Assembly (NCBI GenBank): GCA_028289125.1
Contig: JAQGGZ010000004.1
Coordinates: 1-64,000, forward strand
Direction of reading: 5' to 3'
Source of the DNA: Candidatus Saccharimonadota bacterium
Lineage (GTDB): Bacteria > Patescibacteriota > Saccharimonadia > Saccharimonadales > UBA4665
DNA length: 64,000 nt
Below the pieces are notes generated by a model, which saw nothing but the letters and a program-made list of their open reading frames with translations, had not been told where the DNA came from and made no database searches. Positions within the stretch are counted from its first letter, which is position 1, and the number at the start of each line of letters is the position of its first letter. This document shows positions 1 through 64,000 of the stretch, in pieces. The position numbers and the translations under genes were made by a program.

Positions 1-1
1 T

Positions 2-77
2 TGGCGGGCCCGACCGGGATCGAACCGGCGATCTCCTCCGTGACAGGGAGGCGTGATAACCGCTTCACTACGAGCCC
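2..77 (-). tRNA. tRNA-Asp (anticodon GTC)
   Basis: On the minus strand this folds as a full cloverleaf. A 7-bp acceptor stem (GGGCTCG with CGGGCCC) is followed by discriminator G and an encoded CCA. The anticodon stem CCTCC/GGAGG closes loop CTGTCAC, which gives anticodon GTC, and the T arm contains GGTTCGATCCC. Encoded CCA and 76 nt length are normal for bacterial tRNA-Asp. Confidence 0.96.
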
Positions 78-138
78 ACGGCTAAAGTAACAGAGGTCAT
101 CATACCAAACCCCGCCGTAAAGCGCAAGCCGATGACGG

Positions 139-1182
139 CTAGATACCGATATATTGCTTCGGTGGTTCTTGTTTACGGAGCGGCTGGACGTAGTCGGCGA
201 TGTTTTTGAATGTACAGACGACGACAGCGACGTTGCGCTTGGTATTATCGCCATCGATCACCTTGACGATCTGCAGGCTGTCACCGGTGTTGATCAGACC
301 TGAGACCTGCCCTGGCTGAAGCTTGAAGATCTGGTCGAGGACCTGCTGGTCGATATCCTGGTTGCCGCGCTCAATCGGACTGCCGTACTGGCCGCCGTTG
401 CCCTTGGTAGCCGCGTCGTCAGAATACTGCCCGGCTACCTGGCCGAAATCAGTTCCCTGCTGGATGGCCGCCAAGGCAGCATTGGCACGGTCACGGGTAG
501 CCGTATCCAACGTGGCAGCGACTTTCTGAGCTAACAACTGGGTCTTGAGTTCGCGTTTGAAATCATTGACCGACCAGCCCCAATATTCCTCAAGGACGTT
601 CTCAAAGACTTCGTTGGACGAGCCAAGGCGGTTCTGAGCCCGGAGCAAGGTGACCTCATCATTGACTTCGCGGTCGCTGATCGAGATGTTGTGCTGTTCG
701 GCCAGATTCTTGACGTAGGCGTCGGTCTCAACCTTGGCCATAGCCTGTTTTTTGTAGTTAGCCAGCTGCTTCTGGCCGTCAGGAGTTGAGAAATCGAGGC
801 GCTGCTGACTTTCATAGTAATGCTGGTAACGGCGCAGTTCGAACAGGTAGCTTTCATATGACACGTAGCGGCCGCCTGCCCTGGCTACCGGGAATGGCAG
901 CACTTTGGTGACATCGTACACGAAGGTGCTGGAGGACTGGAACTTATACAGCGCCAAGGTACAGGCGACGAGGAAGACGATGATGGCAGTACCGAACAGC
1001 CAGATGGAAATCGTCACTACACGGCGCTTGGTGTGCTGGAGCGGGTATATGAACTTACGGGCGCTGCCGAGCACCTGTTCGCGGTGTTCGGCGACGTTAT
1101 CGGTCGTAATGCGCGGAACGGCCGAGTCAGCATCGGACTTCTTGCCGCGTAACTTATGGATGATGTGTTTGGGATGCTTCAT
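139..1182 (-). CDS. Membrane-anchored parvulin-type peptidyl-prolyl isomerase (PrsA/SurA-like foldase)
   Basis: A 347-residue protein with a basic cytoplasmic N-terminus, one transmembrane helix at about residues 54-77, then an extracytoplasmic part. Residues about 105-215 look like the helical chaperone (SurA-N-like) region. Residues about 225-320 form a PpiC rotamase domain; the family-typical stretches AGQYSDDAATKGNGGQYG and LQPGQVSGLI are visible. The family catalyses cis-trans isomerisation of prolyl bonds and helps exported proteins fold at the outer face of the membrane. The gene starts 3 bases after the stop of the upstream PH-domain gene, so the two form an operon. Assisting pilins or surface proteins is plausible but not shown. 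Identity of the rotamase domain is clear; the exact subfamily is not. Confidence 0.85.
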   Translation of the reverse strand: MKHPKHIIHKLRGKKSDADSAVPRITTDNVAEHREQVLGSARKFIYPLQHTKRRVVTISIWLFGTAIIVFLVACTLALYKFQSSSTFVYDVTKVLPFPVARAGGRYVSYESYLFELRRYQHYYESQQRLDFSTPDGQKQLANYKKQAMAKVETDAYVKNLAEQHNISISDREVNDEVTLLRAQNRLGSSNEVFENVLEEYWGWSVNDFKRELKTQLLAQKVAATLDTATRDRANAALAAIQQGTDFGQVAGQYSDDAATKGNGGQYGSPIERGNQDIDQQVLDQIFKLQPGQVSGLINTGDSLQIVKVIDGDNTKRNVAVVVCTFKNIADYVQPLRKQEPPKQYIGI

Positions 1183-1185
1183 AGA

Positions 1186-1746
1186 TTATTGGTCGGCAAA
1201 CTGGGCTGCGCTCTGATCACCGTGCTCCCGAAGGATGTGAATCAGCTTTTTCTGCGTCTTGGCAGGATGGTGAATATCATGTATCACCAGGTCCCCCATA
1301 AAGGTCTGCATCATTATTGTACCAAATCCGAGCAAAGTCTCCTGCAAACCACGAATTTCGTAGTTCACCATCTGGATCTGGGACAAGCCCATATCGACGA
1401 CTGCGCGGTTGAACATGCCCTTCTGGGTAATCTGGATAAACCGCTGATCCGTGACGATGAAGACGCTGAAATACCACGATATCCAGAACGGCAACATGAT
1501 AATCATACCGAGGACGATGCTGAGCAGTAAGCTGGCAAAGAAGAAGTTGACCGACGGATATTGCTCGACCGGCTTGATGAACGTCAGAGCGACCGTGTAC
1601 AGCGGTCCGACGAGCCAGGCAGCCATACCGATGATCAGGCCCTTACGCATGACGACCGGGTGCTTACGGAAGACGTAGAGAACGGATTCGTCGTCGAACT
1701 GGTCCTCGAAGTATTTCGGCTCCTTGGACGTTTGTGTTTTAGACAT
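1186..1746 (-). CDS. Membrane protein with bacterial PH domain (YdbS/bPH2-like)
   Basis: About 186 residues. Two hydrophobic helices near residues 38-60 and 70-100 are followed by a domain with VTDQRFIQITQKGMFNR, the pattern of the bacterial PH (YdbS-like) family: a strand, a T-x-R motif, then a G-hairpin. Such proteins are membrane associated and of poorly defined function, with the PH domain facing the cytoplasm. An ATG also occurs at 1752, but it directly abuts the -10 box at 1753-1761. The second ATG at 1746 sits where transcription should begin, so it was chosen as a leaderless start. The gene is first in an operon with the downstream foldase. Family assignment is good, function unknown. 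Confidence 0.75.
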   Translation of the reverse strand: MSKTQTSKEPKYFEDQFDDESVLYVFRKHPVVMRKGLIIGMAAWLVGPLYTVALTFIKPVEQYPSVNFFFASLLLSIVLGMIIMLPFWISWYFSVFIVTDQRFIQITQKGMFNRAVVDMGLSQIQMVNYEIRGLQETLLGFGTIMMQTFMGDLVIHDIHHPAKTQKKLIHILREHGDQSAAQFADQ

Positions 1747-1752
1747 AAGCAT

Positions 1753-1761
1753 AGTATAGCA
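1753..1761 (-). promoter_or_regulatory. Extended -10 promoter of the PH-domain gene
   Basis: Minus strand reads TGCTATACT, then six bases ATGCTT, then the chosen ATG. It matches the extended -10 consensus (TGnTATAAT) and implies a leaderless transcript. Confidence 0.7.
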
Positions 1762-1774
1762 AATGGGGTGTTTT

Positions 1775-1894
1775 GCCAGGGACTCGACCTTCCGGCGCGA
1801 AAGAAAAGACTTTCGCTACCGGAACCGATTCGCTATGGCTCATCGGCTACGGGCGGGGATTGCCACCGGCAATCCCGTTCGAATCCCTTCTGGC
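1775..1894. ncRNA. Candidate structured RNA with cloverleaf-like fold
   Basis: No ORF is supported here, but the segment folds densely. A closing stem (GCCAG at 1775 with CTGGC ending 1894, helped by TCGA pairing just inside) encloses three hairpins. TTCCGG(1790)/CCGGAA(1824) contains GCGAAAG/CTTTCGC. CCGAT/ATCGG lies at 1825-1846. GGGATTGCC/GGCAATCCC lies at 1856-1876. A T-loop-like GTTCGAATCCC lies near the 3' side. The arrangement resembles a tRNA-like four-way junction, but T and D arms do not form as in a real tRNA and no anticodon can be assigned. The transcribed strand is unknown, and no family is recognised. Confidence 0.3.
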
Positions 1895-1905
1895 GAGTGA
1901 TGACA

Positions 1906-1941
1906 AAAGTAAAAGTCCCAGCATGCTGGGACTTTTACTTT
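1906..1941 (-). terminator. tRNA-Arg terminator, perfect palindrome
   Basis: A perfect inverted repeat with 18-nt arms (AAAGTAAAAGTCCCAGCA and its complement) begins at the 3' end of tRNA-Arg. In the minus direction the GTCCCAGC/GCTGGGAC stem is followed by TTTTACTTTTG, a U-rich tail, so it should terminate the tRNA transcript. Confidence 0.7.
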
Positions 1942-2015
1942 GGTGCCCCCGAAGGGATTCGAACCCCTAGCTTCTCCTTAGGACGGAGCTATTTTATCCA
2001 TTGAACTACGGGGGC
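1941..2015 (-). tRNA. tRNA-Arg (anticodon CCT)
   Basis: On the minus strand the acceptor GCCCCCG pairs with CGGGGGC, followed by discriminator A and encoded CCA. The T arm is GGGGTTCGAATCCC. The anticodon loop GTCCTAA gives anticodon CCT, decoding AGG. The anticodon stem has one end mismatch (G-A) but the overall shape matches bacterial tRNA-Arg(CCT). Confidence 0.93.
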
Positions 2016-2021
2016 GACGCA

Positions 2022-2061
2022 GGAAAGGTAGAAAATGTGGTGGCATATTTTCTACCTTTCC
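2022..2061. repeat. Perfect inverted repeat, 15-bp arms
   Basis: GGAAAGGTAGAAAAT at 2022-2036 is exactly complementary to 2047-2061, with a 10-nt loop. It lies between the 5' end of tRNA-Arg and the ndk 3' end and could end the ndk transcript or act in tRNA processing. There is no U-tract on either strand. Confidence 0.6.
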
Positions 2062-2073
2062 GAGGAGCCCACA

Positions 2074-2095
2074 GTCTGGCAGTTCACTGCCAGAC
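2074..2095. repeat. Perfect inverted repeat, 10-bp arms
   Basis: GTCTGGCAGT and its exact complement are separated by two bases, 33 bases downstream of the ndk stop. It is a strong hairpin without a U-tract, probably an mRNA 3' end or processing structure for ndk. Confidence 0.55.
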
Positions 2096-2127
2096 GAGGC
2101 GACGGTCAGCGGGTGGCGAAAACTAAC

Positions 2128-2637
2128 CTAGGCCTTTTTGCCCGGCTGCGTAAACTTCTCATGCACCGCACTATAATCGTGCAGCTCCGAGTCAGAAAAC
2201 CAGTGGTTGATTTCTTTCTGAGCTTCGTCACTATCAGCCGAAGCGTGGATGATGTTCGCCACACCACGTCCGATGCTGGCGGCCTGGCCGTAAGTAACGT
2301 GTGCGTAGTCACCACGGATCGTGCCAGGAGCGGCTTTCTTCGGTTCGGTATCACCGACCATCTTGCGGACGGTTTCAACCGCTTCGACACCTTCGAGGAC
2401 CATGGCGATGACCGGGCCTTCCTGCATCGAGGCTAACTGGCTTTCGAAGATCTCGTCACCCTTGCGGGATTTGAGCGTGCCGATGCCTTCATAGTGCTGG
2501 TAAAAGTGGTCATAATCAGGCTGCAGCATCTTTGTGCCGACGATTTTGAGACCGGCCCGTTCGAAGCGGGTCAGGACTTCGCCGACGATGCCGCGTTGAA
2601 CCGCGTCTGGCTTGAATACGATGAGGGTTTTTTCCAT
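2128..2637 (-). CDS. ndk: Nucleoside-diphosphate kinase
   Basis: Transfers the gamma phosphate of ATP to nucleoside diphosphates through a phosphohistidine, balancing NTP and dNTP pools in the cytoplasm. The N-terminus MEKTLIVFKPDAVQRG is diagnostic. The active-site histidine lies in NIIHASAD, the counterpart of NAVHGSD, near residue 129. At 169 residues the protein is longer than the usual about 140: an insertion near residues 90-100 (TEPKKAAPG region) and a C-terminal extension explain this. AAGGAAG precedes the ATG as ribosome-binding site. Monocistronic, and divergent from the Xer recombinase. A salvage enzyme like this is expected in a host-dependent organism that imports nucleotides, although the import is inference. 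Confidence 0.95.
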   Translation of the reverse strand: MEKTLIVFKPDAVQRGIVGEVLTRFERAGLKIVGTKMLQPDYDHFYQHYEGIGTLKSRKGDEIFESQLASMQEGPVIAMVLEGVEAVETVRKMVGDTEPKKAAPGTIRGDYAHVTYGQAASIGRGVANIIHASADSDEAQKEINHWFSDSELHDYSAVHEKFTQPGKKA

Positions 2638-2680
2638 GAGGCTTCCTTGTTTACTTGAAACATATTGTAACAGATACGGG

Positions 2681-2689
2681 TGCTATACT
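2681..2689 (+). promoter_or_regulatory. Extended -10 promoter of the Xer gene
   Basis: TGCTATACT with seven bases to the ATG at 2697. This predicts a leaderless mRNA and argues against the upstream TTG start at 2655. Confidence 0.7.
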
Positions 2690-2696
2690 TAAGCAT

Positions 2697-3617
2697 ATGC
2701 TATTTAGTAAAGTAAAAACTGATTATCTGGAATATCTGGAGATTGAGCAGAACCGTTCGCAGCGGACGATCGCCAATTATGACCATTATCTCAACCGCCT
2801 GCTCGATTTTGCGGGCGACGATATCAAAATAGCCGATATCTCGACTGAGATGGTGCGAAAATGGCGGCTGTGGCTGAACCGGCTCGGCAGTTACGAGAGC
2901 GACGAGCTTGAGAAATCAACCCAGAACTATCACCTGATAGCGCTCCGTGGCTTCCTCAAATACTGTGCGAAGCGCGACATCCCTGCCCTGGCAGCCGACA
3001 AGATCGAACTGGCTAAGCAACGCCGTAAGCAAGTGACGTTTTTAAATGAGGATGAGCTGTCCCGCATATTCGGCCAGCCTGATGTCAATACGATCAACGG
3101 CCTACGTGACCGGGCGATCCTTGAGCTGCTTTTCAGCAGCGGATTACGTGTCAGCGAACTTGTCGGGCTTGACCGTGACCACATCAACCTCAAGCGCCGC
3201 GAGTTCATGGTTCGTGGTAAGGGTCAGAAAGACCGGCCTATCTTCATCAGCCAGGAAGCCGCCGATTGGATTCAGCGATACTTGGATAAGCGTGAAGACA
3301 ATGTCAAACCGCTGTTCATGCGTTATAGTGGTCGGAAATCAGTCGACGTGTCAGGTAATTTCCACCGTCTGACCGCCCGGAGCGTGCAACGCCTGGTCGC
3401 ACGTTACGCCCTGCTGGCCGGCATAACCAAACACGTCTCGCCACACACCATGCGTCACAGTTATGCGACCGACCTACTGATGAACGGGGCCGATCTGCGA
3501 TCAGTCCAAGCCATGCTCGGACACAGCAACATCTCTACCACCCAGATATACACGCACGTCACCGACCCTCACCTAAAGGCCGTGCACGAACAGTTCCACA
3601 ATAAGTCAAACCATTAG
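2697..3617 (+). CDS. Tyrosine recombinase, XerC/XerD type
   Basis: A 306-residue site-specific recombinase. The N-terminal SAM-like core-binding domain (residues about 1-95) contains EIEQNRSQRTIANY. The catalytic domain carries the full signature: Arg in SSGLRVSEL, Lys in GKGQKDR, HTMRHSYAT (His and Arg), LGHSNIST (His), and nucleophile Tyr in TTQIYTHV. Xer proteins resolve chromosome dimers at dif near the terminus, working with FtsK, which is encoded at 33.1-35.4 kb. Only one Xer gene is in the window; a single-recombinase system is possible. Length and lack of neighbouring mobile genes favour the chromosomal role over an integrase. The last 4 bases overlap the convergent pilX-like gene. 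Confidence 0.9.
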   Translation: MLFSKVKTDYLEYLEIEQNRSQRTIANYDHYLNRLLDFAGDDIKIADISTEMVRKWRLWLNRLGSYESDELEKSTQNYHLIALRGFLKYCAKRDIPALAADKIELAKQRRKQVTFLNEDELSRIFGQPDVNTINGLRDRAILELLFSSGLRVSELVGLDRDHINLKRREFMVRGKGQKDRPIFISQEAADWIQRYLDKREDNVKPLFMRYSGRKSVDVSGNFHRLTARSVQRLVARYALLAGITKHVSPHTMRHSYATDLLMNGADLRSVQAMLGHSNISTTQIYTHVTDPHLKAVHEQFHNKSNH

Positions 3618-4624
3618 AGGCAGAGCGCGCTGTTGGTCGTCAGTGGTGCTGGGCCGGTCGTGAAGCGTTTGCAGATGGCGGCTGACGTCTGCAGACCGTT
3701 CGAAGGTAAAGTCTGCGAGTTAGAGATACCGACAGGGACACGTACCGATATACGGCGGAGCTGATCCTGCGCCTTACCGGTTGAGTCGATGACGACCTGG
3801 GCGTTATTGAAAGCCGCCGTGCTGCCGGCAGCATTAGTACCGGAAACCTGAACGTCCTTGGCGTTCTCGTACATCGCTGTCAGGCGTAAGAAATATCGGT
3901 TGCTCTGGGCGGCTGGTGCCAAGGCGATCTTAGCGGTACAGCTGGAGTTGTTACAGGAAGCAGTCGAAATATATGACTTGGTAGTACCGTCGATGATGGT
4001 GCCGGATGAGGATGGACCAGGCCGCATATAGAGGCTGGTCGTAGTATTATTGAGACCTTGAGCGTTCGTGACACCCCCGTTGACCTTGGTCAGATCGGCT
4101 CGGAGCATGGCGTGGTTACACTTCCAGTTCGCTGCCGTCGGCCACTGCGAGCCGGAGCCACACTGCGGTGGTGGCCCACCAGCCCCGTCGCTGTTCCACT
4201 TGAATGTCAGGACACCCAGATTGATGCCGCCATCGATCTCGAGGGATACGACCGTTGATTTCTGTTGTTCGATAGTGCTGTAGACCAGGGAGGTCGGGCT
4301 AGGATTGACCAAAAGGCAGGTGTACGAGACGTTCGCCGTCGCGTCAAGGACACCGGACAGACCGGTGTAGCCTGCTCCGCCCTGGCAAGAAGTCTTTTCG
4401 ATGATCGACCCGTTGCTCTTGATGGCATTGATGGCATCGTTGACGCCGGTTTCGGCCGCATAGTACGCCTGGGTACTGAGCTGTCGATCAAGCGATTCGC
4501 GCGAATTGCGCCGCGCTACCTGAGAGAAGCCGATGACGATCAAGGTGATGACCACCATCATGATCATCGTCACGATGATCGAAGCTACGCCGGCCTGGTT
4601 ACTACGAACGGTTGGTCTTGTCAT
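3614..4624 (-). CDS. PilX-like minor pilin/pilus assembly protein
   Basis: 336 residues with the PilX-N pattern: short basic leader, then a hydrophobic helix at about residues 14-36 (ASIIVTMIMMVVITLIVIGF), then RRNSRESLDRQLSTQAYYAAE, the typical start of the pilin alpha-1 helix with YAAETGVNDA. PilX-type minor pilins prime or decorate type IV pili and lack the classical FTxxE cleavage site. The rest is a Ser/Thr/Asn-rich extracellular domain with paired cysteines. It is the last gene of a four-gene minor-pilin block; its ATG overlaps the previous stop (ATGA). Function is inferred from position and N-terminus. Confidence 0.75.
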   Translation of the reverse strand: MTRPTVRSNQAGVASIIVTMIMMVVITLIVIGFSQVARRNSRESLDRQLSTQAYYAAETGVNDAINAIKSNGSIIEKTSCQGGAGYTGLSGVLDATANVSYTCLLVNPSPTSLVYSTIEQQKSTVVSLEIDGGINLGVLTFKWNSDGAGGPPPQCGSGSQWPTAANWKCNHAMLRADLTKVNGGVTNAQGLNNTTTSLYMRPGPSSSGTIIDGTTKSYISTASCNNSSCTAKIALAPAAQSNRYFLRLTAMYENAKDVQVSGTNAAGSTAAFNNAQVVIDSTGKAQDQLRRISVRVPVGISNSQTLPSNGLQTSAAICKRFTTGPAPLTTNSALCL

Positions 4625-5280
4625 GGTTGGATCCTTTTTTGAACGGTTGCTGTTAACTCTGATGTCGCGCAGAACTGTTTGCCAGTCGATATTTTGCAGA
4701 CAAGGTCAGTGTTACCGAGTTTGGTGGACGTCGAGCTGCTGTCGCAATCTCCACTAACCGAGGGGCTACAGAGCAAGTCATCCGCTCCATACGCTATGCG
4801 GACAGAAACGACATACAGCGAGGTGCTGCCTGCGACCGGTTTGATGGTAAATTTGACGACTCTCATGTTGTTGTCAACCAGGTCACGGCTGGTAGCGCCG
4901 AATGTGCTGGTGTTGCACGCACCACCGCTGGACGGAGTGCTATACAGGACATGGGGGGTCGACGCGTCCCGCATCTTGCTCATGACATAGTTGTACTGCG
5001 TGCCACCGAAACAGAACGTCTTAAAAGGCGGATTCGTCACATCCGTTCCTAACGTGGCACCGCTGAACTGGATCGCTCCGCTGACACTTTCGAGGATATT
5101 GCGGGCGGCATTCTGTGTATTAGCAGATGTCACGCCTTTGTAATATGAGTTCGAGAACTGCAACACCCCGAAAGTGATGACTAGGATGATGCTCGAAAAT
5201 ACCATAGTCGCGACCATCAGTTCGACTATGGTGAAACCTATCTGATTCTGGGTAAGTGATTTCATGCGTACCATTATCAT
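4621..5280 (-). CDS. Minor pilin with type IV prepilin leader (PilW-like)
   Basis: 219 residues. The leader ends in Gly followed by FTIVELMVAT, the prepilin cleavage and methylation motif with Glu at +5, then a hydrophobic helix. A prepilin peptidase (gene at 6.5-7.4 kb) would cleave after the Gly. The globular part has several cysteines and LYVVSVRIAYG, seen in PilW-like minor pilins. Start and stop overlap both neighbours by 4 bases, which indicates translational coupling. It probably belongs to the pilus-tip initiation complex with the two neighbouring pilins and the PilX-like protein. Confidence 0.8.
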   Translation of the reverse strand: MIMVRMKSLTQNQIGFTIVELMVATMVFSSIILVITFGVLQFSNSYYKGVTSANTQNAARNILESVSGAIQFSGATLGTDVTNPPFKTFCFGGTQYNYVMSKMRDASTPHVLYSTPSSGGACNTSTFGATSRDLVDNNMRVVKFTIKPVAGSTSLYVVSVRIAYGADDLLCSPSVSGDCDSSSTSTKLGNTDLVCKISTGKQFCATSELTATVQKRIQP

Positions 5281-5687
5281 CGCCTGTAGTACAAAGTTAC
5301 GTTCGCGATACCGTTACCCGTGGCACTGTCCCAACTGGTATTGACGGCATAGGTACTACCCGACTGTGAGATCGCAACGGTATAACTCAGAGTGGCGGTC
5401 GTCGGATTGCCAGCTGAGTCGACGACACATTCGCTGGCCAAGCTCGTGACTTGCCCGTTCGATTTGAAGCATTTGTCAGTGCCGATGGTGAACTTGCTGC
5501 TGCGGAGGAATTCGACCTGGCTCTGAGCCAACTTGGTTGCCTGGTCCGCTTCTTGGGCTGACTGAATCGCCTTGTTGGAACGGTTCGTGATGGCAAACGC
5601 CGACACGATGACGACCGCAACCACGGCCAAAGCTATCAATACCTCGACTATGGTGTCGCCACGTTGATTAGAGAGTCTTTTTAACAT
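5277..5687 (-). CDS. Minor pilin with unusual prepilin site (PilV/PilI-like)
   Basis: 136 residues. The leader RLSNQRG is followed by DTIVEVLIALAVVAVVIV: Gly at -1 and Glu at +5 are conserved, but position +1 is Asp rather than the usual Phe or Met. Pilin-like proteins of this size with GDTIVEV leaders are minor components of type IV pili or competence pseudopili. The C-terminal half is short and beta-rich (ending LYYRR). Overlaps the upstream pilin gene by 7 bases. Confidence 0.78.
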   Translation of the reverse strand: MLKRLSNQRGDTIVEVLIALAVVAVVIVSAFAITNRSNKAIQSAQEADQATKLAQSQVEFLRSSKFTIGTDKCFKSNGQVTSLASECVVDSAGNPTTATLSYTVAISQSGSTYAVNTSWDSATGNGIANVTLYYRR

Positions 5688-6523
5688 GTTGTCCCACTGA
5701 ATATGCTTAATTTTACCGATAGGTCGCCGCCTGACATGTTCCCAATGGTCAAAAGGCCGGATTCATTGGTCGTACCACTGGCGAGGCAAATATCTGCCTG
5801 TTTGATCTTGGTGACGGAATTATTATTCACGGCGCTTACAGCCTGATTCTTACCTGAAGTCCCGACTTGGAGGTTGCCCACGTTGTACATTTCAAGACTG
5901 ATACCGCCTGACTTCAGGCTGACCGCATCGGCCTCATAAGCCGCGAAACTGCTATAGAAAGCCAGGGCATTGGCCTTCTGGCTCTTATTGTTGTTGATCC
6001 ACATATCGGCGACCGTCAGGCCACTTGCCATGGTAGTGGCCTCACTGAGATCGACTTGCGAGTCCCCTGGTACGCCGGTATTGGCAATTGCAAGTGGCTG
6101 GGCTTCGCTCAGTTTGGTCACCTCTTGGCTCCCTGTTCCGCCTATCAGACGGCGGCCGGCCACCGGGAATACCAACTGCTGGTCAGTTGTGGCACCTTGG
6201 CCGAATTGCACCACCTTGCCCAAGAATACGCAGTCGTGGTTCCCACCTTGACTAGTGCCACCGGAGGTAATCTTCGGCTTACCGGTCGTGAAGGCCTGGC
6301 ATTGGAGTTGGTTCTGGTTTGGATAATACCCGTTGGAGACTTCGTTGATGATTTGGTACATCTGTGCCTGCATCTGGCCGATGGCCACTTGGAACCGGGT
6401 CCGGTTCTGTCTGCCGTTCACCATGATTATGGCGCTTCCCAATATAAAACCGGTCATGACCAAAACTATCATCGTTTCGACAATTGTAAAGCCCCAGGAC
6501 TCGTCGGTTGAGCCACCCATCAT
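5681..6523 (-). CDS. Minor pilin with type IV prepilin leader
   Basis: 280 residues. The short leader ends SWG, then FTIVETMIVLVMTGFILGSA: classic cleavage site with Glu at +5. The long alpha-1 helix continues as RQNRTRFQVAIGQMQAQMYQ. A Gly/Ser/Thr-rich extracellular domain follows, with cysteines near residues 105, 125 and at the C-terminus. It is the first gene of the minor-pilin operon, with its own promoter at 6531-6539 and two adjacent ATG codons as possible starts (6523 or 6520). Confidence 0.8.
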   Translation of the reverse strand: MMGGSTDESWGFTIVETMIVLVMTGFILGSAIIMVNGRQNRTRFQVAIGQMQAQMYQIINEVSNGYYPNQNQLQCQAFTTGKPKITSGGTSQGGNHDCVFLGKVVQFGQGATTDQQLVFPVAGRRLIGGTGSQEVTKLSEAQPLAIANTGVPGDSQVDLSEATTMASGLTVADMWINNNKSQKANALAFYSSFAAYEADAVSLKSGGISLEMYNVGNLQVGTSGKNQAVSAVNNNSVTKIKQADICLASGTTNESGLLTIGNMSGGDLSVKLSIFSGTTC

Positions 6524-6530
6524 AGATTCA

Positions 6531-6539
6531 AGTATAGCA
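6531..6539 (-). promoter_or_regulatory. Extended -10 promoter of the minor-pilin operon
   Basis: Minus strand TGCTATACT, seven bases before the ATG at 6523. Separates minor-pilin transcription from the upstream prepilin peptidase gene. Confidence 0.7.
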
Positions 6540-6545
6540 TAAGCG

Positions 6546-7373
6546 TTACCTGTACAGCAGGAAATCAGCTATTTTCGACCCCAACAAGCCGATGATGAAT
6601 GTCGCTATCAATAAGAACGGACCGAAAGGTATGCGCATCTTCATGCTCCGACCACCTTTGATGAACTGCGGAAGGCTTAGGATGGTACCGAGCAATGAAG
6701 CCAGGAACAGGAGCAGACACGCCTCAAGCGGGCCGCCGGCTAACAGACCGAGGGCCGGCGCCATCTTGACGTCACCCCCGCCGATCCATTCCCCTTTCGA
6801 GCCCTGGAATAATGCATAGAACAACCCTCCGATTATCACGGCGCCTATGACAGGGGCGATCAATGTCGAGACTACACCACTCAAATACACCAAAGTCAGA
6901 ACATACGCGACCGCCACGATGGTCAGCGGCAAGACGAGTTTATCTGGCAGCAAGAACCAGCGGAGGTCATATACGGCCAGCATGACTCCCAGAACCACGA
7001 AGACGAGCCACAGGCAGAAGGCCACGGCGTACCCGCCTGACAGACTCAACGGCCACAATACGTATGAGATTACGAATAAGCTGGCCATGACTATTTCGGT
7101 CAGAGGACTATCGTCAATCTTCTTATGGCAGTAGCGGCATCGACCTTTCAGCCAGAGCCAGCTTACCAGCGGTATCAGATCCTTTGCCGCCAGCTCATGG
7201 CCACAATGGGCGCACATAGAACGGCCTTTGGTAATAGATAGCTGCTGCTTACGAGCAGCAGTCTTAGTACCCTTCTTCCCTACGAGGGCGGCCTGCTCAT
7301 GCAGACGCCAGACAGTCGCGCTGGCAAAACTCCCGAAAATCAATCCGAGAACGGCTAAGATTACATAAACCAT
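6546..7373 (-). CDS. pilD: Prepilin leader peptidase / N-methyltransferase (A24 family)
   Basis: Cleaves the leader of type IV prepilins after Gly and usually methylates the new N-terminus. This 275-residue membrane protein starts with a helix and GSFASATVWRL, typical of the family. A zinc-binding cytoplasmic loop keeps both CxxC pairs (CAHC near 53, CRYC near 78). The aspartyl protease pair is visible as YDLRWFLLPD (near 138) and GGGDVKM (near 199). About seven transmembrane helices. It lies between major pilin and minor-pilin operon, with all its substrates next to it. Has its own near-leaderless promoter. Confidence 0.93.
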   Translation of the reverse strand: MVYVILAVLGLIFGSFASATVWRLHEQAALVGKKGTKTAARKQQLSITKGRSMCAHCGHELAAKDLIPLVSWLWLKGRCRYCHKKIDDSPLTEIVMASLFVISYVLWPLSLSGGYAVAFCLWLVFVVLGVMLAVYDLRWFLLPDKLVLPLTIVAVAYVLTLVYLSGVVSTLIAPVIGAVIIGGLFYALFQGSKGEWIGGGDVKMAPALGLLAGGPLEACLLLFLASLLGTILSLPQFIKGGRSMKMRIPFGPFLLIATFIIGLLGSKIADFLLYR

Positions 7374-7381
7374 TACCGTTT

Positions 7382-7390
7382 ATAGTACCA
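7382..7390 (-). promoter_or_regulatory. Extended -10 promoter of pilD
   Basis: Minus strand TGGTACTAT, eight bases before ATG at 7373. The hexamer is weaker than the other boxes in the window; TATAAA overlaps it as an alternative. Confidence 0.5.
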
Positions 7391-7393
7391 CAC

Positions 7394-7422
7394 AAAAAAA
7401 GACCCCCGAAGAGGTCTTTTTT
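7394..7422 (-). terminator. Rho-independent terminator after the major pilin gene
   Basis: In the minus direction GACCTC-TTCG-GGGGTC forms a stem with a UUCG tetraloop, followed by seven T residues. It lies 20 bases past the pilin stop, ending the pilMNO-pilBTC-pilin transcript. Confidence 0.88.
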
Positions 7423-7440
7423 GTTGCATCTAAGTGGTTA

Positions 7441-7911
7441 CTAGATGTTAACGCACTGTTTGACATAGCCGGTAGCATCGTTTGAGAGCTTGGCGTAAAT
7501 CAAGGCGGCAGTACGGGTAGTACCTGCGACAGTCTTACCGTTGGTAATGTCGACGTCACACTTGGCCTTCGTGAAGAACTGGGCTGACATAGTGTCGGCG
7601 ACGGTAGTCGTACCTGCACCAGCCGTGACGGTTACCGTCTGGATGGTGGAGTTCGTGTCGTTGTTAGCTGCGGCCTTGATGGCTGCAACATCGGTGCTGG
7701 TCAGGATCTGACCACCCTTGTTGTTCGAAACTTCGCTATAAGCCGTAACCAGGCCGTTAGCTTCCGTTTGGATACGGTTGTTGCGAGCGTTGCGCTGCAG
7801 GTTTGGTACCGCGATGAATACGACGACCATGATCAAACCGGCGATAGCCAATACGATCAGGACTTCGATAATCGTGAAACCTTCGTTACGTTTTTGTAGT
7901 TGCTTTAGCAT
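7441..7911 (-). CDS. Major type IV pilin
   Basis: 156 residues. Leader RNEG followed by FTIIEVLIVLAIAGLIMVVV, the canonical class III signal with Glu +5, then QRNARNNRIQTEANGLVTAY continuing the alpha-1 spine. Two cysteines (near 133 and 154) could form the C-terminal disulfide loop. Size, simple composition and position at the end of the pilMNO-pilBTC operon, ahead of a strong terminator, point to the main structural subunit. An AAAGGGGG ribosome-binding site about 10 bases before ATG suggests heavy translation. Pili would act in attachment or twitching on a host surface, which is inference from the presumed epibiotic lifestyle. Confidence 0.9.
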   Translation of the reverse strand: MLKQLQKRNEGFTIIEVLIVLAIAGLIMVVVFIAVPNLQRNARNNRIQTEANGLVTAYSEVSNNKGGQILTSTDVAAIKAAANNDTNSTIQTVTVTAGAGTTTVADTMSAQFFTKAKCDVDITNGKTVAGTTRTAALIYAKLSNDATGYVKQCVNI

Positions 7912-7998
7912 GTTGCAAATGCCCCCTTTGCATTGTTTTAACTGCTTGTGCTTGCATGATACCCCTTATGGTTATTAAACGCAAGCATTTACACAGTT

Positions 7999-9228
7999 TT
8001 ATACGGAGAAGTTGCTGTTGCCTGCCAAGCCATAGATCGGCAGCAGTACGGCGGCGACGATGACGAACGCCACGACCCCTAGTAGGACCATCATGACTGG
8101 CTCGATGATGGATGAGATAGTGGCGATCTGGTTATCGACTTCTTTCTCATAGTATTCAGCTGCTTTCTCAAGCATCTGCTCCATGGAGCCGGACTGTTCA
8201 CCGATCTGCAGCATGCTTGGGACCAATGGCAGGAAGTTGGAATCGTTGCCGACGGCCTCGGCCAATGACTTACCGCCCTTCACTTTCTCAATTGCGTGCA
8301 CGATGGAAGCTTCTAAGTGGACATTGTTGACGGCCTTACTGGTGATTTCGAGCATCTGTAACAACGGCACGCCGCTGGCGATAAGGGTCGTACCAGTACG
8401 CGAGAATCGGGCCATATACAATTTCATGAACAATGAACCTACCGGTGGCATCTTCATCTTCAATTTGTCCATGACGAACCGACCGCTATCGGTCTTTGCC
8501 CAACGGCCAATCGCTACGGCCCCACCGATGAAGGCGAGGATGACGACCCACCAGAAGTGGATGACGAAGTCTGACAAAGACAGTAGAGCCGTGGTGATGA
8601 ATGGCAACTTCGCATTCGGGATACCTTTGTACAAGGTACCGACCTGCGGTAATACGGTGACGACCATGAAGCCGACGACGCCCACCATGATCACAAGCAC
8701 GATGATCGGATACATCATCGCTCCCTTAATCTTGCTGTTCAAGTCAGCGTCTTTTTCCTGCTGCATTGCAAGGCGTTCAAGCGCTCCGTCAAGAGTACCC
8801 GAGGTTTCACCGGCGGCGATCAGGCTGATATATATCTGGTTGAATACCTTGGGGTATTTCGCCATCGAGGTAGACAAGGTGGAACCGGCCTCGATGTCAC
8901 TGAGCAACTGGTTCAGAATGACTTTTAGGGGCTTGTTCGTAGTCTGGCCGTTGACGTTGCGGAGGGCCTGCATCAGGGGCAGACCGGCGTTAATCAATGT
9001 GGCGAGCTGACGACTGAAAAGCACCCGGTCTTTTGCCGGGACACGATTCTTGAAGCCGCCAAGTAAGGGTATGTTGAACCCGGAGCTCTCAGACAGCTTG
9101 ATATCGGTCGGCACGAGGCCTTCGCCACGGATAAGACGGACGGCCGCCCCTTCACTGTCGGCCTGGACGTTCGCTCTGACCTGCTTGCCCGTTGTCGGAT
9201 TACGGGCGGTGTATGTGTACGTTAACAT
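7999..9228 (-). CDS. pilC: Type IV pilus inner-membrane platform protein PilC
   Basis: 409 residues, the usual length. Two tandem GspF/T2SF domains (about 70-190 and 270-395) with the hallmark FSRQLATLINAGLPLMQALR and a second FSRTGTTLIASGVPLLQMLE. Three transmembrane helices are seen near 170-195, 220-240 and 375-400. PilC links the PilB and PilT motors to the growing pilus. It starts 7 bases after pilT. Confidence 0.95.
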   Translation of the reverse strand: MLTYTYTARNPTTGKQVRANVQADSEGAAVRLIRGEGLVPTDIKLSESSGFNIPLLGGFKNRVPAKDRVLFSRQLATLINAGLPLMQALRNVNGQTTNKPLKVILNQLLSDIEAGSTLSTSMAKYPKVFNQIYISLIAAGETSGTLDGALERLAMQQEKDADLNSKIKGAMMYPIIVLVIMVGVVGFMVVTVLPQVGTLYKGIPNAKLPFITTALLSLSDFVIHFWWVVILAFIGGAVAIGRWAKTDSGRFVMDKLKMKMPPVGSLFMKLYMARFSRTGTTLIASGVPLLQMLEITSKAVNNVHLEASIVHAIEKVKGGKSLAEAVGNDSNFLPLVPSMLQIGEQSGSMEQMLEKAAEYYEKEVDNQIATISSIIEPVMMVLLGVVAFVIVAAVLLPIYGLAGNSNFSV

Positions 9229-9235
9229 CTGTCTG

Positions 9236-10303
9236 TTACTCTCTCATCATCCGGTTCATTTCGTCGATATCGATCGCGAAGGTTCGGGCTTCATCGAAGC
9301 TGATGGTGCCGGCGTGGACCATGCTGACCAAGGTCTTGTCCATCGACTGCATACCGAACTCGGCACCGGTCTGGATGACAGCGTCAAGCTGGTGCGTTTT
9401 GCCTTCACGGATGATGTTGCGGACGGCTGGAGTGGCGATCAGGATTTCAGCGGCGGCGATACGCCCACCACCGATGACCGGCACGAGGCGCTGCGAACAG
9501 ATGGCCATCAGGATGTTGCTCAACTGCGAGCGGATCTGCGGCTGCTGATGCGGCGGGAACACGTCGACCATGCGGTCGATGCTCTGAGCGGCCGAGTTGG
9601 TGTGCAAGGTGGCGAAGACAAGGTGTCCGGTCTCGGCGATGGTGATGGCAGCGGCGATGGTTTCGAGGTCACGCATCTCGCCGATCAAGACCACGTCAGG
9701 GTCCTGGCGCAAGGCTGAACGCAAGGCGGCCGAGAATGAGTACGTGTCATAGTGGACTTCACGTTGGACGACGACTGACTTGCGTGATTTGTGCAGGTAT
9801 TCGATCGGGTCTTCGATGGTGATGATGTGGCTGGAGCGCTCGGTATTGATCTTGTGCAGCAAAGCGGCCAAGGTGGTACTCTTGCCGGAACCGGTCGGAC
9901 CGGTCACCAGGACCAGACCGCGTGGGTACTCGGAGAACTTCTGGATGATGGCTGGTAGCCCCAGCTGTTCAGTCGTGAGGATTTCGTTTGGAATGAGACG
10001 GAGCGCAGCTGCCAGATTGCCTCTCTCATGGAATGCATTGACCCGGAACCGCCCCAGTTCACCGAAGGCGAAACTGAAGTCGAATTCTTTGTCTTTCAAT
10101 AAGATCTGTTTCTGGTCTTCGTCCAGGATGGTGAAGATCAACGTCTCGACAGTCTCTTCTGTCAGCACTTCAGCACCGGATACGGGAGCCAGGGCACCGT
10201 CGACGCGGAGCATCGGTGGCAGGCCCACCTGCAAGTGCAAGTCAGAGGCCTTCTTCTTTACGACCTCTTCCAGTAATATTTCGATTCTTGGTTGTCCTTG
10301 CAT
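9236..10303 (-). CDS. pilT: Type IV pilus retraction ATPase PilT
   Basis: 355-residue hexameric AAA-type secretion ATPase that powers pilus retraction. Walker A GPTGSGKSTTLAAL near 128, Asp box around DPIEYLHKSRKS, Walker B with RQDPDVVLIGEMRD near 200 and the His box TGHLVFATLHTN are all intact. The N-terminal PAS-like domain KKKASDLHLQVG is typical. Adjacent to pilB and pilC. An active retraction motor implies twitching or pilus-mediated DNA uptake. Confidence 0.96.
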   Translation of the reverse strand: MQGQPRIEILLEEVVKKKASDLHLQVGLPPMLRVDGALAPVSGAEVLTEETVETLIFTILDEDQKQILLKDKEFDFSFAFGELGRFRVNAFHERGNLAAALRLIPNEILTTEQLGLPAIIQKFSEYPRGLVLVTGPTGSGKSTTLAALLHKINTERSSHIITIEDPIEYLHKSRKSVVVQREVHYDTYSFSAALRSALRQDPDVVLIGEMRDLETIAAAITIAETGHLVFATLHTNSAAQSIDRMVDVFPPHQQPQIRSQLSNILMAICSQRLVPVIGGGRIAAAEILIATPAVRNIIREGKTHQLDAVIQTGAEFGMQSMDKTLVSMVHAGTISFDEARTFAIDIDEMNRMMRE

Positions 10304-10330
10304 GTCCCGCCCTTATGATAATTTCTTTGT

Positions 10331-12151
10331 TTATGCGCTGTCGGCCGAGGCGACGCGGTTAACTTCGCTGAGAGTGGTCCGTCCGGCCAGGGCTTTGAAG
10401 TAGCCGTCCTGGCGCATGGTGACCATGCCCTCCTCTTGCGCTGCCTGCTGTATTTCCGTACTGGTAGCCCGTTGCAGGATCAGCCCCTGGATACGCTCGC
10501 TGATGTCGAACACTTCGTACACACCCATTCGGCCTTTGTAGCCTCCCGGTGTCTCCGGACTATCCACGCCCTTGGTTAAAGTATAAGCACTATCACCCCT
10601 TAATGGCAAGCTTTCGTAGCCAAAATCTTTGGCGGCGGCGGCCATCTTTTCGGCAGTTTCGGGCAGATACATACCCAAAGTCTCATGGATGGCGGCCGCC
10701 TCGACGGCATCCGACTGATATTGCTCGACGTTCTTACCGTTACGCCGCACTAGGCGCTGGCCGATGACGGTGTGGACAGTACTGGCGATCAGGAACGGCT
10801 CGATACCCATGTCGAGCAGACGTGGCAAGATACCGGCCGCTGAGTTGGTGTGGAGCGTGCTGAACACCAGGTGTCCGGTCAGGCTGGCCTGAACAGCCAA
10901 TTCGGCCGTTTCCTTGTCACGGATTTCTCCGACCATCACGATATCGGGGTCCTGACGCAGGATAGAACGCAAACCGCCGGAGAACGTCAGTCCGACGTCG
11001 GCGTTGACCTGGATCTGGTTGACGCCTTCCATCTTGTATTCGACCGGGTCTTCGAGGGTGACGATATTGACCGAGTCGCTCTTCACTTCCCCGAGCAGGG
11101 CGTACAGACTGGTCGACTTACCCGAACCGGTTGGACCGGAGGTCAAAACCATGCCGTTGGTGCGCTCCAAACCCTTCTTGATGGTGCGGAGGGCGCGGCC
11201 GGTGTATCCCATGTCCTCGAGCATCAGGCTGGTGCCGGATTTGTCGAGGATACGAATGACCACCTGCTCACCCCAGACGACCGGGCTGATCGAAATACGC
11301 AGGTCGATGTCCTTGCCACCGACGCTGATGGTGAATTCACCGTCCTGGGGGATACGGTGTTCATCAATCTTAAGGTTAGACAGAATCTTGATGCGCGAAA
11401 TCAGCGGCGGTTCGGTCGCTTTCGGGAGCTTCATGATTTCACGGAGGATACCGTCGATACGGCAGCGGATCTTTAGTTCGTTCTTCAGGGGCTCGATGTG
11501 AATGTCGGAGGCGCGGTTTTTGGCGGCATACTCAAGAATCGTGGAGAGTGCCTTACTGATCGGCGAGTCCTGGACGATGGTCTTGATGTTGTCATCAGCT
11601 TTAGGGCTACCGATAGCGCGGTTCAAGCCTTTGCCTTCAGGTTTCTCCTCGACGATCACAGGCGCGGCAGTCATACTGGCAATCTCGTCACCGACTTGGT
11701 CGCCAATGTCATTACTGTATTGGTGCAAGACGTTACGGATACCCTCTTCGCTGGCGGCATAGACTTTTAGTTGGCGACCGATCTTGTTGCTCAAGAAGTC
11801 GACGGCCTGGACGTTTTCTGCGTCGAGCATGGCGACGACGAGCTTGTGCTGCATCTCGCCTAGCGGTACGGCCATATAGCGTTCAGCGATGTCGGCCGGC
11901 ATCAGCTCGAGCACTTTAGGGTCGACTTTGGCATCACTCAGGTTGACGTATGGGACTTTGGTGACATGAGCGATCGTCTTCGTCAGCTGCTCGTTGCTGA
12001 CCTTGCCACTGCTGAGGAGGGCGCTGATGAGCGGCGCCTTTGACTCCTGGGCTTCGGCACGGATAGTATCGAGATCGGCTTGAGACAGCACCTTGTCTTT
12101 GACAAGGGCTTCTTCAACCTGCTGCTGGGCCGTGACAGATAAGACGCTCAC
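10331..12151 (-). CDS. pilB: Type IV pilus extension ATPase PilB (GspE family)
   Basis: 606 residues. The N-terminal MshEN/T2SSE-N domain (about 15-150) is followed by the ATPase core with RASDIHIEP, Walker A GPTGSGKSTSLYAL near 345, Asp box DPVEYKMEGVNQ, Walker B RQDPDIVMVGEIRD and TGHLVFSTLHTN. Drives pilus polymerisation. The zinc tetracysteine motif that follows the His box in most PilB/GspE proteins is absent: the equivalent stretch is RLVRRNGKNVEQYQ, with no cysteine. GTG start with AAAGGAG upstream. Confidence 0.94.
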   Translation of the reverse strand: MSVLSVTAQQQVEEALVKDKVLSQADLDTIRAEAQESKAPLISALLSSGKVSNEQLTKTIAHVTKVPYVNLSDAKVDPKVLELMPADIAERYMAVPLGEMQHKLVVAMLDAENVQAVDFLSNKIGRQLKVYAASEEGIRNVLHQYSNDIGDQVGDEIASMTAAPVIVEEKPEGKGLNRAIGSPKADDNIKTIVQDSPISKALSTILEYAAKNRASDIHIEPLKNELKIRCRIDGILREIMKLPKATEPPLISRIKILSNLKIDEHRIPQDGEFTISVGGKDIDLRISISPVVWGEQVVIRILDKSGTSLMLEDMGYTGRALRTIKKGLERTNGMVLTSGPTGSGKSTSLYALLGEVKSDSVNIVTLEDPVEYKMEGVNQIQVNADVGLTFSGGLRSILRQDPDIVMVGEIRDKETAELAVQASLTGHLVFSTLHTNSAAGILPRLLDMGIEPFLIASTVHTVIGQRLVRRNGKNVEQYQSDAVEAAAIHETLGMYLPETAEKMAAAAKDFGYESLPLRGDSAYTLTKGVDSPETPGGYKGRMGVYEVFDISERIQGLILQRATSTEIQQAAQEEGMVTMRQDGYFKALAGRTTLSEVNRVASADSA

Positions 12152-12166
12152 GAGTGGTATGCTCCT

Positions 12167-12415
12167 TTATTGATCTGAGCCGAACGGACTGATGTTATTA
12201 CTGTCTCCGATTTGGACTGACTGTGCCGGATTGACGCTGCTGCTGTTGAAGTATTTCTCGCTCGGAGCCTGGAAGTCAGCCGTGATAACATCGACCTGCT
12301 CGACATTCTGCTGGCGATTGCTGGGCGTGACGAATATCTTGTTGGAGATAAGGAAAGATAGTACTCCGCTGACGACGGCGATTATGGCGATGGTAGCGAT
12401 ATCTTTTTGCTTCAT
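12167..12415 (-). CDS. Small membrane-anchored protein of the pilus operon
   Basis: 82 residues: a short N-terminus, one transmembrane helix (about 7-27, IATIAIIAVVSGVLSFLISN), then an extracytoplasmic tail rich in Ser, Asn and Gln. Start codon overlaps the pilO stop (TAATG). It occupies the position where pilP is found in Proteobacteria (between pilO and pilQ/pilB), but it has no lipobox and no recognisable PilP fold. Possibly a lineage-specific alignment-complex component. Confidence 0.7.
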   Translation of the reverse strand: MKQKDIATIAIIAVVSGVLSFLISNKIFVTPSNRQQNVEQVDVITADFQAPSEKYFNSSSVNPAQSVQIGDSNNISPFGSDQ

Positions 12416-13092
12416 TACTTGATTACCTTCGTTGAGATATTAAGTGACTTGGCTGGTTGGTAGAACGTCTGGGCGTTGATGAGCATGACGATGTTGCCGC
12501 TTTCACTGGCCGTAAAGGTCAAGCTTTGGACCTGGATAGGCCGGATAGAATGCTCAAACGAGCCGATCATTGCCTGCACGTTGGTATATGGACCGGTGAC
12601 GGTAACTGCGAATGGTATCGGTTGTGGCGTCGGGGTCGAACTGGACTGGTTCTGTGCCTGGTTTACCTGATCGTCGGTGCCGGTGATGTTATCGATCTGC
12701 AAGTTCTGAGCGACTACCAGCTTTTCGACGCTGTTGGCCAGCGCTGGAAAGTCATAGCTGCTCGGCAAGGCATCGAGGACGATCTTTGAATTGACCCCGT
12801 CGAGCGGTCCTGTACCGGCACTGCTGCCACCGAGGATGTTCGTGGCCTTCTTATTGAAGACATTGTAGGAATCGCTCAGGCTCTTGGTGGCGTTAAGGTC
12901 GGCTTCCAGTTGCTTGACGGCGGCTCGCTTGGCTGTAATTACCCGGCCTTGGTAGGCCGCTTGGCTGACAAGGGTCTTGGTAGCGATAGCGCTGAAGATG
13001 ACGATGAAAGCTGCAGCTCCGGCGGCGATTACGACCGTGCTGTTCGCCCGGCTGATCTGTAGACGCTTCGATGAGAGGGATGGTTTTGCCAT
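12415..13092 (-). CDS. pilO: Type IV pilus alignment protein PilO-like
   Basis: 225 residues: basic N-terminus, one transmembrane helix at about 20-43, a coiled-coil (ITAKRAAVKQLEADLNATKS) and a ferredoxin-like C-terminal domain with PIPFAVTVTGPYTNVQAMIGSFE, typical of PilO/GspM folds. PilO pairs with PilN to align the pilus machine with PilM. A longer reading with 17 extra residues exists, but GGAG eight bases before the ATG at 13092, and the pilN stop just upstream, support the shorter start. Assignment rests on structure pattern and gene order. Confidence 0.85.
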   Translation of the reverse strand: MAKPSLSSKRLQISRANSTVVIAAGAAAFIVIFSAIATKTLVSQAAYQGRVITAKRAAVKQLEADLNATKSLSDSYNVFNKKATNILGGSSAGTGPLDGVNSKIVLDALPSSYDFPALANSVEKLVVAQNLQIDNITGTDDQVNQAQNQSSSTPTPQPIPFAVTVTGPYTNVQAMIGSFEHSIRPIQVQSLTFTASESGNIVMLINAQTFYQPAKSLNISTKVIK

Positions 13093-13093
13093 A

Positions 13094-13744
13094 TTAGTTG
13101 CTCCCTTGGGCCTGGAATAAGTTTGATGGGTCACCCGTGACACCGGCCGGAATTACGAGACTGACGTTTTCTGAGCTTTGGAAGATCTTGGGGTCGAAGC
13201 TGAACGTCAGGCCATAGTGGGCGCTATCTTTGTCGCGGCTGAATGAAGCCAGGACGACGTCACTGAAGGCATTGGCGGTGGTGTCGCCGTTTTTGTACTT
13301 GGTGGACTTAAGCGTGTCAGTGAAGACGTTGACGACGTCGAGGCTCGGTGCATTACCGCCCATGGTCACGGTGTTGGCCGTGAAGTCGACGGTCAGGTTG
13401 CTGATCTTAGCACTTGTCGGAGTCACCTGCCCGATATACGTGAACAGGCGCGAGGACACGACTTTCTGGTCGTGTAAATCAGTCAAGGTGTTCAGTTGGT
13501 TCTGGACCGTAAGTATCTTGTTGAGGTTCGGTGTATCTTTCAGCTTCTTACTGTTCTCGGCGATTTCGCTCTGGAGGCCATTTAAAGTGGATTTTTGCAC
13601 GACTTTGACCGTAGTGAAAGCCAGAACAAGCACGACCAAAGCGACTGCGCTCAAAACAACGGACGCAAGCGTCACCAGATGCTTCAAGCGCTGGGCTTTG
13701 ACGAACTGCATCTTGACGTCAGGGAGGAGGTTGAACTGGATCAT
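13094..13744 (-). CDS. pilN: Type IV pilus assembly protein PilN-like
   Basis: 216 residues. The N-terminus MIQFNLLPDVKMQFVKAQR matches the PilN segment that binds a groove of PilM (the xxINLLP motif). A transmembrane helix (about 24-46), a coiled-coil and a ferredoxin-like periplasmic-type domain follow. ATG overlaps the pilM stop (ATGA), so PilM and PilN are translationally coupled. Confidence 0.9.
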   Translation of the reverse strand: MIQFNLLPDVKMQFVKAQRLKHLVTLASVVLSAVALVVLVLAFTTVKVVQKSTLNGLQSEIAENSKKLKDTPNLNKILTVQNQLNTLTDLHDQKVVSSRLFTYIGQVTPTSAKISNLTVDFTANTVTMGGNAPSLDVVNVFTDTLKSTKYKNGDTTANAFSDVVLASFSRDKDSAHYGLTFSFDPKIFQSSENVSLVIPAGVTGDPSNLFQAQGSN

Positions 13745-14784
13745 TCTGCGCGCTCCGCTAGGCCGACGGCGACGCCGAACTGGTTAGAAACCGCTGCCAG
13801 CTCATTCTGACGATCAGCTGCGAATACGACATTGCGCCAGGCGTTGCCGATTTCGATGTTGAGCCCGAACTTATTAGCCAGGTACAGAGGGAATTCCGGA
13901 ATCGTCGAGGCTGAGCCGGTCACGATGATGCGGTCAAGCTTCACTTCTGGGTAACGGGCCTGGAAGAACTTAAGGGATTTGTCGACTTCACCGACAAGCA
14001 CATCGACCGTACCGATGATAGCCTGATAGACCTGCCCTTCCAGCTTATCTTTGATCACACCGAACTTGTTGACGAACTGCTCAGCCTGCTTGTCATCGAT
14101 GTTGAGGTTCTGGCTGGCTGATTTGATGATAGCTTCCATACCGGTTGGAATGGAGCGTGTCAGACGCGGCGCATCGGCCATCGTGATGACGATGTCAGTA
14201 CTGTTATGGCCCATGTCGATAATCAACTGCGGCTGAGCGGTGCCAGGAGCGACCAAGGCCCGTGGCAAGGCGACATTGTCAGGCTCGAAAGCGATGACGT
14301 TCAGGCCGATGGACTCGATCAGGTCAAGACGTTCTTCAACGAACTTATTGGTAACGCTACTGAGGACGATTTCGACCTTGGTGCGATCCTTCGGGGAGTC
14401 ACCGATTAAGGCCCAGTCGATTTTTGATTCGGCCGGCGGGGTCGGAATCAGTGAATCGGCTTGGAAGTGAATCGCCTTCCCTAATTCATTGACCGGCAGA
14501 CGGTCGAAGTCGGCTACCGTCGTAAACACGCGGCTTGAGGGCAGTCCGACGGCTACGTTCTTCGTGGTGACACGGGCTTCACGGACAAGATTGGCGATGG
14601 CATCGGCTAGCTTCTGTTGGTCGGCTTTGGAATCGCTCAGGGCGATCTTTGTGTCGACAGGTACATAGGCGTATTTGACTAATGTCTTAGCGCCGTTGCT
14701 GCCACTACTTAATTCAACCAGCCGTATCGCCGTCGTACCGATGTCAAGACCGAAGAAGGACGATACCCCACTCAATATGCTCAT
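13741..14784 (-). CDS. pilM: Type IV pilus actin-like protein PilM
   Basis: 347 residues, FtsA/actin-like fold. FFGLDIGTTAIRLVEL is phosphate-1, IDMGHNSTDIVI phosphate-2 and DRIIVTGSASTIPEFP the adenosine motif. PilM is a cytoplasmic ATP-binding ring that couples PilN to the PilB/PilT motors. The longest reading would start at 14817, but the promoter box at 14795-14803 lies inside that extension, and ATG 14784 with GGGAG just before it is preferred. First gene of the pilMNO-x-BTC-pilin operon. Confidence 0.93.
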   Translation of the reverse strand: MSILSGVSSFFGLDIGTTAIRLVELSSGSNGAKTLVKYAYVPVDTKIALSDSKADQQKLADAIANLVREARVTTKNVAVGLPSSRVFTTVADFDRLPVNELGKAIHFQADSLIPTPPAESKIDWALIGDSPKDRTKVEIVLSSVTNKFVEERLDLIESIGLNVIAFEPDNVALPRALVAPGTAQPQLIIDMGHNSTDIVITMADAPRLTRSIPTGMEAIIKSASQNLNIDDKQAEQFVNKFGVIKDKLEGQVYQAIIGTVDVLVGEVDKSLKFFQARYPEVKLDRIIVTGSASTIPEFPLYLANKFGLNIEIGNAWRNVVFAADRQNELAAVSNQFGVAVGLAERAE

Positions 14785-14794
14785 AATTACTCCC

Positions 14795-14803
14795 AGTATA
14801 GCA
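14795..14803 (-). promoter_or_regulatory. Extended -10 promoter of the pilM operon
   Basis: Minus strand TGCTATACT, ten bases before ATG 14784; the short leader still contains GGGAG. This is probably the main promoter for the pilus machine genes. Confidence 0.7.
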
Positions 14804-14840
14804 TGAGCGTTATCCAATCATGCAATTTTTTTGTTATGTT

Positions 14841-17132
14841 CTACAGCGTCGGCGGCAGTGATGTAATCGCGTCGTATGGCTGTTGACCGGATTCGGTTGA
14901 AATGCCGCTGTTAGCCAGCCATAGTTCCGGAGTGTAAACAAATGACTCGGCCGCAGCACGGGGTGTGGCACCGACCGGTATGAGGTTGCCGTAGGTACGA
15001 CCAAGCCGGATATTCTCGGCAGCGACCGCTCCATAAAACGTCAACGGTCGGTTACAGGTAACGTAGGTGCTAATGCCTGTGAAACCAGTACTACACGTGA
15101 ATACGGTTCCCTTGCCTGCCACGCCCTGGGCTTGCGCTATATAGATGCCGTGCAGCTCGGTGACATTTGAATCGATGTACAGGTTACCTCTGACGATCAA
15201 CGTCAAGCGAGGAATGTTATTTGGATCAGTGTACGAACCGTAGAGGATGTTGGTGTTTATGTAGGCATTGCCGTCAATGACAAGGGTAATCTGACGGCCA
15301 TCGCCGTTGATCGTAGCATTGCCGCCAATACCGATTATCACGTTACCGGTGTACTTCTTGTAGTCCCCGTCGGCGAACCCTTCAAGGTTGGCTTTCGTAA
15401 TCAATGCACCACCAGTGACCGTCGCCTGCGCATTAGCCTTCGTGTAGTAGTCAGGCATACATGGCAACGACGTGTTGCCCAGTCGGCCGCTGGTGGCAAC
15501 ATTTGAAAATGTCAGGTTGTTCCCCGCCCCGGCAACACCCGGTGGCGTGGCTGTCGAACTGCTGCCATCGATCGAATTGACTGCCGACGCAAAGCCGATG
15601 ATGTCCCCGATAGCAAGCGCCGCCAACTGGCTGCCGGCGCCGTAGTAAGGACCGCCGTTATTCCAGCCCTTGATACCGGCACCGATGGTGTCCGTACAAG
15701 TCGTTCCCTGCGTAAACCCGGCTCCGGCGATGATGTCGCCTCCGACATTACTGAAGTAAGGGTAGAAAGCTGCATCAAAGCTCGTGCCACCACCACAGAT
15801 CCTGTTGCCGATCGCACCGTTGTTACCGAAGTAAACCCTGTATTGGCCGGCAACGGTTATCGCGGTAGCCGGAACGGTCACGGTCGCACCGACCAGGTTG
15901 CCGTTGACATCGACTGACGTGGCGATGCCGGTCTGTTGGAACACCTGTGTCTCGGTCGGGCCGACAAGCCGGACGACACGAACAGTATAATTGACACCGT
16001 TATTACGGGCCGACGTTGCGGCTCTCGTATCCTGATACTTGATAGAACTGGCAATCGTGAAGCTCTGGCCGGGCATGACTTGACTCGGGGTCAGTACGGC
16101 CGGATTCACACATTGACCCGAAGGGGGTGTGATCGTGACACAGCTATGATTACTTTCTCCTCCTCCTTGGCTGAAATCTCTAACCACGGCTCGAGGATCG
16201 TATGCCGTCCAGGAGCATACCTTACCGGCATTCACCTGTGACGCAGGTATAGGAACATCTTGGATTCCATAGCCCGGCGCATTCCCTCCATTCCCCACGT
16301 TAACGAATGAATTGGTTGACGGCCACGCGGCGACGCCACCGCTTCCGAACTGCGTACGATCCCCAAACTGGAATGAAGCCGTATTCGGCCCATTATTGTG
16401 GATATTGTAGTAGAAGCGAGCGGTCTCACCAGGATATACGTTTGTATTGGGCGTAGAGGACCAGGAAGAAAGATTCCAGTTAACCGTAGGAATGTCTATG
16501 AGCCCGGCATGCCACCCGACCGGGTTACCACACTCGATACGGAGTCCGTACAGCACCTGGGCGGTATTGTACGGGTTTAGGAATATGATGGATGGTGCCG
16601 TTTCGTTATAGCCGAGGGTGTAATAGGCGTCGTCGTTCTGCGGTCCTTGGTAAAAGGAGTTCGTGTAATACGTGTAGTTGGTATTCCAGTTGATCAGCCC
16701 TTTTCGTTCGTAATCAAAGACGCGGTTACGCCACTCATTGAAGCGGTTACAGGCCTCATACTTATTGATGCCACCAGGGTTTGAATTGTCTGGCGCGACT
16801 CCTAACATCGTCAGGACGATGAAGGCCGCACCCGTCGCGTGCTGGTTGTTAGGGAACGCTGCACAGTTAAGGTAGCTCCCGATCATGTTGGTGAACTGCG
16901 TCGCGTTACTGACGTAAATACCACCAGGTATGACGTCACCACCGCCCTGGTTGTAGTGACCCCAATCAAAGTATCCGTGCCAACACTGAGTACCGGTCTC
17001 GCCGACACAGTCGTTGGCCGACACGGCGAAAGCCGGTTTGGTGAAGCCGATGACCGCCACGGCCATAACGGCGATAGCCAGCATGCTCACCATAATGACA
17101 TGCAACCGGGTGTGGAGGCCTACGCGTCTCAT
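14841..17132 (-). CDS. Large exported protein upstream of the pilus operon
   Basis: 763 residues with a clear Sec signal peptide (helix about 13-33, cleavage after AFA). Residues about 40-220 are rich in Trp, Tyr and Asn. Residues about 350-450 resemble Ig-like or beta-sandwich material (VLTPSQVMPGQSFTIASSIK). Residues about 590-720 form a repetitive beta-helix-like stretch (GNATINGDGRQITLVIDGNA, LTLIVRGNLYIDSNV). No membrane anchor at the C-terminus. Not recognised as a named family. It is translationally coupled to the upstream TPR protein and stands directly before pilM, so a role as secreted or pilus-associated adhesin is plausible but unproven. Confidence 0.6.
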   Translation of the reverse strand: MRRVGLHTRLHVIMVSMLAIAVMAVAVIGFTKPAFAVSANDCVGETGTQCWHGYFDWGHYNQGGGDVIPGGIYVSNATQFTNMIGSYLNCAAFPNNQHATGAAFIVLTMLGVAPDNSNPGGINKYEACNRFNEWRNRVFDYERKGLINWNTNYTYYTNSFYQGPQNDDAYYTLGYNETAPSIIFLNPYNTAQVLYGLRIECGNPVGWHAGLIDIPTVNWNLSSWSSTPNTNVYPGETARFYYNIHNNGPNTASFQFGDRTQFGSGGVAAWPSTNSFVNVGNGGNAPGYGIQDVPIPASQVNAGKVCSWTAYDPRAVVRDFSQGGGESNHSCVTITPPSGQCVNPAVLTPSQVMPGQSFTIASSIKYQDTRAATSARNNGVNYTVRVVRLVGPTETQVFQQTGIATSVDVNGNLVGATVTVPATAITVAGQYRVYFGNNGAIGNRICGGGTSFDAAFYPYFSNVGGDIIAGAGFTQGTTCTDTIGAGIKGWNNGGPYYGAGSQLAALAIGDIIGFASAVNSIDGSSSTATPPGVAGAGNNLTFSNVATSGRLGNTSLPCMPDYYTKANAQATVTGGALITKANLEGFADGDYKKYTGNVIIGIGGNATINGDGRQITLVIDGNAYINTNILYGSYTDPNNIPRLTLIVRGNLYIDSNVTELHGIYIAQAQGVAGKGTVFTCSTGFTGISTYVTCNRPLTFYGAVAAENIRLGRTYGNLIPVGATPRAAAESFVYTPELWLANSGISTESGQQPYDAITSLPPTL

Positions 17133-17704
17133 AATTTCTTGTTTACCGCGTCAATGTATTTCTGATACTGCCGTATGTTTGATTCACGTTGCGGGCCGGT
17201 GACTTTTGATTCGATATCTTTGGCTTTCTGATAATAACTGAGTGCGAGCTGGTTCTGCCCGAGTGCTTCAGCCGAGAGGCCGGCGTACGCCGCCTGGGAC
17301 GAACGCAGACCATACTTCTTGTCTATCGCATTATACGTATCAAGCGCTTTCTGGTAACTTCCCTGCGAGTAATAGACGATGGCACGTTGACCGTCGTTAT
17401 CCTGGTTAGAGGGCGCCTCATCAAGCACTTTCAGGGCTTCATCATATTTTTTTATAGCGATCAGGCCGTTAACCTTTTCTGTTGGAGAAAAGGCGTGCTG
17501 TTCTACGGTGGGCACCGTCCGGACGGCGGACTTTGAAGGTGCCGACTTATCGTCCTTATTGGTAACGTACCATATTACGCCCCCGGCAATCAGGGCGACA
17601 ACTAAGAGACCGAGCACGCCGATCATGACTTTCTTACGGGCAATCCGGAAGCGGTGTTTGCTTCCACCACTACCTTGTACCACCTTGGTTTCTGTGTCCG
17701 CCAT
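17129..17704 (-). CDS. Membrane-anchored TPR protein
   Basis: 191 residues: cytoplasmic basic segment, one transmembrane helix (about 26-48), then helical TPR-type repeats (about 80-185, e.g. GLIAIKKYDEALKVLDEAP and YYSQGSYQKALDTYNAI). The repeats probably face outward and scaffold protein contacts. Its stop overlaps the start of the large exported protein (ATGA), so the two act together. PilF/PilW-type TPR pilotins exist in other pilus systems, but this one has no lipobox and cannot be equated with them. Confidence 0.7.
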   Translation of the reverse strand: MADTETKVVQGSGGSKHRFRIARKKVMIGVLGLLVVALIAGGVIWYVTNKDDKSAPSKSAVRTVPTVEQHAFSPTEKVNGLIAIKKYDEALKVLDEAPSNQDNDGQRAIVYYSQGSYQKALDTYNAIDKKYGLRSSQAAYAGLSAEALGQNQLALSYYQKAKDIESKVTGPQRESNIRQYQKYIDAVNKKL

Positions 17705-17714
17705 AGCTGCGCAC

Positions 17715-17720
17715 AGTATA
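17715..17720 (-). promoter_or_regulatory. -10 box of the TPR gene
   Basis: Minus strand TATACT, ten bases before ATG 17704. No ribosome-binding site fits between, so a very short leader is predicted. Confidence 0.55.
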
Positions 17721-17801
17721 ACAAAGCTTTAGCTTAATGACTACACCTTTTACAGCTTTCTTGTAAAACGAAACGAGTTCATCTTGAAAGTAATGAAAGG
17801 T

Positions 17802-17924
17802 GTAGCGACATGTCAGATTGCGGGTTCCCGAATAAACGGAAACGGACATGGGCTACGCCGGAGGAGCGAGGGAGCGGACACATACCTGGAGGGTATGCTC
17901 ATCGGGTGATGAGTGCGTGTCCGC
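17802..17924. ncRNA. Candidate structured RNA element, two domains
   Basis: No ORF is supported. Domain 1: GTAGC(17802)/GCTAC(17856) stacked on CATGTC/GACATG encloses a CGGG-TT-CCCG hairpin. Domain 2: a perfect stem GCGGACAC (17874-17881) with GTGTCCGC (17917-17924) closes a three-way junction of ATACC/GGTAT and CTCATC/GATGAG hairpins. Neither has a U-tract, so it is not a simple terminator for the sortase gene ending at 17934. The left cassette repeat (17807-17821) is part of domain 1. Strand and function are unknown. Confidence 0.35.
17807..17821 (+). repeat. Left 15-bp inverted repeat flanking the sortase cassette
   Basis: GACATGTCAGATTGC; its exact reverse complement lies at 19844-19858, so both copies read inward. 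A direct 6-mer AAGGTG lies four bases outside this copy. Confidence 0.6.
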
Positions 17925-17933
17925 ATCCCCTGC

Positions 17934-18698
17934 TCAGCCGTTGGCTGGAACTTGCTCCGCGAAAACGACGGTGTTCTCTTCGCTGGCATGGTAATCGCCG
18001 TTGAAGGTCCCGCTGCAGGTCATGATGACCAGATCAGCCGTCGTCGGAGCGTTTTGCAGGACTTGCCGCAGGGCGTTGGGGTCGTATTTATCGACACCTG
18101 CGACTACGGAGATCACCTGGAATCTCATGACGTTTCCGCCATCATCTTCCAAAGCGACATCCGCTCCAGCCTGCAACGTTCCAAGGTCATTGAAGACCCC
18201 GTATCCTCCACCGACTTGCGTGTGTCCCAGAATGACCGGCAGTTCGCCGTCAGGACCACGCTCGCCCGGCTTGACCTCAGACCACCAGGTGGTCGTGTAG
18301 AGATCATCCGGGACACCGAACATCGGAACCCTCTGTTTGAGGAATTCGTTCCACTGCAGTTCGGTCGGCTTCGGCGCCATGGTCGTGTTCACCCCGATGG
18401 ACGGAATGAACAGATGGGTCGGGTCAATCGACATGACGACCGGTGTTGGAGGCACCGTCGTCGCGACAGGCTGACTAGAGGACGACGCCGGGGGCGCTGT
18501 CGTAGCAGGGGCTGTCACAGCCGGCTCAGAAGTTGGCGATGAGGCCACTTCTTCGGGTACCGGTGCGGTGACGGCCGTCATGCGATCGTTGGTCTGGTCA
18601 GTGATGACCCAGTACCTCCAACCGAAGACGACCGCCACCAGCACCAGCACGAGTCCGACGATCAGACGGACGAACCGCCTACTTGCCGGCCTTCGCAC
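17934..18698 (-). CDS. Sortase (class E/F-like), catalytic Arg not found
   Basis: 254 residues: N-terminal transmembrane helix (about 11-29), Ser/Thr/Pro/Ala-rich linker (about 40-90), then a sortase beta-barrel. Catalytic His is in VILGHTQVGG and catalytic Cys in LVIMTCSGTF. Sortases cleave a sorting motif near the C-terminus of surface proteins and attach them to the cell wall or to another protein. The Arg normally found one strand after the Cys (for example in HYRDN of class F) is not present: the equivalent region reads DYHASEENTVVF and no Arg follows the Cys. GTG start lies inside the 3' end of the upstream surface-protein gene (20-base overlap), so the pair is translationally coupled. 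Confidence 0.8.
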   Translation of the reverse strand: MRRPASRRFVRLIVGLVLVLVAVVFGWRYWVITDQTNDRMTAVTAPVPEEVASSPTSEPAVTAPATTAPPASSSSQPVATTVPPTPVVMSIDPTHLFIPSIGVNTTMAPKPTELQWNEFLKQRVPMFGVPDDLYTTTWWSEVKPGERGPDGELPVILGHTQVGGGYGVFNDLGTLQAGADVALEDDGGNVMRFQVISVVAGVDKYDPNALRQVLQNAPTTADLVIMTCSGTFNGDYHASEENTVVFAEQVPANG

Positions 18699-19650
18699 GA
18701 CGCACCTGAGGAGCAGCGAGCAGGAGCAGACCGAGCACCGAGAGGACCACGCCGGAGGCGAGGAACGAGGTGTTGTCGGTCAGGCTCGTGCCCTGTCCAC
18801 TGGTGCCGGCTCCGACCGGGTAGCCACTTCCGCGAGGAACCACGGGAGAAGCGACGACCGGCGTGTGGCTGGCCGGAGGGTTGACGACCGGCGGGTTCTC
18901 GACGGGCGGGTTGCCGACGGGCGGGTTGACGACCGGCGGGTTGCCGACGGGCGGGTTCTCGACCGGCGGGTTCACCACGGGCGGGACCCAGGTGCAACCG
19001 TCGTCCGGCGTCGTGTAGCCGTCACCCGGCGAAGGGATCGTGACGCACGGCTCCGGCTCGTCGGGTGCGGTGGTGCAGTGGTCGTCCGACGTGTAGTGCT
19101 GACCGGCCGGGAGGGGCTCGATCGGCGTGCACGGCGGCTCGATCGGCGGCATCCAGGTGCATCCGTCGTCCGGCGTCGTGTAGCCATCACCCGGGGAGGG
19201 GATCTGGGTGCACGGCTCCGGCTCGTCAGGAACGAAGCACGGGTTGTCGAAGGTGACCGAGTTGCTGACCGTGCTGTCGCTGGTGCGCTCCAGGGTGACG
19301 GTGATCTGCGCCGGGGTGAGGATCGGAGCGGCGCTCTGCCACGTGATCTCACCGGTGTCGGCGTAGATGTTCTGCGTCTCCGTGGTGGTCCCTTCGTAGT
19401 AGAAGGTTCCCTGCGGGGACGTCAGCCTGTGCGACTTGCCGATGGCGACGTTGCTGAACGACACAGCCACGGAGACGTTTCCACCCGTGCAGGACGACGA
19501 ACTGACGGCGATGGTCTCGCCGGAAGTGGTCGCCTGAGCGGACGGCACGAACATGGTGGCCAGACCCAGGAAGAGCACTCCGACGCCACTGGCGCGGAGC
19601 ATCCTGGATCCGCGTCGCCGCTTGGCGACGAGTGGGACGTTGCTGGACAT
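18679..19650 (-). CDS. Exported, membrane/cell-wall anchored proline-rich surface protein (putative sortase substrate)
   Basis: 323 residues. A basic N-terminus and signal peptide (about 15-40, cleavage near AQA) are followed by a beta-rich domain (about 45-140), then two copies of a Cys-containing module (IPSPGDGYTTPDDGCTW) separated by PLPAGQHYTSDDHC. Seven NPPVx repeats come next, and the protein ends in a C-terminal hydrophobic helix (FLASGVVLSVLGLLLLA) followed by a positive tail (RRAKAGK), as in sortase substrates. No canonical LPxTG is seen before the helix; YPVGAG and SLTDN are the only candidates. GGAGG four bases before ATG 19650 sets the start; a longer reading from 19719 is less likely. 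Probably displayed at the cell surface by the adjacent sortase. Confidence 0.7.
   Translation of the reverse strand: MSSNVPLVAKRRRGSRMLRASGVGVLFLGLATMFVPSAQATTSGETIAVSSSSCTGGNVSVAVSFSNVAIGKSHRLTSPQGTFYYEGTTTETQNIYADTGEITWQSAAPILTPAQITVTLERTSDSTVSNSVTFDNPCFVPDEPEPCTQIPSPGDGYTTPDDGCTWMPPIEPPCTPIEPLPAGQHYTSDDHCTTAPDEPEPCVTIPSPGDGYTTPDDGCTWVPPVVNPPVENPPVGNPPVVNPPVGNPPVENPPVVNPPASHTPVVASPVVPRGSGYPVGAGTSGQGTSLTDNTSFLASGVVLSVLGLLLLAAPQVRRAKAGK
18874..18986 (-). repeat. Tandem 15-bp repeats encoding NPPVx
   Basis: Seven near-identical 15-bp units encode a five-residue Asn-Pro-Pro-Val-x repeat, a rigid extended stalk typical of surface proteins. The repeats are in frame and vary only at the fifth residue (E, G or V). 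Confidence 0.85.
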
Positions 19651-19751
19651 GTGACCTCCAAAGGTCAACGGTTCGGCACGGTTGCCGAAGTGGGGTGTTA
19701 CAGGGATGAGAAACTGCATCGTAGGGCGACCTGAAAGGTCGGTAATCCGCG

Positions 19752-19820
19752 GTTTGCGGAGCTACGGTCAATCCACTACCCTCTCCTAGGTGGTGATAAA
19801 CTGGTCGTGGCCCCGCAAAC
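19752..19820 (-). promoter_or_regulatory. Structured 5' leader of the surface-protein gene
   Basis: In the predicted mRNA leader, GTTTGCGG (19820-19813 on the minus strand) pairs perfectly with CCGCAAAC (19759-19752), closing a loop with further pairing around CCAC/GTGG. A second hairpin GACCT-TTC-AGGTC follows near 19730. With about 180 nt of leader, this could be a cis-regulatory RNA. No known riboswitch family is recognised. Confidence 0.35.
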
Positions 19821-19828
19821 ATTTCTCA

Positions 19829-19860
19829 AACGTAGCATATTTTGCAATCTGACATGTCAA
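19829..19860 (-). promoter_or_regulatory. Promoter of the surface-protein/sortase pair
   Basis: Minus strand has consensus -35 TTGACA (19860-19855). Two -10 candidates follow: TATGCT after 15 bases, or extended TGCTACGTT, whose hexamer TACGTT follows after 20. The -35 overlaps the right inverted repeat. Unlike most promoters here it has a good -35 and a long leader, in keeping with foreign origin. Confidence 0.5.
19844..19858 (-). repeat. Right 15-bp inverted repeat flanking the sortase cassette
   Basis: Reverse complement of 17807-17821, exact over 15 bases, followed immediately outside by AAGGTG. Confidence 0.6.
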
Positions 19861-20047
19861 GGTGCACATCCTGAAGGCGGCATCTCTGGCACAAAAATAT
19901 TATCGTCTGCCGAGGCCAGCAACTCCAAAATTGCTCAGCATAATGTAATCTATTTTTGGCATTTTGTCAACCTTAAGCGCAACTATCCCTCGTTTCTGTG
20001 GTCGCTCTCTTAAATCTCCTTACTCCGTATCTATTACAATAAGGAAC

Positions 20048-20190
20048 ATGAGTTTATCCATCGGTACAGATATTGCGTAACACAACAACCTTTTGAACTA
20101 AAGCTGACTATGCCACCGACTGACCGTGGCAGACGTGGCTACTCCGACGAATATGTCGCTAAACTGGTAAAAGAGCTGCTTGAAGCATAA
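20048..20190 (+). pseudogene. Possible degraded small gene
   Basis: A TACAAT box (20035-20040) lies seven bases before ATG 20048, as at real genes here, but that frame stops after 10 codons. In another frame coding-like sequence continues to 20190, including 26 codons from ATG 20110 (MPPTDRGRRGYSDEYVAKLV, then KELLEA). It could be a frameshifted remnant or two tiny peptides. The rest of 19.86-20.24 kb shows nothing recognisable. Confidence 0.25.
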
Positions 20191-20236
20191 GAGCTTTGAC
20201 ATTTCGCAAGGATTAGTGCGTAGGTGATTTCGCTAG

Positions 20237-20242
20237 TATAAT
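20237..20242 (+). promoter_or_regulatory. -10 box of the Shedu gene
   Basis: TATAAT, perfect hexamer. Six bases downstream, where other genes here have ATG, there is an in-frame ATA (20249). Confidence 0.6.
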
Positions 20243-20314
20243 GACGCTATAGCGAACCCCATTAACGTCTCCTCTGTTTTCATCGGTGTATCCGAATGCG
20301 ACCCTATTGAACTC

Positions 20315-21286
20315 ATGAAATCCGAGGACGACACTCGTCGCCTAGTCTTTCTACCTATAATCCACGATAATGCCACCAAGAATGGTTCGGTCAAAGGCAG
20401 CTTTGTCTACCAGCGCAAGCGAAAAGCCGATGAGTGGGAGAAAGTCACCAACAGTGCGGAGTCCCTTAGTAAATTGAAAGCTGGTGAAGGCTTCCGCCTA
20501 GACCTGACAACCGACGCCGTTACCAAGCTAGTTAGCGGGCTAATGGACGTCAATGAGATTGCCGACGCTGTTAAAAAAGGCCGTACCAACACCACTTTTG
20601 TACCAAGTGCAAAGGAGTTGGCACCAATACTCGAACAACTGCTCGATAGCCTTGATGACGACACCCTGCTTGACGAGCTTTTTAAGCTCAGTAAGGACAA
20701 CGCCTTACGCTTTAACGACCTAGTGCTCAATGCCCGGATACGGTCTGCACTCGCCTATTGGGATGCTCATAAAGAAGACTCCACAGAAGAAAATTGGCAA
20801 AACTTCTTTAGTGGTAGGCCGTGGATATTATCGCTGATTTGTGCCGAGCCAATCATTGTATACCAGCAGAAAATGTATACAGGTGGTACGAACGCTTCGG
20901 GAAAGGGTGGTAAGACGGTTGATTTTGGCCTAATCAACAAACAGACAAGCAACACTGCTCTGCTCGAAATTAAGACACCTATGACACCGTTACTTGCCAG
21001 TGAGTATCGCTCAATCTACCCACCGTCAAATGAGCTTTCGGGTTCGGTAACTCAGGTACAGAATTACAAGTACAACCTACTAAAACATCTTACTACGCTG
21101 CAAGATGGTTTAGAGCCTTTTGAGGCGGTGAACGTTGCCACCTATGTTGTAGCTGGCAACTGTGAAAAGCTAACTAACTCTACTCAAAAACGGTCACTTG
21201 AACTTTACAGGCGCAACCTTAGTAGCACGGTTGTCTTAGCCTACGATGAAGTGTTTGAGCGACTCCGAATTTTATTAAACCGTTAG
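20315..21286 (+). CDS. Shedu-family (DUF4263) defence nuclease
   Basis: 323 residues from the first ATG. Residues about 165-310 carry the Shedu/DUF4263 pattern: NWQNFFSGRPWIL, then DFGLINKQ with the catalytic-type Asp, ALLEIKTP (E-x-K), a Tyr/Ser-rich stretch, and LSGSVTQVQNYKYNLL with the conserved Gln. This is a PD-(D/E)xK-type nuclease core. Shedu is a known single-gene anti-phage system. The frame stays open upstream to just after TATAAT at 20237, encoding plausible protein (for example VSSVFIGVSECDPIEL), but without ATG, GTG or TTG; translation may begin upstream at a non-standard codon (ATA 20249). Convergent with the next gene, one base between stops. Confidence 0.8.
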   Translation: MKSEDDTRRLVFLPIIHDNATKNGSVKGSFVYQRKRKADEWEKVTNSAESLSKLKAGEGFRLDLTTDAVTKLVSGLMDVNEIADAVKKGRTNTTFVPSAKELAPILEQLLDSLDDDTLLDELFKLSKDNALRFNDLVLNARIRSALAYWDAHKEDSTEENWQNFFSGRPWILSLICAEPIIVYQQKMYTGGTNASGKGGKTVDFGLINKQTSNTALLEIKTPMTPLLASEYRSIYPPSNELSGSVTQVQNYKYNLLKHLTTLQDGLEPFEAVNVATYVVAGNCEKLTNSTQKRSLELYRRNLSSTVVLAYDEVFERLRILLNR

Positions 21287-21287
21287 C

Positions 21288-22964
21288 CTAAGCTACTTTG
21301 CGCAACGCAATGTCTTCTACTTCTTGCTTATCAAGTTTGCCGCCTTCTACTCGAACACGTTCAGCCGCTAAACGAGGACGGCCTACCAGTGCTTCATCAA
21401 ATGACGTAGGCTGCCCTGAATAATGTACGCCAAGTTCGGTACTGTGCATTTGAATGCCGCCAGGTGCACCAAATATGTCAACATTACTCTGTACACCAGA
21501 GGCAATCAGGTCCTTGCCCAACTGACTAATAACTGATTCCGTACCTATTTGGAACTTTTCGCCGTTATCATCAATGTCGCCAGATTTTACTTCTGTAGCA
21601 GCATGACAAGCTGAAAATATAATCTTTTTACGACCCTCATCACGACTATCATCATCAATACCTTGGCTCGGCTTCATATAAGTCTCTACCAACCGTGCCA
21701 TGCCTTTCATGCCGTGCATAGAATAGCCATAGTCGCCAGGATCGAGGTCGCCACTACCATTAGCCATTGCAACCAGCTTACGCCCAGCAACCATAGCAAT
21801 ATCATGCCGTTCCTGACCATTCGCCTTTTCACGTACATCAGATACCATAAACTGACCAGGGGCACTGTGTGAAGCTAAAATCAGTGTGGAGGGTTGAACT
21901 CCTGCTTTACGCAAAGTTACCATTCGGCGATAAATATCGTCCATACCATTAATTTCAAAGAATACAGTACGCTTGCTACTGTCATCAAAGTTAGCAGCAA
22001 CATTGCGAAGTACGCCATTATGGTCGCCAAATCGGTTTATCATCACTGCCGTAACATCATGTTGGGCTAACCTTTCGGCAACCTCGGTAGGGTTAGCAGC
22101 TAGAGCTTCCATACGTTCCAACTGCTCAGTAGTGTATGCTTCTAGACCGTGAATACCGCTAAAGGCCGCTAATTGACGGATACGATCCACGCCAAAGCTG
22201 TTAATTTTATTGATAATGTCAATTATGTCAGTATTCTCGGCATCATTTTTCCGTGATGCACTAAAAACGTAATCGGATGCCTCGGTGGCTGGCATACCTG
22301 TAGCAACTTCGATGGCACTACTCATCCATTTACGAGCAGCTTCCTGTGTTTGATGCCATTTAACATCCATATCCCTGATTGCTTCTTGCTCGTTGAAGCG
22401 AATCCACTTAATGGGATTCGGCTGCAAGAGAGCGGAGCGGAGCTTATCACTGTATTCATCGCCACCTACACCTAATAAATCAGTTAGAGAATCAGTGCCG
22501 TAAGCTACTTTGAGAGCATTTAATTCTGGCGTAAGGACACTCGACTGCTTAGTATTACCCTCTTTTTCTATATCAGTCAGCATCGCAGTATGCAGCGAAC
22601 CACTAGGTGATTCAGCGGCGAAGCCTCGCCCTACTACATCCTCACCTAAGTTATAAATCATTTGTTGCAAGGGGCGGCCATGCGGCTCACGCCCTGTAAT
22701 AGTGCGGCCTAATTCCCGCTCTTTATCGTACAAGTCAAAATATCGTGATATGTAACTTGCATCGGCTTCACCAGACTGAAGCTGGGGCTTAATACTGCGT
22801 AGAGGGGCTATATCTTCACTGTTAAACCATTCAGGATACTGACCCGTTCCAGCCAAGCTGCTCATTTCTGCTTCAAGCCGTTCAAGACGCTGTTGCCATA
22901 ATTCAAAACCTGCCTCTAAAGGGGCTACTGCTTGTAATTCGGCTGTTGGTACTTCGTGTGGCAT
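21288..22964 (-). CDS. Putative caspase/CHAT-like (clan CD) cysteine protease-fold protein
   Basis: 558 residues, no signal peptide or membrane helix. Residues about 1-290 are helical and acidic. The C-terminal half shows the clan CD layout: a hydrophobic strand ending in His (STLILASHSAPGQF, near 365), then a strand ending in Cys (KKIIFSACHAATEV, near 453), then a helix and another strand (VDIFGAPGGIQMH). His and Cys would form the catalytic dyad. Caspase- and CHAT-like proteases occur in bacterial abortive-infection and toxin systems. The -10 box TAAAAT lies six bases before the ATG. Family assignment is by motif reading only; an unrelated hypothetical is possible. Confidence 0.5.
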   Translation of the reverse strand: MPHEVPTAELQAVAPLEAGFELWQQRLERLEAEMSSLAGTGQYPEWFNSEDIAPLRSIKPQLQSGEADASYISRYFDLYDKERELGRTITGREPHGRPLQQMIYNLGEDVVGRGFAAESPSGSLHTAMLTDIEKEGNTKQSSVLTPELNALKVAYGTDSLTDLLGVGGDEYSDKLRSALLQPNPIKWIRFNEQEAIRDMDVKWHQTQEAARKWMSSAIEVATGMPATEASDYVFSASRKNDAENTDIIDIINKINSFGVDRIRQLAAFSGIHGLEAYTTEQLERMEALAANPTEVAERLAQHDVTAVMINRFGDHNGVLRNVAANFDDSSKRTVFFEINGMDDIYRRMVTLRKAGVQPSTLILASHSAPGQFMVSDVREKANGQERHDIAMVAGRKLVAMANGSGDLDPGDYGYSMHGMKGMARLVETYMKPSQGIDDDSRDEGRKKIIFSACHAATEVKSGDIDDNGEKFQIGTESVISQLGKDLIASGVQSNVDIFGAPGGIQMHSTELGVHYSGQPTSFDEALVGRPRLAAERVRVEGGKLDKQEVEDIALRKVA

Positions 22965-22970
22965 ATTTTT

Positions 22971-22976
22971 ATTTTA
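22971..22976 (-). promoter_or_regulatory. -10 box of the caspase-like gene
   Basis: Minus strand TAAAAT, six bases before ATG 22964; leaderless start predicted. Between here and 23203 no gene or clear site is seen. Confidence 0.5.
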
Positions 22977-23203
22977 ACGCTTTACACAAATAATAGTAGC
23001 AAGTTATTGCCTTTTTGTCAAGTATTTACCTCTGTATGTATTATGCCGTTCACTCAAACGCCAATTCTTATCAAGAGTATCATCGGATATGATTTTTTCC
23101 AGGATTTTGACCCCTGAACGCCATTTATCTGACACTGAACACTTAAAATCATACACCAAGCAAGCAGTTAAGCTAGGGATATGTACGAAAATTAAACGTT
23201 ACT

Positions 23204-23356
23204 TTGTTTGCATTGTCTTGTGCTAATAAACACAATGAGCAGCCCGAAGAACCAACCGTTGAATATGTCGTTGAGGAAGACGAATTCAACATCTTAGAGG
23301 GCGTGTTCGATGAACTATTTGAACAGATTGAGCAAGAAATAAGGAGTAAAACATAA
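23204..23356 (+). CDS. Possible small acidic ORF or gene remnant
   Basis: 50 codons from a TTG. The C-terminal part (EEDEFNILEGVFDELFEQIE) is acidic, amphipathic and looks coding. There is no ATG, no -10 box at the usual distance and no ribosome-binding site, so it may be the surviving 3' end of a truncated gene. It lies 47 bases before the excisionase-like gene. Confidence 0.3.
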   Translation: MFALSCANKHNEQPEEPTVEYVVEEDEFNILEGVFDELFEQIEQEIRSKT

Positions 23357-23387
23357 GGAGTAGTATTGATATTTACTAATAAATACT

Positions 23388-23393
23388 TATAAT
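23388..23393 (+). promoter_or_regulatory. -10 box of the excisionase-recombinase operon
   Basis: TATAAT, ten bases before ATG 23404. It overlaps the ATG at 23392, making that start unlikely. Confidence 0.55.
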
Positions 23394-23403
23394 GGAAATT
23401 ACT

Positions 23404-23589
23404 ATGATTGGATATAAATTTTATACGGTTCAGGAAGTAGCAGAAATGTTACAGGTACACTGGCAAAGCGTACTAACCTACATAAAAAACGGTGAGCTGG
23501 AAGCCATTAAGTTGGGTAAAGGCTACCGCATAAGCGAGACGGCTCTACAAAAATTTATAGCCGACCACTCGACGAGGAAAAAGAAATGA
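23404..23589 (+). CDS. Excisionase-like helix-turn-helix protein
   Basis: 61 residues, a winged-helix MerR/HTH_17 domain: FYTVQEVAEMLQVHWQSVLT is the HTH and LEAIKLGKGYRISETAL the wing, as in the excisionase (Xis) family. It likely acts as recombination directionality factor or repressor for the adjacent recombinase, whose ATG overlaps its stop (ATGA). An alternative start at 23392 would add four residues but lies within the -10 box. Confidence 0.8.
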   Translation: MIGYKFYTVQEVAEMLQVHWQSVLTYIKNGELEAIKLGKGYRISETALQKFIADHSTRKKK

Positions 23590-25238
23590 AAAAGGCAGCA
23601 ATTTATATGCGTGTCAGTACGGCACATCAGGAAGAAGAACAAACAATCGGAAATCAAAAAATGGAAATCATGGAGCGTGTCGGTAAAGACACCAACGTGA
23701 CACTAATAACAGATTATGAGTACAAGGACGAGGGTTGGAGTGGAGCGATTATCGAACGCCCTGACCTTGACCGTATGCGTTCTGACGCTCGTGAGGGTAA
23801 GTTTGAAGTCTTGTACGTCTATGACCGTGGACGCTTGTCTCGTAAGTTCGTACACCAAGAAATCATCTTGGAAGAACTGCGTGAATGCGGAATTGAGTGC
23901 ATAAGCCTCCATGACATTAACGGCCAAACGACCGAAGAAGTGCTTATGGGTAGCGTCATGGGTATCTTCCATGAGTACGAGCGTGTCAAAATCACGGAGC
24001 GTATGCGTATCGGTAAGGTGCGTAAAGTCCGTGAGAACAAAAAACTGCTTGGCTATAACCCTAAGTATGGTTACGACTACTACCGCCGCATAAAAGCGGG
24101 TCCTGACGCACGGGACGGGTACTTTGAAATCAACAAGCAACAGGCAAAAGTCGTCAAGCAGATATTTGAGTGGATCGCCGCAGGAGTATCTAAGCACGAA
24201 GTGAAACGTAAATTATTTCAAATGGGTATTGCCCCACCCAAGGGCAAACGTGACCAGTGGAGTGGAGGGACATTAGACCGCATGGTGTGTGACACTACCT
24301 ACATGGGTGACCACTACTACAACAAGAGCGAGAGTGTTCCAACCAAGAACCCTCGCAATCCAGAACAAAAGTACCGTAAGGTTACTAAAGGCAGCCGTAA
24401 GCACCGTCCTAAAGAAGAATGGTTTCATGTTGCGGTGCCCGCTATCGTTAGCACTGACCTGTTTCATAAGGTTCAAGTGCAGCTTGAGAAGAACAAGCGT
24501 ACAAACACTCGTAATAACAGCGTAAACAGTTACCTTGTAGGGGGTTTAATCGAGTGTGTCTGCGGCAAAGCTCGTACTGGTGATCCAGTAAGTAATGGCA
24601 GCTCGTATTATCGTTGCACGGATCGTTTGAGCAAGTTCCCTCTTGAGCGTGAATGTCATGAACATGGTATCAACGTACCAGTGTTCGACGCACTGGTATG
24701 GCGTAACATCAAAGAGTTGCTTCTTAACCCTCAATTGGTAGCTGCACAGGCTCAACGTCGCAAAGCCACTTCCCCACTGCAAAACCAGTTAGACGCACTT
24801 CACAAGTCGCTCAAGAAGCTAGACGATGAGCAGTACCGCTATGATAAAGCCTACGGTCAGAACGTAATGTCCGAACGCCGCTATAAGACTGTAATGAATG
24901 AGCTAAACGATAAGCGTGAAGCAATCGTGTCTGAAATCAACGCCCTAGAGGACGAAATGGTCAATCAAAAGCCCATAACCGTTGAACAATACTTTGACGG
25001 AACGATAAAACGTATCGAAAACTTGAGTTTTACAGAGAAGAAAGCGATAATTAAGAAAGTAATCACTAAGATTGTAGCCACAAAACAAGAGATTAGCATT
25101 TGGGGACGTATACCGTTGCTGGCTACACCTACTAGTGAAACTATAAATAATAATGAAAGTTCAATTTATGCAAACTATCTGGAAAATGAACATGAGGTTG
25201 GGTTAAATGTTAAGCATTGGCATAGTCGGCCTTCCTAA
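23586..25238 (+). CDS. Large serine recombinase (integrase)
   Basis: 550 residues. N-terminal resolvase domain (about 1-150) with nucleophile Ser in IYMRVSTAHQ, then RGRLSRK and MGSVMGIFHEYERVKITERM. The recombinase domain (about 165-270) includes WIAAGVSKHEVKRKLFQMGI. A zinc-ribbon region (about 310-365) holds ECVCGKAR, YYRCTD and ECHEHG cysteines, followed by a coiled-coil (about 390-460). It would integrate or excise the element by att recombination. The last 10 codons lie in the ychF coding region in another frame, which marks the junction of element and host gene. Typical length for a phage or integrative-element serine integrase. Confidence 0.92.
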   Translation: MKKAAIYMRVSTAHQEEEQTIGNQKMEIMERVGKDTNVTLITDYEYKDEGWSGAIIERPDLDRMRSDAREGKFEVLYVYDRGRLSRKFVHQEIILEELRECGIECISLHDINGQTTEEVLMGSVMGIFHEYERVKITERMRIGKVRKVRENKKLLGYNPKYGYDYYRRIKAGPDARDGYFEINKQQAKVVKQIFEWIAAGVSKHEVKRKLFQMGIAPPKGKRDQWSGGTLDRMVCDTTYMGDHYYNKSESVPTKNPRNPEQKYRKVTKGSRKHRPKEEWFHVAVPAIVSTDLFHKVQVQLEKNKRTNTRNNSVNSYLVGGLIECVCGKARTGDPVSNGSSYYRCTDRLSKFPLERECHEHGINVPVFDALVWRNIKELLLNPQLVAAQAQRRKATSPLQNQLDALHKSLKKLDDEQYRYDKAYGQNVMSERRYKTVMNELNDKREAIVSEINALEDEMVNQKPITVEQYFDGTIKRIENLSFTEKKAIIKKVITKIVATKQEISIWGRIPLLATPTSETINNNESSIYANYLENEHEVGLNVKHWHSRPS

Positions 25239-26286
25239 CGTCGGCAAATCCACCCTTTTCAATGCCCTGACCGGCAGTAATATCCTGGCCGCCAACTATC
25301 CTTTCGCGACCATCGAACCCAACACCGGCGTCGTGCCCGTCACTGACACCCGACTGGAAAAACTGGCTGCCTTATATGAGACCGACAAGATCGTACCGGC
25401 GACCGTCAATTTCATCGACATCGCCGGCCTGGTCGCCGGCGCCAGTCAAGGCGAAGGTCTGGGCAACCAGTTCCTCAGCCACATCCGTTCTACCAACGCT
25501 ATCATCCAGGTAGTCCGTGGCTTTTCTGACCCGAACGTCATCCACGTCAGCGAACAAGCCGATCCGGAACAGGACATCAGCATCATCAACACCGAGCTGG
25601 TACTTGCCGATTTACAAACCGTCACCAATCGCCAGCCCAAACTTGAAAAAGAAGCCCGGGCTAACCCGAAGCTGAAGCCCGAACTCGATGCGCTGGTGGC
25701 CATCCGTCAACTGCTCGATGCCGGTACCCCGCTCTGGAACCAACCAGGCATCGTACCGGATACATTGCAGGATCTCCACCTTATCACCGCCAAGCCAATC
25801 ATTTATTTGTTCAACCTCGACGAAGCTGGCCTGGTAGAGACAGCCCTGCAGGACAACCTGAAACAATTAGTTGCCCCGGCGCAATGCCTCTTCGTCTGCG
25901 CAAAGCTCGAAGATGAACTCAAAAGTCTCGATACCGAGGATGCGAATGAATTACTAGCCAGCTATGGTCAGTCTGAATCAGGACTGCTTAAAGTCATCCA
26001 TGCCGCCTATCAGACACTCGGTCTGCAAAGTTACCTCACGGCTGGCAAGCAGGAAGTGCGGGCCTGGACAATTCCAATCGGTTCCACCGCTCCGCAGGCC
26101 GCCGGCGTCATCCATGGAGATTTTGAGCGTGGTTTCATCGCCGCCGAAGTAGTCAGCAGCGCCGACCTGCTCGCGGCTGGGTCCCTACCGCAAGCCCGGG
26201 CGGCCGGCAAGGTCCGGACCGAAGGCAAAGCCTACATCATGCAACCCGATGATGTGGTCGAGTTCAAGTTCAACGTCAAGAGATAG
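25207..26286 (+). CDS. ychF: Redox-regulated ATPase YchF/Obg-family
   Basis: 359 residues, the usual length. IGIVGLPNVGKSTLFNALTG is the P-loop, DIAGLVAGASQGEGLGNQFL the G3/switch region, and FNLDE replaces the NKxD specificity motif as in YchF, which prefers ATP. A coiled-coil (about 125-200) and C-terminal TGS domain (about 275-357) are present. YchF binds ribosomes and modulates stress and translation start. No -10 box lies at the usual distance: the upstream sequence is the recombinase gene, with GAGG nine bases before ATG. The element has apparently replaced the native promoter, so ychF is now co-transcribed with or near the recombinase. Confidence 0.95.
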   Translation: MLSIGIVGLPNVGKSTLFNALTGSNILAANYPFATIEPNTGVVPVTDTRLEKLAALYETDKIVPATVNFIDIAGLVAGASQGEGLGNQFLSHIRSTNAIIQVVRGFSDPNVIHVSEQADPEQDISIINTELVLADLQTVTNRQPKLEKEARANPKLKPELDALVAIRQLLDAGTPLWNQPGIVPDTLQDLHLITAKPIIYLFNLDEAGLVETALQDNLKQLVAPAQCLFVCAKLEDELKSLDTEDANELLASYGQSESGLLKVIHAAYQTLGLQSYLTAGKQEVRAWTIPIGSTAPQAAGVIHGDFERGFIAAEVVSSADLLAAGSLPQARAAGKVRTEGKAYIMQPDDVVEFKFNVKR

Positions 26287-26287
26287 C

Positions 26288-26992
26288 TCAGGTACGGTAC
26301 GGACGTCGTGGTAACGGCAACTTGTACCGGCTCAGCCCCGGCGGAAGCTGGCTGAAAACCACTGCCCGTGGCCCGATATAGCGGGCTATCTGTAGTGCTA
26401 CCTGGTGGCGGAAGCCGTCAAAACTGTCGTTATTGTTCATATGATCTGTCGCCATACGCTGCAAAGCAGGCTGTTGCTGCTGATGCTCTCGTAGTGGAGG
26501 CGCCTGCTGATAAGACTGCTGGGGTTGATGGGTCCGGTGCTGCAGCTCTTCTTCGATTTCCTCGGCCACCTTCATCTGGGCCCTCTCGGTCTCTGTCCGG
26601 CGGTGGCGAAGTTCGGTCACGCGCTGCTGAATATGGCTCATGATCAGGCGCAAGCGGTGCGGACTATAAGCGGTGAACTGGAGGGTCTTGACCCCCGTCA
26701 TTATCTGCAAGGTCGAATCGAGGAGACGCCGACTGAAATTGAGGTCGGAAATCATATCGAAACGGATATCCTCAATCGTGAGGTACATCGGTTTCTTATC
26801 GACCAGTAACACCCGCTGGTCGGTGGCACAGAGCAGCGCAAAGCCACCTTCATACGTACCGTTAACGCACTGGGCGATTTTCTCGTCCGGCATGAGAATC
26901 TTACTGAGCTCGATTATTTCAGGTCGACCCCAGAACTTAAAATTACAGCCGATTTGCTTGAGCTGTCGCTCGACATCTTTTACACCGACCAT
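26288..26992 (-). CDS. PH-like domain protein with Gln/His-rich tail
   Basis: 234 residues. Residues about 25-125 fit a short bacterial PH domain (bPH_4-like): EKIAQCVNGTYEGGFALLCA, TDQRVLLVDKKPMYLTIEDI and FDMISDLNF with a final strand and helix. A long helical or coiled segment with many Gln, Glu, Arg and His follows (about 125-190). No membrane helix. Such domains occur in proteins of unknown role, perhaps binding other proteins at the membrane. Good GGAGGAG ribosome-binding site. Convergent with ychF, stops almost touching. Confidence 0.6.
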   Translation of the reverse strand: MVGVKDVERQLKQIGCNFKFWGRPEIIELSKILMPDEKIAQCVNGTYEGGFALLCATDQRVLLVDKKPMYLTIEDIRFDMISDLNFSRRLLDSTLQIMTGVKTLQFTAYSPHRLRLIMSHIQQRVTELRHRRTETERAQMKVAEEIEEELQHRTHQPQQSYQQAPPLREHQQQQPALQRMATDHMNNNDSFDGFRHQVALQIARYIGPRAVVFSQLPPGLSRYKLPLPRRPYRT

Positions 26993-27100
26993 CGTGACTC
27001 CTCCTCTGCACCACTGGCGTTTGACGGACTATGGTGTAATCCTATCGTGGTATCTTCATCATATACCTAGTTATCTGAACCCGCGGTTAAGTTGCTCACG

Positions 27101-27122
27101 GTGATTTTGAGATAAATATCAC
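27101..27122. promoter_or_regulatory. Candidate operator for the CRP/FNR-type regulator
   Basis: GTGAT and ATCAC half sites separated by 12 bases, inside a TTTTGAGATAAAT context resembling CRP/FNR boxes but with wider spacing. It lies over the -35 region of the regulator gene, so autoregulation is possible. Confidence 0.3.
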
Positions 27123-27134
27123 AAAAAATAGCTA

Positions 27135-27143
27135 TGGTATACT
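27135..27143 (+). promoter_or_regulatory. Extended -10 promoter of the CRP/FNR-type gene
   Basis: TGGTATACT, six bases before ATG 27150; leaderless mRNA predicted. Confidence 0.7.
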
Positions 27144-27149
27144 TACGGT

Positions 27150-27803
27150 ATGTTAGCTAGCAAAGTCCAACTGGCTGCATTCCATGATTTTTTTGCGGAG
27201 CACGGGTCACACCTGCAATACCGGAAGAACGACTTCATAATTCGTCCTGGCGAGACCCCTTCAGGGGTCTTTTTTATAACTGACGGCCTGGTCAAGGCCT
27301 ACGACATCACGAAATACGGCGAAGAAAACCTGCTGATCGTACGCCGCCCCAACGAAATATTCCCGCTGATCTGGGCCGCTAACGGCCAGGACCGACACAT
27401 CATTTATCAGGCGCTGTCGCCAGCCTCAGTCCTGCAGGTCACGCGCACCCAGTTCGTCGACTACATCCATAGCAGTCCTGATGCCATGGTTCCCCTGCTT
27501 GATATCACTATCGAGATGTACCGTATCCACAGTGAGCGTATACTCAACCTGGAATATCGAAGTGTGCGGGAACGACTTATATCTTTCCTGATTACCATGT
27601 CGCAGCGCTTCGGCCGGGTGACTGATACCGGCACGCTTATTGACGTCCCCTTGCGGCACCAGGACATCGCCAGTTCGATCAACGCTACCCGCGAAACGAC
27701 CAGCCGTGAGCTGGCCGGCTTGGAACGCAAGGGCTGGCTGACGACGAGTCAGTCATGCATCACCCTATTGGACCTCGACGCGTTAAAAACGTCGTTACGC
27801 TAA
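27150..27803 (+). CDS. CRP/FNR-family transcriptional regulator
   Basis: 217 residues. Residues about 15-115 form a cyclic-nucleotide-binding-like beta roll (FIIRPGETPSGVFFITDGLVK). The dimerisation helix lies about 120-145 and the HTH_CRP domain about 160-215, with LRHQDIASSINATRETTSRE as the recognition helix-turn-helix. The phosphate-binding cassette of true cAMP receptors (RSAT/S) is not evident and no N-terminal cysteine cluster exists, so the ligand is unknown. The family senses metabolites, redox or gases. Overlaps the convergent next gene by 4 bases. Confidence 0.85.
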   Translation: MLASKVQLAAFHDFFAEHGSHLQYRKNDFIIRPGETPSGVFFITDGLVKAYDITKYGEENLLIVRRPNEIFPLIWAANGQDRHIIYQALSPASVLQVTRTQFVDYIHSSPDAMVPLLDITIEMYRIHSERILNLEYRSVRERLISFLITMSQRFGRVTDTGTLIDVPLRHQDIASSINATRETTSRELAGLERKGWLTTSQSCITLLDLDALKTSLR

Positions 27804-28456
27804 CGCCACTTCAGGATTATTTCTTCAAGCGTCTTCACGATCGTCGCGTGGTCAGGCACGTCCTTCTGGTCATAATAATGCTCTTTGGGCAGCCCGCTGT
27901 CGATGACGTTAAGGCAGAATATCTCATCGGCTAGGACATGCATACGGTCGACCGCCTGTACGGTGGCGACAGGTGTGGCGACGATTACCTTGGTGGTGCG
28001 GACCGGCTTGAGGAAAGCGAACGCCAGATCAAGGCTCATGGGATCCATCAGTCCGTCACTGACGAGAATCACGTTATGACCGCGCAACATGTCCTTTCGG
28101 ATCAAGCCGCCGCTACCGAGCAGCTCGTTCATATGGTGCATCTTCTGCAACTTCTCTTGCTCAAGGTACCCGTAATACTCGCTGACGTACTCTTCGATTT
28201 CGATGTGTGAAAGCGTGCTGTTATACGTGAAGCTGCCGTCCTGGCCGATGCCACCTATGGCCAAAGTTTCCATAGGTAGGTTTATCTGGTCGGCGAGCAA
28301 CATTGAAAGAGACGTGTGCAAGTGGGCGGCAATTTGCGCACCGATCATCACCCCCCCGTCATCAAGCGCGATGGTAGCGGAGTTTTCAAAACGGTATTTT
28401 GTGGCAAGCTGCTCGGCTAATAACTGACCGGCCTCCACCCGACTACTGAAATACAT
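27800..28456 (-). CDS. Phosphoribosyltransferase-fold protein with altered PRPP loop
   Basis: 218 residues. It starts like phosphoribosyltransferase-domain proteins (FSSRVEAGQLLAEQLATKY, then strand and ALDDGGVMIGAQIA). The PRPP-binding strand is present as HNVILVSDGLMDPMSLDLAF, but the signature DD-G-x-A/T-T-G is degraded to SDGLMDPMS, so PRPP transfer is doubtful. A central helical insertion (about 80-125) is like that in the ComF/YhfE type. Possibly a regulatory or inactive member. Leaderless start predicted. Confidence 0.6.
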   Translation of the reverse strand: MYFSSRVEAGQLLAEQLATKYRFENSATIALDDGGVMIGAQIAAHLHTSLSMLLADQINLPMETLAIGGIGQDGSFTYNSTLSHIEIEEYVSEYYGYLEQEKLQKMHHMNELLGSGGLIRKDMLRGHNVILVSDGLMDPMSLDLAFAFLKPVRTTKVIVATPVATVQAVDRMHVLADEIFCLNVIDSGLPKEHYYDQKDVPDHATIVKTLEEIILKWR

Positions 28457-28464
28457 GTGCTGTT

Positions 28465-28473
28465 ATTCTACCA
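28465..28473 (-). promoter_or_regulatory. Extended -10 promoter of the phosphoribosyltransferase-like gene
   Basis: Minus strand TGGTAGAAT, eight bases before ATG 28456. Confidence 0.55.
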
Positions 28474-28476
28474 TTC

Positions 28477-29199
28477 TTATGGTTGGATGACCCGTAGTTT
28501 ATAGAAGCGTTCCTGATTGCCTTTAGCCCCGGCGACTCCCGAATCGGCTTTGGCTATGATTTTGAAATGGCCCACCGCCCATAGTTCAAAATCCTTGAGG
28601 ATTTCGCGCCGCATCTTGTCATTTTTGATGACACCCTTATGTTTGAGGTTGCTGTTACGGGCTTCGAACTGAGGCTTCACCATGGCTATGATATCGGTGC
28701 CGACCTCGAGGAGGCTGGCGACGTGTGGCAGGATTTCGCGTAAGCTGATGAACGACACGTCACCAACCACCAGATGTATCGGTTGGTCGGTGGTGAAGTC
28801 TCGGATATCAGTTTTTTCGTGCAACTCGATGCGTTGGTCGAGGCGAAGGCTCGGGTGGAGCTGTTCGGTGCCTACTTCGACGGCGATCACCTTGGCGGCG
28901 CCATGTTTGAGGGCGTATTCGGTGAACCCACCGGTCGAGCTCCCGACGTCTAGGACGGTCTTGCCGGTGAAATCGATGTACAGCTCGTCGGCGGCACTCT
29001 TCAGCTTCAAGGCGGCACGGCTGACATATTGTTCGGTCGCCATAAGTTTTATCTTGTCAGCTTCGCCGACCAGCGTACCGGCCTTGGTAACCGGTTTATT
29101 GTTGACGGTTACCTGCCCCAGCTTGATGTAACTCTCGGCCTGGCTGCGGCTTGATACCAGCTCGTTACTGACCAACCAGACATCGAGACGCTGTTTCAT
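28477..29199 (-). CDS. tlyA: TlyA-family 2'-O-ribose rRNA methyltransferase
   Basis: 240 residues. N-terminal S4 RNA-binding domain (about 1-60, RLDVWLVSNELVSSRSQAES), then an RrmJ/FtsJ-type methyltransferase with SAM motif TVLDVGSSTGGFTEYAL (near 83), the conserved KVIAVEVGTEQLHP, and MVKPQFEAR. In Actinobacteria TlyA methylates 16S and 23S rRNA cytidines; older annotations call it hemolysin. ATG follows directly after the efp stop (TAGATG), so the genes are coupled in a translation-related operon. Confidence 0.92.
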   Translation of the reverse strand: MKQRLDVWLVSNELVSSRSQAESYIKLGQVTVNNKPVTKAGTLVGEADKIKLMATEQYVSRAALKLKSAADELYIDFTGKTVLDVGSSTGGFTEYALKHGAAKVIAVEVGTEQLHPSLRLDQRIELHEKTDIRDFTTDQPIHLVVGDVSFISLREILPHVASLLEVGTDIIAMVKPQFEARNSNLKHKGVIKNDKMRREILKDFELWAVGHFKIIAKADSGVAGAKGNQERFYKLRVIQP

Positions 29200-29766
29200 C
29201 TAACCCTTGACTCGTTCGCGGTACGCCCCGGTGGCAGTGTCGACCGATACGATGTCACCCTGCTTGATGAAAGCCGGCACCCGGATGTTGATGCCCGTTT
29301 CGAGCGTAGCTTCTTTTTGGATGCTGCTGGTGGTGTCACCTTTGACGGCATTCTCGGTATATGTCACTTCGAGGGCAACGTTCTTAGGAAGTTCGACGTT
29401 GATGGCCCGGTCGTCAAAGAATTGCAGCTGGACCTGATCGCCTTCTTTTAAATAGCCGGCACCGTCACCGACGAGTTCGCTTGAAATTTCAAACTGCTCG
29501 AACGTGTCACCGTTCATGAAGTAGAAGATCACGCCGTCATTGTAGAGATACTGGACCGACTGGTTGGTGACGTCAGCGGTTTCTAGCTGTTCGTTACCCT
29601 TGAAAGTCTTTTCCAGTACTTTGCCGTCAATCAGGCTTTTGATACGGACGTTGACGATCGAACCGCCCCGCCCCATTACCTTTTGGGAATATTCGACGAC
29701 GCGAAACGGCTCGCCTTCCATCTGGAACAGCGTGCCTTTCTTAAGATTGGTAATACTGAGGGCCAT
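29200..29766 (-). CDS. efp: Elongation factor P
   Basis: 188 residues, the normal length with three beta-barrel domains. It enters stalled ribosomes between P and E sites and relieves arrest at polyproline. Domain I starts SITNLKKGTLFQMEGEPFRV; the tip loop reads VMGRGGS, so the residue that is Lys34 in E. coli is Arg (residue 33) here. In other bacteria such an Arg can be rhamnosylated by EarP, but no earP is in the window. Domain III ends VDTATGAYRERVKG, family-typical. AAAGGAG precedes ATG. The surface protein at 18.7 kb with NPP repeats would be a natural client, by inference. Confidence 0.95.
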   Translation of the reverse strand: MALSITNLKKGTLFQMEGEPFRVVEYSQKVMGRGGSIVNVRIKSLIDGKVLEKTFKGNEQLETADVTNQSVQYLYNDGVIFYFMNGDTFEQFEISSELVGDGAGYLKEGDQVQLQFFDDRAINVELPKNVALEVTYTENAVKGDTTSSIQKEATLETGINIRVPAFIKQGDIVSVDTATGAYRERVKG

Positions 29767-29777
29767 AGGCGACTCCT

Positions 29778-30110
29778 TTACTGTAGATTAACGATGATCT
29801 GCTCGATCTTGGCGGTCAGCTGGGCGACGTCGGCCGCTCCGAAGACGTTCTGCTCGCTCAGGGCCAGAATAGAGCTGCGCAGTACCTCCAACCGCTCTAT
29901 GGCGGCTTTGGCGTTGTCGAGCTGCTCCTGACGCGTCTCAGACAGCTCATAGTCGCGAGTGTCGAGTCGGGCGTCGACGATATCACGGCGGATACCGATG
30001 ACGAGTCGTCGCTCGCGGGCAGCCATATCGCTGACGTCGTAGTGCATCAGCTGTCCGTTCAACTGGGATTCCAGCTGTCTGATAAGTACGAAGGGTGAGG
30101 TCTGGGCCAT
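29778..30110 (-). CDS. Conserved-looking hypothetical helical protein
   Basis: 110 residues, predicted almost all helical, with MAARERRLVIGIRRDIVDAR in the middle and a coiled-coil-like second half (LDNAKAAIERLEVLRSSILA). No family recognised. Its ATG is six bases after an extended -10 box. It precedes efp and tlyA by 11 bases, so it is the first gene of that operon and may relate to translation. A cytoplasmic location is expected. Confidence 0.6.
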   Translation of the reverse strand: MAQTSPFVLIRQLESQLNGQLMHYDVSDMAARERRLVIGIRRDIVDARLDTRDYELSETRQEQLDNAKAAIERLEVLRSSILALSEQNVFGAADVAQLTAKIEQIIVNLQ

Positions 30111-30116
30111 CACCCT

Positions 30117-30125
30117 AATGTAGCA
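30117..30125 (-). promoter_or_regulatory. Extended -10 promoter of the efp-tlyA operon
   Basis: Minus strand TGCTACATT, then AGGGTG, then ATG 30110. Confidence 0.55.
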
Positions 30126-30132
30126 TGGGCGC

Positions 30133-30336
30133 TTAGTTGTTGGCTACGAACGGCAGCAAGGCGATGTGGCGGGCGCGCTTGATGGCGCTGCTGAGGCGAC
30201 GCTGCTGGCTTTCGGTCAGGCCGGTCTTCTTGCGGGTTTCGATCTGGCCGTAAACGTTGACGTAGCGCTGCAACGTCTTGAAGTCCTTGTAGTCAAAGAA
30301 GGCTACATCGGTCCGGTTCTTAAAAATCTTTGCCAT
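30133..30336 (-). CDS. rpsR: 30S ribosomal protein S18
   Basis: 67 residues. DYKDFKTLQRYVNVYGQIET and RRLSSAIKRARHIALLPF match bS18, which binds S6 on the 30S platform. No cysteine is present (many S18 have an N-terminal Cys or zinc-binding set). Last gene of the classical rpsF-ssb-rpsR operon. GGAG ribosome-binding site eight bases before ATG. Confidence 0.96.
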   Translation of the reverse strand: MAKIFKNRTDVAFFDYKDFKTLQRYVNVYGQIETRKKTGLTESQQRRLSSAIKRARHIALLPFVANN

Positions 30337-30347
30337 ATGGGTTCTCC

Positions 30348-30809
30348 TTAGAATGGAATGTCATCTAAATTAATTGGTTCGTCGCTGATGTCTTCGATGA
30401 CGACATCGTCTTTCTTGCCTTCGCGGCTTGGTGCCGACTTGGCTACGGCTGCCTGAGGGGCGCTACCGTCTTGATCGCGGTTGTCTAAGAATGTCACGTC
30501 GCTGGCCACAACTTCGAGCTTGCTGCGCTTCTGTCCGTCTTGTTCCCAGCTGCGGCTGCGCAGTGATCCCTGGACGATACAGCGGCGACCCTTACTGAGG
30601 TACTGAGCGACACGCTCGCCGAGCCCTGCCCACGCCGTGATGTCGACGTAGTCGGTCTCTTCGATCCACTGGTCCGACTTCGGATCCTTGTATGATCGGT
30701 TGAGGGCGAGGCTGAAGCTACAAACAGCGCTACCACCGGTAGTCTGGCGCAGTTCAGGATCGCGCGTTAAGTTCCCCATTAATGTGACCTGGTTAATGCT
30801 CCGTGCCAT
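30348..30809 (-). CDS. ssb: Single-stranded DNA-binding protein
   Basis: 153 residues. OB fold about 1-105 with INQVTLMGNLTRDPELRQT, WIEETDYVDITAWAGLGERV and KGRRCIVQGSLRSRSWEQDG. A flexible linker follows, then the acidic tip INLDDIPF that recruits replication and repair partners. It forms a tetramer on ssDNA. Encoded between rpsF and rpsR as in most bacteria. Confidence 0.97.
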   Translation of the reverse strand: MARSINQVTLMGNLTRDPELRQTTGGSAVCSFSLALNRSYKDPKSDQWIEETDYVDITAWAGLGERVAQYLSKGRRCIVQGSLRSRSWEQDGQKRSKLEVVASDVTFLDNRDQDGSAPQAAVAKSAPSREGKKDDVVIEDISDEPINLDDIPF

Positions 30810-30879
30810 AATTAGTACCCTTCCTTATTATTAGCTGAGAATATTCTTATATTATCGCAGCGGTCGGTGGGCCGCAAGC

Positions 30880-31260
30880 TTATTTTTCTGTTTCTTCGGT
30901 GCTGTCAGCAGCTTCACCGCGCTCAGCGGCCTTGCGGGCTTTTTCAGCTTTTTGGGCTTCAGCCTTGGCGATAGCTTTGAGGTCCGGCTTGGTAATCAGG
31001 AAACGGATGACCTCGTCTGTAATATTGAGGACAGCCTCAACCTTGATGACGTTCTCGGCCGGTAATTCGACCGTGTAAAACACGTAGATGGCGTGTTCGT
31101 TCTTATTGATAGCGTAAGCCAGCTTGCGCTTGCCCCAGTTATCAACGTTCTTGACGCTACCACCGTTGTCGGTAAAGATTTTCTCTACACGGCTGGTAGC
31201 CTTTTCCAGATCAATTTCCAGATCCGGGTGATACAATACGGCAATTTCGTATTGCTGCAT
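30880..31260 (-). CDS. rpsF: 30S ribosomal protein S6
   Basis: 126 residues. QYEIAVLYHPDLEID and VDNWGKRKLAYAINKNEHAIYV are diagnostic of bS6. A charged Lys/Glu/Ala-rich C-terminal extension (about 98-126) goes beyond the core of about 95. Forms a dimer with S18 on the platform. AAGGAGG ribosome-binding site five bases before ATG. A real leader of about 55 nt is present. Confidence 0.97.
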   Translation of the reverse strand: MQQYEIAVLYHPDLEIDLEKATSRVEKIFTDNGGSVKNVDNWGKRKLAYAINKNEHAIYVFYTVELPAENVIKVEAVLNITDEVIRFLITKPDLKAIAKAEAQKAEKARKAAERGEAADSTEETEK

Positions 31261-31279
31261 AAATGCCTCCTTTGGTTAT

Positions 31280-31305
31280 AGCCTGCACGCCTTACGCTGC
31301 AAGCT
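31280..31305 (-). promoter_or_regulatory. Leader hairpin of the rpsF operon
   Basis: AGCTTGCA pairs with TGCAGGCT (one G-U) around a 10-nt loop GCGTAAGGCG, about 20 bases before rpsF. It could be the S6:S18 autoregulatory site, but the hallmark CCG bulge is not obvious. Confidence 0.35.
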
Positions 31306-31322
31306 GAGTTGTTAGTAGTCAA

Positions 31323-31351
31323 ATTATACGAGATTTACCTCTGTTGGTCAA
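31323..31351 (-). promoter_or_regulatory. Sigma-70 promoter of rpsF-ssb-rpsR
   Basis: TTGACC, 17-base spacer, TATAAT on the minus strand: near-consensus. The start lies about 55 bases before ATG, in contrast to the leaderless genes. Confidence 0.75.
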
Positions 31352-31354
31352 TAG

Positions 31355-32491
31355 TCAGGCGGTCTTTCTGGTCAATCCGGCGTAATGTTCGGCCACTACC
31401 CTGGCATCTCTGAAATGCGTGAGCGATCGTTTAGTAACCCGGGGGCCGATCGTCTCGCCAGCCCGATACCGTTTGGCCATGCCCGTCACCCGCTCGGTGA
31501 GCGCCGTAACGGATCTTTTCTGCTGAAGTGTCGCAGTCCCCTCATGAACGGCCGACAATGCAGCCAAGGTCTTACTCGGCGAATGTTGGCTATCGACCGA
31601 AAGATGCATCTTTCCTCTGACGAGCAAGGCATCATACCGTTCCTTGTCCTCCCGCTTCAACCGGCATTTTATCTCGGTCGGGGTCGCACTACGGATCTGT
31701 CCCCACCGCTGCTGCAGAATCACCATGTCATGGGTCTGCTGGCGATATTCATATCCCGTATCACACCGCGCCATCGCCGGTACGACGAACCAGGTCGCGG
31801 ATATTGTCCGGTTGAAGGCCAGTAAGAAGTTACATTCATACGCGAAGCCGGCGTGGTCACCTACGCCGCGGTCATCGCCCTCGCGCAGAGCCAGGTTCAG
31901 CTGGACATCGTTGGCCTGGGCTATGTTCAGACAATCAGCGTAGACCTTCTCGAGGGTGTCGTGCCGGATATTCTGGCGTATCATATCTGCCCAGAGCGGT
32001 GCGGTGGCTATGTCCATCGCCAGGCGATACGGATATGTAAGGTCTTGCAGACATTCAGGCGCCACCTGGTTGTAGCGGCGCTGGTTGCGCAGTGCCCGTT
32101 GCCAGCAGCCTACCCCCTCGTCCAGCAACGCCAGTCGTTCTTCCGTTGTCTTACCGGTCGACATGACGGCCGATTCGACTGCGGCAGAACCGGCTGCAGA
32201 CAGATAGCGTGGTAGTTCCTCGCCATGTAGTTCGTCATGAGTTTCTTCCAGTAAAGCTGCCCCGCCCTGGCCCACAAAGACTTTATGGATACGAAGATAC
32301 TTGTCGTACGCCGGATTGGGCCCAAATGAGACCCCTTCCCACGGCGTTTCATCCACTGGTGCGATAAGTTCTTCGTACGGCTCATAAAAAATACCCTCGG
32401 TGATATCGCCGGGGGTATTTATGTCGTCAGCCGTATGGAGTGAGCACAAGTTGGGGGTAATGACCTTTGCGCTCTCCACCGCAGCCTCCAT
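31355..32491 (-). CDS. Hypothetical protein, lineage-type
   Basis: 378 residues, soluble, not recognised. The middle has GKTTEERLALLDEGVGCWQR and a helical stretch YRLAMDIATAPLWADMIRQN. A later part (NFLLAFNRTISATWFVVPAM, TEIKCRLKREDKERYDALLV) may be one folded domain. A Lys/Arg-rich C-terminus follows. No catalytic motif stands out. It lies between the rpsF promoter and another hypothetical gene. A -10-like TATAAA occurs about 24 bases before ATG, without a clear ribosome-binding site. Confidence 0.55.
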   Translation of the reverse strand: MEAAVESAKVITPNLCSLHTADDINTPGDITEGIFYEPYEELIAPVDETPWEGVSFGPNPAYDKYLRIHKVFVGQGGAALLEETHDELHGEELPRYLSAAGSAAVESAVMSTGKTTEERLALLDEGVGCWQRALRNQRRYNQVAPECLQDLTYPYRLAMDIATAPLWADMIRQNIRHDTLEKVYADCLNIAQANDVQLNLALREGDDRGVGDHAGFAYECNFLLAFNRTISATWFVVPAMARCDTGYEYRQQTHDMVILQQRWGQIRSATPTEIKCRLKREDKERYDALLVRGKMHLSVDSQHSPSKTLAALSAVHEGTATLQQKRSVTALTERVTGMAKRYRAGETIGPRVTKRSLTHFRDARVVAEHYAGLTRKTA

Positions 32492-32549
32492 TTGCAGTTT
32501 TTGTTCTTACGTTTATAGTAAGAATTCTCACTAAAATAAGCAAGTCTTT

Positions 32550-33122
32550 TTATTCTTCAGGAGGCTGGTATGATATGTTCGCCCATGCCAGCGCCCGCAG
32601 CATACTGCCGCCTATACGGGCTGCTTTAGCAGCCGGTCGGTTCTCTCTTTCATGTACTGTTAGCTGCTGATCAAGATCAAGCCGGTTAAGCACATGGCTT
32701 AGGCGGAGCGGCAATACCTCCAAGTGTTTTGGCGTCACCGTTACGGGTGATACGTAATTTGCCTGCCCGTCCCGGAACCACCACATGTCACGCTCGCTGT
32801 GCTCGGCACGTTTGGTTTCGAGGACGATATCGCCCGGCTGCGGTCGATACGGGTGTGCCCGTGATTCAGCCATATCTCCTTCGGAGACGATTTCAATGCC
32901 TAAAATGAAGTAAGACGCACTGTTTCCCCACCTTACCCAACGCTGACGGGCCTGGGCGTGGATGCCTTCCAGCTCACACGAAATCGTGGTGAGCGAACGG
33001 GAATCATCAAGTAGGTGCCCGACCGCCTCCAGGTGCTCGGGCGAAAGGTCCACCGGGATATTAGTCATAGGTTCGATGTCAGGACGTACGTCAATGCGAG
33101 ATTCGAAATCTTGGATGCTCAT
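32550..33122 (-). CDS. Hypothetical protein downstream of ftsK
   Basis: 190 residues, soluble. Mixed alpha/beta with WVRWGNSASYFILGIEIVSE and RPQPGDIVLETKRAEHSERD. Not recognised. It follows ftsK by 3 bases, so is co-transcribed with the translocase. Confidence 0.55.
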   Translation of the reverse strand: MSIQDFESRIDVRPDIEPMTNIPVDLSPEHLEAVGHLLDDSRSLTTISCELEGIHAQARQRWVRWGNSASYFILGIEIVSEGDMAESRAHPYRPQPGDIVLETKRAEHSERDMWWFRDGQANYVSPVTVTPKHLEVLPLRLSHVLNRLDLDQQLTVHERENRPAAKAARIGGSMLRALAWANISYQPPEE

Positions 33123-33125
33123 AAT

Positions 33126-35369
33126 CTAATGGGTGAGGAATTCGTCGCGGGGGTCGCTGGCGGCCATAGCTGGCTCACCTTCGCCGCCGAACACTTCGCT
33201 CAGGCTGCTGACAAGCACTTCTCTCGGCTTCGCACCGCTGCTCGGGCCGACGATGCCCTGCTCTTCCATCTGTTCGATCAGACGGGCAGCGCGGCCGTAC
33301 CCGATGCGCAGGCGTCGCTGCAAGAGGCTGGTGCTAGCTTTGCCGCCTTCGATGACGACGCGGACGGCGTCCTTCCACATGTCATCGTCACCGGCATCAC
33401 CGTCCATACTGGCGACAACACCACCCTTGCCGTTCAGGACGACCGGTTGGCTGACGACTTCGTCGTTGTAATCAGGTGGTTGCTGCATGCGGATGAAATC
33501 AGTGACCTTGAGGGTTTCGTCTTCGTCGATGAAAGCGGCCTGGACACGGATCGGTTTCGGCATGCTGCTGGTCAACAGTAACATGTCACCTCGGCCAAGC
33601 AGTTTTTCGGCGCCCATCTGGTCGATGATAGTACGGGAGTCAATCTGTGAAGCGACGGTAAAAGCGATACGGGCCGGCACGTTGGCCTTGATCAGACCGG
33701 TGATGACGTCAACTGACGGGCGCTGGGTAGCGAGCACCAGGTGGATACCGGCGGCACGGGCCTTCTGGGCCAGGCGGACGATGAGGGCTTCGACGTCGCG
33801 GGCAGCCATCATCATCAGGTCGGCGAGCTCATCGATGACGATAACGATGTACGGCATGCCGGCGTCTTTCTTAGCGGCGTTGTAGCTGGCGATGTCGCGC
33901 TTACCTTCCTCGGCCATGGTGCGCAGACGGCGCTCCATTTCAGCAACGGCCCATTTGAGTGCGCTGATACACTTCTCGGGTTCGTTGATGACCGGCGTGA
34001 GAAGATGCGGAATGTCATTATATGGTGCCATTTCGACCTGCTTCGGGTCGACCAGAATCAGCTTCAGGTCTGACGGGCTATTGCGGTACAACAGGCTGGT
34101 CAGGAAAGTGTTGATCATGACGGACTTACCGGAACCAGTCTGACCGGCGACCAGCATGTGCGGCATCTTTGCCAGGTCGTTAACGACGGCATTACCACCG
34201 ATGTCCTTACCGATGACGAAGCTGAGCGGGCCGGTGGACTTACTCCAGTCGGCGGACTGCAACAGGCTGCTGACACGGACGGTGGCGGGCTTGATGTTCG
34301 GCACTTCGATACCGACGGCGCGCTTGCCGGGGATCGGGGCTTCCATACGGATCGAGTGGGCAGCCAGGTCGAGTGCCAGGTTGCTTTCAAGCGCGGTGAT
34401 CTTGGTCAGCTTGACGTTGGTCGGCGGGCGCAAGGTGTACTGGGTGACGCGCGGGCCGACGTTGGCGCCTTCCATCTCGACGTCGATGTTGAAATTCTTA
34501 AAGGTCTCTTCGATGATGTGGGCATTGCCTTCGACGTCACCGGCGTCGGCTTTGTCCTGCTTCTGGTTGAGCAGTTTGACAGATGGGAATTCCCAGTTTG
34601 GGTCGCTGGCGGCAGTCAAAGCTTCGTGATTTTCGGAGACAGACAAGGCCTGGCCGCTGTTCTTAAGCAGACCGCGCTTAGCGGCGACGGGCTCGGCAGT
34701 GGCAGCCATGGCAGCCGGCGCATGATGTTCAACCGGGACGCCTTCGTTGACGTTGAAGCCGGCTTCTGGCTTGCGGCGTTTGAGGTCGATCAGGTCGGTA
34801 TCACCTTCACGCTGCTGGGTCTTGAATACGTCACCGAGCTTGAGCAGGACTTTCGGCGAAATCGCGAACGCGAAAAAGACCGAGAAGATGACGAGGACGA
34901 ACAACAATAGGCTGGCCGGCATCTTGTCGAGGGCCGTCAGGACCGCCCCGCCTAGACCGCCACCGATGGTGCCGCCGTGACCGCCGAGGTAGTTTCCTGA
35001 TACGGTTTCGAGCGTAGCGAACGTGGTGTGCAGAAAACCGGCTGAAAAGATCAGCACGGCGAGCATTCCGAATAATTTTGATAGCGGGACGCGGTGATCT
35101 TCAGCCTGGAACTTGTAAATGCCCCAGTAGATTAACGCGACCGGTGTTAGCCAGGCGGCCCAACCGAACAGCCAGTACGCGGCGTCGAACAGGCCTTTGG
35201 GCAGGCTGCCCCCTGTTCCAAAACCACCGAGCAGCAAGAAAATCGCCGTCAACATCAGTAAGACGGCGGCGCTATAACTCCAGAACGGCGATCGTTCAGC
35301 GGCTGCCACAGGGGTGGCTTCGACTGCTCTGGCGGATTTCTTTTTTGTTGTTTTTTTCTTTTGCGCCAT
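33126..35369 (-). CDS. ftsK: DNA translocase FtsK/SpoIIIE
   Basis: 747 residues. An N-terminal Lys-rich tip and four transmembrane helices (about 30-185) are followed by a linker and the RecA-like motor: Walker A VAGQTGSGKSVMINTF, Walker B IVIVIDELADLMMM, and RLAQKARAAGIHLVLATQRP. A C-terminal winged-helix gamma domain (about 665-735, ASTSLLQRRLRIGYGRAARL) reads KOPS-like polarity sequences and touches Xer. Pumps chromosome DNA through the septum and, with the Xer recombinase at 2.7 kb, resolves dimers. Promoter is leaderless type. Confidence 0.96.
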   Translation of the reverse strand: MAQKKKTTKKKSARAVEATPVAAAERSPFWSYSAAVLLMLTAIFLLLGGFGTGGSLPKGLFDAAYWLFGWAAWLTPVALIYWGIYKFQAEDHRVPLSKLFGMLAVLIFSAGFLHTTFATLETVSGNYLGGHGGTIGGGLGGAVLTALDKMPASLLLFVLVIFSVFFAFAISPKVLLKLGDVFKTQQREGDTDLIDLKRRKPEAGFNVNEGVPVEHHAPAAMAATAEPVAAKRGLLKNSGQALSVSENHEALTAASDPNWEFPSVKLLNQKQDKADAGDVEGNAHIIEETFKNFNIDVEMEGANVGPRVTQYTLRPPTNVKLTKITALESNLALDLAAHSIRMEAPIPGKRAVGIEVPNIKPATVRVSSLLQSADWSKSTGPLSFVIGKDIGGNAVVNDLAKMPHMLVAGQTGSGKSVMINTFLTSLLYRNSPSDLKLILVDPKQVEMAPYNDIPHLLTPVINEPEKCISALKWAVAEMERRLRTMAEEGKRDIASYNAAKKDAGMPYIVIVIDELADLMMMAARDVEALIVRLAQKARAAGIHLVLATQRPSVDVITGLIKANVPARIAFTVASQIDSRTIIDQMGAEKLLGRGDMLLLTSSMPKPIRVQAAFIDEDETLKVTDFIRMQQPPDYNDEVVSQPVVLNGKGGVVASMDGDAGDDDMWKDAVRVVIEGGKASTSLLQRRLRIGYGRAARLIEQMEEQGIVGPSSGAKPREVLVSSLSEVFGGEGEPAMAASDPRDEFLTH

Positions 35370-35377
35370 ATGTGTTT

Positions 35378-35386
35378 ATTATAGCA
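35378..35386 (-). promoter_or_regulatory. Extended -10 promoter of ftsK
   Basis: Minus strand TGCTATAAT, eight bases before ATG 35369. Confidence 0.75.
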
Positions 35387-35403
35387 TCTTTAATGCTTAT
35401 GGT

Positions 35404-36024
35404 CTAGTGTAGTTTCTGAGGATTTTCCGTTGCCAGCTGGAGGCCGAGTGCGATGTTGCGACAGATGGGCACACTGGCGGGGCCATCGTAGTTGATGGCC
35501 AGGTTCCTGCCCCGCTTTTCGTAAGCCGCCTGCCAAATGCGCTGCATGCCGAAGACAATCGCGAACGCGTTCATGGCGAAACCTTCATCTTCGGGGCTTC
35601 GGCCAGAGCTGGCACTGGCCTGCACTTCTACGGATGCTTTGCCATTGCCGAGATCATAGTATTGGATGCTCCCGAACAGCGCACCGTCATCGGCAAGCCG
35701 CTGGAAGTCGACCTGACCACGGAGGTGGGGTGTCTGTTTGAGGCCCGGTAAATAGCCGGTCGTTATGCGGTCTGCCCGTTCATCAAACCACATGAAACGG
35801 CTGTGGCCACCGTCGCTATGGGAATTCTCTGTCACCTGGCCAACGATCGTGCGCCCTGCGAGCGGGCTGTCTTCATACTGATCGAACGGTGACCGCTCGA
35901 GAGTGAGCGGCTGAGCGTCGATAAGAGCCAGATGTTCCAAGCTACGGCCGATTAAAGCTACGGTTTCAGGGTGTAACCGCTCTTCATCTTCCGGAACCGG
36001 ATAGGTCATCTGGACTTCTGCCAT
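35404..36024 (-). CDS. Hypothetical protein
   Basis: 206 residues, soluble, not recognised. N-terminal YPVPEDEERLHPETVALIGR, then beta-rich region with GQVTENSHSDGGHSRFMWFD and SIQYYDLGNGKASVEVQASA, helical C-terminus with NAFAIVFGMQRIWQAAYEKR. Own leaderless promoter; monocistronic between rnj and ftsK. Confidence 0.55.
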   Translation of the reverse strand: MAEVQMTYPVPEDEERLHPETVALIGRSLEHLALIDAQPLTLERSPFDQYEDSPLAGRTIVGQVTENSHSDGGHSRFMWFDERADRITTGYLPGLKQTPHLRGQVDFQRLADDGALFGSIQYYDLGNGKASVEVQASASSGRSPEDEGFAMNAFAIVFGMQRIWQAAYEKRGRNLAINYDGPASVPICRNIALGLQLATENPQKLH

Positions 36025-36030
36025 GTATAT

Positions 36031-36039
36031 ATTATAGCA
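36031..36039 (-). promoter_or_regulatory. Extended -10 promoter of the 36.0-kb hypothetical gene
   Basis: Minus strand TGCTATAAT, six bases before ATG 36024: the clearest leaderless arrangement in the window. Confidence 0.75.
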
Positions 36040-36056
36040 GAAATGCTTATGTTTGT

Positions 36057-38117
36057 CTAATCTATGCGGGCGTCTTGGGTGAGCAGCTTGGCGCGCAGTT
36101 TCTGGAAGCGCTTCTGTTGCTCGTCAGCCATTTCTTCGGCTGATTTGCTGCGACCACCGGAAGAAGTCTTGATATCGGCTTTGGCTCCCCCGCCGATGAC
36201 GTTGACGACCGGAATGACGATCGGGCTACGCTGGGTCTTCTCAAACAGGTAGTGCGTGACGTGATCTTTCAGTTCGGCTTTGAAGCGGTCGAGTTCGACG
36301 CGCTTGAAGCGTTGCTGGGAAGCACGGCGCAGTTCGGCGCGGAGGCCGTTCATCAGTTCTTCGTTGTCACGCATGTAGATGAAGCCGCGGCTGATGATGT
36401 CCGGGCTGGTCATGAGGTTGCCGTTGCGCTTGTCGACGGTCAGGACGATCGAGACCAGGCCTTCTTCGGCCATGATCAGGCGGTCCTTGACGACGACGTT
36501 GTTGACGGTGGCGCCGGTCTGGTCGACCAAGATGGTACCGTGCGGCACTTCACCGGTGACCTGCATGGTGTCAGGGGTCAGAGAGATGATCTGGCCGTTG
36601 CCGACGTTCAAGGTGTTGGCGCGCGGCATGCCACAAGCTTCGATAGCGAGGTCGATGTGGCGGGCCTTAGAGCGGTATGGGCCGTAAATCGGGATGAAGA
36701 ACTTCGGCTGCGTCAGGTTGATCATTTCAGCGTATTCGTCACGGCTGGCGTGACCGGAGACGTGCAACGGACCGACGTTATCGATGTCGTGGTAGCGGTG
36801 TTCGAAGACGTGAACGCCCTTCTGCATCAGGCCGTCGACCATTTCACCGACGCGCTTGTCGTTACCGCTTTCCGGGATCGGAGAGCTGGAAAGCACGACG
36901 GTGTCCTGCTCTTTCAGCTTGATGTGACGGTGCTCACCGCTGGCCATGCGCTGCAAAGCACTGCTCGGCTCACCCTGGCTACCGGTACAGACCACGACGA
37001 GGTCCTGGTCTTTCATGCCGGCGACGGAGGCGATTGGTACGAAGGTACCCTTAGGGACCTTCATGAAGCCATGGCGGACAGCCATTTCGAGGGTACTGAC
37101 CATACTGCGGCCGTCCATGGCAATCTTGCGGTTGTGGTGGATGGCGGCGTTGATGATCATCTGGACACGGTTCATGTTCGTCGAGAACAGACCGACGAAG
37201 ATGCGGCCTGGAGCGTTGTCGATGATATCGACGAAGCTCTTTTCGATTTCAGATTCGGACGGCGTGCGGCCGGGGCGTTCGGTGCTGGTGCTCTCGCTGA
37301 GGAGGGCCAGGACGCCTTCGTTACCCAGTTCGCGCAGGCGCTCGATGTCGCTGCGTTCGTGGTCAAGCGGGTTCGGGTCAAAGCGGAAGTCACCGCTGTT
37401 GATGATGCGGCCGACAGGCGTATCGAGGACGATACAGGTGCTGCCCGGGATGGAGTGCGTGATACGGACGAACTCTACGAAGAACGGACCGACTTTGAGG
37501 CGCTCGTGCGTGTCTTCGTTCATGGCAACGGTCTTGAGTTCAAAACCTTCAGGCATCGGCAGGCCGAAGTTCTCAAAGATTTCTTCGACGCGGCCGATGG
37601 TGAACTTGGAACCGTAGATCGGAGCCGGCAGTTTCGGCACGATGTGCGGCAGACCACCGATGTGGTCTAAGTGTCCGTGAGTGATGATGTAGGCGCGCAG
37701 CTTGTGCTTGATGCTTTCGAGGTAGGTCGTGTCGGCGATACCGTAGTTGATACCCGGCAGGTCGACACCAAGGTCGTTACCACAGTCCAGGACGACGGCG
37801 TCGTCGCCGTACTCGACCAGGATCATGTTCTTGGAGCCGGCGCCATCCATACCACCGAGGCCGATGATCTTCAGACGCGGGGTGTCATCGATCTGATTGG
37901 CGCGTTCGCGGGTCGGCTTGAAAGCTGAGGCGTCCTGGAACTGGTTGGCGATGCGCTGGGCATCCATCTGGGAGCGTTTCTGAGCGCGGACGGCGGCACC
38001 ACGGCTGACGCCACGGTTCCCGCCTCCGTTGCCACCTTTCTGAGGGCCACGGTTAGTATTCTTGGCTCGGTTGTCCGGCTTTGGCGGCCGGTTGTCGTTG
38101 TTTTCTTTTGGTTGCAT
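36057..38117 (-). CDS. rnj: Ribonuclease J
   Basis: 686 residues. Metallo-beta-lactamase/beta-CASP nuclease with endo- and 5'-3' exonuclease activity in mRNA decay and rRNA maturation. THGHLDHIGGLP is the zinc HxHxDH motif; INSGDFRFDP and the beta-CASP motifs SGHASRDE and PIYGPYRSKARH are intact. A basic Asn/Gly/Arg-rich N-terminal extension of about 75 residues (RGPQKGGNGGGNRG) precedes the usual start and may bind RNA. It stands beside pnp in the same strand block, so the main degradosome enzymes are together. AAAGGAAAC before ATG; 15 bases after the UDG stop. Confidence 0.95.
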   Translation of the reverse strand: MQPKENNDNRPPKPDNRAKNTNRGPQKGGNGGGNRGVSRGAAVRAQKRSQMDAQRIANQFQDASAFKPTRERANQIDDTPRLKIIGLGGMDGAGSKNMILVEYGDDAVVLDCGNDLGVDLPGINYGIADTTYLESIKHKLRAYIITHGHLDHIGGLPHIVPKLPAPIYGSKFTIGRVEEIFENFGLPMPEGFELKTVAMNEDTHERLKVGPFFVEFVRITHSIPGSTCIVLDTPVGRIINSGDFRFDPNPLDHERSDIERLRELGNEGVLALLSESTSTERPGRTPSESEIEKSFVDIIDNAPGRIFVGLFSTNMNRVQMIINAAIHHNRKIAMDGRSMVSTLEMAVRHGFMKVPKGTFVPIASVAGMKDQDLVVVCTGSQGEPSSALQRMASGEHRHIKLKEQDTVVLSSSPIPESGNDKRVGEMVDGLMQKGVHVFEHRYHDIDNVGPLHVSGHASRDEYAEMINLTQPKFFIPIYGPYRSKARHIDLAIEACGMPRANTLNVGNGQIISLTPDTMQVTGEVPHGTILVDQTGATVNNVVVKDRLIMAEEGLVSIVLTVDKRNGNLMTSPDIISRGFIYMRDNEELMNGLRAELRRASQQRFKRVELDRFKAELKDHVTHYLFEKTQRSPIVIPVVNVIGGGAKADIKTSSGGRSKSAEEMADEQQKRFQKLRAKLLTQDARID

Positions 38118-38132
38118 AGAATGTTTCCTTTG

Positions 38133-38708
38133 CTACTTGGATTGATTAATTAATTTCATGATTTCGGGGATCTTGGCGAAGTCGTCGATCAGGGTCTGGC
38201 GCATTCCGCCGTTGTAAAGGGCGGCCGCCGGGTGGAAAAGCGGGAGGTAGACATGCTCGCCGTGGCGTTTCGGTTGACCATGGACTTTGCTGATTTGCAG
38301 ATCCGGTAGGAAACAATTGAGACTGTGGCGACCGAGGGTCACGACCAACAGTGGTTCAATTATATCCAACTGGGCCTGTAAATATGGTAAGAAAGCCGTT
38401 TTTTCATCGGGTAACGGGTCGCGGTTGTCGGGCGGCCGATACTTGACGATGTTGGTGATGTATATATCTTCCCGCTTCAGGTCGATGGTGGCAAGCATCT
38501 CGTTGAGGAACCGGCCGGCGGCACCGACGAACGGTATGCCCTGCAGGTCTTCATTCTTGCCTGGCGCCTCTCCGATGAAGACCAGGTCGGCGTCAGGGTT
38601 GCCATCGCCGAACACCAGCTGGGTGGCGCTGGCGGCCAGCTGCGGGGTGATATGGTTGTTAAGGATCTGCTTCTTGAGGTCATCAAGCCGTTGCTGCTGG
38701 CTAGTCAC
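38133..38708 (-). CDS. Family-4-like uracil-DNA glycosylase without iron-sulfur cysteines
   Basis: 191 residues. Motif A GEAPGKNEDLQGIPFVGAAG, the middle NIVKYRPPDNRDP and motif B TLGRHSLNCFLP with KVHGQP identify a family-4/5-type UDG, which removes uracil from DNA. In the classic enzymes four cysteines hold a 4Fe-4S cluster. Here the N-terminal CxxC pair is missing, and the CRPP and ExxxC cysteines are replaced (KYRPP; EKTAFLPYL). The only Cys is in the motif B region. Probably a cluster-free variant that still binds uracil DNA. Overlaps the upstream small membrane gene by 8 bases. Confidence 0.85.
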   Translation of the reverse strand: MTSQQQRLDDLKKQILNNHITPQLAASATQLVFGDGNPDADLVFIGEAPGKNEDLQGIPFVGAAGRFLNEMLATIDLKREDIYITNIVKYRPPDNRDPLPDEKTAFLPYLQAQLDIIEPLLVVTLGRHSLNCFLPDLQISKVHGQPKRHGEHVYLPLFHPAAALYNGGMRQTLIDDFAKIPEIMKLINQSK

Positions 38709-38913
38709 GGGGTTTCCTGACGGTGGTCACCAAGCGGTTGAGGCCGAAGATGAACAGCACGAACACTGCCAGATACTGCCAGGTATTGGCGGTATCGAGG
38801 GCACGCAGGGCGAAGTAATACATCGCCGCCCAAGCCGCCAGGCAGAGGGCCAGCGCTACAGGGCGCTGGTCATACCACTCAATTTTCTTTGGGGCTGGTT
38901 TCTTCTTAGCCAT
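38701..38913 (-). CDS. Small two-helix membrane protein
   Basis: 70 residues: Lys-rich N-terminus, two transmembrane helices (about 18-36 and 44-62), basic C-terminus. Not recognised. Located between pnp (2-base gap) and the UDG (8-base overlap), so it is co-transcribed with RNA and DNA maintenance genes. May anchor or assist, but there is no evidence for a function. Confidence 0.6.
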
Positions 38914-38914
38914 C

Positions 38915-41047
38915 TTATTTCTTCAGTTCCTTGGCAGCGGCTTTCATGCTGAGCTGGAGGCGGCCCCGGTCGTCGATAGCTAATAGCTTGACGGTGACCT
39001 TGTCGCCTTCTTTCAGGACGTCGCTCGGTTTGTTGATGCGCTCGTCGGCAATCTCTGAGACGTGGACGAGACCGTCCTTGCCTGGCATGATCTGTACGAA
39101 GGCGCCGAAGTCGAGCACGCTGACGACGGGCTTGTCCTTGTAGATGGCGCCGATTTCAGGGTCTTCGGTGATGCTGCGGATCCATTGAATGGCGGCTTCG
39201 ATGCTGGCCCCGTCCGGGCTAGCGATCATGATGGTGCCGTCGTCCTTGATGTCGATTTCGGTGCCAGTCTCAGCGGTGATCTTCTGAATGGTCTCACCGC
39301 CCTTACCGATGACCTCACGGATCTTGTCGGGGTTTATCGTGATGCTCTCAACTCGTGGTGCATACGGGCTGAGGTGATCGCGCGGTTCGGCGATGGTGGT
39401 CAGCATGTGCTCCAGGATGTGCGCGCGGCCATCACGTCCCTGCAGCAAGGCTTGCTTCAGGATGTCGACCGGCAAACCGTGGACCTTCATGTCCATCTGG
39501 AGAGCCGTGATACCTTTGGCGGTACCGGCGGTCTTGAAGTCCATGTCGCCGGCGAAGTCTTCGGCGTCGGCGATGTCACTCATGATGTACGGTTTGTCAC
39601 CGTCCATCATCAGGCCCATGGCGATACCGGAGACCGGTGCTTTCAGCGGTACGCCGGCGTCCATCAGGCTCAAGGTACTGGAACAGGTTGCAGCCATGCT
39701 GGTCGAACCGTTCTGGCTCATGATTTCAGTCACGGTACGGATGGTGTACGGAAATTCGGCTTCGGTTGGCAGGACAGCTGTCAAAGCGCGTTCTGCCAGG
39801 TAGCCGTGGCCGATTTCGCGGCGGCCTGGGCTACCGAGGCGGCGGACTTCACCGACGGTGTAGCCAGGAGCGTTGTAGTGGTGCATGTAGCGACGTTCCC
39901 CGGATTTCTCCATGGTGTCAACCAGCTGGGCATAACTAAGTGGCGCCAAGGTGGTGATGTTCATGGCCTGGGTCATACCGCGGGTAAACAGGCTGGAGCC
40001 GTGGGCACGGGGTAAGAGGCCGATTTCGCTACTGAGGGGGCGGATTTCAGTCAGACTACGGCCATCAGGGCGCACGCCTTCTTCGACGATACCCTTGCGC
40101 ACATCCTTGTGCAGGGCCATCGTGAAAGCTTCGTCGTATTCAGGACGGAGGCTGGCGTACTCTTCACCGTTCTCAAGCTCGAAGGCTTCGTGGAACTGAT
40201 TGCGCAATTCATAAACTAATTCATTGCGTTCCGGGTATGGAGCGCGCAAAGCTTCGCCGAGCTTGTCTTCAACCCACATGTCGACTTTGGCTTGGATTTC
40301 ATCGTTCGGCTTGACCAATTCGTAAGGCAACGCGACGACGGACATCTTCTCGACCAGCTCTTTCTGAACGGCGATAGCCGGCTGCAAAGCGGCTTGGGCG
40401 AATTCGAGGGCTTCGACGATGGCCTCTTCGGTGACTTCGGAAGCACCGGCTTCGACCATCATGATGCCGTCGGCGGTACCGGCGACGACGAGGTCTAACC
40501 CGCCCTTTTCAAGCTGTTCAGCCGGGAGGAAGGCAGCCAGTTTGCCGTCGGCGTCGTAGCCGATACGCAGGCCGGCGACCGGGCCGTCAAACGGCGCACC
40601 GGTCAGCATGAAAGCAGCGCTCATCGCGATCATCGCGACCATGTCCGGGCGGAAAGATGGGTCAAGGCTAAGCACACTGGCAACACCTTGAACTTCTTTA
40701 CGATAGCCCTTGGGCCACAGTGGGCGGATCGGGCGATCGATCAGGCGGCCGATCAGAATGGCTTCGTCACTAGGGCGACCTTCGCGCTTGATGAAGCGGC
40801 TGCCGCTGATCTTACCGGCTGCATAAAACTTTTCTTCATAATCGATGCTGAGCGGAAAGTAGTCCATGCCCTGGATACTTTTATCGCTGACCATAGCCGT
40901 ACCGAGGACGACAGTGTCACCGTAAGTGACAGTGACGCTGGCGCTGGTGCGGAAGCCGACGCGGCCGACCTCTAAGGTCAGTGGCTTACCGCATAGCTCG
41001 GTGCTGACGGTTACGATTTCTTTTCCGTATGGGTTGATAGTACTCAA
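38915..41047 (-). CDS. pnp: Polyribonucleotide nucleotidyltransferase (PNPase)
   Basis: 710 residues. Two RNase PH domains (first with [20 protein letters not shown] and [20 protein letters not shown], second with [20 protein letters not shown] and [20 protein letters not shown]), then KH (about 560-615) and S1 (about 630-700) domains. A phosphorolytic 3'-5' exoribonuclease trimer. Follows rpsO as in most bacteria, with a strong hairpin between them. Confidence 0.97.
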
Positions 41048-41183
41048 ATGGTACCTCGTCTTTCTGTTTCAGGTAGATGTAGCAAACACAGTTCAAATAT
41101 ATGCTCGGCTTGTGCTAAATGAGTGGCATATATCTGTCGCTCTGCCTACTACGCCCTGCTAAAACCTTAATGTGCACAAGTTC

Positions 41184-41207
41184 GGGCCCTCAAATCTTTG
41201 AGAGCCC
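41184..41207 (-). promoter_or_regulatory. Hairpin between rpsO and pnp
   Basis: GGGCTCTCAA pairs with TTGAGGGCCC (10 bp, one G-U) around a 4-nt loop, 14 bases after the rpsO stop. No U-tract. The position matches the RNase III-type processing/attenuation stem between rpsO and pnp in other bacteria. Confidence 0.5.
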
Positions 41208-41220
41208 TGATCTATACACT

Positions 41221-41487
41221 TTAACGGCGGATGCCGAGTTGCTTGATCAAAGCAAGGTAGGTCTGGCTGTCGCGGTCTGCGATGTAGCGCAGTAAGCGGC
41301 GACGCTTACCGACTAACTGCAAGAGACCACGGCGGGCAGCAAAGTCTTTCTTGTTGACCTTGAGGTGCTCGGTCAGCTCCTTGATACGCTCGGTATCGAT
41401 AGCAACCTGAACACTAGCACCACCGGTGTCCTTATCGTGGACCTGGGCGCTTTTAATAGCGGCTTGTTTTTTCTCACTGGTAATCAT
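41221..41487 (-). CDS. rpsO: 30S ribosomal protein S15
   Basis: 88 residues, standard length. DTGGASVQVAIDTERIKELT and GLLQLVGKRRRLLRYIADRD match uS15, which organises the 16S rRNA central domain. A longer frame exists from 41523, but MITSEKKQ at 41487 is the family start and lies seven bases after a -10 box. Confidence 0.96.
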   Translation of the reverse strand: MITSEKKQAAIKSAQVHDKDTGGASVQVAIDTERIKELTEHLKVNKKDFAARRGLLQLVGKRRRLLRYIADRDSQTYLALIKQLGIRR

Positions 41488-41494
41488 GAAACAT

Positions 41495-41500
41495 ATTCTA
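41495..41500 (-). promoter_or_regulatory. -10 box of rpsO
   Basis: Minus strand TAGAAT seven bases before ATG 41487; leaderless start predicted. Confidence 0.55.
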
Positions 41501-41537
41501 TCAGATGAGCGCCCCTGGCGCAAGGCTCGTCATAAAC

Positions 41538-42233
41538 TTATTGTTCACTACTCAGTTGTGTCTCGAGAGTATCAACGGAAAGAACGTCAGGCGCGACGGC
41601 CTGGTCGATGGAAAACTTGCCGACCCGAGTGCGACGGAGGTCTGACATATATGCGCCTGTTTCCAGCGTCCGGCCCAAATCTTCGACCAACGATCGGATG
41701 TAGGTGCCGCTACCGACGTGACTGGTGAACCGGACATACGGGTAGTCATAGCTCTCGAAGGTATTGGCATAGATCTTGACCGGGCGCGCTTCCATCTCGA
41801 CCGCCTTGCCTTCTCTTGCAAGCTTGTAAGCCCGCTGGCCGTTTATCTTCATGGCGGAAAAGATCGGCGGCGTCTGCATGAGGTCGCCGGTAAAACTCAG
41901 TAGTGCGTCCTCGACGGCTTGCCTGGACGGGATAAAATCATTGACGGCCGTCTTCTCACCTTCTTCGTCACCGGTCGTACTGGTTTCGCCAAGTTTCATG
42001 GTGACTTCATAGACCTTATCAAGCTTGGTCAGCGATTCGGCCTGGCGGGTGTAATCCTTGCCTACCAGAATGATCAGTAGACCGGTGGCAAGCGGGTCAA
42101 GCGTGCCGGTATGACCGACCTTGCAGTTCTTCGGCTTCTTACCCTCTACTGTCGCTACTATCCGACGGACGTAATTGACGACGTCGAAGCTGGTCCAGGA
42201 TTTGGGTTTGTCTACGAGCAGGAGGCCTTGCAT
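41538..42233 (-). CDS. truB: tRNA pseudouridine(55) synthase TruB
   Basis: 231 residues. Isomerises U55 in the tRNA T loop. GLLLVDKPKSWTSFDVV is the N-terminal signature; catalytic Asp lies in VGHTGTLDPLATGLLI. MKINGQRAYKLAREGK and GTYIRSLVEDLG are typical. The C-terminal PUA domain is short or absent, as in bacterial minimal forms. Leaderless promoter. It lies just upstream of rpsO. Confidence 0.95.
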   Translation of the reverse strand: MQGLLLVDKPKSWTSFDVVNYVRRIVATVEGKKPKNCKVGHTGTLDPLATGLLIILVGKDYTRQAESLTKLDKVYEVTMKLGETSTTGDEEGEKTAVNDFIPSRQAVEDALLSFTGDLMQTPPIFSAMKINGQRAYKLAREGKAVEMEARPVKIYANTFESYDYPYVRFTSHVGSGTYIRSLVEDLGRTLETGAYMSDLRRTRVGKFSIDQAVAPDVLSVDTLETQLSSEQ

Positions 42234-42239
42234 CTATCT

Positions 42240-42245
42240 AGAATA
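42240..42245 (-). promoter_or_regulatory. -10 box of truB
   Basis: Minus strand TATTCT six bases before ATG 42233. Confidence 0.45.
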
Positions 42246-42261
42246 CAGTATGTCGACTTCG

Positions 42262-43992
42262 CTAGCGCTGCGGGAACGGTGGCAGCATTGGAGGTGGGCC
42301 GGGAGGCGGCGATGACTGGCTGCTAGCAGGTGGCATGGTGGTCGGCAGTGGTGGTGCGATCGTCGGCAGCGGCATGTCCATCGCACCCGGGGCCGGTGTC
42401 GGCTGGTTCGAGACCTGTTCTGCAACCGTTTCGGCGACCAATGGCGCCTCGGTGGCCGGCTCCGGAGAGAGTTCTGCCAAAGGCTGCGCGTTCAAAGCCG
42501 CGATCGGTTCGAGCGGCTGGTTCGGACTGGAAGCGATGGCTTCATTGACGGCGTCGCGGGCATTATCTTCGTCAGGACGGGCGGCTTCTTCTTTAGCATG
42601 GACCTCGGCTTCGATGTCAGCTAAAGTCTTGGCCTCGCTGGAAGCCCCCGGGGCGAGCGCTGGTGCCGGTTCAGGTAAGGATATCAGCGCAGGTACCTGC
42701 TCGAGTGCTGGAGCCGGTTGTGGTGTCGGCTGTGGTTCGGGCGCCGGGGCGGGCGTGGGTTCTGGAGCTGGTGGCGCAGGTGTCACGGTTTCAGCCGGGG
42801 CCGGCAGCGGAACAGTAGGCGGTTGCGATGAGACGACCTCGGTGTCGTGGCTTAAAAGTGCGTCGCGGGCCGGGGCTGGGGCTGCCAACGGGTCGGTCGA
42901 CTGGCCGAACATCTCGTCTTCGGCTACGGAGTTGGCTGTGAACATCGGGTTGTTAGCCGGTGGTTGCATGATCATGTTGTTACCGCTCTGAGTGATGCCG
43001 GGTTCGACATCAGGCAGACGTTCACGCTTCGGAGCAGCCGTAAAGGCGCTGAAGTTACCGCTTTCATCAATGTGGATCTGATTGTCATCAACAGGTGCTT
43101 CGGCGGCCGGTTCTGGTTCGTCTTCGTGATCGAAGATCATGGCCGTCGGGTCGGCGTTCTCATCAGCCGGTGAACCAGCGTCATTGTCTTCCCTGTTGTC
43201 TTCCTCAGCCTGGGGAGTTTCAGGGGTGTCTTCAGGCTCCGATTGTGGTTCGGGCTTATCAAGCTCGCTGGCAACCAACTGCTGGTTGGCGCCGGCGGAC
43301 ATCAGGTTGGCAGCGATACCCATGGTCGCGGCGCTGGTCTTGGCATTGCTGAAGCGATTGGTCTCGGCAACGATACCGGTCAATAAGGCGGTGGCGGTCT
43401 GTTCGTCCAGCTTGAGGTTTTCAAAGCTGGCGGCCAGGCTGGCAACCTGCTCACTGAGGCTGCTGGCTGATAAGTCCTGCCAGTTGACGCTACCGAGGTT
43501 GCCATCAGGCGTATTGTTGATGCTGACGACGGCGGCATCGTGCAGGATCCGGCCGTGGGCCGTAATGGCTTGATCGAGGTCTTCCTGGCTCTTGACTCCT
43601 AGGGCTACGACAACGTCGATGTTGAAGTCGCCCTGGCTGAAGATAAGGTCATGGTCGCTCAGAGACGTGCGGTACGGGGTGATGAAGATCTTGACGACCT
43701 GGTCTTCCTTCTTGTAGCGCAGCTTGTCGGCCTTCGACATATCGAGCGAGATGATGAAGTCACGGAGTGAATCGGTGTTCTTTTCAATGGTAGCTGCCGG
43801 CTGCAGGAATTCGATAGTAGACGGCGTTTCCCCGCTGTAAACGGCGGTAGCCCTTTTACCGGCCTCATTAAGCATCAATGTCATACCGATACAGGCGGCC
43901 AACTGGTCGACGGTCGGGTTGTTACTGACAGTTACCAGGATGTTCGTAGCACCCTGGAGTCTCTCTATAAGCTGTTGTTTTTGTGAGTCCAT
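42262..43992 (-). CDS. DHH phosphoesterase-like protein with degenerate motifs and long Pro/Ala tail
   Basis: 576 residues. Residues about 1-245 align in pattern with DHH/NrnA-type proteins: ILVTVSNNPTVDQLAACIGM stands where DADALGS would be, DVVVALG is retained, and VVSINNTPD replaces the DHH motif. The metal ligands are thus lost and an enzyme is unlikely; ligand binding is possible. Residues about 245-576 are a disordered Pro/Ala/Glu-rich tail with repeats such as APAPEPQPTPQPAPAL. No membrane helix or signal peptide, so it is cytoplasmic. A leaderless -10 box precedes the ATG. Confidence 0.65.
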   Translation of the reverse strand: MDSQKQQLIERLQGATNILVTVSNNPTVDQLAACIGMTLMLNEAGKRATAVYSGETPSTIEFLQPAATIEKNTDSLRDFIISLDMSKADKLRYKKEDQVVKIFITPYRTSLSDHDLIFSQGDFNIDVVVALGVKSQEDLDQAITAHGRILHDAAVVSINNTPDGNLGSVNWQDLSASSLSEQVASLAASFENLKLDEQTATALLTGIVAETNRFSNAKTSAATMGIAANLMSAGANQQLVASELDKPEPQSEPEDTPETPQAEEDNREDNDAGSPADENADPTAMIFDHEDEPEPAAEAPVDDNQIHIDESGNFSAFTAAPKRERLPDVEPGITQSGNNMIMQPPANNPMFTANSVAEDEMFGQSTDPLAAPAPARDALLSHDTEVVSSQPPTVPLPAPAETVTPAPPAPEPTPAPAPEPQPTPQPAPALEQVPALISLPEPAPALAPGASSEAKTLADIEAEVHAKEEAARPDEDNARDAVNEAIASSPNQPLEPIAALNAQPLAELSPEPATEAPLVAETVAEQVSNQPTPAPGAMDMPLPTIAPPLPTTMPPASSQSSPPPGPPPMLPPFPQR

Positions 43993-43999
43993 ATTTTTT

Positions 44000-44005
44000 A
44001 TTTTA
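44000..44005 (-). promoter_or_regulatory. -10 box of the DHH-like gene
   Basis: Minus strand TAAAAT seven bases before ATG 43992. Confidence 0.5.
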
Positions 44006-44134
44006 CAGGTTTGTAGTCAGAGTAGCACAAGCGTTACGGTCAGGGCAAGCCCATAACGGCCCTCCCCTTTACAAACTGTTGTAATATCGATATAGTTTTA
44101 TCTTGACTAATCAATTAACAAAAGGGTTTAACCA

Positions 44135-44572
44135 ATGCCAATCATCAAGTCAGCTAAGAAGCGCGTTAAAGTCGCTGAAAAAGCCGCCATCCGTAATAGC
44201 AAGACTAAGCGTTCTTTGAAGGCCGCTTTAAAGGAATTCACCAAGGCACTCACCTCCGCCGACAAGAAGCTCACTAAAGAGTCGCACGCAAAGGCTCAGA
44301 GCAAGCTCGACACCGCTGCCAAGAAAGGTCTCTTGCACAAGAACAAGGTCGCCCGCCAGAAGCGTCAGTTAGCTGCCAGCGCCAAGAAAGCTGCCGGCGC
44401 TACCAAGACCGCTACCGCCAAGACCGTCAAAGCTGCCAAGCCGGCCGCCAAGAAAGCCGCTGCTCCTGTAAAGAAAGCACCTGCTGCTGCCAAGAAGACC
44501 TCTGCTGCCGCCAAGCCGGCCGCCAAAAAACCAGCTGCAAAAAAGACCACTGTCAAAAAAGCCGCTAAATAA
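44135..44572 (+). CDS. rpsT: 30S ribosomal protein S20 with histone H1-like tail
   Basis: 145 residues. Residues 1-88 are bS20 (MPIIKSAKKRVKVAEKAAIR, HKNKVARQKRQLA). Residues about 89-145 are an added Lys/Ala/Pro tail (KKAAAPVKKAPAAAKKTSAA) like that of histone H1 or HU tails, giving extra nucleic-acid contact. AAAGGG ribosome-binding site precedes ATG, and a U-tract terminator follows. Read opposite to its neighbours. Confidence 0.93.
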   Translation: MPIIKSAKKRVKVAEKAAIRNSKTKRSLKAALKEFTKALTSADKKLTKESHAKAQSKLDTAAKKGLLHKNKVARQKRQLAASAKKAAGATKTATAKTVKAAKPAAKKAAAPVKKAPAAAKKTSAAAKPAAKKPAAKKTTVKKAAK

Positions 44573-44591
44573 TTCGGCTTCAGCTGTAAGA

Positions 44592-44621
44592 ATCGCCTGA
44601 CTTTAAGTCGGGCGATTTTTT
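44592..44621 (+). terminator. Rho-independent terminator of rpsT
   Basis: ATCGCC-TGACTT-TA-AGTCGG-GGCGAT style stem followed by TTTTTTATT. The tail reaches the holA stop region on the other strand. Confidence 0.88.
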
Positions 44622-45540
44622 ATTGCCCGAGAATCAGGATGTAGTGCTTTAGAGCTTCGTCGCTATCGATCGGCGCCTGCTTGGATCGGATATCGATCGC
44701 TAAAAGCTGATGGATCAAGCTGCGGATACGCTTCGGCGTCAGCTGGCGGGCAATCTGGGTACTCTTTCGCACGGTGTACGGGCTCAGTTTGGCTTCCCTG
44801 GCTACCGTGTCGGCCGGGCGGTCCCCTGCCATCACGAGCAGCGCGAGAACGTGTAACTGCCACGCCAGCATGGCCACGATCTGTGGCGGCTCGACTTTGA
44901 GTGAACGCTGTTCGTCATACAGTTCTAGCGCACGGGCAGTACGGCCGGCGAAGGCGGCCTCGACCAGTTGAAAGATGGTACTCTGGGGCGCCGCCTCGCT
45001 CAGAAGTTCAATGGTTTGCCGGGTGACGTGCGGGTCGAATAGCATGAGTTTTGCCAGTTCGTTCTTCAGTAATTGTTGATCAGCACCCACCCGTTCCACG
45101 AGGAACAGCGCATCGGTTTGGCTGATATTACCTTTTTCGGCTTTAGCGGCTTCGGTCAGCCACCGGGCCAGTGCGCGTTCATCCATTGCCGGGTTATCGA
45201 CGAATGTCGTTTTCTGTTTCAGCACTTTGAAATAGACCGACCGTTTATCAAGTTTGGGCTCGACGATAACGAGATCGGTGGTGTCGGGCACATCAGCCAG
45301 GATGGCCTCGATCGCCTCGGCGAACTGTTTGTTCTGACCGGGGGCACGCAACACCACCAGTTTGCGCTCGGCCAAAAACGGCAATGAGTGGGTGGCTTCT
45401 CTGAGTTGATTGAAATCAGCCTCCTCGCCGTCGAGGCGTTCATAGCCTAAGTCGCCATGCGCAGCGATAAAATCAGTCGTTATCTTACTGAGCTTAGCGG
45501 CGATGGCAGCACTGTTTTCTCCTGTTAAAGTCGTAGTCAT
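44620..45540 (-). CDS. holA: DNA polymerase III delta subunit
   Basis: 306 residues from the second start (GTG-ATG; ATG at 45540). Clamp-loader delta with an AAA+-like fold lacking ATP motifs: REATHSLPFLAERKLVVLRA, LARWLTEAAKAEKGNISQTD, LKNELAKLMLFDP and TIFQLVEAAFAGRTARALEL are characteristic. Opens the beta clamp. The gene neighbour rpsT is adjacent to holA in many bacteria, here convergent. Leaderless promoter. Confidence 0.9.
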   Translation of the reverse strand: MTTTLTGENSAAIAAKLSKITTDFIAAHGDLGYERLDGEEADFNQLREATHSLPFLAERKLVVLRAPGQNKQFAEAIEAILADVPDTTDLVIVEPKLDKRSVYFKVLKQKTTFVDNPAMDERALARWLTEAAKAEKGNISQTDALFLVERVGADQQLLKNELAKLMLFDPHVTRQTIELLSEAAPQSTIFQLVEAAFAGRTARALELYDEQRSLKVEPPQIVAMLAWQLHVLALLVMAGDRPADTVAREAKLSPYTVRKSTQIARQLTPKRIRSLIHQLLAIDIRSKQAPIDSDEALKHYILILGQ

Positions 45541-45547
45541 CACTTAC

Positions 45548-45556
45548 ATTGTACCA
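45548..45556 (-). promoter_or_regulatory. Extended -10 promoter of holA
   Basis: Minus strand TGGTACAAT seven bases before ATG 45540. Confidence 0.55.
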
Positions 45557-45606
45557 AGCCGGTGTGAGCTAACTCACTTCGAGATGCCGTATTGCTATGT
45601 TAAAAC

Positions 45607-45612
45607 TATAGT
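45607..45612 (+). promoter_or_regulatory. -10 box of otsAB
   Basis: TATAGT six bases before ATG 45619; leaderless start predicted. Confidence 0.55.
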
Positions 45613-45618
45613 AACGCG

Positions 45619-47799
45619 ATGCAACCGAATATTATCATTGTTTCCAACCGACTGCCCGTCAGCGTTAAAAAAACCGATGACGGGCTCGAATATTATCCAA
45701 GCGTGGGTGGTCTGGCCACCGGCCTGTCCTCATATGTGACCGACAGCCACAATATTTGGATAGGCTGGCCGGGCGTGCCAAGCGATGACCTGACTGAAAG
45801 CGACAAGGTAGCCATTACTACCGAGCTGGCCAAGCACAACTGTTACCCGGTCTTCCTGAGCAAGCAACAGCTGGAGGATTACTATAACGGCTACAGCAAC
45901 AGCGTTCTGTGGCCCCTCCTGCACAACCTGCCTCTGTCGGATGACCGGTCCGAAAGCTGGTGGACGGCCTACAAAGAGGTTAACGATCTGTTTGCGCATA
46001 CGGTCGCCGCCATGGCCAAAACGAACAGTATCATCTGGGTGCACGATTATCAGCTGCTTCTGCTGCCAGCTATGCTACGCGAGAACGGCGCCGGTCAGCA
46101 AATCGGCTTTTTCTCGCACATTCCCTTCCCCCCAAGCGAGGTCTTTACCACCCTTCCGGAAGCCCGTGCATTAGTCGAGGGGGTGTTGGGTGCGGATCTG
46201 GCTGGGTTCCACACGCCGAGCTATACCTCTAACTTCCTCGAAGTCTGCCAGGCTCTCGACAGTGGTATCGTCACCGGTCAGCAGGTCGTATCCACCGGCC
46301 ACGTTACCCGCGTATCGGACTTTCCGATGGGCATCGATTACGCCAAATTCTCCCGAGCCAGCCGTTCGCGTAAGATCAAATCCGAACTCCGCCGCCTTAA
46401 GCGCAAATATGCCCGTAAACAAGTCATCCTCACGGTCGACCGGCTCGATCCGACCAAAGGTCTGGTGGAACGCTTGCGGGCCTATCGGACCCTCCTCAAG
46501 CAGAACCCCGATCTGCGCGGCCGGGTCGTCATGGTCATGCTGGCGATGCCATCACGGACAGAGATCGCCGAATACAAACGGCTGAAAGTATCAGTCGAGA
46601 AACTGGTACGCGACATCAACGACACCTACGCCACCAAACGCTGGCTGCCGGTCGATTACATGTTCACTTCCCTGCCGTTTGAGACGCTGAGTGCCCTCTA
46701 CCAGTTGGCGGACGTCGCTTTCATCGCCCCGATCCGTGACGGCATGAATCTGGTCGCTAAAGAGTACGTCGCCAGCAAGAACGGTAAGAAAGGCGTGCTG
46801 ATTCTGAGTTCGACCGCCGGCGCCGCCGAAGAATTGAGTGACGCCCTGATCGTCGATCCCAAGAAGCCAGCCACATCGGTAGCGGCCCTGAAGCACGCCT
46901 TGACGATGCCCAAAGATGAACTGCGTCTGCGCCTGAAGAACATGCAGAAGCAGATTTCAGATTTCACCGTACACGAATGGGCCGGCAGCTTCATGAGCAC
47001 CCTCCGCACCCCGGCAACGTCGCGCAGCCGCACACACCAGTTGACCGGCAAGCACCGCCAACTGCTGGTGCAACGTTTCGCGTCTGCCCGCAAGCGGCTG
47101 CTATTGTTCGATTATGACGGCGTCCTATCCGCATTTACCCGCGATCCGTCCAAGGCCGCTCCGAGTGCTGAAGTCTATGAACTTGTCTCGAAACTGACCG
47201 CCGATCCGGCCAACGAGGTCGTGATTCTGAGCGGGCGCAGCAAGGATGACCTGCAAGCCTGGTTTGGCGACCTTCAAATTGCTCTGGCGGCAGAGCACGG
47301 GGCCCTGTTCCGCCGACGTCGAGGTAAGAACTGGTATAAGACGAGTCACCTTGATAATAGCTGGAAGTCCATCATCCTGCCCGTACTCGAAAAATACGCC
47401 GAACTGACCCCTGGTGCTTTCGTGGAAGAAAAAGAATGGTCGCTCGTCTGGCATTACCGCCGAGCATCCGCCTATCACTCGTCAAAGAACACTACCATCC
47501 TCAAGCACATCCTCCGTGATCTGCTTCCCCCTTATAATCTTGTGTTACAGAGCGGCTCAAAGATCATTGAGATCCGTCCGGCTGACGTCAATAAAGGACG
47601 GGTCGCCCAGGAATGGCTGATTCACGAACATGATTTCGTGCTAGCGATCGGCGATGACATTACCGACGAGGACACCTTCGCAGTCATGCCCCAGAGCGCT
47701 TATAGCGTCCATGTTGGCAAGAAGCGGACGCTGGCCCGCTACCGCCTGCGTAGCTCACGCGATGTTACCCGCTTGCTCCAGACGCTTACGCGGTCATAG
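45619..47799 (+). CDS. otsAB: Bifunctional trehalose-6-phosphate synthase/phosphatase
   Basis: 726 residues. N-terminal GT20 synthase (about 1-465) joins glucose from a nucleotide sugar to glucose-6-phosphate: IIIVSNRLPVSV, WVHDYQLLLLPAMLR, GFFSHIPFPPSEVF and RDGMNLVAKEYVA are hallmarks. The C-terminal HAD phosphatase (about 490-726) has LLFDYDGVLSAF (nucleophile Asp), ILSGRSKDDL and IGDDITDEDTF. Together they make trehalose, an osmoprotectant or reserve. The fused order is like eukaryotic TPS-TPP and some bacterial and archaeal enzymes. The HAD nucleophile loop has Val where Thr is usual. Overlaps mutM convergently by 14 bases. Confidence 0.93.
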   Translation: MQPNIIIVSNRLPVSVKKTDDGLEYYPSVGGLATGLSSYVTDSHNIWIGWPGVPSDDLTESDKVAITTELAKHNCYPVFLSKQQLEDYYNGYSNSVLWPLLHNLPLSDDRSESWWTAYKEVNDLFAHTVAAMAKTNSIIWVHDYQLLLLPAMLRENGAGQQIGFFSHIPFPPSEVFTTLPEARALVEGVLGADLAGFHTPSYTSNFLEVCQALDSGIVTGQQVVSTGHVTRVSDFPMGIDYAKFSRASRSRKIKSELRRLKRKYARKQVILTVDRLDPTKGLVERLRAYRTLLKQNPDLRGRVVMVMLAMPSRTEIAEYKRLKVSVEKLVRDINDTYATKRWLPVDYMFTSLPFETLSALYQLADVAFIAPIRDGMNLVAKEYVASKNGKKGVLILSSTAGAAEELSDALIVDPKKPATSVAALKHALTMPKDELRLRLKNMQKQISDFTVHEWAGSFMSTLRTPATSRSRTHQLTGKHRQLLVQRFASARKRLLLFDYDGVLSAFTRDPSKAAPSAEVYELVSKLTADPANEVVILSGRSKDDLQAWFGDLQIALAAEHGALFRRRRGKNWYKTSHLDNSWKSIILPVLEKYAELTPGAFVEEKEWSLVWHYRRASAYHSSKNTTILKHILRDLLPPYNLVLQSGSKIIEIRPADVNKGRVAQEWLIHEHDFVLAIGDDITDEDTFAVMPQSAYSVHVGKKRTLARYRLRSSRDVTRLLQTLTRS

Positions 47800-48664
47800 G
47801 CTCGGGCTGACAATGCGGACAGGTGTGAGTACCGCGGCCGGCCACGCGTGACTTGATGATTATCCGCCCGCACCGTGAGCAGGCCTGCCCTTCGCGCCGG
47901 AAGACGTTCGCGAACGCCAGATAACTGCCCCGGCGGCCTTCGGCGTCAACGTAATTGCGGTCGCTTGACCCGCCCTTGTCTATGCTCAGCCGTAAAACGT
48001 CGACCAGAGCGCGGTGAAGTGCCTTTATCTTCGCGTCAGAGACATTCTTAACGAGGGTTGCCGGATGCAATTTAGCACCCCATAAGCTTTCGTCGGCGTA
48101 GATGTTCCCCACTCCCGCGATGACCGTTTGATCGAGGATGGCGGCTTTGATAGAAGTGTTTTTGCGGCGGGTCAGACGCTCTTTGAGGATCTGCCAGGTA
48201 AAGTCAGCCGCAAGTGGTTCGGGGCCAACCTTTTTGAAAAAGTCTATTTGGGGTATTTCGGCCGTCGGCAATAGTCGGACCCAGCCGAATTTACGCTGAT
48301 CGTTAAAATACAGGCGGCTACCGTCCTCGAATTCGATCGTCACACGGGTCGTCTTATCAGGCAGCTCACCGATCAGACTGTCGTTCGGATGGCCGGCCCC
48401 AAAGTTCTGCTCACCCCTGAACACCAGCTGGCCGGTCATCTTAAGATGGACGATAAGGCTATATTTACTGTTCAGCTCGATCAACAGGACTTTGGCGCGC
48501 CGCCGCACTTCGGCGACAGTGGCATTGATAAGAAAGACCTCGACATCCGCCGGGGCGTTCGGAAAACTCTTCGGGGTGTCATGCCGCACACGAGCGATCA
48601 CACGGCCTGGCAACAGCTGTTGCAAGCCGGCCCGAACCGTTTCGACCTCTGGTAATTCTGGCAT
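47786..48664 (-). CDS. mutM: Formamidopyrimidine-DNA glycosylase
   Basis: 292 residues. Excises 8-oxoguanine and formamidopyrimidines and cuts the strand. MPELPEVETVRAGL includes the catalytic Pro and Glu; Lys near 57 sits in SLIVHLKMTGQLVF; GVGNIYADESLW is the H2TH helix. The C-terminal zinc finger is intact (CSRCGRIII and CPHC). Leaderless promoter: TATACT six bases before ATG. Confidence 0.95.
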   Translation of the reverse strand: MPELPEVETVRAGLQQLLPGRVIARVRHDTPKSFPNAPADVEVFLINATVAEVRRRAKVLLIELNSKYSLIVHLKMTGQLVFRGEQNFGAGHPNDSLIGELPDKTTRVTIEFEDGSRLYFNDQRKFGWVRLLPTAEIPQIDFFKKVGPEPLAADFTWQILKERLTRRKNTSIKAAILDQTVIAGVGNIYADESLWGAKLHPATLVKNVSDAKIKALHRALVDVLRLSIDKGGSSDRNYVDAEGRRGSYLAFANVFRREGQACSRCGRIIIKSRVAGRGTHTCPHCQPEPMTA

Positions 48665-48670
48665 TCTTCA

Positions 48671-48676
48671 AGTATA
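48671..48676 (-). promoter_or_regulatory. -10 box of mutM
   Basis: Minus strand TATACT six bases before ATG 48664. Confidence 0.6.
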
Positions 48677-48679
48677 CGC

Positions 48680-49324
48680 CTAGGCGGCGTGAGCAACGTC
48701 TTCGCTTTGGCGAGGTGACGGTACTATCGGAACTACACCTGTCGGGTAGTCGGCAAGTGCGGCGTCGCGTTCTTCGGGAGGGGTGACAGGCTTGGCTTCC
48801 CAGCGAGCAATAAGATCTTCGTATGCATCCATCTGATCTTGCGTAAGCGGCTCCAGGTGTTCGAGGTCGGGATTAATAGGCACTGAACCTTCGGCTGCCG
48901 GTTGTTTTGGTTCGTCAATTGTTACCCATTCAGGTAACCACTTATTTTTAAGTTCCGATACCCTGGCTGCCCGGTTGGCCACATCCTCGAGGCCCATATC
49001 AGTTAACATCAGTCGGGCGTTCGCGCGGTGGTGAGAGTCTACGCGGGCACGCGCCAGTTTTTCGAGAGCACGTACACATACTTTACTGTCAGACCCGGTG
49101 AATACTACGGGTTCGACCGCCGGAGCCGCTTCGGTCTCTGCAATCGGAGCTTGTAGAAGATCGCGCGCGGTAGTTTCGCGTAACCCATTTTTACCAATGA
49201 TTTTTGCCAAGGGTTCTCGCCGGTGAAGCCGGCCCTGTTGCTCGAGGGCTACCTTAGTAGTCAATAAGTTTCCAAAACGGTTGATTACCAATGGTGGTTG
49301 TTCGCGGTTTAGAGCTAATGTCAT
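48680..49324 (-). CDS. Hypothetical protein
   Basis: 214 residues, soluble, not recognised. Helical middle (VCVRALEKLARARVDSHHRA, LTDMGLEDVANRAARVSELK) and Pro/Glu-rich C-terminal part. Divergent from the DUF721-like gene with 45 bases between starts. No enzyme motif visible. Confidence 0.5.
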   Translation of the reverse strand: MTLALNREQPPLVINRFGNLLTTKVALEQQGRLHRREPLAKIIGKNGLRETTARDLLQAPIAETEAAPAVEPVVFTGSDSKVCVRALEKLARARVDSHHRANARLMLTDMGLEDVANRAARVSELKNKWLPEWVTIDEPKQPAAEGSVPINPDLEHLEPLTQDQMDAYEDLIARWEAKPVTPPEERDAALADYPTGVVPIVPSPRQSEDVAHAA

Positions 49325-49357
49325 ATTTTTGTTAGACGCTTATGCCTTATATTCGAC

Positions 49358-49363
49358 TATACT
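49358..49363 (+). promoter_or_regulatory. -10 box of the DUF721-like gene
   Basis: TATACT six bases before ATG 49370; leaderless start predicted. Confidence 0.6.
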
Positions 49364-49369
49364 ACTAGT

Positions 49370-49612
49370 ATGGATAGTTTGCAAAACATACTGCTGGGCC
49401 ACAGCCGCAAACGCGAGGAACCGCCTGAAATCGCGATCATTAAAGATTACGCTTTTGACGTGTTCCAGGAAAACGTGCAGGTCATGGTGCGCGAAAAGGA
49501 CATCACGATCACCTGCCCCAGTGCCGCGATGGCGGGAGCTCTGAGGATGCACACGACGGCTTTGCGAAAAGCTTGTGATACTCATAAGAGATTAGTATTT
49601 CGAATCGGTTAG
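49370..49612 (+). CDS. DUF721/DciA-like small protein
   Basis: 80 residues. The C-terminal half (VMVREKDITITCPSAAMAGA and RKACDTHKRLVFRIG) matches the KH-like core of DUF721/DciA: a strand, a buried strand with SxxMAxxL, a helix and a last hydrophobic strand. DciA is the ancestral loader of the replicative helicase DnaB in bacteria without DnaC. This copy is very short. Assignment is by pattern only; a different KH-like RNA- or DNA-binding protein is possible. Confidence 0.5.
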   Translation: MDSLQNILLGHSRKREEPPEIAIIKDYAFDVFQENVQVMVREKDITITCPSAAMAGALRMHTTALRKACDTHKRLVFRIG

Positions 49613-50175
49613 TAGACGACGTCGCGGGTCAGCGTGTCGTAATCAGGAATCTGCCGTTGAAACAGCGCCAGTACCGCGTCCAGGTTACCCTTGAAGGTTC
49701 CGCCGCCACAAGTGGTGGTCCAGTAATGTTGCAACCGTTGGTTGCCGTCATAGACATCGAATGAAATACGACGCCCGGTCGGACAGGCTCCGCTTTCATT
49801 AGACTTCTTTGGGTCCGGGTCACCGCGATTAAAGCCGGCGGCCTGCAAACCATATAAGAACTCACTGTATGAGTTTTGGTTGTTTTCGTAGCTCTGGAAC
49901 TTGATGACGTTGCCGTTGTAGCCACCGATGACGTTCATGACGGCCTGGTTCTGACCGACGCTGATTTGGACCTGGCGGTGTAGCTCGTCGGCATTGATGA
50001 TACCGTCGACGGTGAGACGGGTCGTTTTGGTAGTGTTGGCGTAGCTGGTCAAGACGGACTGTTGCCCAGACTGAACGGTACTCGTATCACTGCCCCGTCC
50101 TGTCAGATTGATAATGAGGACGAAGGCCAAGATGATAAGACCGATAGTAATGAGGAAGCCGAAGAAATATCGCAT
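49609..50175 (-). CDS. Membrane-anchored hypothetical protein
   Basis: 188 residues: N-terminal transmembrane helix (about 4-26) and an extracytoplasmic alpha/beta domain (LTVDGIINADELHRQVQISV, NSYSEFLYGLQAAGFNRG) with two cysteines, one in TTTCGGGTFKG. Not recognised. AAGGGG precedes ATG by about 12 bases; -10-like TATTAT lies further upstream. Overlaps the convergent neighbour by 4 bases. Confidence 0.55.
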   Translation of the reverse strand: MRYFFGFLITIGLIILAFVLIINLTGRGSDTSTVQSGQQSVLTSYANTTKTTRLTVDGIINADELHRQVQISVGQNQAVMNVIGGYNGNVIKFQSYENNQNSYSEFLYGLQAAGFNRGDPDPKKSNESGACPTGRRISFDVYDGNQRLQHYWTTTCGGGTFKGNLDAVLALFQRQIPDYDTLTRDVVY

Positions 50176-50226
50176 AATCTATAACACCCCTTGTAGGATG
50201 CGCTTATAATATCACATAAGCGTTAT

Positions 50227-50793
50227 TTATGCAAGAACTGCCGACAGGTCTTTTTTGAACTGTTCCACCGAAGTAAAAACTATGGCCTGCATGCCAGTTG
50301 CTGCCGCCGCTTCACAGAAGGCAGGTTGATCGTCAGTGAAGAGACATTCTTCCGGCTCGACACCGAGACGCTCGGCAATCGTCTGATATGCAGCCTGCCC
50401 AGGTTTATTGACCCCTGTCTCGTAAGAAAGCGCGACCGCGTCGAAGAGTTCAAGCTGTTCGGGTGTGAATATATCAGGGAGCCAGTTGGCGCCGGCATTG
50501 GAAAGAATGCCGATTTTGTAATGAGCCTTCAGCGTTTTGATAAGGTCGAACAGCTCTTGATTCGGCGGATTGGCCTCGATACGGGTCCGGACTTCTTCTT
50601 TCTTGATCGAGGCCATGTCAGCGACGGATGACAGGAAGTCCTCATAGTCGGCCAGGCCGGCATCGACCTGCTTGTTCATGTCACCGGCCTGGTCAAACAG
50701 TTCCTGGTCGTGACCGAAGTACTCCCGCTTGAGAGGGAGCCAGCCATCCGTGCATAGTACGCCGAAACAATCAAACACAATCGCTCGTATCAT
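50227..50793 (-). CDS. HAD-superfamily hydrolase
   Basis: 188 residues. Motif I is AIVFDCFGVLCTDG (nucleophile Asp, but the second Asp replaced in DCFGV as in epoxide hydrolase-like and YihX-type members, where the second position is still served nearby). Motif II GILSNAGANWL (Ser/Asn), motif III Lys near VNKPGQAAYQ, motif IV LFTDDQPAFCEAA. Cap helices lie about 20-85. Likely a YihX-type sugar or nucleotide phosphatase; the substrate cannot be told. Confidence 0.85.
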   Translation of the reverse strand: MIRAIVFDCFGVLCTDGWLPLKREYFGHDQELFDQAGDMNKQVDAGLADYEDFLSSVADMASIKKEEVRTRIEANPPNQELFDLIKTLKAHYKIGILSNAGANWLPDIFTPEQLELFDAVALSYETGVNKPGQAAYQTIAERLGVEPEECLFTDDQPAFCEAAAATGMQAIVFTSVEQFKKDLSAVLA

Positions 50794-50799
50794 GCATCC

Positions 50800-50808
50800 A
50801 TTGTAGCA
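50800..50808 (-). promoter_or_regulatory. Extended -10 promoter of the HAD gene
   Basis: Minus strand TGCTACAAT six bases before ATG 50793. Confidence 0.6.
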
Positions 50809-50809
50809 A

Positions 50810-51073
50810 CTATTTACAGACGTCGGTGTAACGGTTTACCACCGAAGTGACTGAGGAATTATCGCAGACCTTCTGTTTGACATCGAGATTGTCTTTGAGC
50901 GACTGCTGGGTGCTGTCAACCCGGTCAGAGATCCGATGCGTAAAGCTGATCACCTGGTACAGCAAGATACCAAGCGTAACTAACGCGATAACTATGATCG
51001 TGCCGAAAAAGGTAATCCAAAGGTTGAGAATCTTGAGTTGGCGGGTCAGTTGTTTGAGAAGTGCTTCATCCAT
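50810..51073 (-). CDS. Small membrane protein
   Basis: 87 residues: amphipathic N-terminus, one transmembrane helix (about 19-42), then a short extracytoplasmic coil with two cysteines near the C-terminus (KVCDNSS, TDVCK). Not recognised. TATAAT seven bases before ATG suggests its own leaderless transcript. Confidence 0.55.
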   Translation of the reverse strand: MDEALLKQLTRQLKILNLWITFFGTIIVIALVTLGILLYQVISFTHRISDRVDSTQQSLKDNLDVKQKVCDNSSVTSVVNRYTDVCK

Positions 51074-51080
51074 GGCTCTG

Positions 51081-51086
51081 ATTATA
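51081..51086 (-). promoter_or_regulatory. -10 box of the small membrane gene
   Basis: Minus strand TATAAT seven bases before ATG 51073; overlaps the 3' end of the upstream gene. Confidence 0.55.
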
Positions 51087-51312
51087 GCTCAGGCTGACCG
51101 AAAAACTGCCGCGCGGCCGGACCGCCCAGTTCCATATATTGGCCCGCGTGATACGCGGTCAACGTCAGGTTACCGGTCGTTTCAATGACCCTGGCTTGTT
51201 CAACGATAGCCCTGAATTGCTCGTCCACCGCCTCTTGCAAGGCATTGTTAATCATGTGTTCGACATTGCCATGACGATCATCCCCGTACTCAGGCTGCAT
51301 TACTTGTGGCAT
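51082..51312 (-). CDS. Small hypothetical protein
   Basis: 76 residues from ATG 51312, set by AAAGGGAG just upstream; a longer reading from 51345 is less likely. Helical, with HMINNALQEAVDEQFRAIVE, acidic N-terminus. Not recognised. Confidence 0.45.
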   Translation of the reverse strand: MPQVMQPEYGDDRHGNVEHMINNALQEAVDEQFRAIVEQARVIETTGNLTLTAYHAGQYMELGGPAARQFFGQPEL

Positions 51313-51409
51313 CCACTCCCTTTCTAGGCACAAGCAAATAAACACGTGGAGAAGTTGCGCCCTAGTACTCCTAGACTATAAGGTAACGTGAAGTGATGTC
51401 TGTGAGATT

Positions 51410-51805
51410 TCAGACTTTAGCTATAGCGGTTCTGCAGACGACGTCAGCCATCTCGACCGCTTCCGCCAGGTCGACCCAGCGGTATTCGCTGTGTTCGACG
51501 CTTAGTTCAGGCTCACCGCCGGTAAACGTGGCTTCGATCCGGTAAAACACCAGCGCGAGGCTCAGATCGGGTTTGATATCCTTGTGCAGACGATAGGCGT
51601 CGATTATGCCCTGATTGTCATACGATTCGATGTTGGGCAGCTCTTCACGAAGTTCACGGTCGAGAGTGGCCTCTATGGACTCGTCATCATCGATGCGGCC
51701 ACCGGGGACATCCCAGTATTGGTAGTCGCCGGCCCTGCGCACCAGCAATATCTTGCCTTCCCGGACGATCAGGGCTTTGATGCCGACATTAAAGGCTTTC
51801 ATCAT
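51410..51805 (-). CDS. NUDIX hydrolase
   Basis: 131 residues. The Nudix box starts VPGGRIDDDESIEATLDREL and continues REELP: Gly, Glu and the REEL core are present. Hydrolyses a nucleoside diphosphate linked to another moiety. N-terminal strand IKALIVREGKILLVRR is typical, and C-terminal SEYRWVDLAEA fits MutT-like enzymes. ATG overlaps the polA stop (ATGA), so coupling to DNA polymerase I suggests a nucleotide-cleaning role, by inference. Confidence 0.9.
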   Translation of the reverse strand: MMKAFNVGIKALIVREGKILLVRRAGDYQYWDVPGGRIDDDESIEATLDRELREELPNIESYDNQGIIDAYRLHKDIKPDLSLALVFYRIEATFTGGEPELSVEHSEYRWVDLAEAVEMADVVCRTAIAKV

Positions 51806-54438
51806 AGTTCGCCCCAGTCCTTGGCGATGGTGACGTCGACATCGAGTCGGACAGGCAGCTCGTAAACGTTTTCCATGATGTCTTTGAGCATGTCAGCAGT
51901 CTGCTGCGCTACTTCGGTCGGGCACTCGATCAGGATCGAGTCATGGATCTGTAACAACATGTTGCAGTCATTATGCTGGGCGGCCAGACGCTCGGCGACG
52001 GTGATCATCGCCATCTTCATCAGGTCGGCTTCGGTACCCTGCACGGGCATATTGATGGCAGCCCGTTCGGCACTTTGGCGAACAATAAAATTACTGGAAT
52101 GGATGTCTGGCATCGGGCGGCGGCGGCCGAACATTGTTTCGACGTAGCCGTTCTTGCGCGCAAATTCTTTCGTATTATCCATATAGTCGAATAGCGGTTG
52201 ACGCAACTTTTTGTAACGCTCGATGAAATGGACGGCTTGCTCGCGGGTCATGCCCGTGGCGATGCTCAGACCGTGTGGGCTCATGCCGTACAATATGCCG
52301 AAATTGATCGTCTTGGCGGCACTGCGCATCTGCTTGGTGACATCTTCCGGCGAGCGGTCGTATACCTGGGCAGCAGTGGCCTGGTGGATGTCAGCACCCC
52401 GGTTGAACATATCGATAAGTTCAGTATCTCCAGCCATTACGGCTGCGAGGCGAAGTTCGAACTGGGAGTAATCGGCACTAACCAGTGACTTACCCTTCCC
52501 GGAGACGAAGGCCGTCCGGATGCGGCGACCCAAGTCGGTACGGACCGGGATGTTCTGTAAGTTAGGGTCGGTGCTGCTGAGACGGCCAGTCTGGGCGATC
52601 GTCAGATTAAAGGTAGTGTGAACCCGCGAATGTTCATCAACCAGCTCCGGCAAGGTATCGATATAGGTATTCTTGAGCTTGCTGACCTCACGGTATTGGG
52701 TGATCAGGTCGATGATCGGGTGAACCTGACGGAGCTTATCGAGCTCGCTGGCGGCCGTCGAGTAGCCTGTCTTGCCACGCTTGACCCCTGCCTTGGGCAG
52801 ATCAAGCTTATTGAACAAGATGTCGGCCAGCTGGCTGGGGGATCCGATATTGAATTCTTGTCCGGCCTGTTCATAAATCTGTTTTTCTAGCTCCCCTATC
52901 GTCTTGTTCACCTCGCCGGCGAAATTCTTCAGGTAAGCGGTGTCGAGTTCTATGCCCGCCAGTTCCATGTCGGCTAACACGGGGATGACCGGAAGCTCGA
53001 TGGTCTCGTAGAGCTTCCGCAGGCGCTTGTGGTCAGTCTTATGCAGTTCGGTACGCATGGCGGCGTACAACTTGGCTGCCGCTGCAACTTCGAGACGGAT
53101 CATATCGTTGCCGGTAATATTTTCGGCGGTCAGTGATAAGTCCAGGTATTCTTCTGCCAAAGCGGCCAGGGAGAGGTCGCGCTGCAGCGAGTTCAGGATA
53201 AATGCCACGATCTGAATGTCAAAAACATCTTTGGGCGGGGTTATGTTCCAGCCTTTGAGGTGCTTCAGCAGCGACTTGTAGTCGTACGTCACCCAGGTAC
53301 CGGCTGAACCAAGCCTCGCTAAAGCTTGTTGCACGGTCGTGTCTGCCAGTTGTTCGGCTGTAATGATGAAGCCTTTGCCGTCCGCCTCAGCCACGACCAG
53401 CTGGTTGATGGCCGAGCGTGATTTGTCATAATACGGCAGCCAGATCAGCGGCAGATCGACAGCAATGTCAGCCAGCTGGGTGGCATCCGTCAGATCCGTC
53501 AGAGCGAACGGCTTGAGGCCGTCCTTTCTGACATCCAGTTTGGCATCCGAAGTCGGCATCTGCATTATCTCAGGTAACTGGCGCGCCAGCGTGCGAAACT
53601 CAAAACGGTTTAATAATTTCTGAATGTTTTCTGGGTGCGCGCCCTGCCCGTCCATATCTTCAGGCGTGAATGTCAGGGGTGCATCGGTCCAGATGGCGGC
53701 CAACTGTTTGCTCAGGTAGGCGGAGTCTTTACCGGCGACCAGTTTTTTGCGGACGCTGTCTTTGATAAGGTCGATGTTTTCGTAAATCCCATCGAGGGTC
53801 TGGTGGTCCTGCAGCAGTTGCACGGCGGTCTTCTCACCGATGCCAGGTACGCCGGGAATGTTATCGGACGAGTCCCCTTTCAGCGCCTTGAGGTCCAAAA
53901 ATTGATGCACGTCGATGCCATACTTGGCGGCGAAGCTTTCCGGTGAATACAAATCTATGTTGCTCAGGCCTTTTTTCAGGGCGAAGACTTTGACGTGGTC
54001 GTTGATTAACTGGAGCATATCCATGTCGGAAGTGATCAGGAGGGTGTCGACGTCAGCAGCGGCCGCCTGTACGGCCAGCGTACCCATGATGTCGTCAGCT
54101 TCATAATCATCGAGCTCGTAGAGCGGCCAGCCGAATGCCTGCAGTAATTCGTGCAGTAACGGAACCTGCTCATAAAAATCCGGTGGGGCTGGTTTGCGAC
54201 CGGCCTTGTATTCGGGGTAGAGTTCGAGCCGTCGGCGGATATTGGTTTTTGGTTTGTCCCAGGCTACGCAGACGTAGTCGGGCTTCAGACGCTTGATGAC
54301 CTCGAGAGCCATGACGGCAAAGCCGTACACGCCGCCGGTCGGAGTGCCGTCGCGGGTAGCGAGCGTCGGCATGGCGTAATAGCCACGGTAAAAAACCGAT
54401 TTGCCGTCGATGATCGCTAGTTTCTTGCGCTCCGCCAT
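51802..54438 (-). CDS. polA: DNA polymerase I
   Basis: 878 residues. N-terminal 5' nuclease (about 1-290) with conserved acidic residues (DDYEADDIMG, ITSDMDMLQLI, GDSSDNIPGVPGIGEKTA). The middle region (about 320-480) has the 3'-5' exonuclease fold but lacks the DxE motif, so proofreading is probably lost. The polymerase domain has motif A SADYSQFELRLAAVMAGD, motif B RSAAKTINFGILYGMSPHGL, and motif C LLQIHDSILIE. In motif C the usual HDE is HDS: the catalytic Asp stays but the next Glu is Ser. Role in repair and Okazaki fragment processing. Confidence 0.96.
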   Translation of the reverse strand: MAERKKLAIIDGKSVFYRGYYAMPTLATRDGTPTGGVYGFAVMALEVIKRLKPDYVCVAWDKPKTNIRRRLELYPEYKAGRKPAPPDFYEQVPLLHELLQAFGWPLYELDDYEADDIMGTLAVQAAAADVDTLLITSDMDMLQLINDHVKVFALKKGLSNIDLYSPESFAAKYGIDVHQFLDLKALKGDSSDNIPGVPGIGEKTAVQLLQDHQTLDGIYENIDLIKDSVRKKLVAGKDSAYLSKQLAAIWTDAPLTFTPEDMDGQGAHPENIQKLLNRFEFRTLARQLPEIMQMPTSDAKLDVRKDGLKPFALTDLTDATQLADIAVDLPLIWLPYYDKSRSAINQLVVAEADGKGFIITAEQLADTTVQQALARLGSAGTWVTYDYKSLLKHLKGWNITPPKDVFDIQIVAFILNSLQRDLSLAALAEEYLDLSLTAENITGNDMIRLEVAAAAKLYAAMRTELHKTDHKRLRKLYETIELPVIPVLADMELAGIELDTAYLKNFAGEVNKTIGELEKQIYEQAGQEFNIGSPSQLADILFNKLDLPKAGVKRGKTGYSTAASELDKLRQVHPIIDLITQYREVSKLKNTYIDTLPELVDEHSRVHTTFNLTIAQTGRLSSTDPNLQNIPVRTDLGRRIRTAFVSGKGKSLVSADYSQFELRLAAVMAGDTELIDMFNRGADIHQATAAQVYDRSPEDVTKQMRSAAKTINFGILYGMSPHGLSIATGMTREQAVHFIERYKKLRQPLFDYMDNTKEFARKNGYVETMFGRRRPMPDIHSSNFIVRQSAERAAINMPVQGTEADLMKMAMITVAERLAAQHNDCNMLLQIHDSILIECPTEVAQQTADMLKDIMENVYELPVRLDVDVTIAKDWGEL

Positions 54439-54446
54439 TACAGATA

Positions 54447-54452
54447 AGTATA
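54447..54452 (-). promoter_or_regulatory. -10 box of polA
   Basis: Minus strand GGCTATACT context, TATACT eight bases before ATG 54438, directly after the sigma-factor stop. Confidence 0.6.
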
Positions 54453-54454
54453 GC

Positions 54455-55939
54455 CTATCCCGTCAGATAGTCGCGCATGCTGCCGAATGCTGTCTCATTG
54501 GCGTGTTTCCTGAGTACCGTGGTAGCTTCGCGCTCTATCTGCCGGATACGTTCGCGGCTTAATCCGAACTGCTCGCCGATTTGCTCCAACGTCCTGGGAG
54601 CATCGCCCCCGAGTCCATACCGCGCGACAAGGACGTCATACTGAAGTTTGTTATTATCGAGCACGGCACGCATTTCTGACATGAGTTTGACACGCATGTC
54701 ATCGGCTTCAACCTGAGCCTCCTGATCGACCGGAGCATCCTCTACCAATAGGTCGCCGAGTTCTGTCTCGCCGTTCTCACCTACTTTCGAGTTTAACCGA
54801 AGCACCGGGCGGCCGTAATTGCGCAGTTCGGCGATCCGGGCCGGAGTCATATCCAGTTCCAGGCCCAGCTCTTCGTCATCCGGTTCTCGCTCTAAATCCT
54901 GCGTCATACGCCGGGCAGTCCGACTGACCTTATTGACCTGTTCCTGCAAGTGAACCGGCAGCCGGATATCGGCCGCCTTATCGGCCATGGCGCGGGTGAT
55001 GGCCTGGCGGATCCACCAGGTGGCGTACGTCGAGAACTTGAAGCCTTTCTCATAATCGAACTTTTCCACCGCGCGGATGAGTCCGAGATTGCCTTCGGAA
55101 ATAAGATCAAGAAACTCCATGCCCTGGCCGGTATATCGCTTTGCGAGGCTGACGACCAGCCGGAGATTGGATTGGATCATCAGGTTCTTGGCACTTTCCC
55201 CTTCCCGAGCCAGCTGATTGAGTTCGCGGCGGCGGCCGGGAGTGAGCGAATCACCTTTGGTTTCGAGCAGATGTCCTGCGTATAAACCAGCTTCGATGGC
55301 TTTGGATAAGTCGACCTCTTCTTCCGCCGTCAGCAAAGGTGTCTTACCGATGGATTTAAGGTAGTCTCTGACCGGGTCACCCGAGACATCACCCGAATCA
55401 GCCACCTTTTCACGGGCCGGTGCGGCGTTGCGGGGTTGCTCACGCTTTTGCTTCGGAACCTGCCTCGATGCATCGACTGGTAACTGAGGTGGCAATTCCC
55501 CATTCTGCCTGAAATGAGCCAGTAAGGCAGACATTGCTTCAGGTGGTAAGGCGGCCTGGAAGTCTTTCACGAGAGCGCTGCGGCGGTTATACACGGTTTG
55601 CGAAGTTCCCGCTTTCGCGCCAGCTTCTTCAAGGATCTGACGGGCCGTGCGGCCGGCGATCAGCTGACCGACCTGCTGGGCACGTAGCCGCTCGGTCTGA
55701 GCGTCTGAGGTACCCACGACGTCGTACCGGGCAAGAAGCGCGGCATAAAAGCCGACCGCTTCGGTCTGCCCGCCCTCGAATACCTCAGCGGTGCCGAAAA
55801 GTTCTTTGGTGATCCTTTCAGCCTGAGGAGACAATGCGTCCACGGCTATTCCCCCCGCCAACTCGGCGACGGCAGTGATGTCGGGGCGTAGTCGGCGCGC
55901 CTCTTCGGCGACTACTAAGTCAGCGTGGGGCTCGGCCAT
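54455..55939 (-). CDS. Second sigma-70 family factor with long N-terminal extension
   Basis: 494 residues. Residues about 1-180 are not recognised and include a possible helix-turn-helix ([20 protein letters not shown]). Region 1.2 is [20 protein letters not shown]. Region 2 is [20 protein letters not shown] with [20 protein letters not shown]. Region 3 is [20 protein letters not shown]. Region 4 is [20 protein letters not shown]. It is close to primary sigma in its DNA-binding regions, so it may read the same extended -10 promoters. AAAGGAG before ATG; operon with the two genes upstream. Could be a group 2 (alternative) factor. Confidence 0.9.
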
Positions 55940-55943
55940 ATCG

Positions 55944-56609
55944 TCACTCCTTTACGTTGGCACTATTTTGACCTGAAACAGCGATGTTTGCAAGTCGTGC
56001 CTCTTGGAGATCACATAACGCCACCAGAGCTTGGGTCGGCCAGCTCCCAGCCAGATCGGCTGCCAGCTGGCGGGCGGCAGTCGTGTCACCTGCGCCAAGT
56101 GCCTGCATGAATGGTGTGATATCATCGGTCGCGTGGCAATCCGCCCCGGCCAGAACCATTCCGACATGCATCGGGTTCAGGAACTCGTAGTGTGCCGTCT
56201 TGCCGTTCAGGCGCAGCAGACTGCTGCGGTTCAGAATACTGAGGACTTTGAGGCGGTCGGTCTCGGCGGCGTCTTCGAGGTTTGCGAGGGTTATTTCGGC
56301 CATATATGTGCCCATCTGGGCAGCTTCAGCATCACCGGCATCGAACAGACGGGCGCTGGCGTGCATGACTTCCATGGCGCGGGCGGCCTGGATGATCATA
56401 TCCGGATGGGTGCCGCCTTCAAATTTGTAGCCGACAAGCGTCAGCAGGCCGCACCAGCGCCCGGTGTCAGTTCCGACTTCATCAAAAAGACGCTGACAGG
56501 CCTTACCGGCTTCAGCGCCATAACTGGCTTCAACGGTTGCCAACTGCTGGGCCGCATACGCCGACAGTTCATCGGTCAAACGCTGTTGAAACGTTTCTAA
56601 AGAAGTCAT
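55944..56609 (-). CDS. Degenerate polyprenyl synthetase-like helical protein
   Basis: 221 residues, all-helical. [17 protein letters not shown] and [20 protein letters not shown] recall the start of trans-isoprenyl diphosphate synthases (GKRLRPLLV, AIELLHxxSLIHDD), but the metal-binding DDxxD is reduced to FDAGD and no second motif is clear. A non-catalytic member or unrelated helical bundle is possible. Flanked by ATGA overlap with the P-loop kinase gene and by the second sigma factor, so it sits in a regulatory operon. Confidence 0.4.
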
Positions 56610-57196
56610 ACCGACTTTTCGAGTTTGAGTAACTGGCGGATCTGCTCTTCGAGCGCGATCATGTCGTTCTCGTTGAACAAGGTGATGTCACACTTGGCTT
56701 TGACGTCGGCGGCGCTGATGGTCGCTTCGTCATTGCCTTGGCGGTGCATCTCGCGCTCCTCGTCGGCCAGAAACTGTTCGTAGCTGATCCGGTCTTCCGC
56801 TCCCCGGCCCCGGTCGACGGCCTGGATGCGCTCATATCGGACGCGCGGGTCGGCGTCGACCCAGATCATGATGCCACCGAGTTCGTGAATGACGTCAGCT
56901 TCAGCCGGGTGGCGTAAACTGCCAACGACAAGGCCACGGTACGTGGTGGCCTGCTGCATGAAGGCTTCGTAGGCTTTCTGCACGATGACCCCATACCCCT
57001 GCTCACGGCGCCATTCGGCACTCAGCTCGGACTTATGGATACGGTCAAGTGGCAGTCCCCGTTTCTTCAGCTCAGCAGCGAGCATATCGGTCGCCGACAT
57101 GAAAAGATATTCATAATTCGCGGACAGGAACTCCATGACGGTGTCCTTGCCGCTGCCGTTGGGGCCGGCGATACCGACGATCTGGTTCTGTTGCAT
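56606..57196 (-). CDS. P-loop nucleotide kinase-like protein (adenylate/dephospho-CoA kinase fold)
   Basis: 196 residues. Walker A is GIAGPNGSGKDTVMEFL; a lid-like segment has DADPRVRYERIQAVDRGR, and VVGSLRHPAEADVI follows the pattern of dephospho-CoA or deoxynucleoside kinases. An ATG at 57205 lies inside the -10 box, so ATG 57196 was chosen. Substrate unknown. First gene of the operon with the polyprenyl-like and second sigma genes. Confidence 0.75.
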   Translation of the reverse strand: MQQNQIVGIAGPNGSGKDTVMEFLSANYEYLFMSATDMLAAELKKRGLPLDRIHKSELSAEWRREQGYGVIVQKAYEAFMQQATTYRGLVVGSLRHPAEADVIHELGGIMIWVDADPRVRYERIQAVDRGRGAEDRISYEQFLADEEREMHRQGNDEATISAADVKAKCDITLFNENDMIALEEQIRQLLKLEKSV

Positions 57197-57203
57197 ACCG
57201 GCC

Positions 57204-57209
57204 ATTATA
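57204..57209 (-). promoter_or_regulatory. -10 box of the kinase-sigma operon
   Basis: Minus strand TATAAT seven bases before ATG 57196; it drives the operon holding the second sigma factor. Confidence 0.65.
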
Positions 57210-57215
57210 CAAAAA

Positions 57216-58337
57216 TTACTTGATGTAGTCGTGCAATTTCTTAGCGTCGCGGTGCTTGCGCAGCTTGGCTAAGGCCTTGGCTTCGATCTGGCGGATGCGT
57301 TCGCGGGTGACGGCGAATTCCTGGCCGACCTCTTCAAGCGTGTGGCTCTTGCCGTCTTCGAGGCCGAAGCGGAGTTTCAGAATCTTCTGCTCGCGTTCGG
57401 TCAGGGCACCGAGCATGTCACGGACCTGCTCTTTGAGGAGCTGGTTGTTAGCGGACTCTTCCGGAGCTTCGGTCTGGTCGTCTTCGATGAACTCACCAAG
57501 CGTGGTGTCTTCATCTTCGTCGCGAATCGAGGCGTCCAGGCTGGAGATGTCCTGCTTGATCTTCATGATGTGCTCGACCTTGTCGACTTCGATTTCCATG
57601 GCGGCGGCGATTTCTTCGTTGGTCGGCTCGCGGTTCAGTTCCTGGGTCAGGCGGCGCTGGGTGCGCAGCAATTTGTTGATGGTCTCAACCATGTGGACCG
57701 GAATACGGATGGTGCGGGCCTGGTCGGCGATGGCACGGGTAATTGCCTGGCGGATCCACCAGGTAGCGTAGGTGGAGAATTTGAAACCCTTGTCCGGGTC
57801 GAACTTTTCGACGGCGCGGAGCAGACCGGTGTTACCTTCCTGGATCAGGTCTAAGAGGTCAAGGCCACGGCCGACATAGCGTTTCGCAATGGAGACAACA
57901 AGACGCATGTTGGCTTCGGCCATCTTGTCCTTGGCGCGCTTGTCGCCGGTGATGACCTTGTGGGCCAGTTCGAGCTCTTCTTCGGCTGATAACAGCGGAA
58001 TCTTACCGATTTCCCGGAGGTAAAGGCGGACGGAGTCATCAGCAACGTCGTCTTCGATGAAGACCTGCGCCTCGGGGACCGGTTCCTCTTCTTCTTCGAC
58101 GGCCCAGTCGGCACTTAATTCGACGGGTTCGGGTTCGTCGGCAGTAATGTCGATGCTGGCGTCAGCCAGCTCGGTGTAGAGGCTGTCGAGCAGCTCGGCG
58201 TTCTCCGGCGCGTCGGTGATGACGGCGAAGATGTCGCGCTGACTGACGTGACCGTCTTTCTTAGCTTTTTCGATAATTTGTTGCTTGAGCTGCTCAGGTG
58301 TCGGAGCGGCAGCGTCTGGCTTCGGTGCTTTTGGCAT
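57216..58337 (-). CDS. rpoD: Primary RNA polymerase sigma factor
   Basis: 373 residues. N-terminal region 1.1-like acidic part (about 15-100), then [20 protein letters not shown] (1.2), [20 protein letters not shown] (2.1-2.2), [20 protein letters not shown] (2.3-2.4), [13 protein letters not shown] (3.0) and [20 protein letters not shown] (4.2). Follows dnaG as in the classical macromolecular-synthesis arrangement. It has a real leader of about 108 nt and AAGGGAAG before ATG. Confidence 0.95.
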
Positions 58338-58451
58338 AAAACTTCCCTTCTTTAGCTATGGTTCGTTATTTGCATTCTTTTTGTTATCGACTGGTCACCA
58401 CCGGCACTTTTGGTAAAAAGCGAATGTATTCCGGTAAAACCTATTACTTTT

Positions 58452-58459
58452 ATTATATC
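58452..58459 (-). promoter_or_regulatory. Promoter of rpoD (extended -10)
   Basis: Minus strand TGATATAAT; transcription start near 58446 gives a leader of about 108 nt with possible ACCGG/CCGGT pairing. No good -35 at 17 bases. Confidence 0.6.
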
Positions 58460-58483
58460 ACATTTAATACAACATTTGCGACT

Positions 58484-60208
58484 CTAGCGTCGCAGCTTGT
58501 TCAACGCCGCCACCTTCGCCAGCAAAGTTCGCTGTTCCTCTTCACTCAAGGTGCCCATGGCCTCACCCAGGCGCCGCGTCTGGTACTTGGCGTAGTTGTC
58601 GATGATGGCCTGGCGTAAGAGCTTGGCGTTGTATTCCAGTTCGACCCCGTCGAGGTTTTGATACTCGGTTTCGTACTGCAGCAGCAGTTCATTGCCATAC
58701 TCGCGCAGTTCGGCTGGCAAAGCGGTGGCCTGCTTGATGTTGAAGTCGCGGTTCTCAAGGAGAAAAGTCCGGATCAGCGAGGCGTTATCTTCAAAAATGT
58801 ATTCAGGCATGCGCTCCAATGTGTCTCGCATGGTGGGCTGCACCAGCATGATGCTGAGGAGTAAGCCGATGGCGCGCTTCGCGTTCAATAGCAACGGATC
58901 TAGTTCGGTCGGTTTGGCGGTCTTCTTGAGGGTCGCTTTGCCGGCGGCCGGGGTCTTGTCTAATTTCGTGAACAAAGCCTCGCGGCTGATCTGGATGATT
59001 TCTGAGATACGGTTAATGTAGTGGTCCTTTTCGACGCTGTCGGTCAGAGCCTGCACCGTCGGTAGCAGCACATCGCTGAACTGGCGTTTACCCGGTGCGG
59101 TCGTGATATCCAGTTGCGACTTGTAGCGGTCCATCAGCCAGTCGAGGGCCGGTTGCGGCTTGGTGATGATGTCTTCCCATATCTTGGGATCCTGTTTGAT
59201 GAGTTCGTCGGGGTCCTTGCCTGACGGAATCGAGACGATGCTCAGTGTGACACCGACTTTGCTCGCAATTGGGATGGCGCGCTCGGTCGCGTTCAGGCCG
59301 GCCTTGTCGGCATCGAAACACAGCCGGACGTCATGCGTGAAACGGCTCAGCGCCTTGAGATGCTGCTCGGTCAGAGCAGTGCCGGCCGTGGCAACGACCT
59401 GTTTGACCCCGGCCTGATGGCTGGCGATGACGTCGAGGTTGCCTTCACTGATGACGACGTAATTGTTGCGGCGGATCGACTCTTTGGCCATGTGCAGGCC
59501 GTAGACGTGCCGGCTCTTATCGTAGAGTGGCGTCTGGGGCGTATTGATGTATTTCGGCGCGTCGGGGTTGTCCTCTAACAGACGGGCGGTAAAGCCGATG
59601 ACCCGCCCCTGCGGATCAGCCAACGGAATCATGATGCGGCCGCGGAACATATCGCTCTTATATTGGTTCAGCAGGCCGGCCTGCTTGATCTCCTGCTCGG
59701 TAAACTTCTTCGACCTCATGAAGTCGACCAACGCCCTGCCCTGGTTCGGCGAGTATCCGAGTTGCCACGCCAGCGCGGTTTCTTTGCTGAACCGGCGTTT
59801 CTGCAGCACGTACTCGAGCGCACCGCGGTTATTGGCAAACTGCGTCTGGTAAAACTTGGCTGCCAGTTCCAGCGCTTCGTACAGCCGTTCTTTCTGCTTG
59901 CCGTTATTTTGGCCCGGGCCTTGGCGGAACTGGTCCAGATCGACCCCGGCCTTGCGCGCCAGCAGCTCGAGTGCACCCTTGAAATCGAGGCCCTCGACTT
60001 CCATGACGAAGCTGAACATGTTGCCACCCTTGCCGCTGCTGAAATCGTGCCAGATCTGCTTGTCAGGGCTTACCATGAAGCTGGGCGAGCGTTCATTGCT
60101 GAACGGGCTCAGCCCCTTGAAGTTACGGCCGGCCCGCTTTAGCTCGACATACTCACCGATCACATCCTCAATGTTCAGGCGGGATTTGATCTCCTCGACA
60201 GCGTCCAT
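58484..60208 (-). CDS. dnaG: DNA primase without zinc ligands
   Basis: 574 residues. Makes RNA primers. N-terminal CHC2-type domain is recognisable (GLSPFSNERSPSFMVSPDK, then IWHDFSSGKGGNMFSFV), but each expected zinc ligand is replaced: the CPFH motif reads SPFS and HCFGCG reads HDFSSG. TOPRIM core is intact (SEGNLDVIASHQAGVKQVVA, LCFDADKAGLNATERAI), and a C-terminal helicase-binding helical domain (about 430-570) is present. Leaderless-type promoter. Confidence 0.95.
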   Translation of the reverse strand: MDAVEEIKSRLNIEDVIGEYVELKRAGRNFKGLSPFSNERSPSFMVSPDKQIWHDFSSGKGGNMFSFVMEVEGLDFKGALELLARKAGVDLDQFRQGPGQNNGKQKERLYEALELAAKFYQTQFANNRGALEYVLQKRRFSKETALAWQLGYSPNQGRALVDFMRSKKFTEQEIKQAGLLNQYKSDMFRGRIMIPLADPQGRVIGFTARLLEDNPDAPKYINTPQTPLYDKSRHVYGLHMAKESIRRNNYVVISEGNLDVIASHQAGVKQVVATAGTALTEQHLKALSRFTHDVRLCFDADKAGLNATERAIPIASKVGVTLSIVSIPSGKDPDELIKQDPKIWEDIITKPQPALDWLMDRYKSQLDITTAPGKRQFSDVLLPTVQALTDSVEKDHYINRISEIIQISREALFTKLDKTPAAGKATLKKTAKPTELDPLLLNAKRAIGLLLSIMLVQPTMRDTLERMPEYIFEDNASLIRTFLLENRDFNIKQATALPAELREYGNELLLQYETEYQNLDGVELEYNAKLLRQAIIDNYAKYQTRRLGEAMGTLSEEEQRTLLAKVAALNKLRR

Positions 60209-60218
60209 ATAGCCTTAT

Positions 60219-60227
60219 TGTATAGCA
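60219..60227 (-). promoter_or_regulatory. Extended -10 promoter of dnaG
   Basis: Minus strand TGCTATACA ten bases before ATG 60208. Confidence 0.55.
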
Positions 60228-60280
60228 ATTCCCCTGTTCCGCGGCTTTTTCTTGTACGCCACTTATGGTTAAATACCTCT

Positions 60281-61039
60281 ATGCAACCACAAAATCCTGG
60301 CCCCGGGCAGACACCCGGCCAGCAGCCGCAACCTGGTTACCCTGTTCAACCGGGCAACCAGCCAGTGCCCTACGGAGCCGTGCCCCCGCTGAATACGCCA
60401 GGCCCTCAGCCATTACCGACCTACCCGGCGCCGAATAACGCCGACCCCTCGGCGTACGAGTTCATCGTTAATCCTAGCCACACGAGCGCCAAAAAAATCC
60501 CCCTCAGTGGTATTCCGAAGCCGCTGATCCTAGTCATCATTATCTTAGTCGTGCTGACGCTCGGTTTCGCGGCTTTCGCGGCCATCAGGGGCAGCGGCAA
60601 CAAGAATGTCGCCGAATACTTCTCTATCGTGCAGCAACAAGCTGAAATTCAGCGGCTAAGCCAAATCGCTTGGACGCAACAGACCGTATCGAGTGACACC
60701 AAGGCCGATGCCCTTACCACCAGGATGACCGTCAGCACCGACTCGGCCCAATTGACTGCCTTCTTGGCGGAAGGCGGGGTCAAATTCGACGAGAAGAAAA
60801 TCGCGCTCGGCCAGGACGTGCTCGCCAATAAGACATTGGACGCCGCCATCACCACCGGTACGTTCGACAGCGCCTTCAACAAGATCCTCATTGAGAAGCT
60901 GACCAAATATCAGCAATCTCTTCAGACGACCTATCAGAATATTTCAAGCCAGACCGGCAAGCAGATCTTATCCGCCAGTTACGATCACACGACACTGCTT
61001 ATCAAGCAGGCCAAGCAGGACTCACCCGCCGCTGACTAA
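60281..61039 (+). CDS. Pro/Gln-rich single-pass membrane protein
   Basis: 252 residues from ATG 60281 (an upstream reading from 60218 lacks a fitting promoter). Cytoplasmic Pro/Gly/Gln-rich N-terminus (about 1-65), transmembrane helix (about 84-106, LILVIIILVVLTLGFAAFAA), then a helical extracytoplasmic part. Not recognised; a common architecture for lineage-specific Saccharibacteria proteins. Its end overlaps the convergent MmcQ/YjbR gene by 18 bases. Confidence 0.6.
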   Translation: MQPQNPGPGQTPGQQPQPGYPVQPGNQPVPYGAVPPLNTPGPQPLPTYPAPNNADPSAYEFIVNPSHTSAKKIPLSGIPKPLILVIIILVVLTLGFAAFAAIRGSGNKNVAEYFSIVQQQAEIQRLSQIAWTQQTVSSDTKADALTTRMTVSTDSAQLTAFLAEGGVKFDEKKIALGQDVLANKTLDAAITTGTFDSAFNKILIEKLTKYQQSLQTTYQNISSQTGKQILSASYDHTTLLIKQAKQDSPAAD

Positions 61040-61342
61040 CAGGTAGGAGTGACGAATCAGGTCCTGGACCTCGTCCCAGCTGAGCTGACCGCTCAGGATA
61101 ATCGTGTTCCAGTGCTTCTTATTAAGGTGGTACCCCGGCAGAACGGTCTCATAGCGCTCACGCAGAGTCTGGGCGAGTAACGGATCGCATTTCAAGCTGA
61201 TCTGGACCGGCTCTTTGCCTTCGGTGATAAGGGCGAACATCTTGTCATTGAACTTATAAACGGCCACGCTTTCGCCGAACGGGTAGTCACGGACGGCGTC
61301 CGGCATGCTCAGGATGTACGCTTCAACGGTCGTATGGTCCAT
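61022..61342 (-). CDS. MmcQ/YjbR family protein
   Basis: 106 residues. YPFGESVAVYKFNDKMFALI, KCDPLLAQTLRERYETVLPG and HLNKKHWNTIILSG are diagnostic of the MmcQ/YjbR (CyaY-like DNA-binding fold) family. Function unclear; proposed DNA binding. One base after orn stop, so co-transcribed. Confidence 0.9.
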   Translation of the reverse strand: MDHTTVEAYILSMPDAVRDYPFGESVAVYKFNDKMFALITEGKEPVQISLKCDPLLAQTLRERYETVLPGYHLNKKHWNTIILSGQLSWDEVQDLIRHSYLLVSGG

Positions 61343-61343
61343 G

Positions 61344-61898
61344 TTACGCCGAGCCTCCCCGCAGCCACTTAAGATAAAATTTGAGTTCAGCTATGCTGGC
61401 TTCGATGTCACCGAGGGCCCGGTGGTCTTCGGTCTTTTCAAACGGTACGCCGTATTTGGCCTGCATGATGATCTTCAGGCTGCTGACGTCGAGCATGCGG
61501 TAATGCAATAAGTCTTCGACTTCCGGCCACCAGCGTTTGATGAAGATGCGGTCATTATGGATGCTGTTCCCTGCCAGGATGGCAGGTTCGTCACCGAAAT
61601 GGGCGTTGACGAAAGCCGCGAGTTCGTGCGTGACGTCGCTTTCCGGGCGGCCAGCCATCCGAACCCGTTCCAGAAGACCACTGGAGGCGTGCTGTTGCTT
61701 GGCCCATTCGTTGCCGCGCTCCAAAGCTTCGTCAGACTGCCAGATGACCGCTTCGTACTTATCGAGCACCTTGAAATCAAAGTCGGTAACGATGGCAGCA
61801 ACTTCCAGAATTACGTCATTCTGCGCGTCCAGACCGGTCATTTCTAAGTCGACCCACAGTAACTTTGTCGGGACAATCGTCTTATCTATCTCTGTCAT
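61344..61898 (-). CDS. orn: Oligoribonuclease
   Basis: 184 residues, standard. DEDDh 3'-5' exonuclease that degrades 2-5 nt RNA: LLWVDLEMTGLDAQNDVILE (DxE), GNSIHNDRIFIKRWWP, and DHRALGDIEASIAELKFY (His, Asp). Essential last step of RNA turnover with PNPase and RNase J, both encoded in this window. AAAGG lies in the short leader. Confidence 0.95.
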   Translation of the reverse strand: MTEIDKTIVPTKLLWVDLEMTGLDAQNDVILEVAAIVTDFDFKVLDKYEAVIWQSDEALERGNEWAKQQHASSGLLERVRMAGRPESDVTHELAAFVNAHFGDEPAILAGNSIHNDRIFIKRWWPEVEDLLHYRMLDVSSLKIIMQAKYGVPFEKTEDHRALGDIEASIAELKFYLKWLRGGSA

Positions 61899-61907
61899 AT
61901 TGCCTTT

Positions 61908-61913
61908 AGTATA
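61908..61913 (-). promoter_or_regulatory. -10 box of orn
   Basis: Minus strand TATACT nine bases before ATG 61898. Confidence 0.55.
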
Positions 61914-61923
61914 CCCTAAATTG

Positions 61924-61951
61924 AAAAGAGCCCTCTCGCCAGGGCTCTTTT
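61924..61951 (-). terminator. Terminator downstream of the FMN reductase gene
   Basis: AAAAGAGCCCT and AGGGCTCTTTT are exact complements around a 6-nt loop; T-tracts on both strands make it bidirectional. Confidence 0.88.
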
Positions 61952-61967
61952 CTTCGGGTTACGGTTA

Positions 61968-62549
61968 TTAACCGCGCAGAGGCTTGAGGGCTTCAGCGTA
62001 GCTGAAGATCTGCTCAAGGGCTGCATCGAGAGGACCCTGTGGGCCCCATGGGTTAGCCTTCAACTCAGCTGACAGTTCCCCGTCGTCGCTGATGTCAGCC
62101 AGGTTACCGTACTGTACGTACACGTTCTTTGGCATGACGATAGCGTTTAAGGCTGGAAGGATCATTTTGAGCGTCGCGTACGCCTGAGCACCTCCGGTGC
62201 TACCGTGAGTCACTGCGGTAACCGGCTTGTCGGACATCTCAAATGCGACGTGGTCCAAAGCGTTCTTAAGAACAGCTGGTAAGGCACGGTTGTATTCTGG
62301 GGATACGAAGATGTAGGCATCGGCTTCGGCTAACTTATCCAACCACTTGACGGTTTCAGGTGCTGGCTTTCGGTCAGGGTTGTACTGAGGTGAAATCGGC
62401 TCCTCAAGGAAAGACAATGAGTAATCGGCCAAGTCGACGATCTCTATTTCTGCCTTGCCGCTGGCAGCCGCACTGTTAGCGACCCATTTAGTAACTTTTT
62501 CTGTAACGCGGCCGGGACGGGTGCTACCCAAGATGACTTGTACTTTCAA
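61968..62549 (-). CDS. NADPH-dependent FMN reductase
   Basis: 193 residues, flavodoxin-like SsuE/ArsH-type. VILGSTRPGRVTEKVTKWV binds the FMN phosphate; FVSPEYNRALPAVLKNALDH and KPVTAVTHGSTGG are hallmark. Reduces FMN, quinones or metals and may protect from electrophiles. TTG start with GAGGAG six bases before. Divergent from the HxlR regulator, which is likely its control. Confidence 0.92.
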   Translation of the reverse strand: MKVQVILGSTRPGRVTEKVTKWVANSAAASGKAEIEIVDLADYSLSFLEEPISPQYNPDRKPAPETVKWLDKLAEADAYIFVSPEYNRALPAVLKNALDHVAFEMSDKPVTAVTHGSTGGAQAYATLKMILPALNAIVMPKNVYVQYGNLADISDDGELSAELKANPWGPQGPLDAALEQIFSYAEALKPLRG

Positions 62550-62573
62550 ATGTGACTCCTCTATGGTATATTA

Positions 62574-62579
62574 AGTATA
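62574..62579 (-). promoter_or_regulatory. -10 box of the FMN reductase gene
   Basis: Minus strand TATACT, 24 bases before the TTG start, so this gene has a true leader with ribosome-binding site. Confidence 0.5.
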
Positions 62580-62599
62580 GTATTACTAGTTTAGCACAA

Positions 62600-62608
62600 T
62601 GCTATACA
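62600..62608 (+). promoter_or_regulatory. Extended -10 promoter of the HxlR regulator gene
   Basis: TGCTATACA, 16 bases before ATG 62625. Lies back to back with the reductase promoter. Confidence 0.5.
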
Positions 62609-62624
62609 AAGTAAAGTAATTATC

Positions 62625-62954
62625 ATGACTATGCAGATCGAACCCAAGATTGGCTGTATTGCCAATGCCATGCAGATTATAGGCAACAAGTGGACTGCCC
62701 TCATTCTGCGTGACTTGAGCGCCGGTCCGAAGCGCTTCAGCGAACTTGAAAAGTCTGTCGGCGGCATCAATCCGCGCACCCTGAGCCAACGCCTGGATGA
62801 CCTCGAAGCCCATGGCATCGTCACCAAGCGGAGTTACGCCGAGGTACCGCCACGTATCGAATACACCCTCACCTCCAAGGGTACCGACCTCATCCCCGTT
62901 CTCAAGCAGATGGCTTCATGGGGCGAAAAGTACTACGACTCAGCCGCGGTCTAA
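62625..62954 (+). CDS. HxlR-family transcriptional regulator
   Basis: 109 residues, winged helix. [40 protein letters not shown] and [18 protein letters not shown] are typical. HxlR proteins sense redox, aldehydes or quinones and control neighbouring reductases. One N-terminal Cys (in KIGCIANAM) matches the redox-sensing Cys of HypR/QorR-type members. Overlaps convergent msrB by 4 bases. Confidence 0.92.
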
Positions 62955-63346
62955 GCTTTTTTCTCAAATCCCAAAGCAGCCGAATTGACACAATACCGCA
63001 AACCGGTCGGCTGTTCAGGCGCATCATGAAAGACGTGGCCCAGATGGCTGCCACAGACGACGCACTCGACTTCGACGCGGGACATGCCGTGAGACTTATC
63101 TTCTACCAGCCTGACGGCTTCAGTGTTGGAAACATCGTAAAAGCTCGGCCAGCCGGAACCGGAGTCAAACTTGGTATCGCTCGTGAATACGACGTTACCG
63201 CAGGCGGCGCAGGTATAGTCGCCCCCGTCATGGTTGTGAAGTAAAGCGCCGGTAAACGGTGCCTCGGTGCCTTTTTCGCGTAAAACTTTGTATTGCTGAG
63301 GTGTCAGTTCTGATTTCCATTCATCATCGGTTTTTTGTACGGTCAT
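62951..63346 (-). CDS. msrB: Peptide-methionine (R)-S-oxide reductase
   Basis: 131 residues. Repairs methionine-R-sulfoxide. Zinc CxxC pairs ([17 protein letters not shown]) and catalytic Cys in [11 protein letters not shown] are intact; GSGWPSFYD is diagnostic. With the FMN reductase and HxlR regulator it forms a small oxidative-stress patch. Confidence 0.96.
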
Positions 63347-63416
63347 ATACCCTCCTCTACCCTGATATTGTGCCGAATTACTTGCCGGTAGGCTATGAAA
63401 TATTTCTCATCTGCCG

Positions 63417-64000
63417 TTACATGCTGGTGGGTGCCGGGATACCGAGCAATGTCAGGCCCCCATGCAGAACCGTGGCATACTGTCGGACCAGCGCCAAGCG
63501 GACAGTCTGCCGCGGGTCGCCGATGACACGGTTGTGTTCGTAGAAGCGGTTGAAGTCTTGGGCCAGTTCGTACAAGTATGTACAAATGTGATGCGGCAAC
63601 AACTCAGCGACCGATCGGTTGACCACTTCCTGGTATTCGGTCAGCTTACGGACCAAGCTCCGCTCGGCGGCATCAAGTTCTCCGGTCAGAGTGGTCTCGG
63701 CCTCGGCTTTGGCGAGGATGCTACAGGCACGGGCGTGGGCGTACTGCAGGTACGGACCGCTGTTACCTTCCAGACTGACAGATTCGAGCGGATCATAGAT
63801 GATGTCACCTCCGATACGCGGCTTGATGAAGGCGTATTTGACCGCCGCCAGAACCGTATCATAGGAGGCCTTGTCCGAGATTTTCTGAGCCGCCGTCGTC
63901 GCAGCGGCCAGGATGTCGACTGCCTGCACCGTATTTCCTTTGCGGGAACTCATCTTGACGCCGCCGGTCAGTTTGACGACACCATGAGTCAGGTGCTGGC
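63417..64000 (-). CDS. argS: Arginyl-tRNA synthetase, C-terminal part (runs off the window)
   Basis: The frame is open to the window edge. KMSSRKGNTVQAVDIL is the class I KMSKS-type loop as in ArgS. GPYLQYAHARACSILAKAE and the anticodon-binding domain with HHICTYLYELAQDFNRFYEH and RLALVRQYATVLHGGLTLLG are diagnostic. The product charges tRNA-Arg. The 5' part lies outside. Confidence 0.95.
   Translation of the reverse strand, partial: QHLTHGVVKLTGGVKMSSRKGNTVQAVDILAAATTAAQKISDKASYDTVLAAVKYAFIKPRIGGDIIYDPLESVSLEGNSGPYLQYAHARACSILAKAEAETTLTGELDAAERSLVRKLTEYQEVVNRSVAELLPHHICTYLYELAQDFNRFYEHNRVIGDPRQTVRLALVRQYATVLHGGLTLLGIPAPTSM

Follow-up and report, generated by a model that had tools for sequence, protein, structure and literature searches.

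A two-gene sortase operon lies between a type IV pilus gene cluster and ychF

The window analyzed here is a 64-kb stretch of DNA from an 874-kb genome that appears to be a metagenome-type draft in 11 contigs. Within it, a block of 2.05 kb (positions 17807 to 19858) carries two genes, both on the reverse strand. The upstream gene (18679 to 19650) has an ATG start at 19650, preceded by the Shine-Dalgarno sequence GGAGG, and encodes a secreted, substrate-like protein of 323 amino acids. The downstream gene (17934 to 18698) has a GTG start, overlaps the upstream gene by 20 bp, and encodes a sortase that matches Pfam PF04203 (43.5 bits, above the gathering score of 26.6; E = 3.3e-11). The catalytic His and Cys motifs of the sortase, LGHT and MTCSG, align with those of all homologues. 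The upstream protein consists, in order, of a signal sequence, Cys-containing repeats (CTxIPSPGDGYTTPDDGCTW), a Pro-rich stalk (PPVxNPPV), the motif GYPVGAG, a hydrophobic segment, and the basic tail QVRRAKAGK. A hydrophobicity script and inspection of the sequence identified all three features by which sortase substrates are recognized, namely, a signal sequence, a hydrophobic segment near the C terminus, and a basic tail; no canonical LPXTG-type motif precedes the C-terminal segment. There is no transposase or recombinase inside the block, and antisense open reading frames match no family. An earlier note on this DNA had proposed a GC-rich cassette of a sortase and its substrate with no transposase of its own, and the gene content agrees with that description. 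A PDB sequence search returned no match, and a single-sequence structure model was discarded as unusable (pLDDT, 45.5).

Structured RNA is predicted at both ends of the transcript. A strong hairpin over and past the sortase stop codon (17859 to 17940, reverse strand) probably acts as a transcription terminator, although it lacks a U tract; the fold of 17800 to 17940 on the reverse strand has an energy of −65.7 kcal/mol (z, −6.7). The 5′ leader of the operon (19651 to 19843, reverse strand) is also structured (z, −4.0). It matched no riboswitch or other known RNA in Rfam even at an E value of 5, and it may represent a new actinobacterial RNA element.

The flanking genes are native. To the left lies a TPR-type gene (17129 to 17704, reverse strand), which is outside the cassette and ends a type IV pilus cluster that includes PilB, PilM, and others. 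To the right lie the native ychF promoter and the original ychF start (MSLSIG…; 20048 to 20063, forward strand), which comparison with a related genome, G001, identified as displaced by a neighboring island. The cassette sits in a variable region between the pilus cluster and ychF. One relative (G042) has the TPR gene and ychF adjoining with nothing between them, and in others, MFS-like transporters or unrelated genes occupy the position; none of the relatives has the cassette sortase. The cassette is thus absent from relatives, but the flanks of G042 could not be aligned base by base with the window, and our search for a close strain found no genome of the same genus.

The GC content of the block is 0.632, ~4 standard deviations above that of other 2,052-bp stretches of the window (mean, 0.551; standard deviation, 0.020; maximum, 0.594), and no other 2-kb stretch of the window is as GC-rich. 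Maximum-likelihood GC change points were placed at 17837 and 19816, the left one with a broad interval (17793 to 18493). The excess lies mainly in the substrate gene (GC, 0.674). Third-position GC and codon usage, which the earlier note had proposed as checks for both proteins, gave a divided outcome: GC3 is foreign for the substrate gene (0.87, versus a native range of 0.57 to 0.77) and native for the sortase gene (0.70), and codon scores of both genes fall inside the native range. Overall, cassette GC (0.60 to 0.67) is intermediate, with actinobacterial relatives at 0.69 to 0.77. The case for transfer is carried by the sortase tree and a shared insertion, described below, and not by GC.

The sortase groups with actinobacterial enzymes

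We compared the window sortase with sortases of actinobacteria, a phylum label assigned via the named Actinoplanes locus L084, and with those of CPR-type bacteria, by which we mean relatives of the window's genome. Among 397 sampled actinobacterial genomes, the closest sortase was 42% identical (E = 8e-31), and 150 order-mates of the genome that encodes it yielded seven more (E = 2.5e-33 to 2.7e-25). The CPR-type relatives have small genomes (0.4 to 1.6 Mb among those listed), a size that fits the earlier note's reading of the window's lineage as CPR. These genomes are rich in sortases, the best of which was 30 to 31% identical to the window enzyme (E of ~1e-13). The nearest sortase found is only ~42% identical, which limits what can be inferred about the donor and the date of transfer. 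When 84,980 species were scanned with the window sortase, the single match was a distant one in Actinoplanes. Phages, viral contigs, and plasmids contained no close sortase or substrate; plasmid DNA matches were short and fell where the substrate gene has its GC-rich repeats (most were from Streptomyces, with one Arthrobacter and one Halorussus).

A tree of 74 sortases placed the window enzyme within a clade that otherwise contains only actinobacterial sequences (L086 and L132 to L138; support, 100/100), with L086 as its sister (99/92). Forcing it into the main CPR clade of 30 members cost 42.7 log units, and this placement was rejected (p-AU, 0.001); the enzyme did not nest within CPR homologues. 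An additional stretch that ends in [FY]GVP occurs in all nine clade members and in none of the 71 other sequences. Moreover, the Arg position of CPR sortases (ERxVV) is Asn in the window sortase (ENTVV) and throughout its actinobacterial clade. The remaining three sortases of this genome (L152 to L154) fall in the CPR clade. They resemble the window enzyme in having a Sortase domain and neighbors with C-terminal sorting-type signals, but they differ in clade, in lacking the insertion, in the PDTG-type signals that end nearby proteins, and in being scattered over separate loci. We conclude that horizontal acquisition of an actinobacterial-type sortase with its partner protein, an origin already suspected in the earlier note, is well supported, because the tree, the AU test, and the shared insertion all point to an actinobacterial origin of the sortase.

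A second small set of CPR-type sortases (L034, L035, L037, L054, and L079) lies beside actinobacterial class F (100/94), apart from the main CPR clade, and possibly reflects an older transfer.

The sortase and an upstream stalk protein are paired in actinobacteria

In seven of the eight actinobacterial members of the clade (L142 to L148), a secreted, Pro-rich stalk protein is encoded directly upstream of the sortase, as in the window; the eighth (L131) has instead a large protein of 1,334 amino acids with a membrane tail. The seven stalk proteins end in GYAPTG, a hydrophobic segment, and a basic tail (RR). The window pair shares with them the order of substrate and then sortase, the stalk, the C-terminal hydrophobic segment and basic tail, and a motif containing GY. 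The seven differ in the motif itself (GYAPTG, versus GYPVGAG in the window), in a chromosomal context without the repeats described below, and in a GC content of 0.75 to 0.77. Comparison by eye and by alignment suggests that GYPVGAG may correspond to GYAPTG, although this is suggestive only. The N-terminal parts of the actinobacterial substrates do not resemble the window protein, so the transferred unit is the arrangement of a sortase plus partner and not a recognizable effector.

The best family match of the window sortase is the class F model NCBIfam NF033748, at 64.9 bits, which is below the curated cutoff of 166. The five sister sequences tested were also below the cutoff, scoring 55 to 85 bits, compared with 190 bits for an ordinary class F sortase in the same set. 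With class F sortases the window enzyme shares this best match, the PF04203 fold family, the His and Cys motifs, and an actinobacterial lineage; its own group differs by the extra insertion and by the dedicated upstream substrate. The clade is a distinct class-F-like sub-clade. Class F sortases of actinobacteria include the P. acnes enzyme and SrtF1 to SrtF4 of Actinoplanes missouriensis, and their physiological role has been reported as unknown (PMC13251363). A sub-clade that scores below the class F cutoff and has its substrate next door would allow these poorly understood enzymes to be tested with a known partner.

Inverted repeats flank the operon

The block is bounded by exact, inward-facing copies of a 15-bp inverted repeat, GACATGTCAGATTGC, at 17807 to 17821 on the forward strand and 19844 to 19858 on the reverse strand. 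A search allowing up to two mismatches found just these two copies in the 874-kb genome. The 15-mer has no match in the 92 other family genomes searched, whether at conserved sites without the cassette or elsewhere, and the cassette is single copy, with no second cassette with these ends in its own genome or in those 92. Viral contigs gave 20 single matches to the 15-mer, never paired, which are uninformative.

The GACATGTCAGATTGC pair is the sole non-hairpin exact inverted repeat of at least 15 bp within 3 kb in the window. Such repeats are expected by chance 0.17 to 0.20 times per 64 kb, and the repeat alone is therefore unremarkable and proves little. The earlier argument that a 15-base match in this neighborhood is improbable thus fails for the repeat taken by itself; the improbable feature is its coincidence with the edges of the block. 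Both arms lie within ~40 bp of the best GC change points, and the chance expectation that each end of the GC block has an arm no more than 60 bp away is ~1.5e-5, for a feature picked post hoc. It is quite likely that the repeats are the insertion boundaries.

The hexamer AAGGTG, which had been taken for a target duplication outside both ends, was ruled out in that role. Its right copy abuts the repeat (at 19859), but its left copy (17797 to 17802) is separated from the repeat by 4 bp (TAGC). We looked for a flanking duplication of any length at both ends of the full 15-mer and found none. There is a flanking duplication only if GACATGTC, the outermost 8 bp of the repeat, is itself the duplicated target; the candidate left and right copies lie at 17807 to 17814 and 19851 to 19858, its only two occurrences in the window. 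Because GACATGTC is its own reverse complement, two readings of the ends fit equally well, and the palindrome makes them indistinguishable: a 15-bp repeat without duplication, or 7-bp terminal repeats (AGATTGC…GCAATCT) bordered by an 8-bp direct duplication. Such ends would be expected both from a transposase that duplicates 8 bp and from a site-specific recombinase whose core is 8 bp long. Judged from the sequence, movement in trans of a segment that has 7-bp ends and an 8-bp duplication or core is plausible. Under that model, the empty site would read AAGGTGTAGC-GACATGTC-AAGGTGCAC. If the segment excises as a circle, the circular junction would read GCAATCTGACATGTCAGATTGC. Like nonautonomous transposable units (MITE-like or passenger units with an 8-bp target duplication), the cassette lacks a transposase, has short inverted repeats at its termini, and may carry a direct duplication of 8 bp. 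It differs from them in being single copy, in that no related autonomous element was found, and, should the duplication be real, in having a terminal repeat of just 7 bp.

Probable origin and possible function of the operon

We consider it fairly likely that 17807 to 19858 is a self-contained two-gene operon that was acquired horizontally from an actinobacterial lineage, inserted between the type IV pilus cluster and ychF with ends of the GACATGTC type, and has a dedicated role in wall anchoring. The C-terminal hydrophobic segment and basic tail would hold the secreted Pro-rich protein in the membrane; the partner sortase would then cut this protein at a non-LPXTG motif near GYPVGAG and join the product to the cell wall. 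This anchoring may run in parallel with that by the genome's own sortases, with their PDTG neighbors, and with a specificity of its own, and we suggest from the motifs and gene order that the operon is probably an orthogonal surface-anchoring system. Family knowledge and the gene pairing are likewise consistent with a second, separately coded wall-anchoring function. The ends are most plausibly what a recombinase or transposase supplied in trans left behind, namely, an 8-bp GACATGTC duplication or core plus 7-bp AGATTGC repeats. If this reading is correct, a single horizontal transfer from actinobacteria gave a bacterium of very small genome size an entire wall-decorating system with a code of its own.

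Actinobacteria have been reported as hosts of cultivated Saccharibacteria. The operon might be a trans-mobilized display cassette, a sortase with its own substrate and short recombination ends, that passes between actinobacteria and the small bacteria living on them as parasites or episymbionts, such that the small cell would show a host-type wall-anchored protein under a sorting code orthogonal to its own. We regard this broader scenario as improbable.

Alternatively, the operon may have been acquired horizontally, for example by homologous or illegitimate recombination, with its true edges at other points of the AT-rich intergenic DNA, the inverted repeat being a coincidence. The chance frequency of such repeats given above allows for this, the change-point intervals are broad, and in a gapped extension of the terminal repeats the two ends were no more alike than shuffles past 15 bp; however, a chance repeat would also have to fall as close to both change points as the observed arms do, and we consider this origin rather unlikely. 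Perfect inverted repeats with a palindromic core would also suit an invertible, phase-variable cassette, in which a recombinase acting on the 15-bp repeats flips the operon and alters its promoter context. Indeed, a TTGACA hexamer spans the right repeat (TT outside, GACA inside) and would be lost on inversion. However, a promoter scan across the right repeat found no acceptable sigma-70-type pair, no invertase gene adjoins the block, and the serine recombinase nearby has another site, at ychF, making inversion very unlikely.

A chimera of assembly or binning, with actinobacterial DNA misjoined into a CPR-type contig, might be suspected from the metagenome-type draft and from a cassette that is unique among the relatives searched. 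Native genes on both sides in one contig (the pilus cluster, and the ychF promoter and start) would require two independent misjoins, however, and the intermediate GC content of the cassette does not match that of its actinobacterial relatives; a chimera is highly improbable. Finally, only 205 bp separate the right repeat from the left end of a large-serine-recombinase island (20064 to 25222), of which the cassette could be cargo. This is scarcely credible, since comparison with G001 fixes the left end of the island at the displaced ychF start (20048 to 20065), with the cassette outside, and the two have opposite compositions (0.447 for the island, versus 0.632). With the island ends fixed in this way, we ruled out the cassette as part of the island; the analysis separates two adjacent insertions that might be taken for one.

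The neighboring serine-recombinase island

The island splits the 5′ end of ychF, which has its displaced start (MSLSIG) at 20048 and a new start codon, supplied by the island, at 25207. At this site G001 has a related island, whose recombinase is 93% identical and whose cargo differs, and G039 has a related island at the same ychF site with a recombinase 38% identical. In the window, the island carries a Shedu defense protein, SduA (20315 to 21286; PADLOC, 2.6e-66). Beside it is a 558-amino-acid protein (21288 to 22964) that matches no Pfam or PADLOC family and whose HSAPG and FSACHA motifs recall caspase-like peptidases. A 61-amino-acid HTH_17 protein (23404 to 23589), encoded directly before the recombinase, is likely an excisionase or directionality factor. 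Among the papers searched, none names both Patescibacteria and a large serine recombinase. At three other loci (L021, L028, and L029), ychF starts with an MLSIG-like sequence after a short upstream frame, and not with MSLSIG, which is possibly the scar of an old serine-recombinase insertion.
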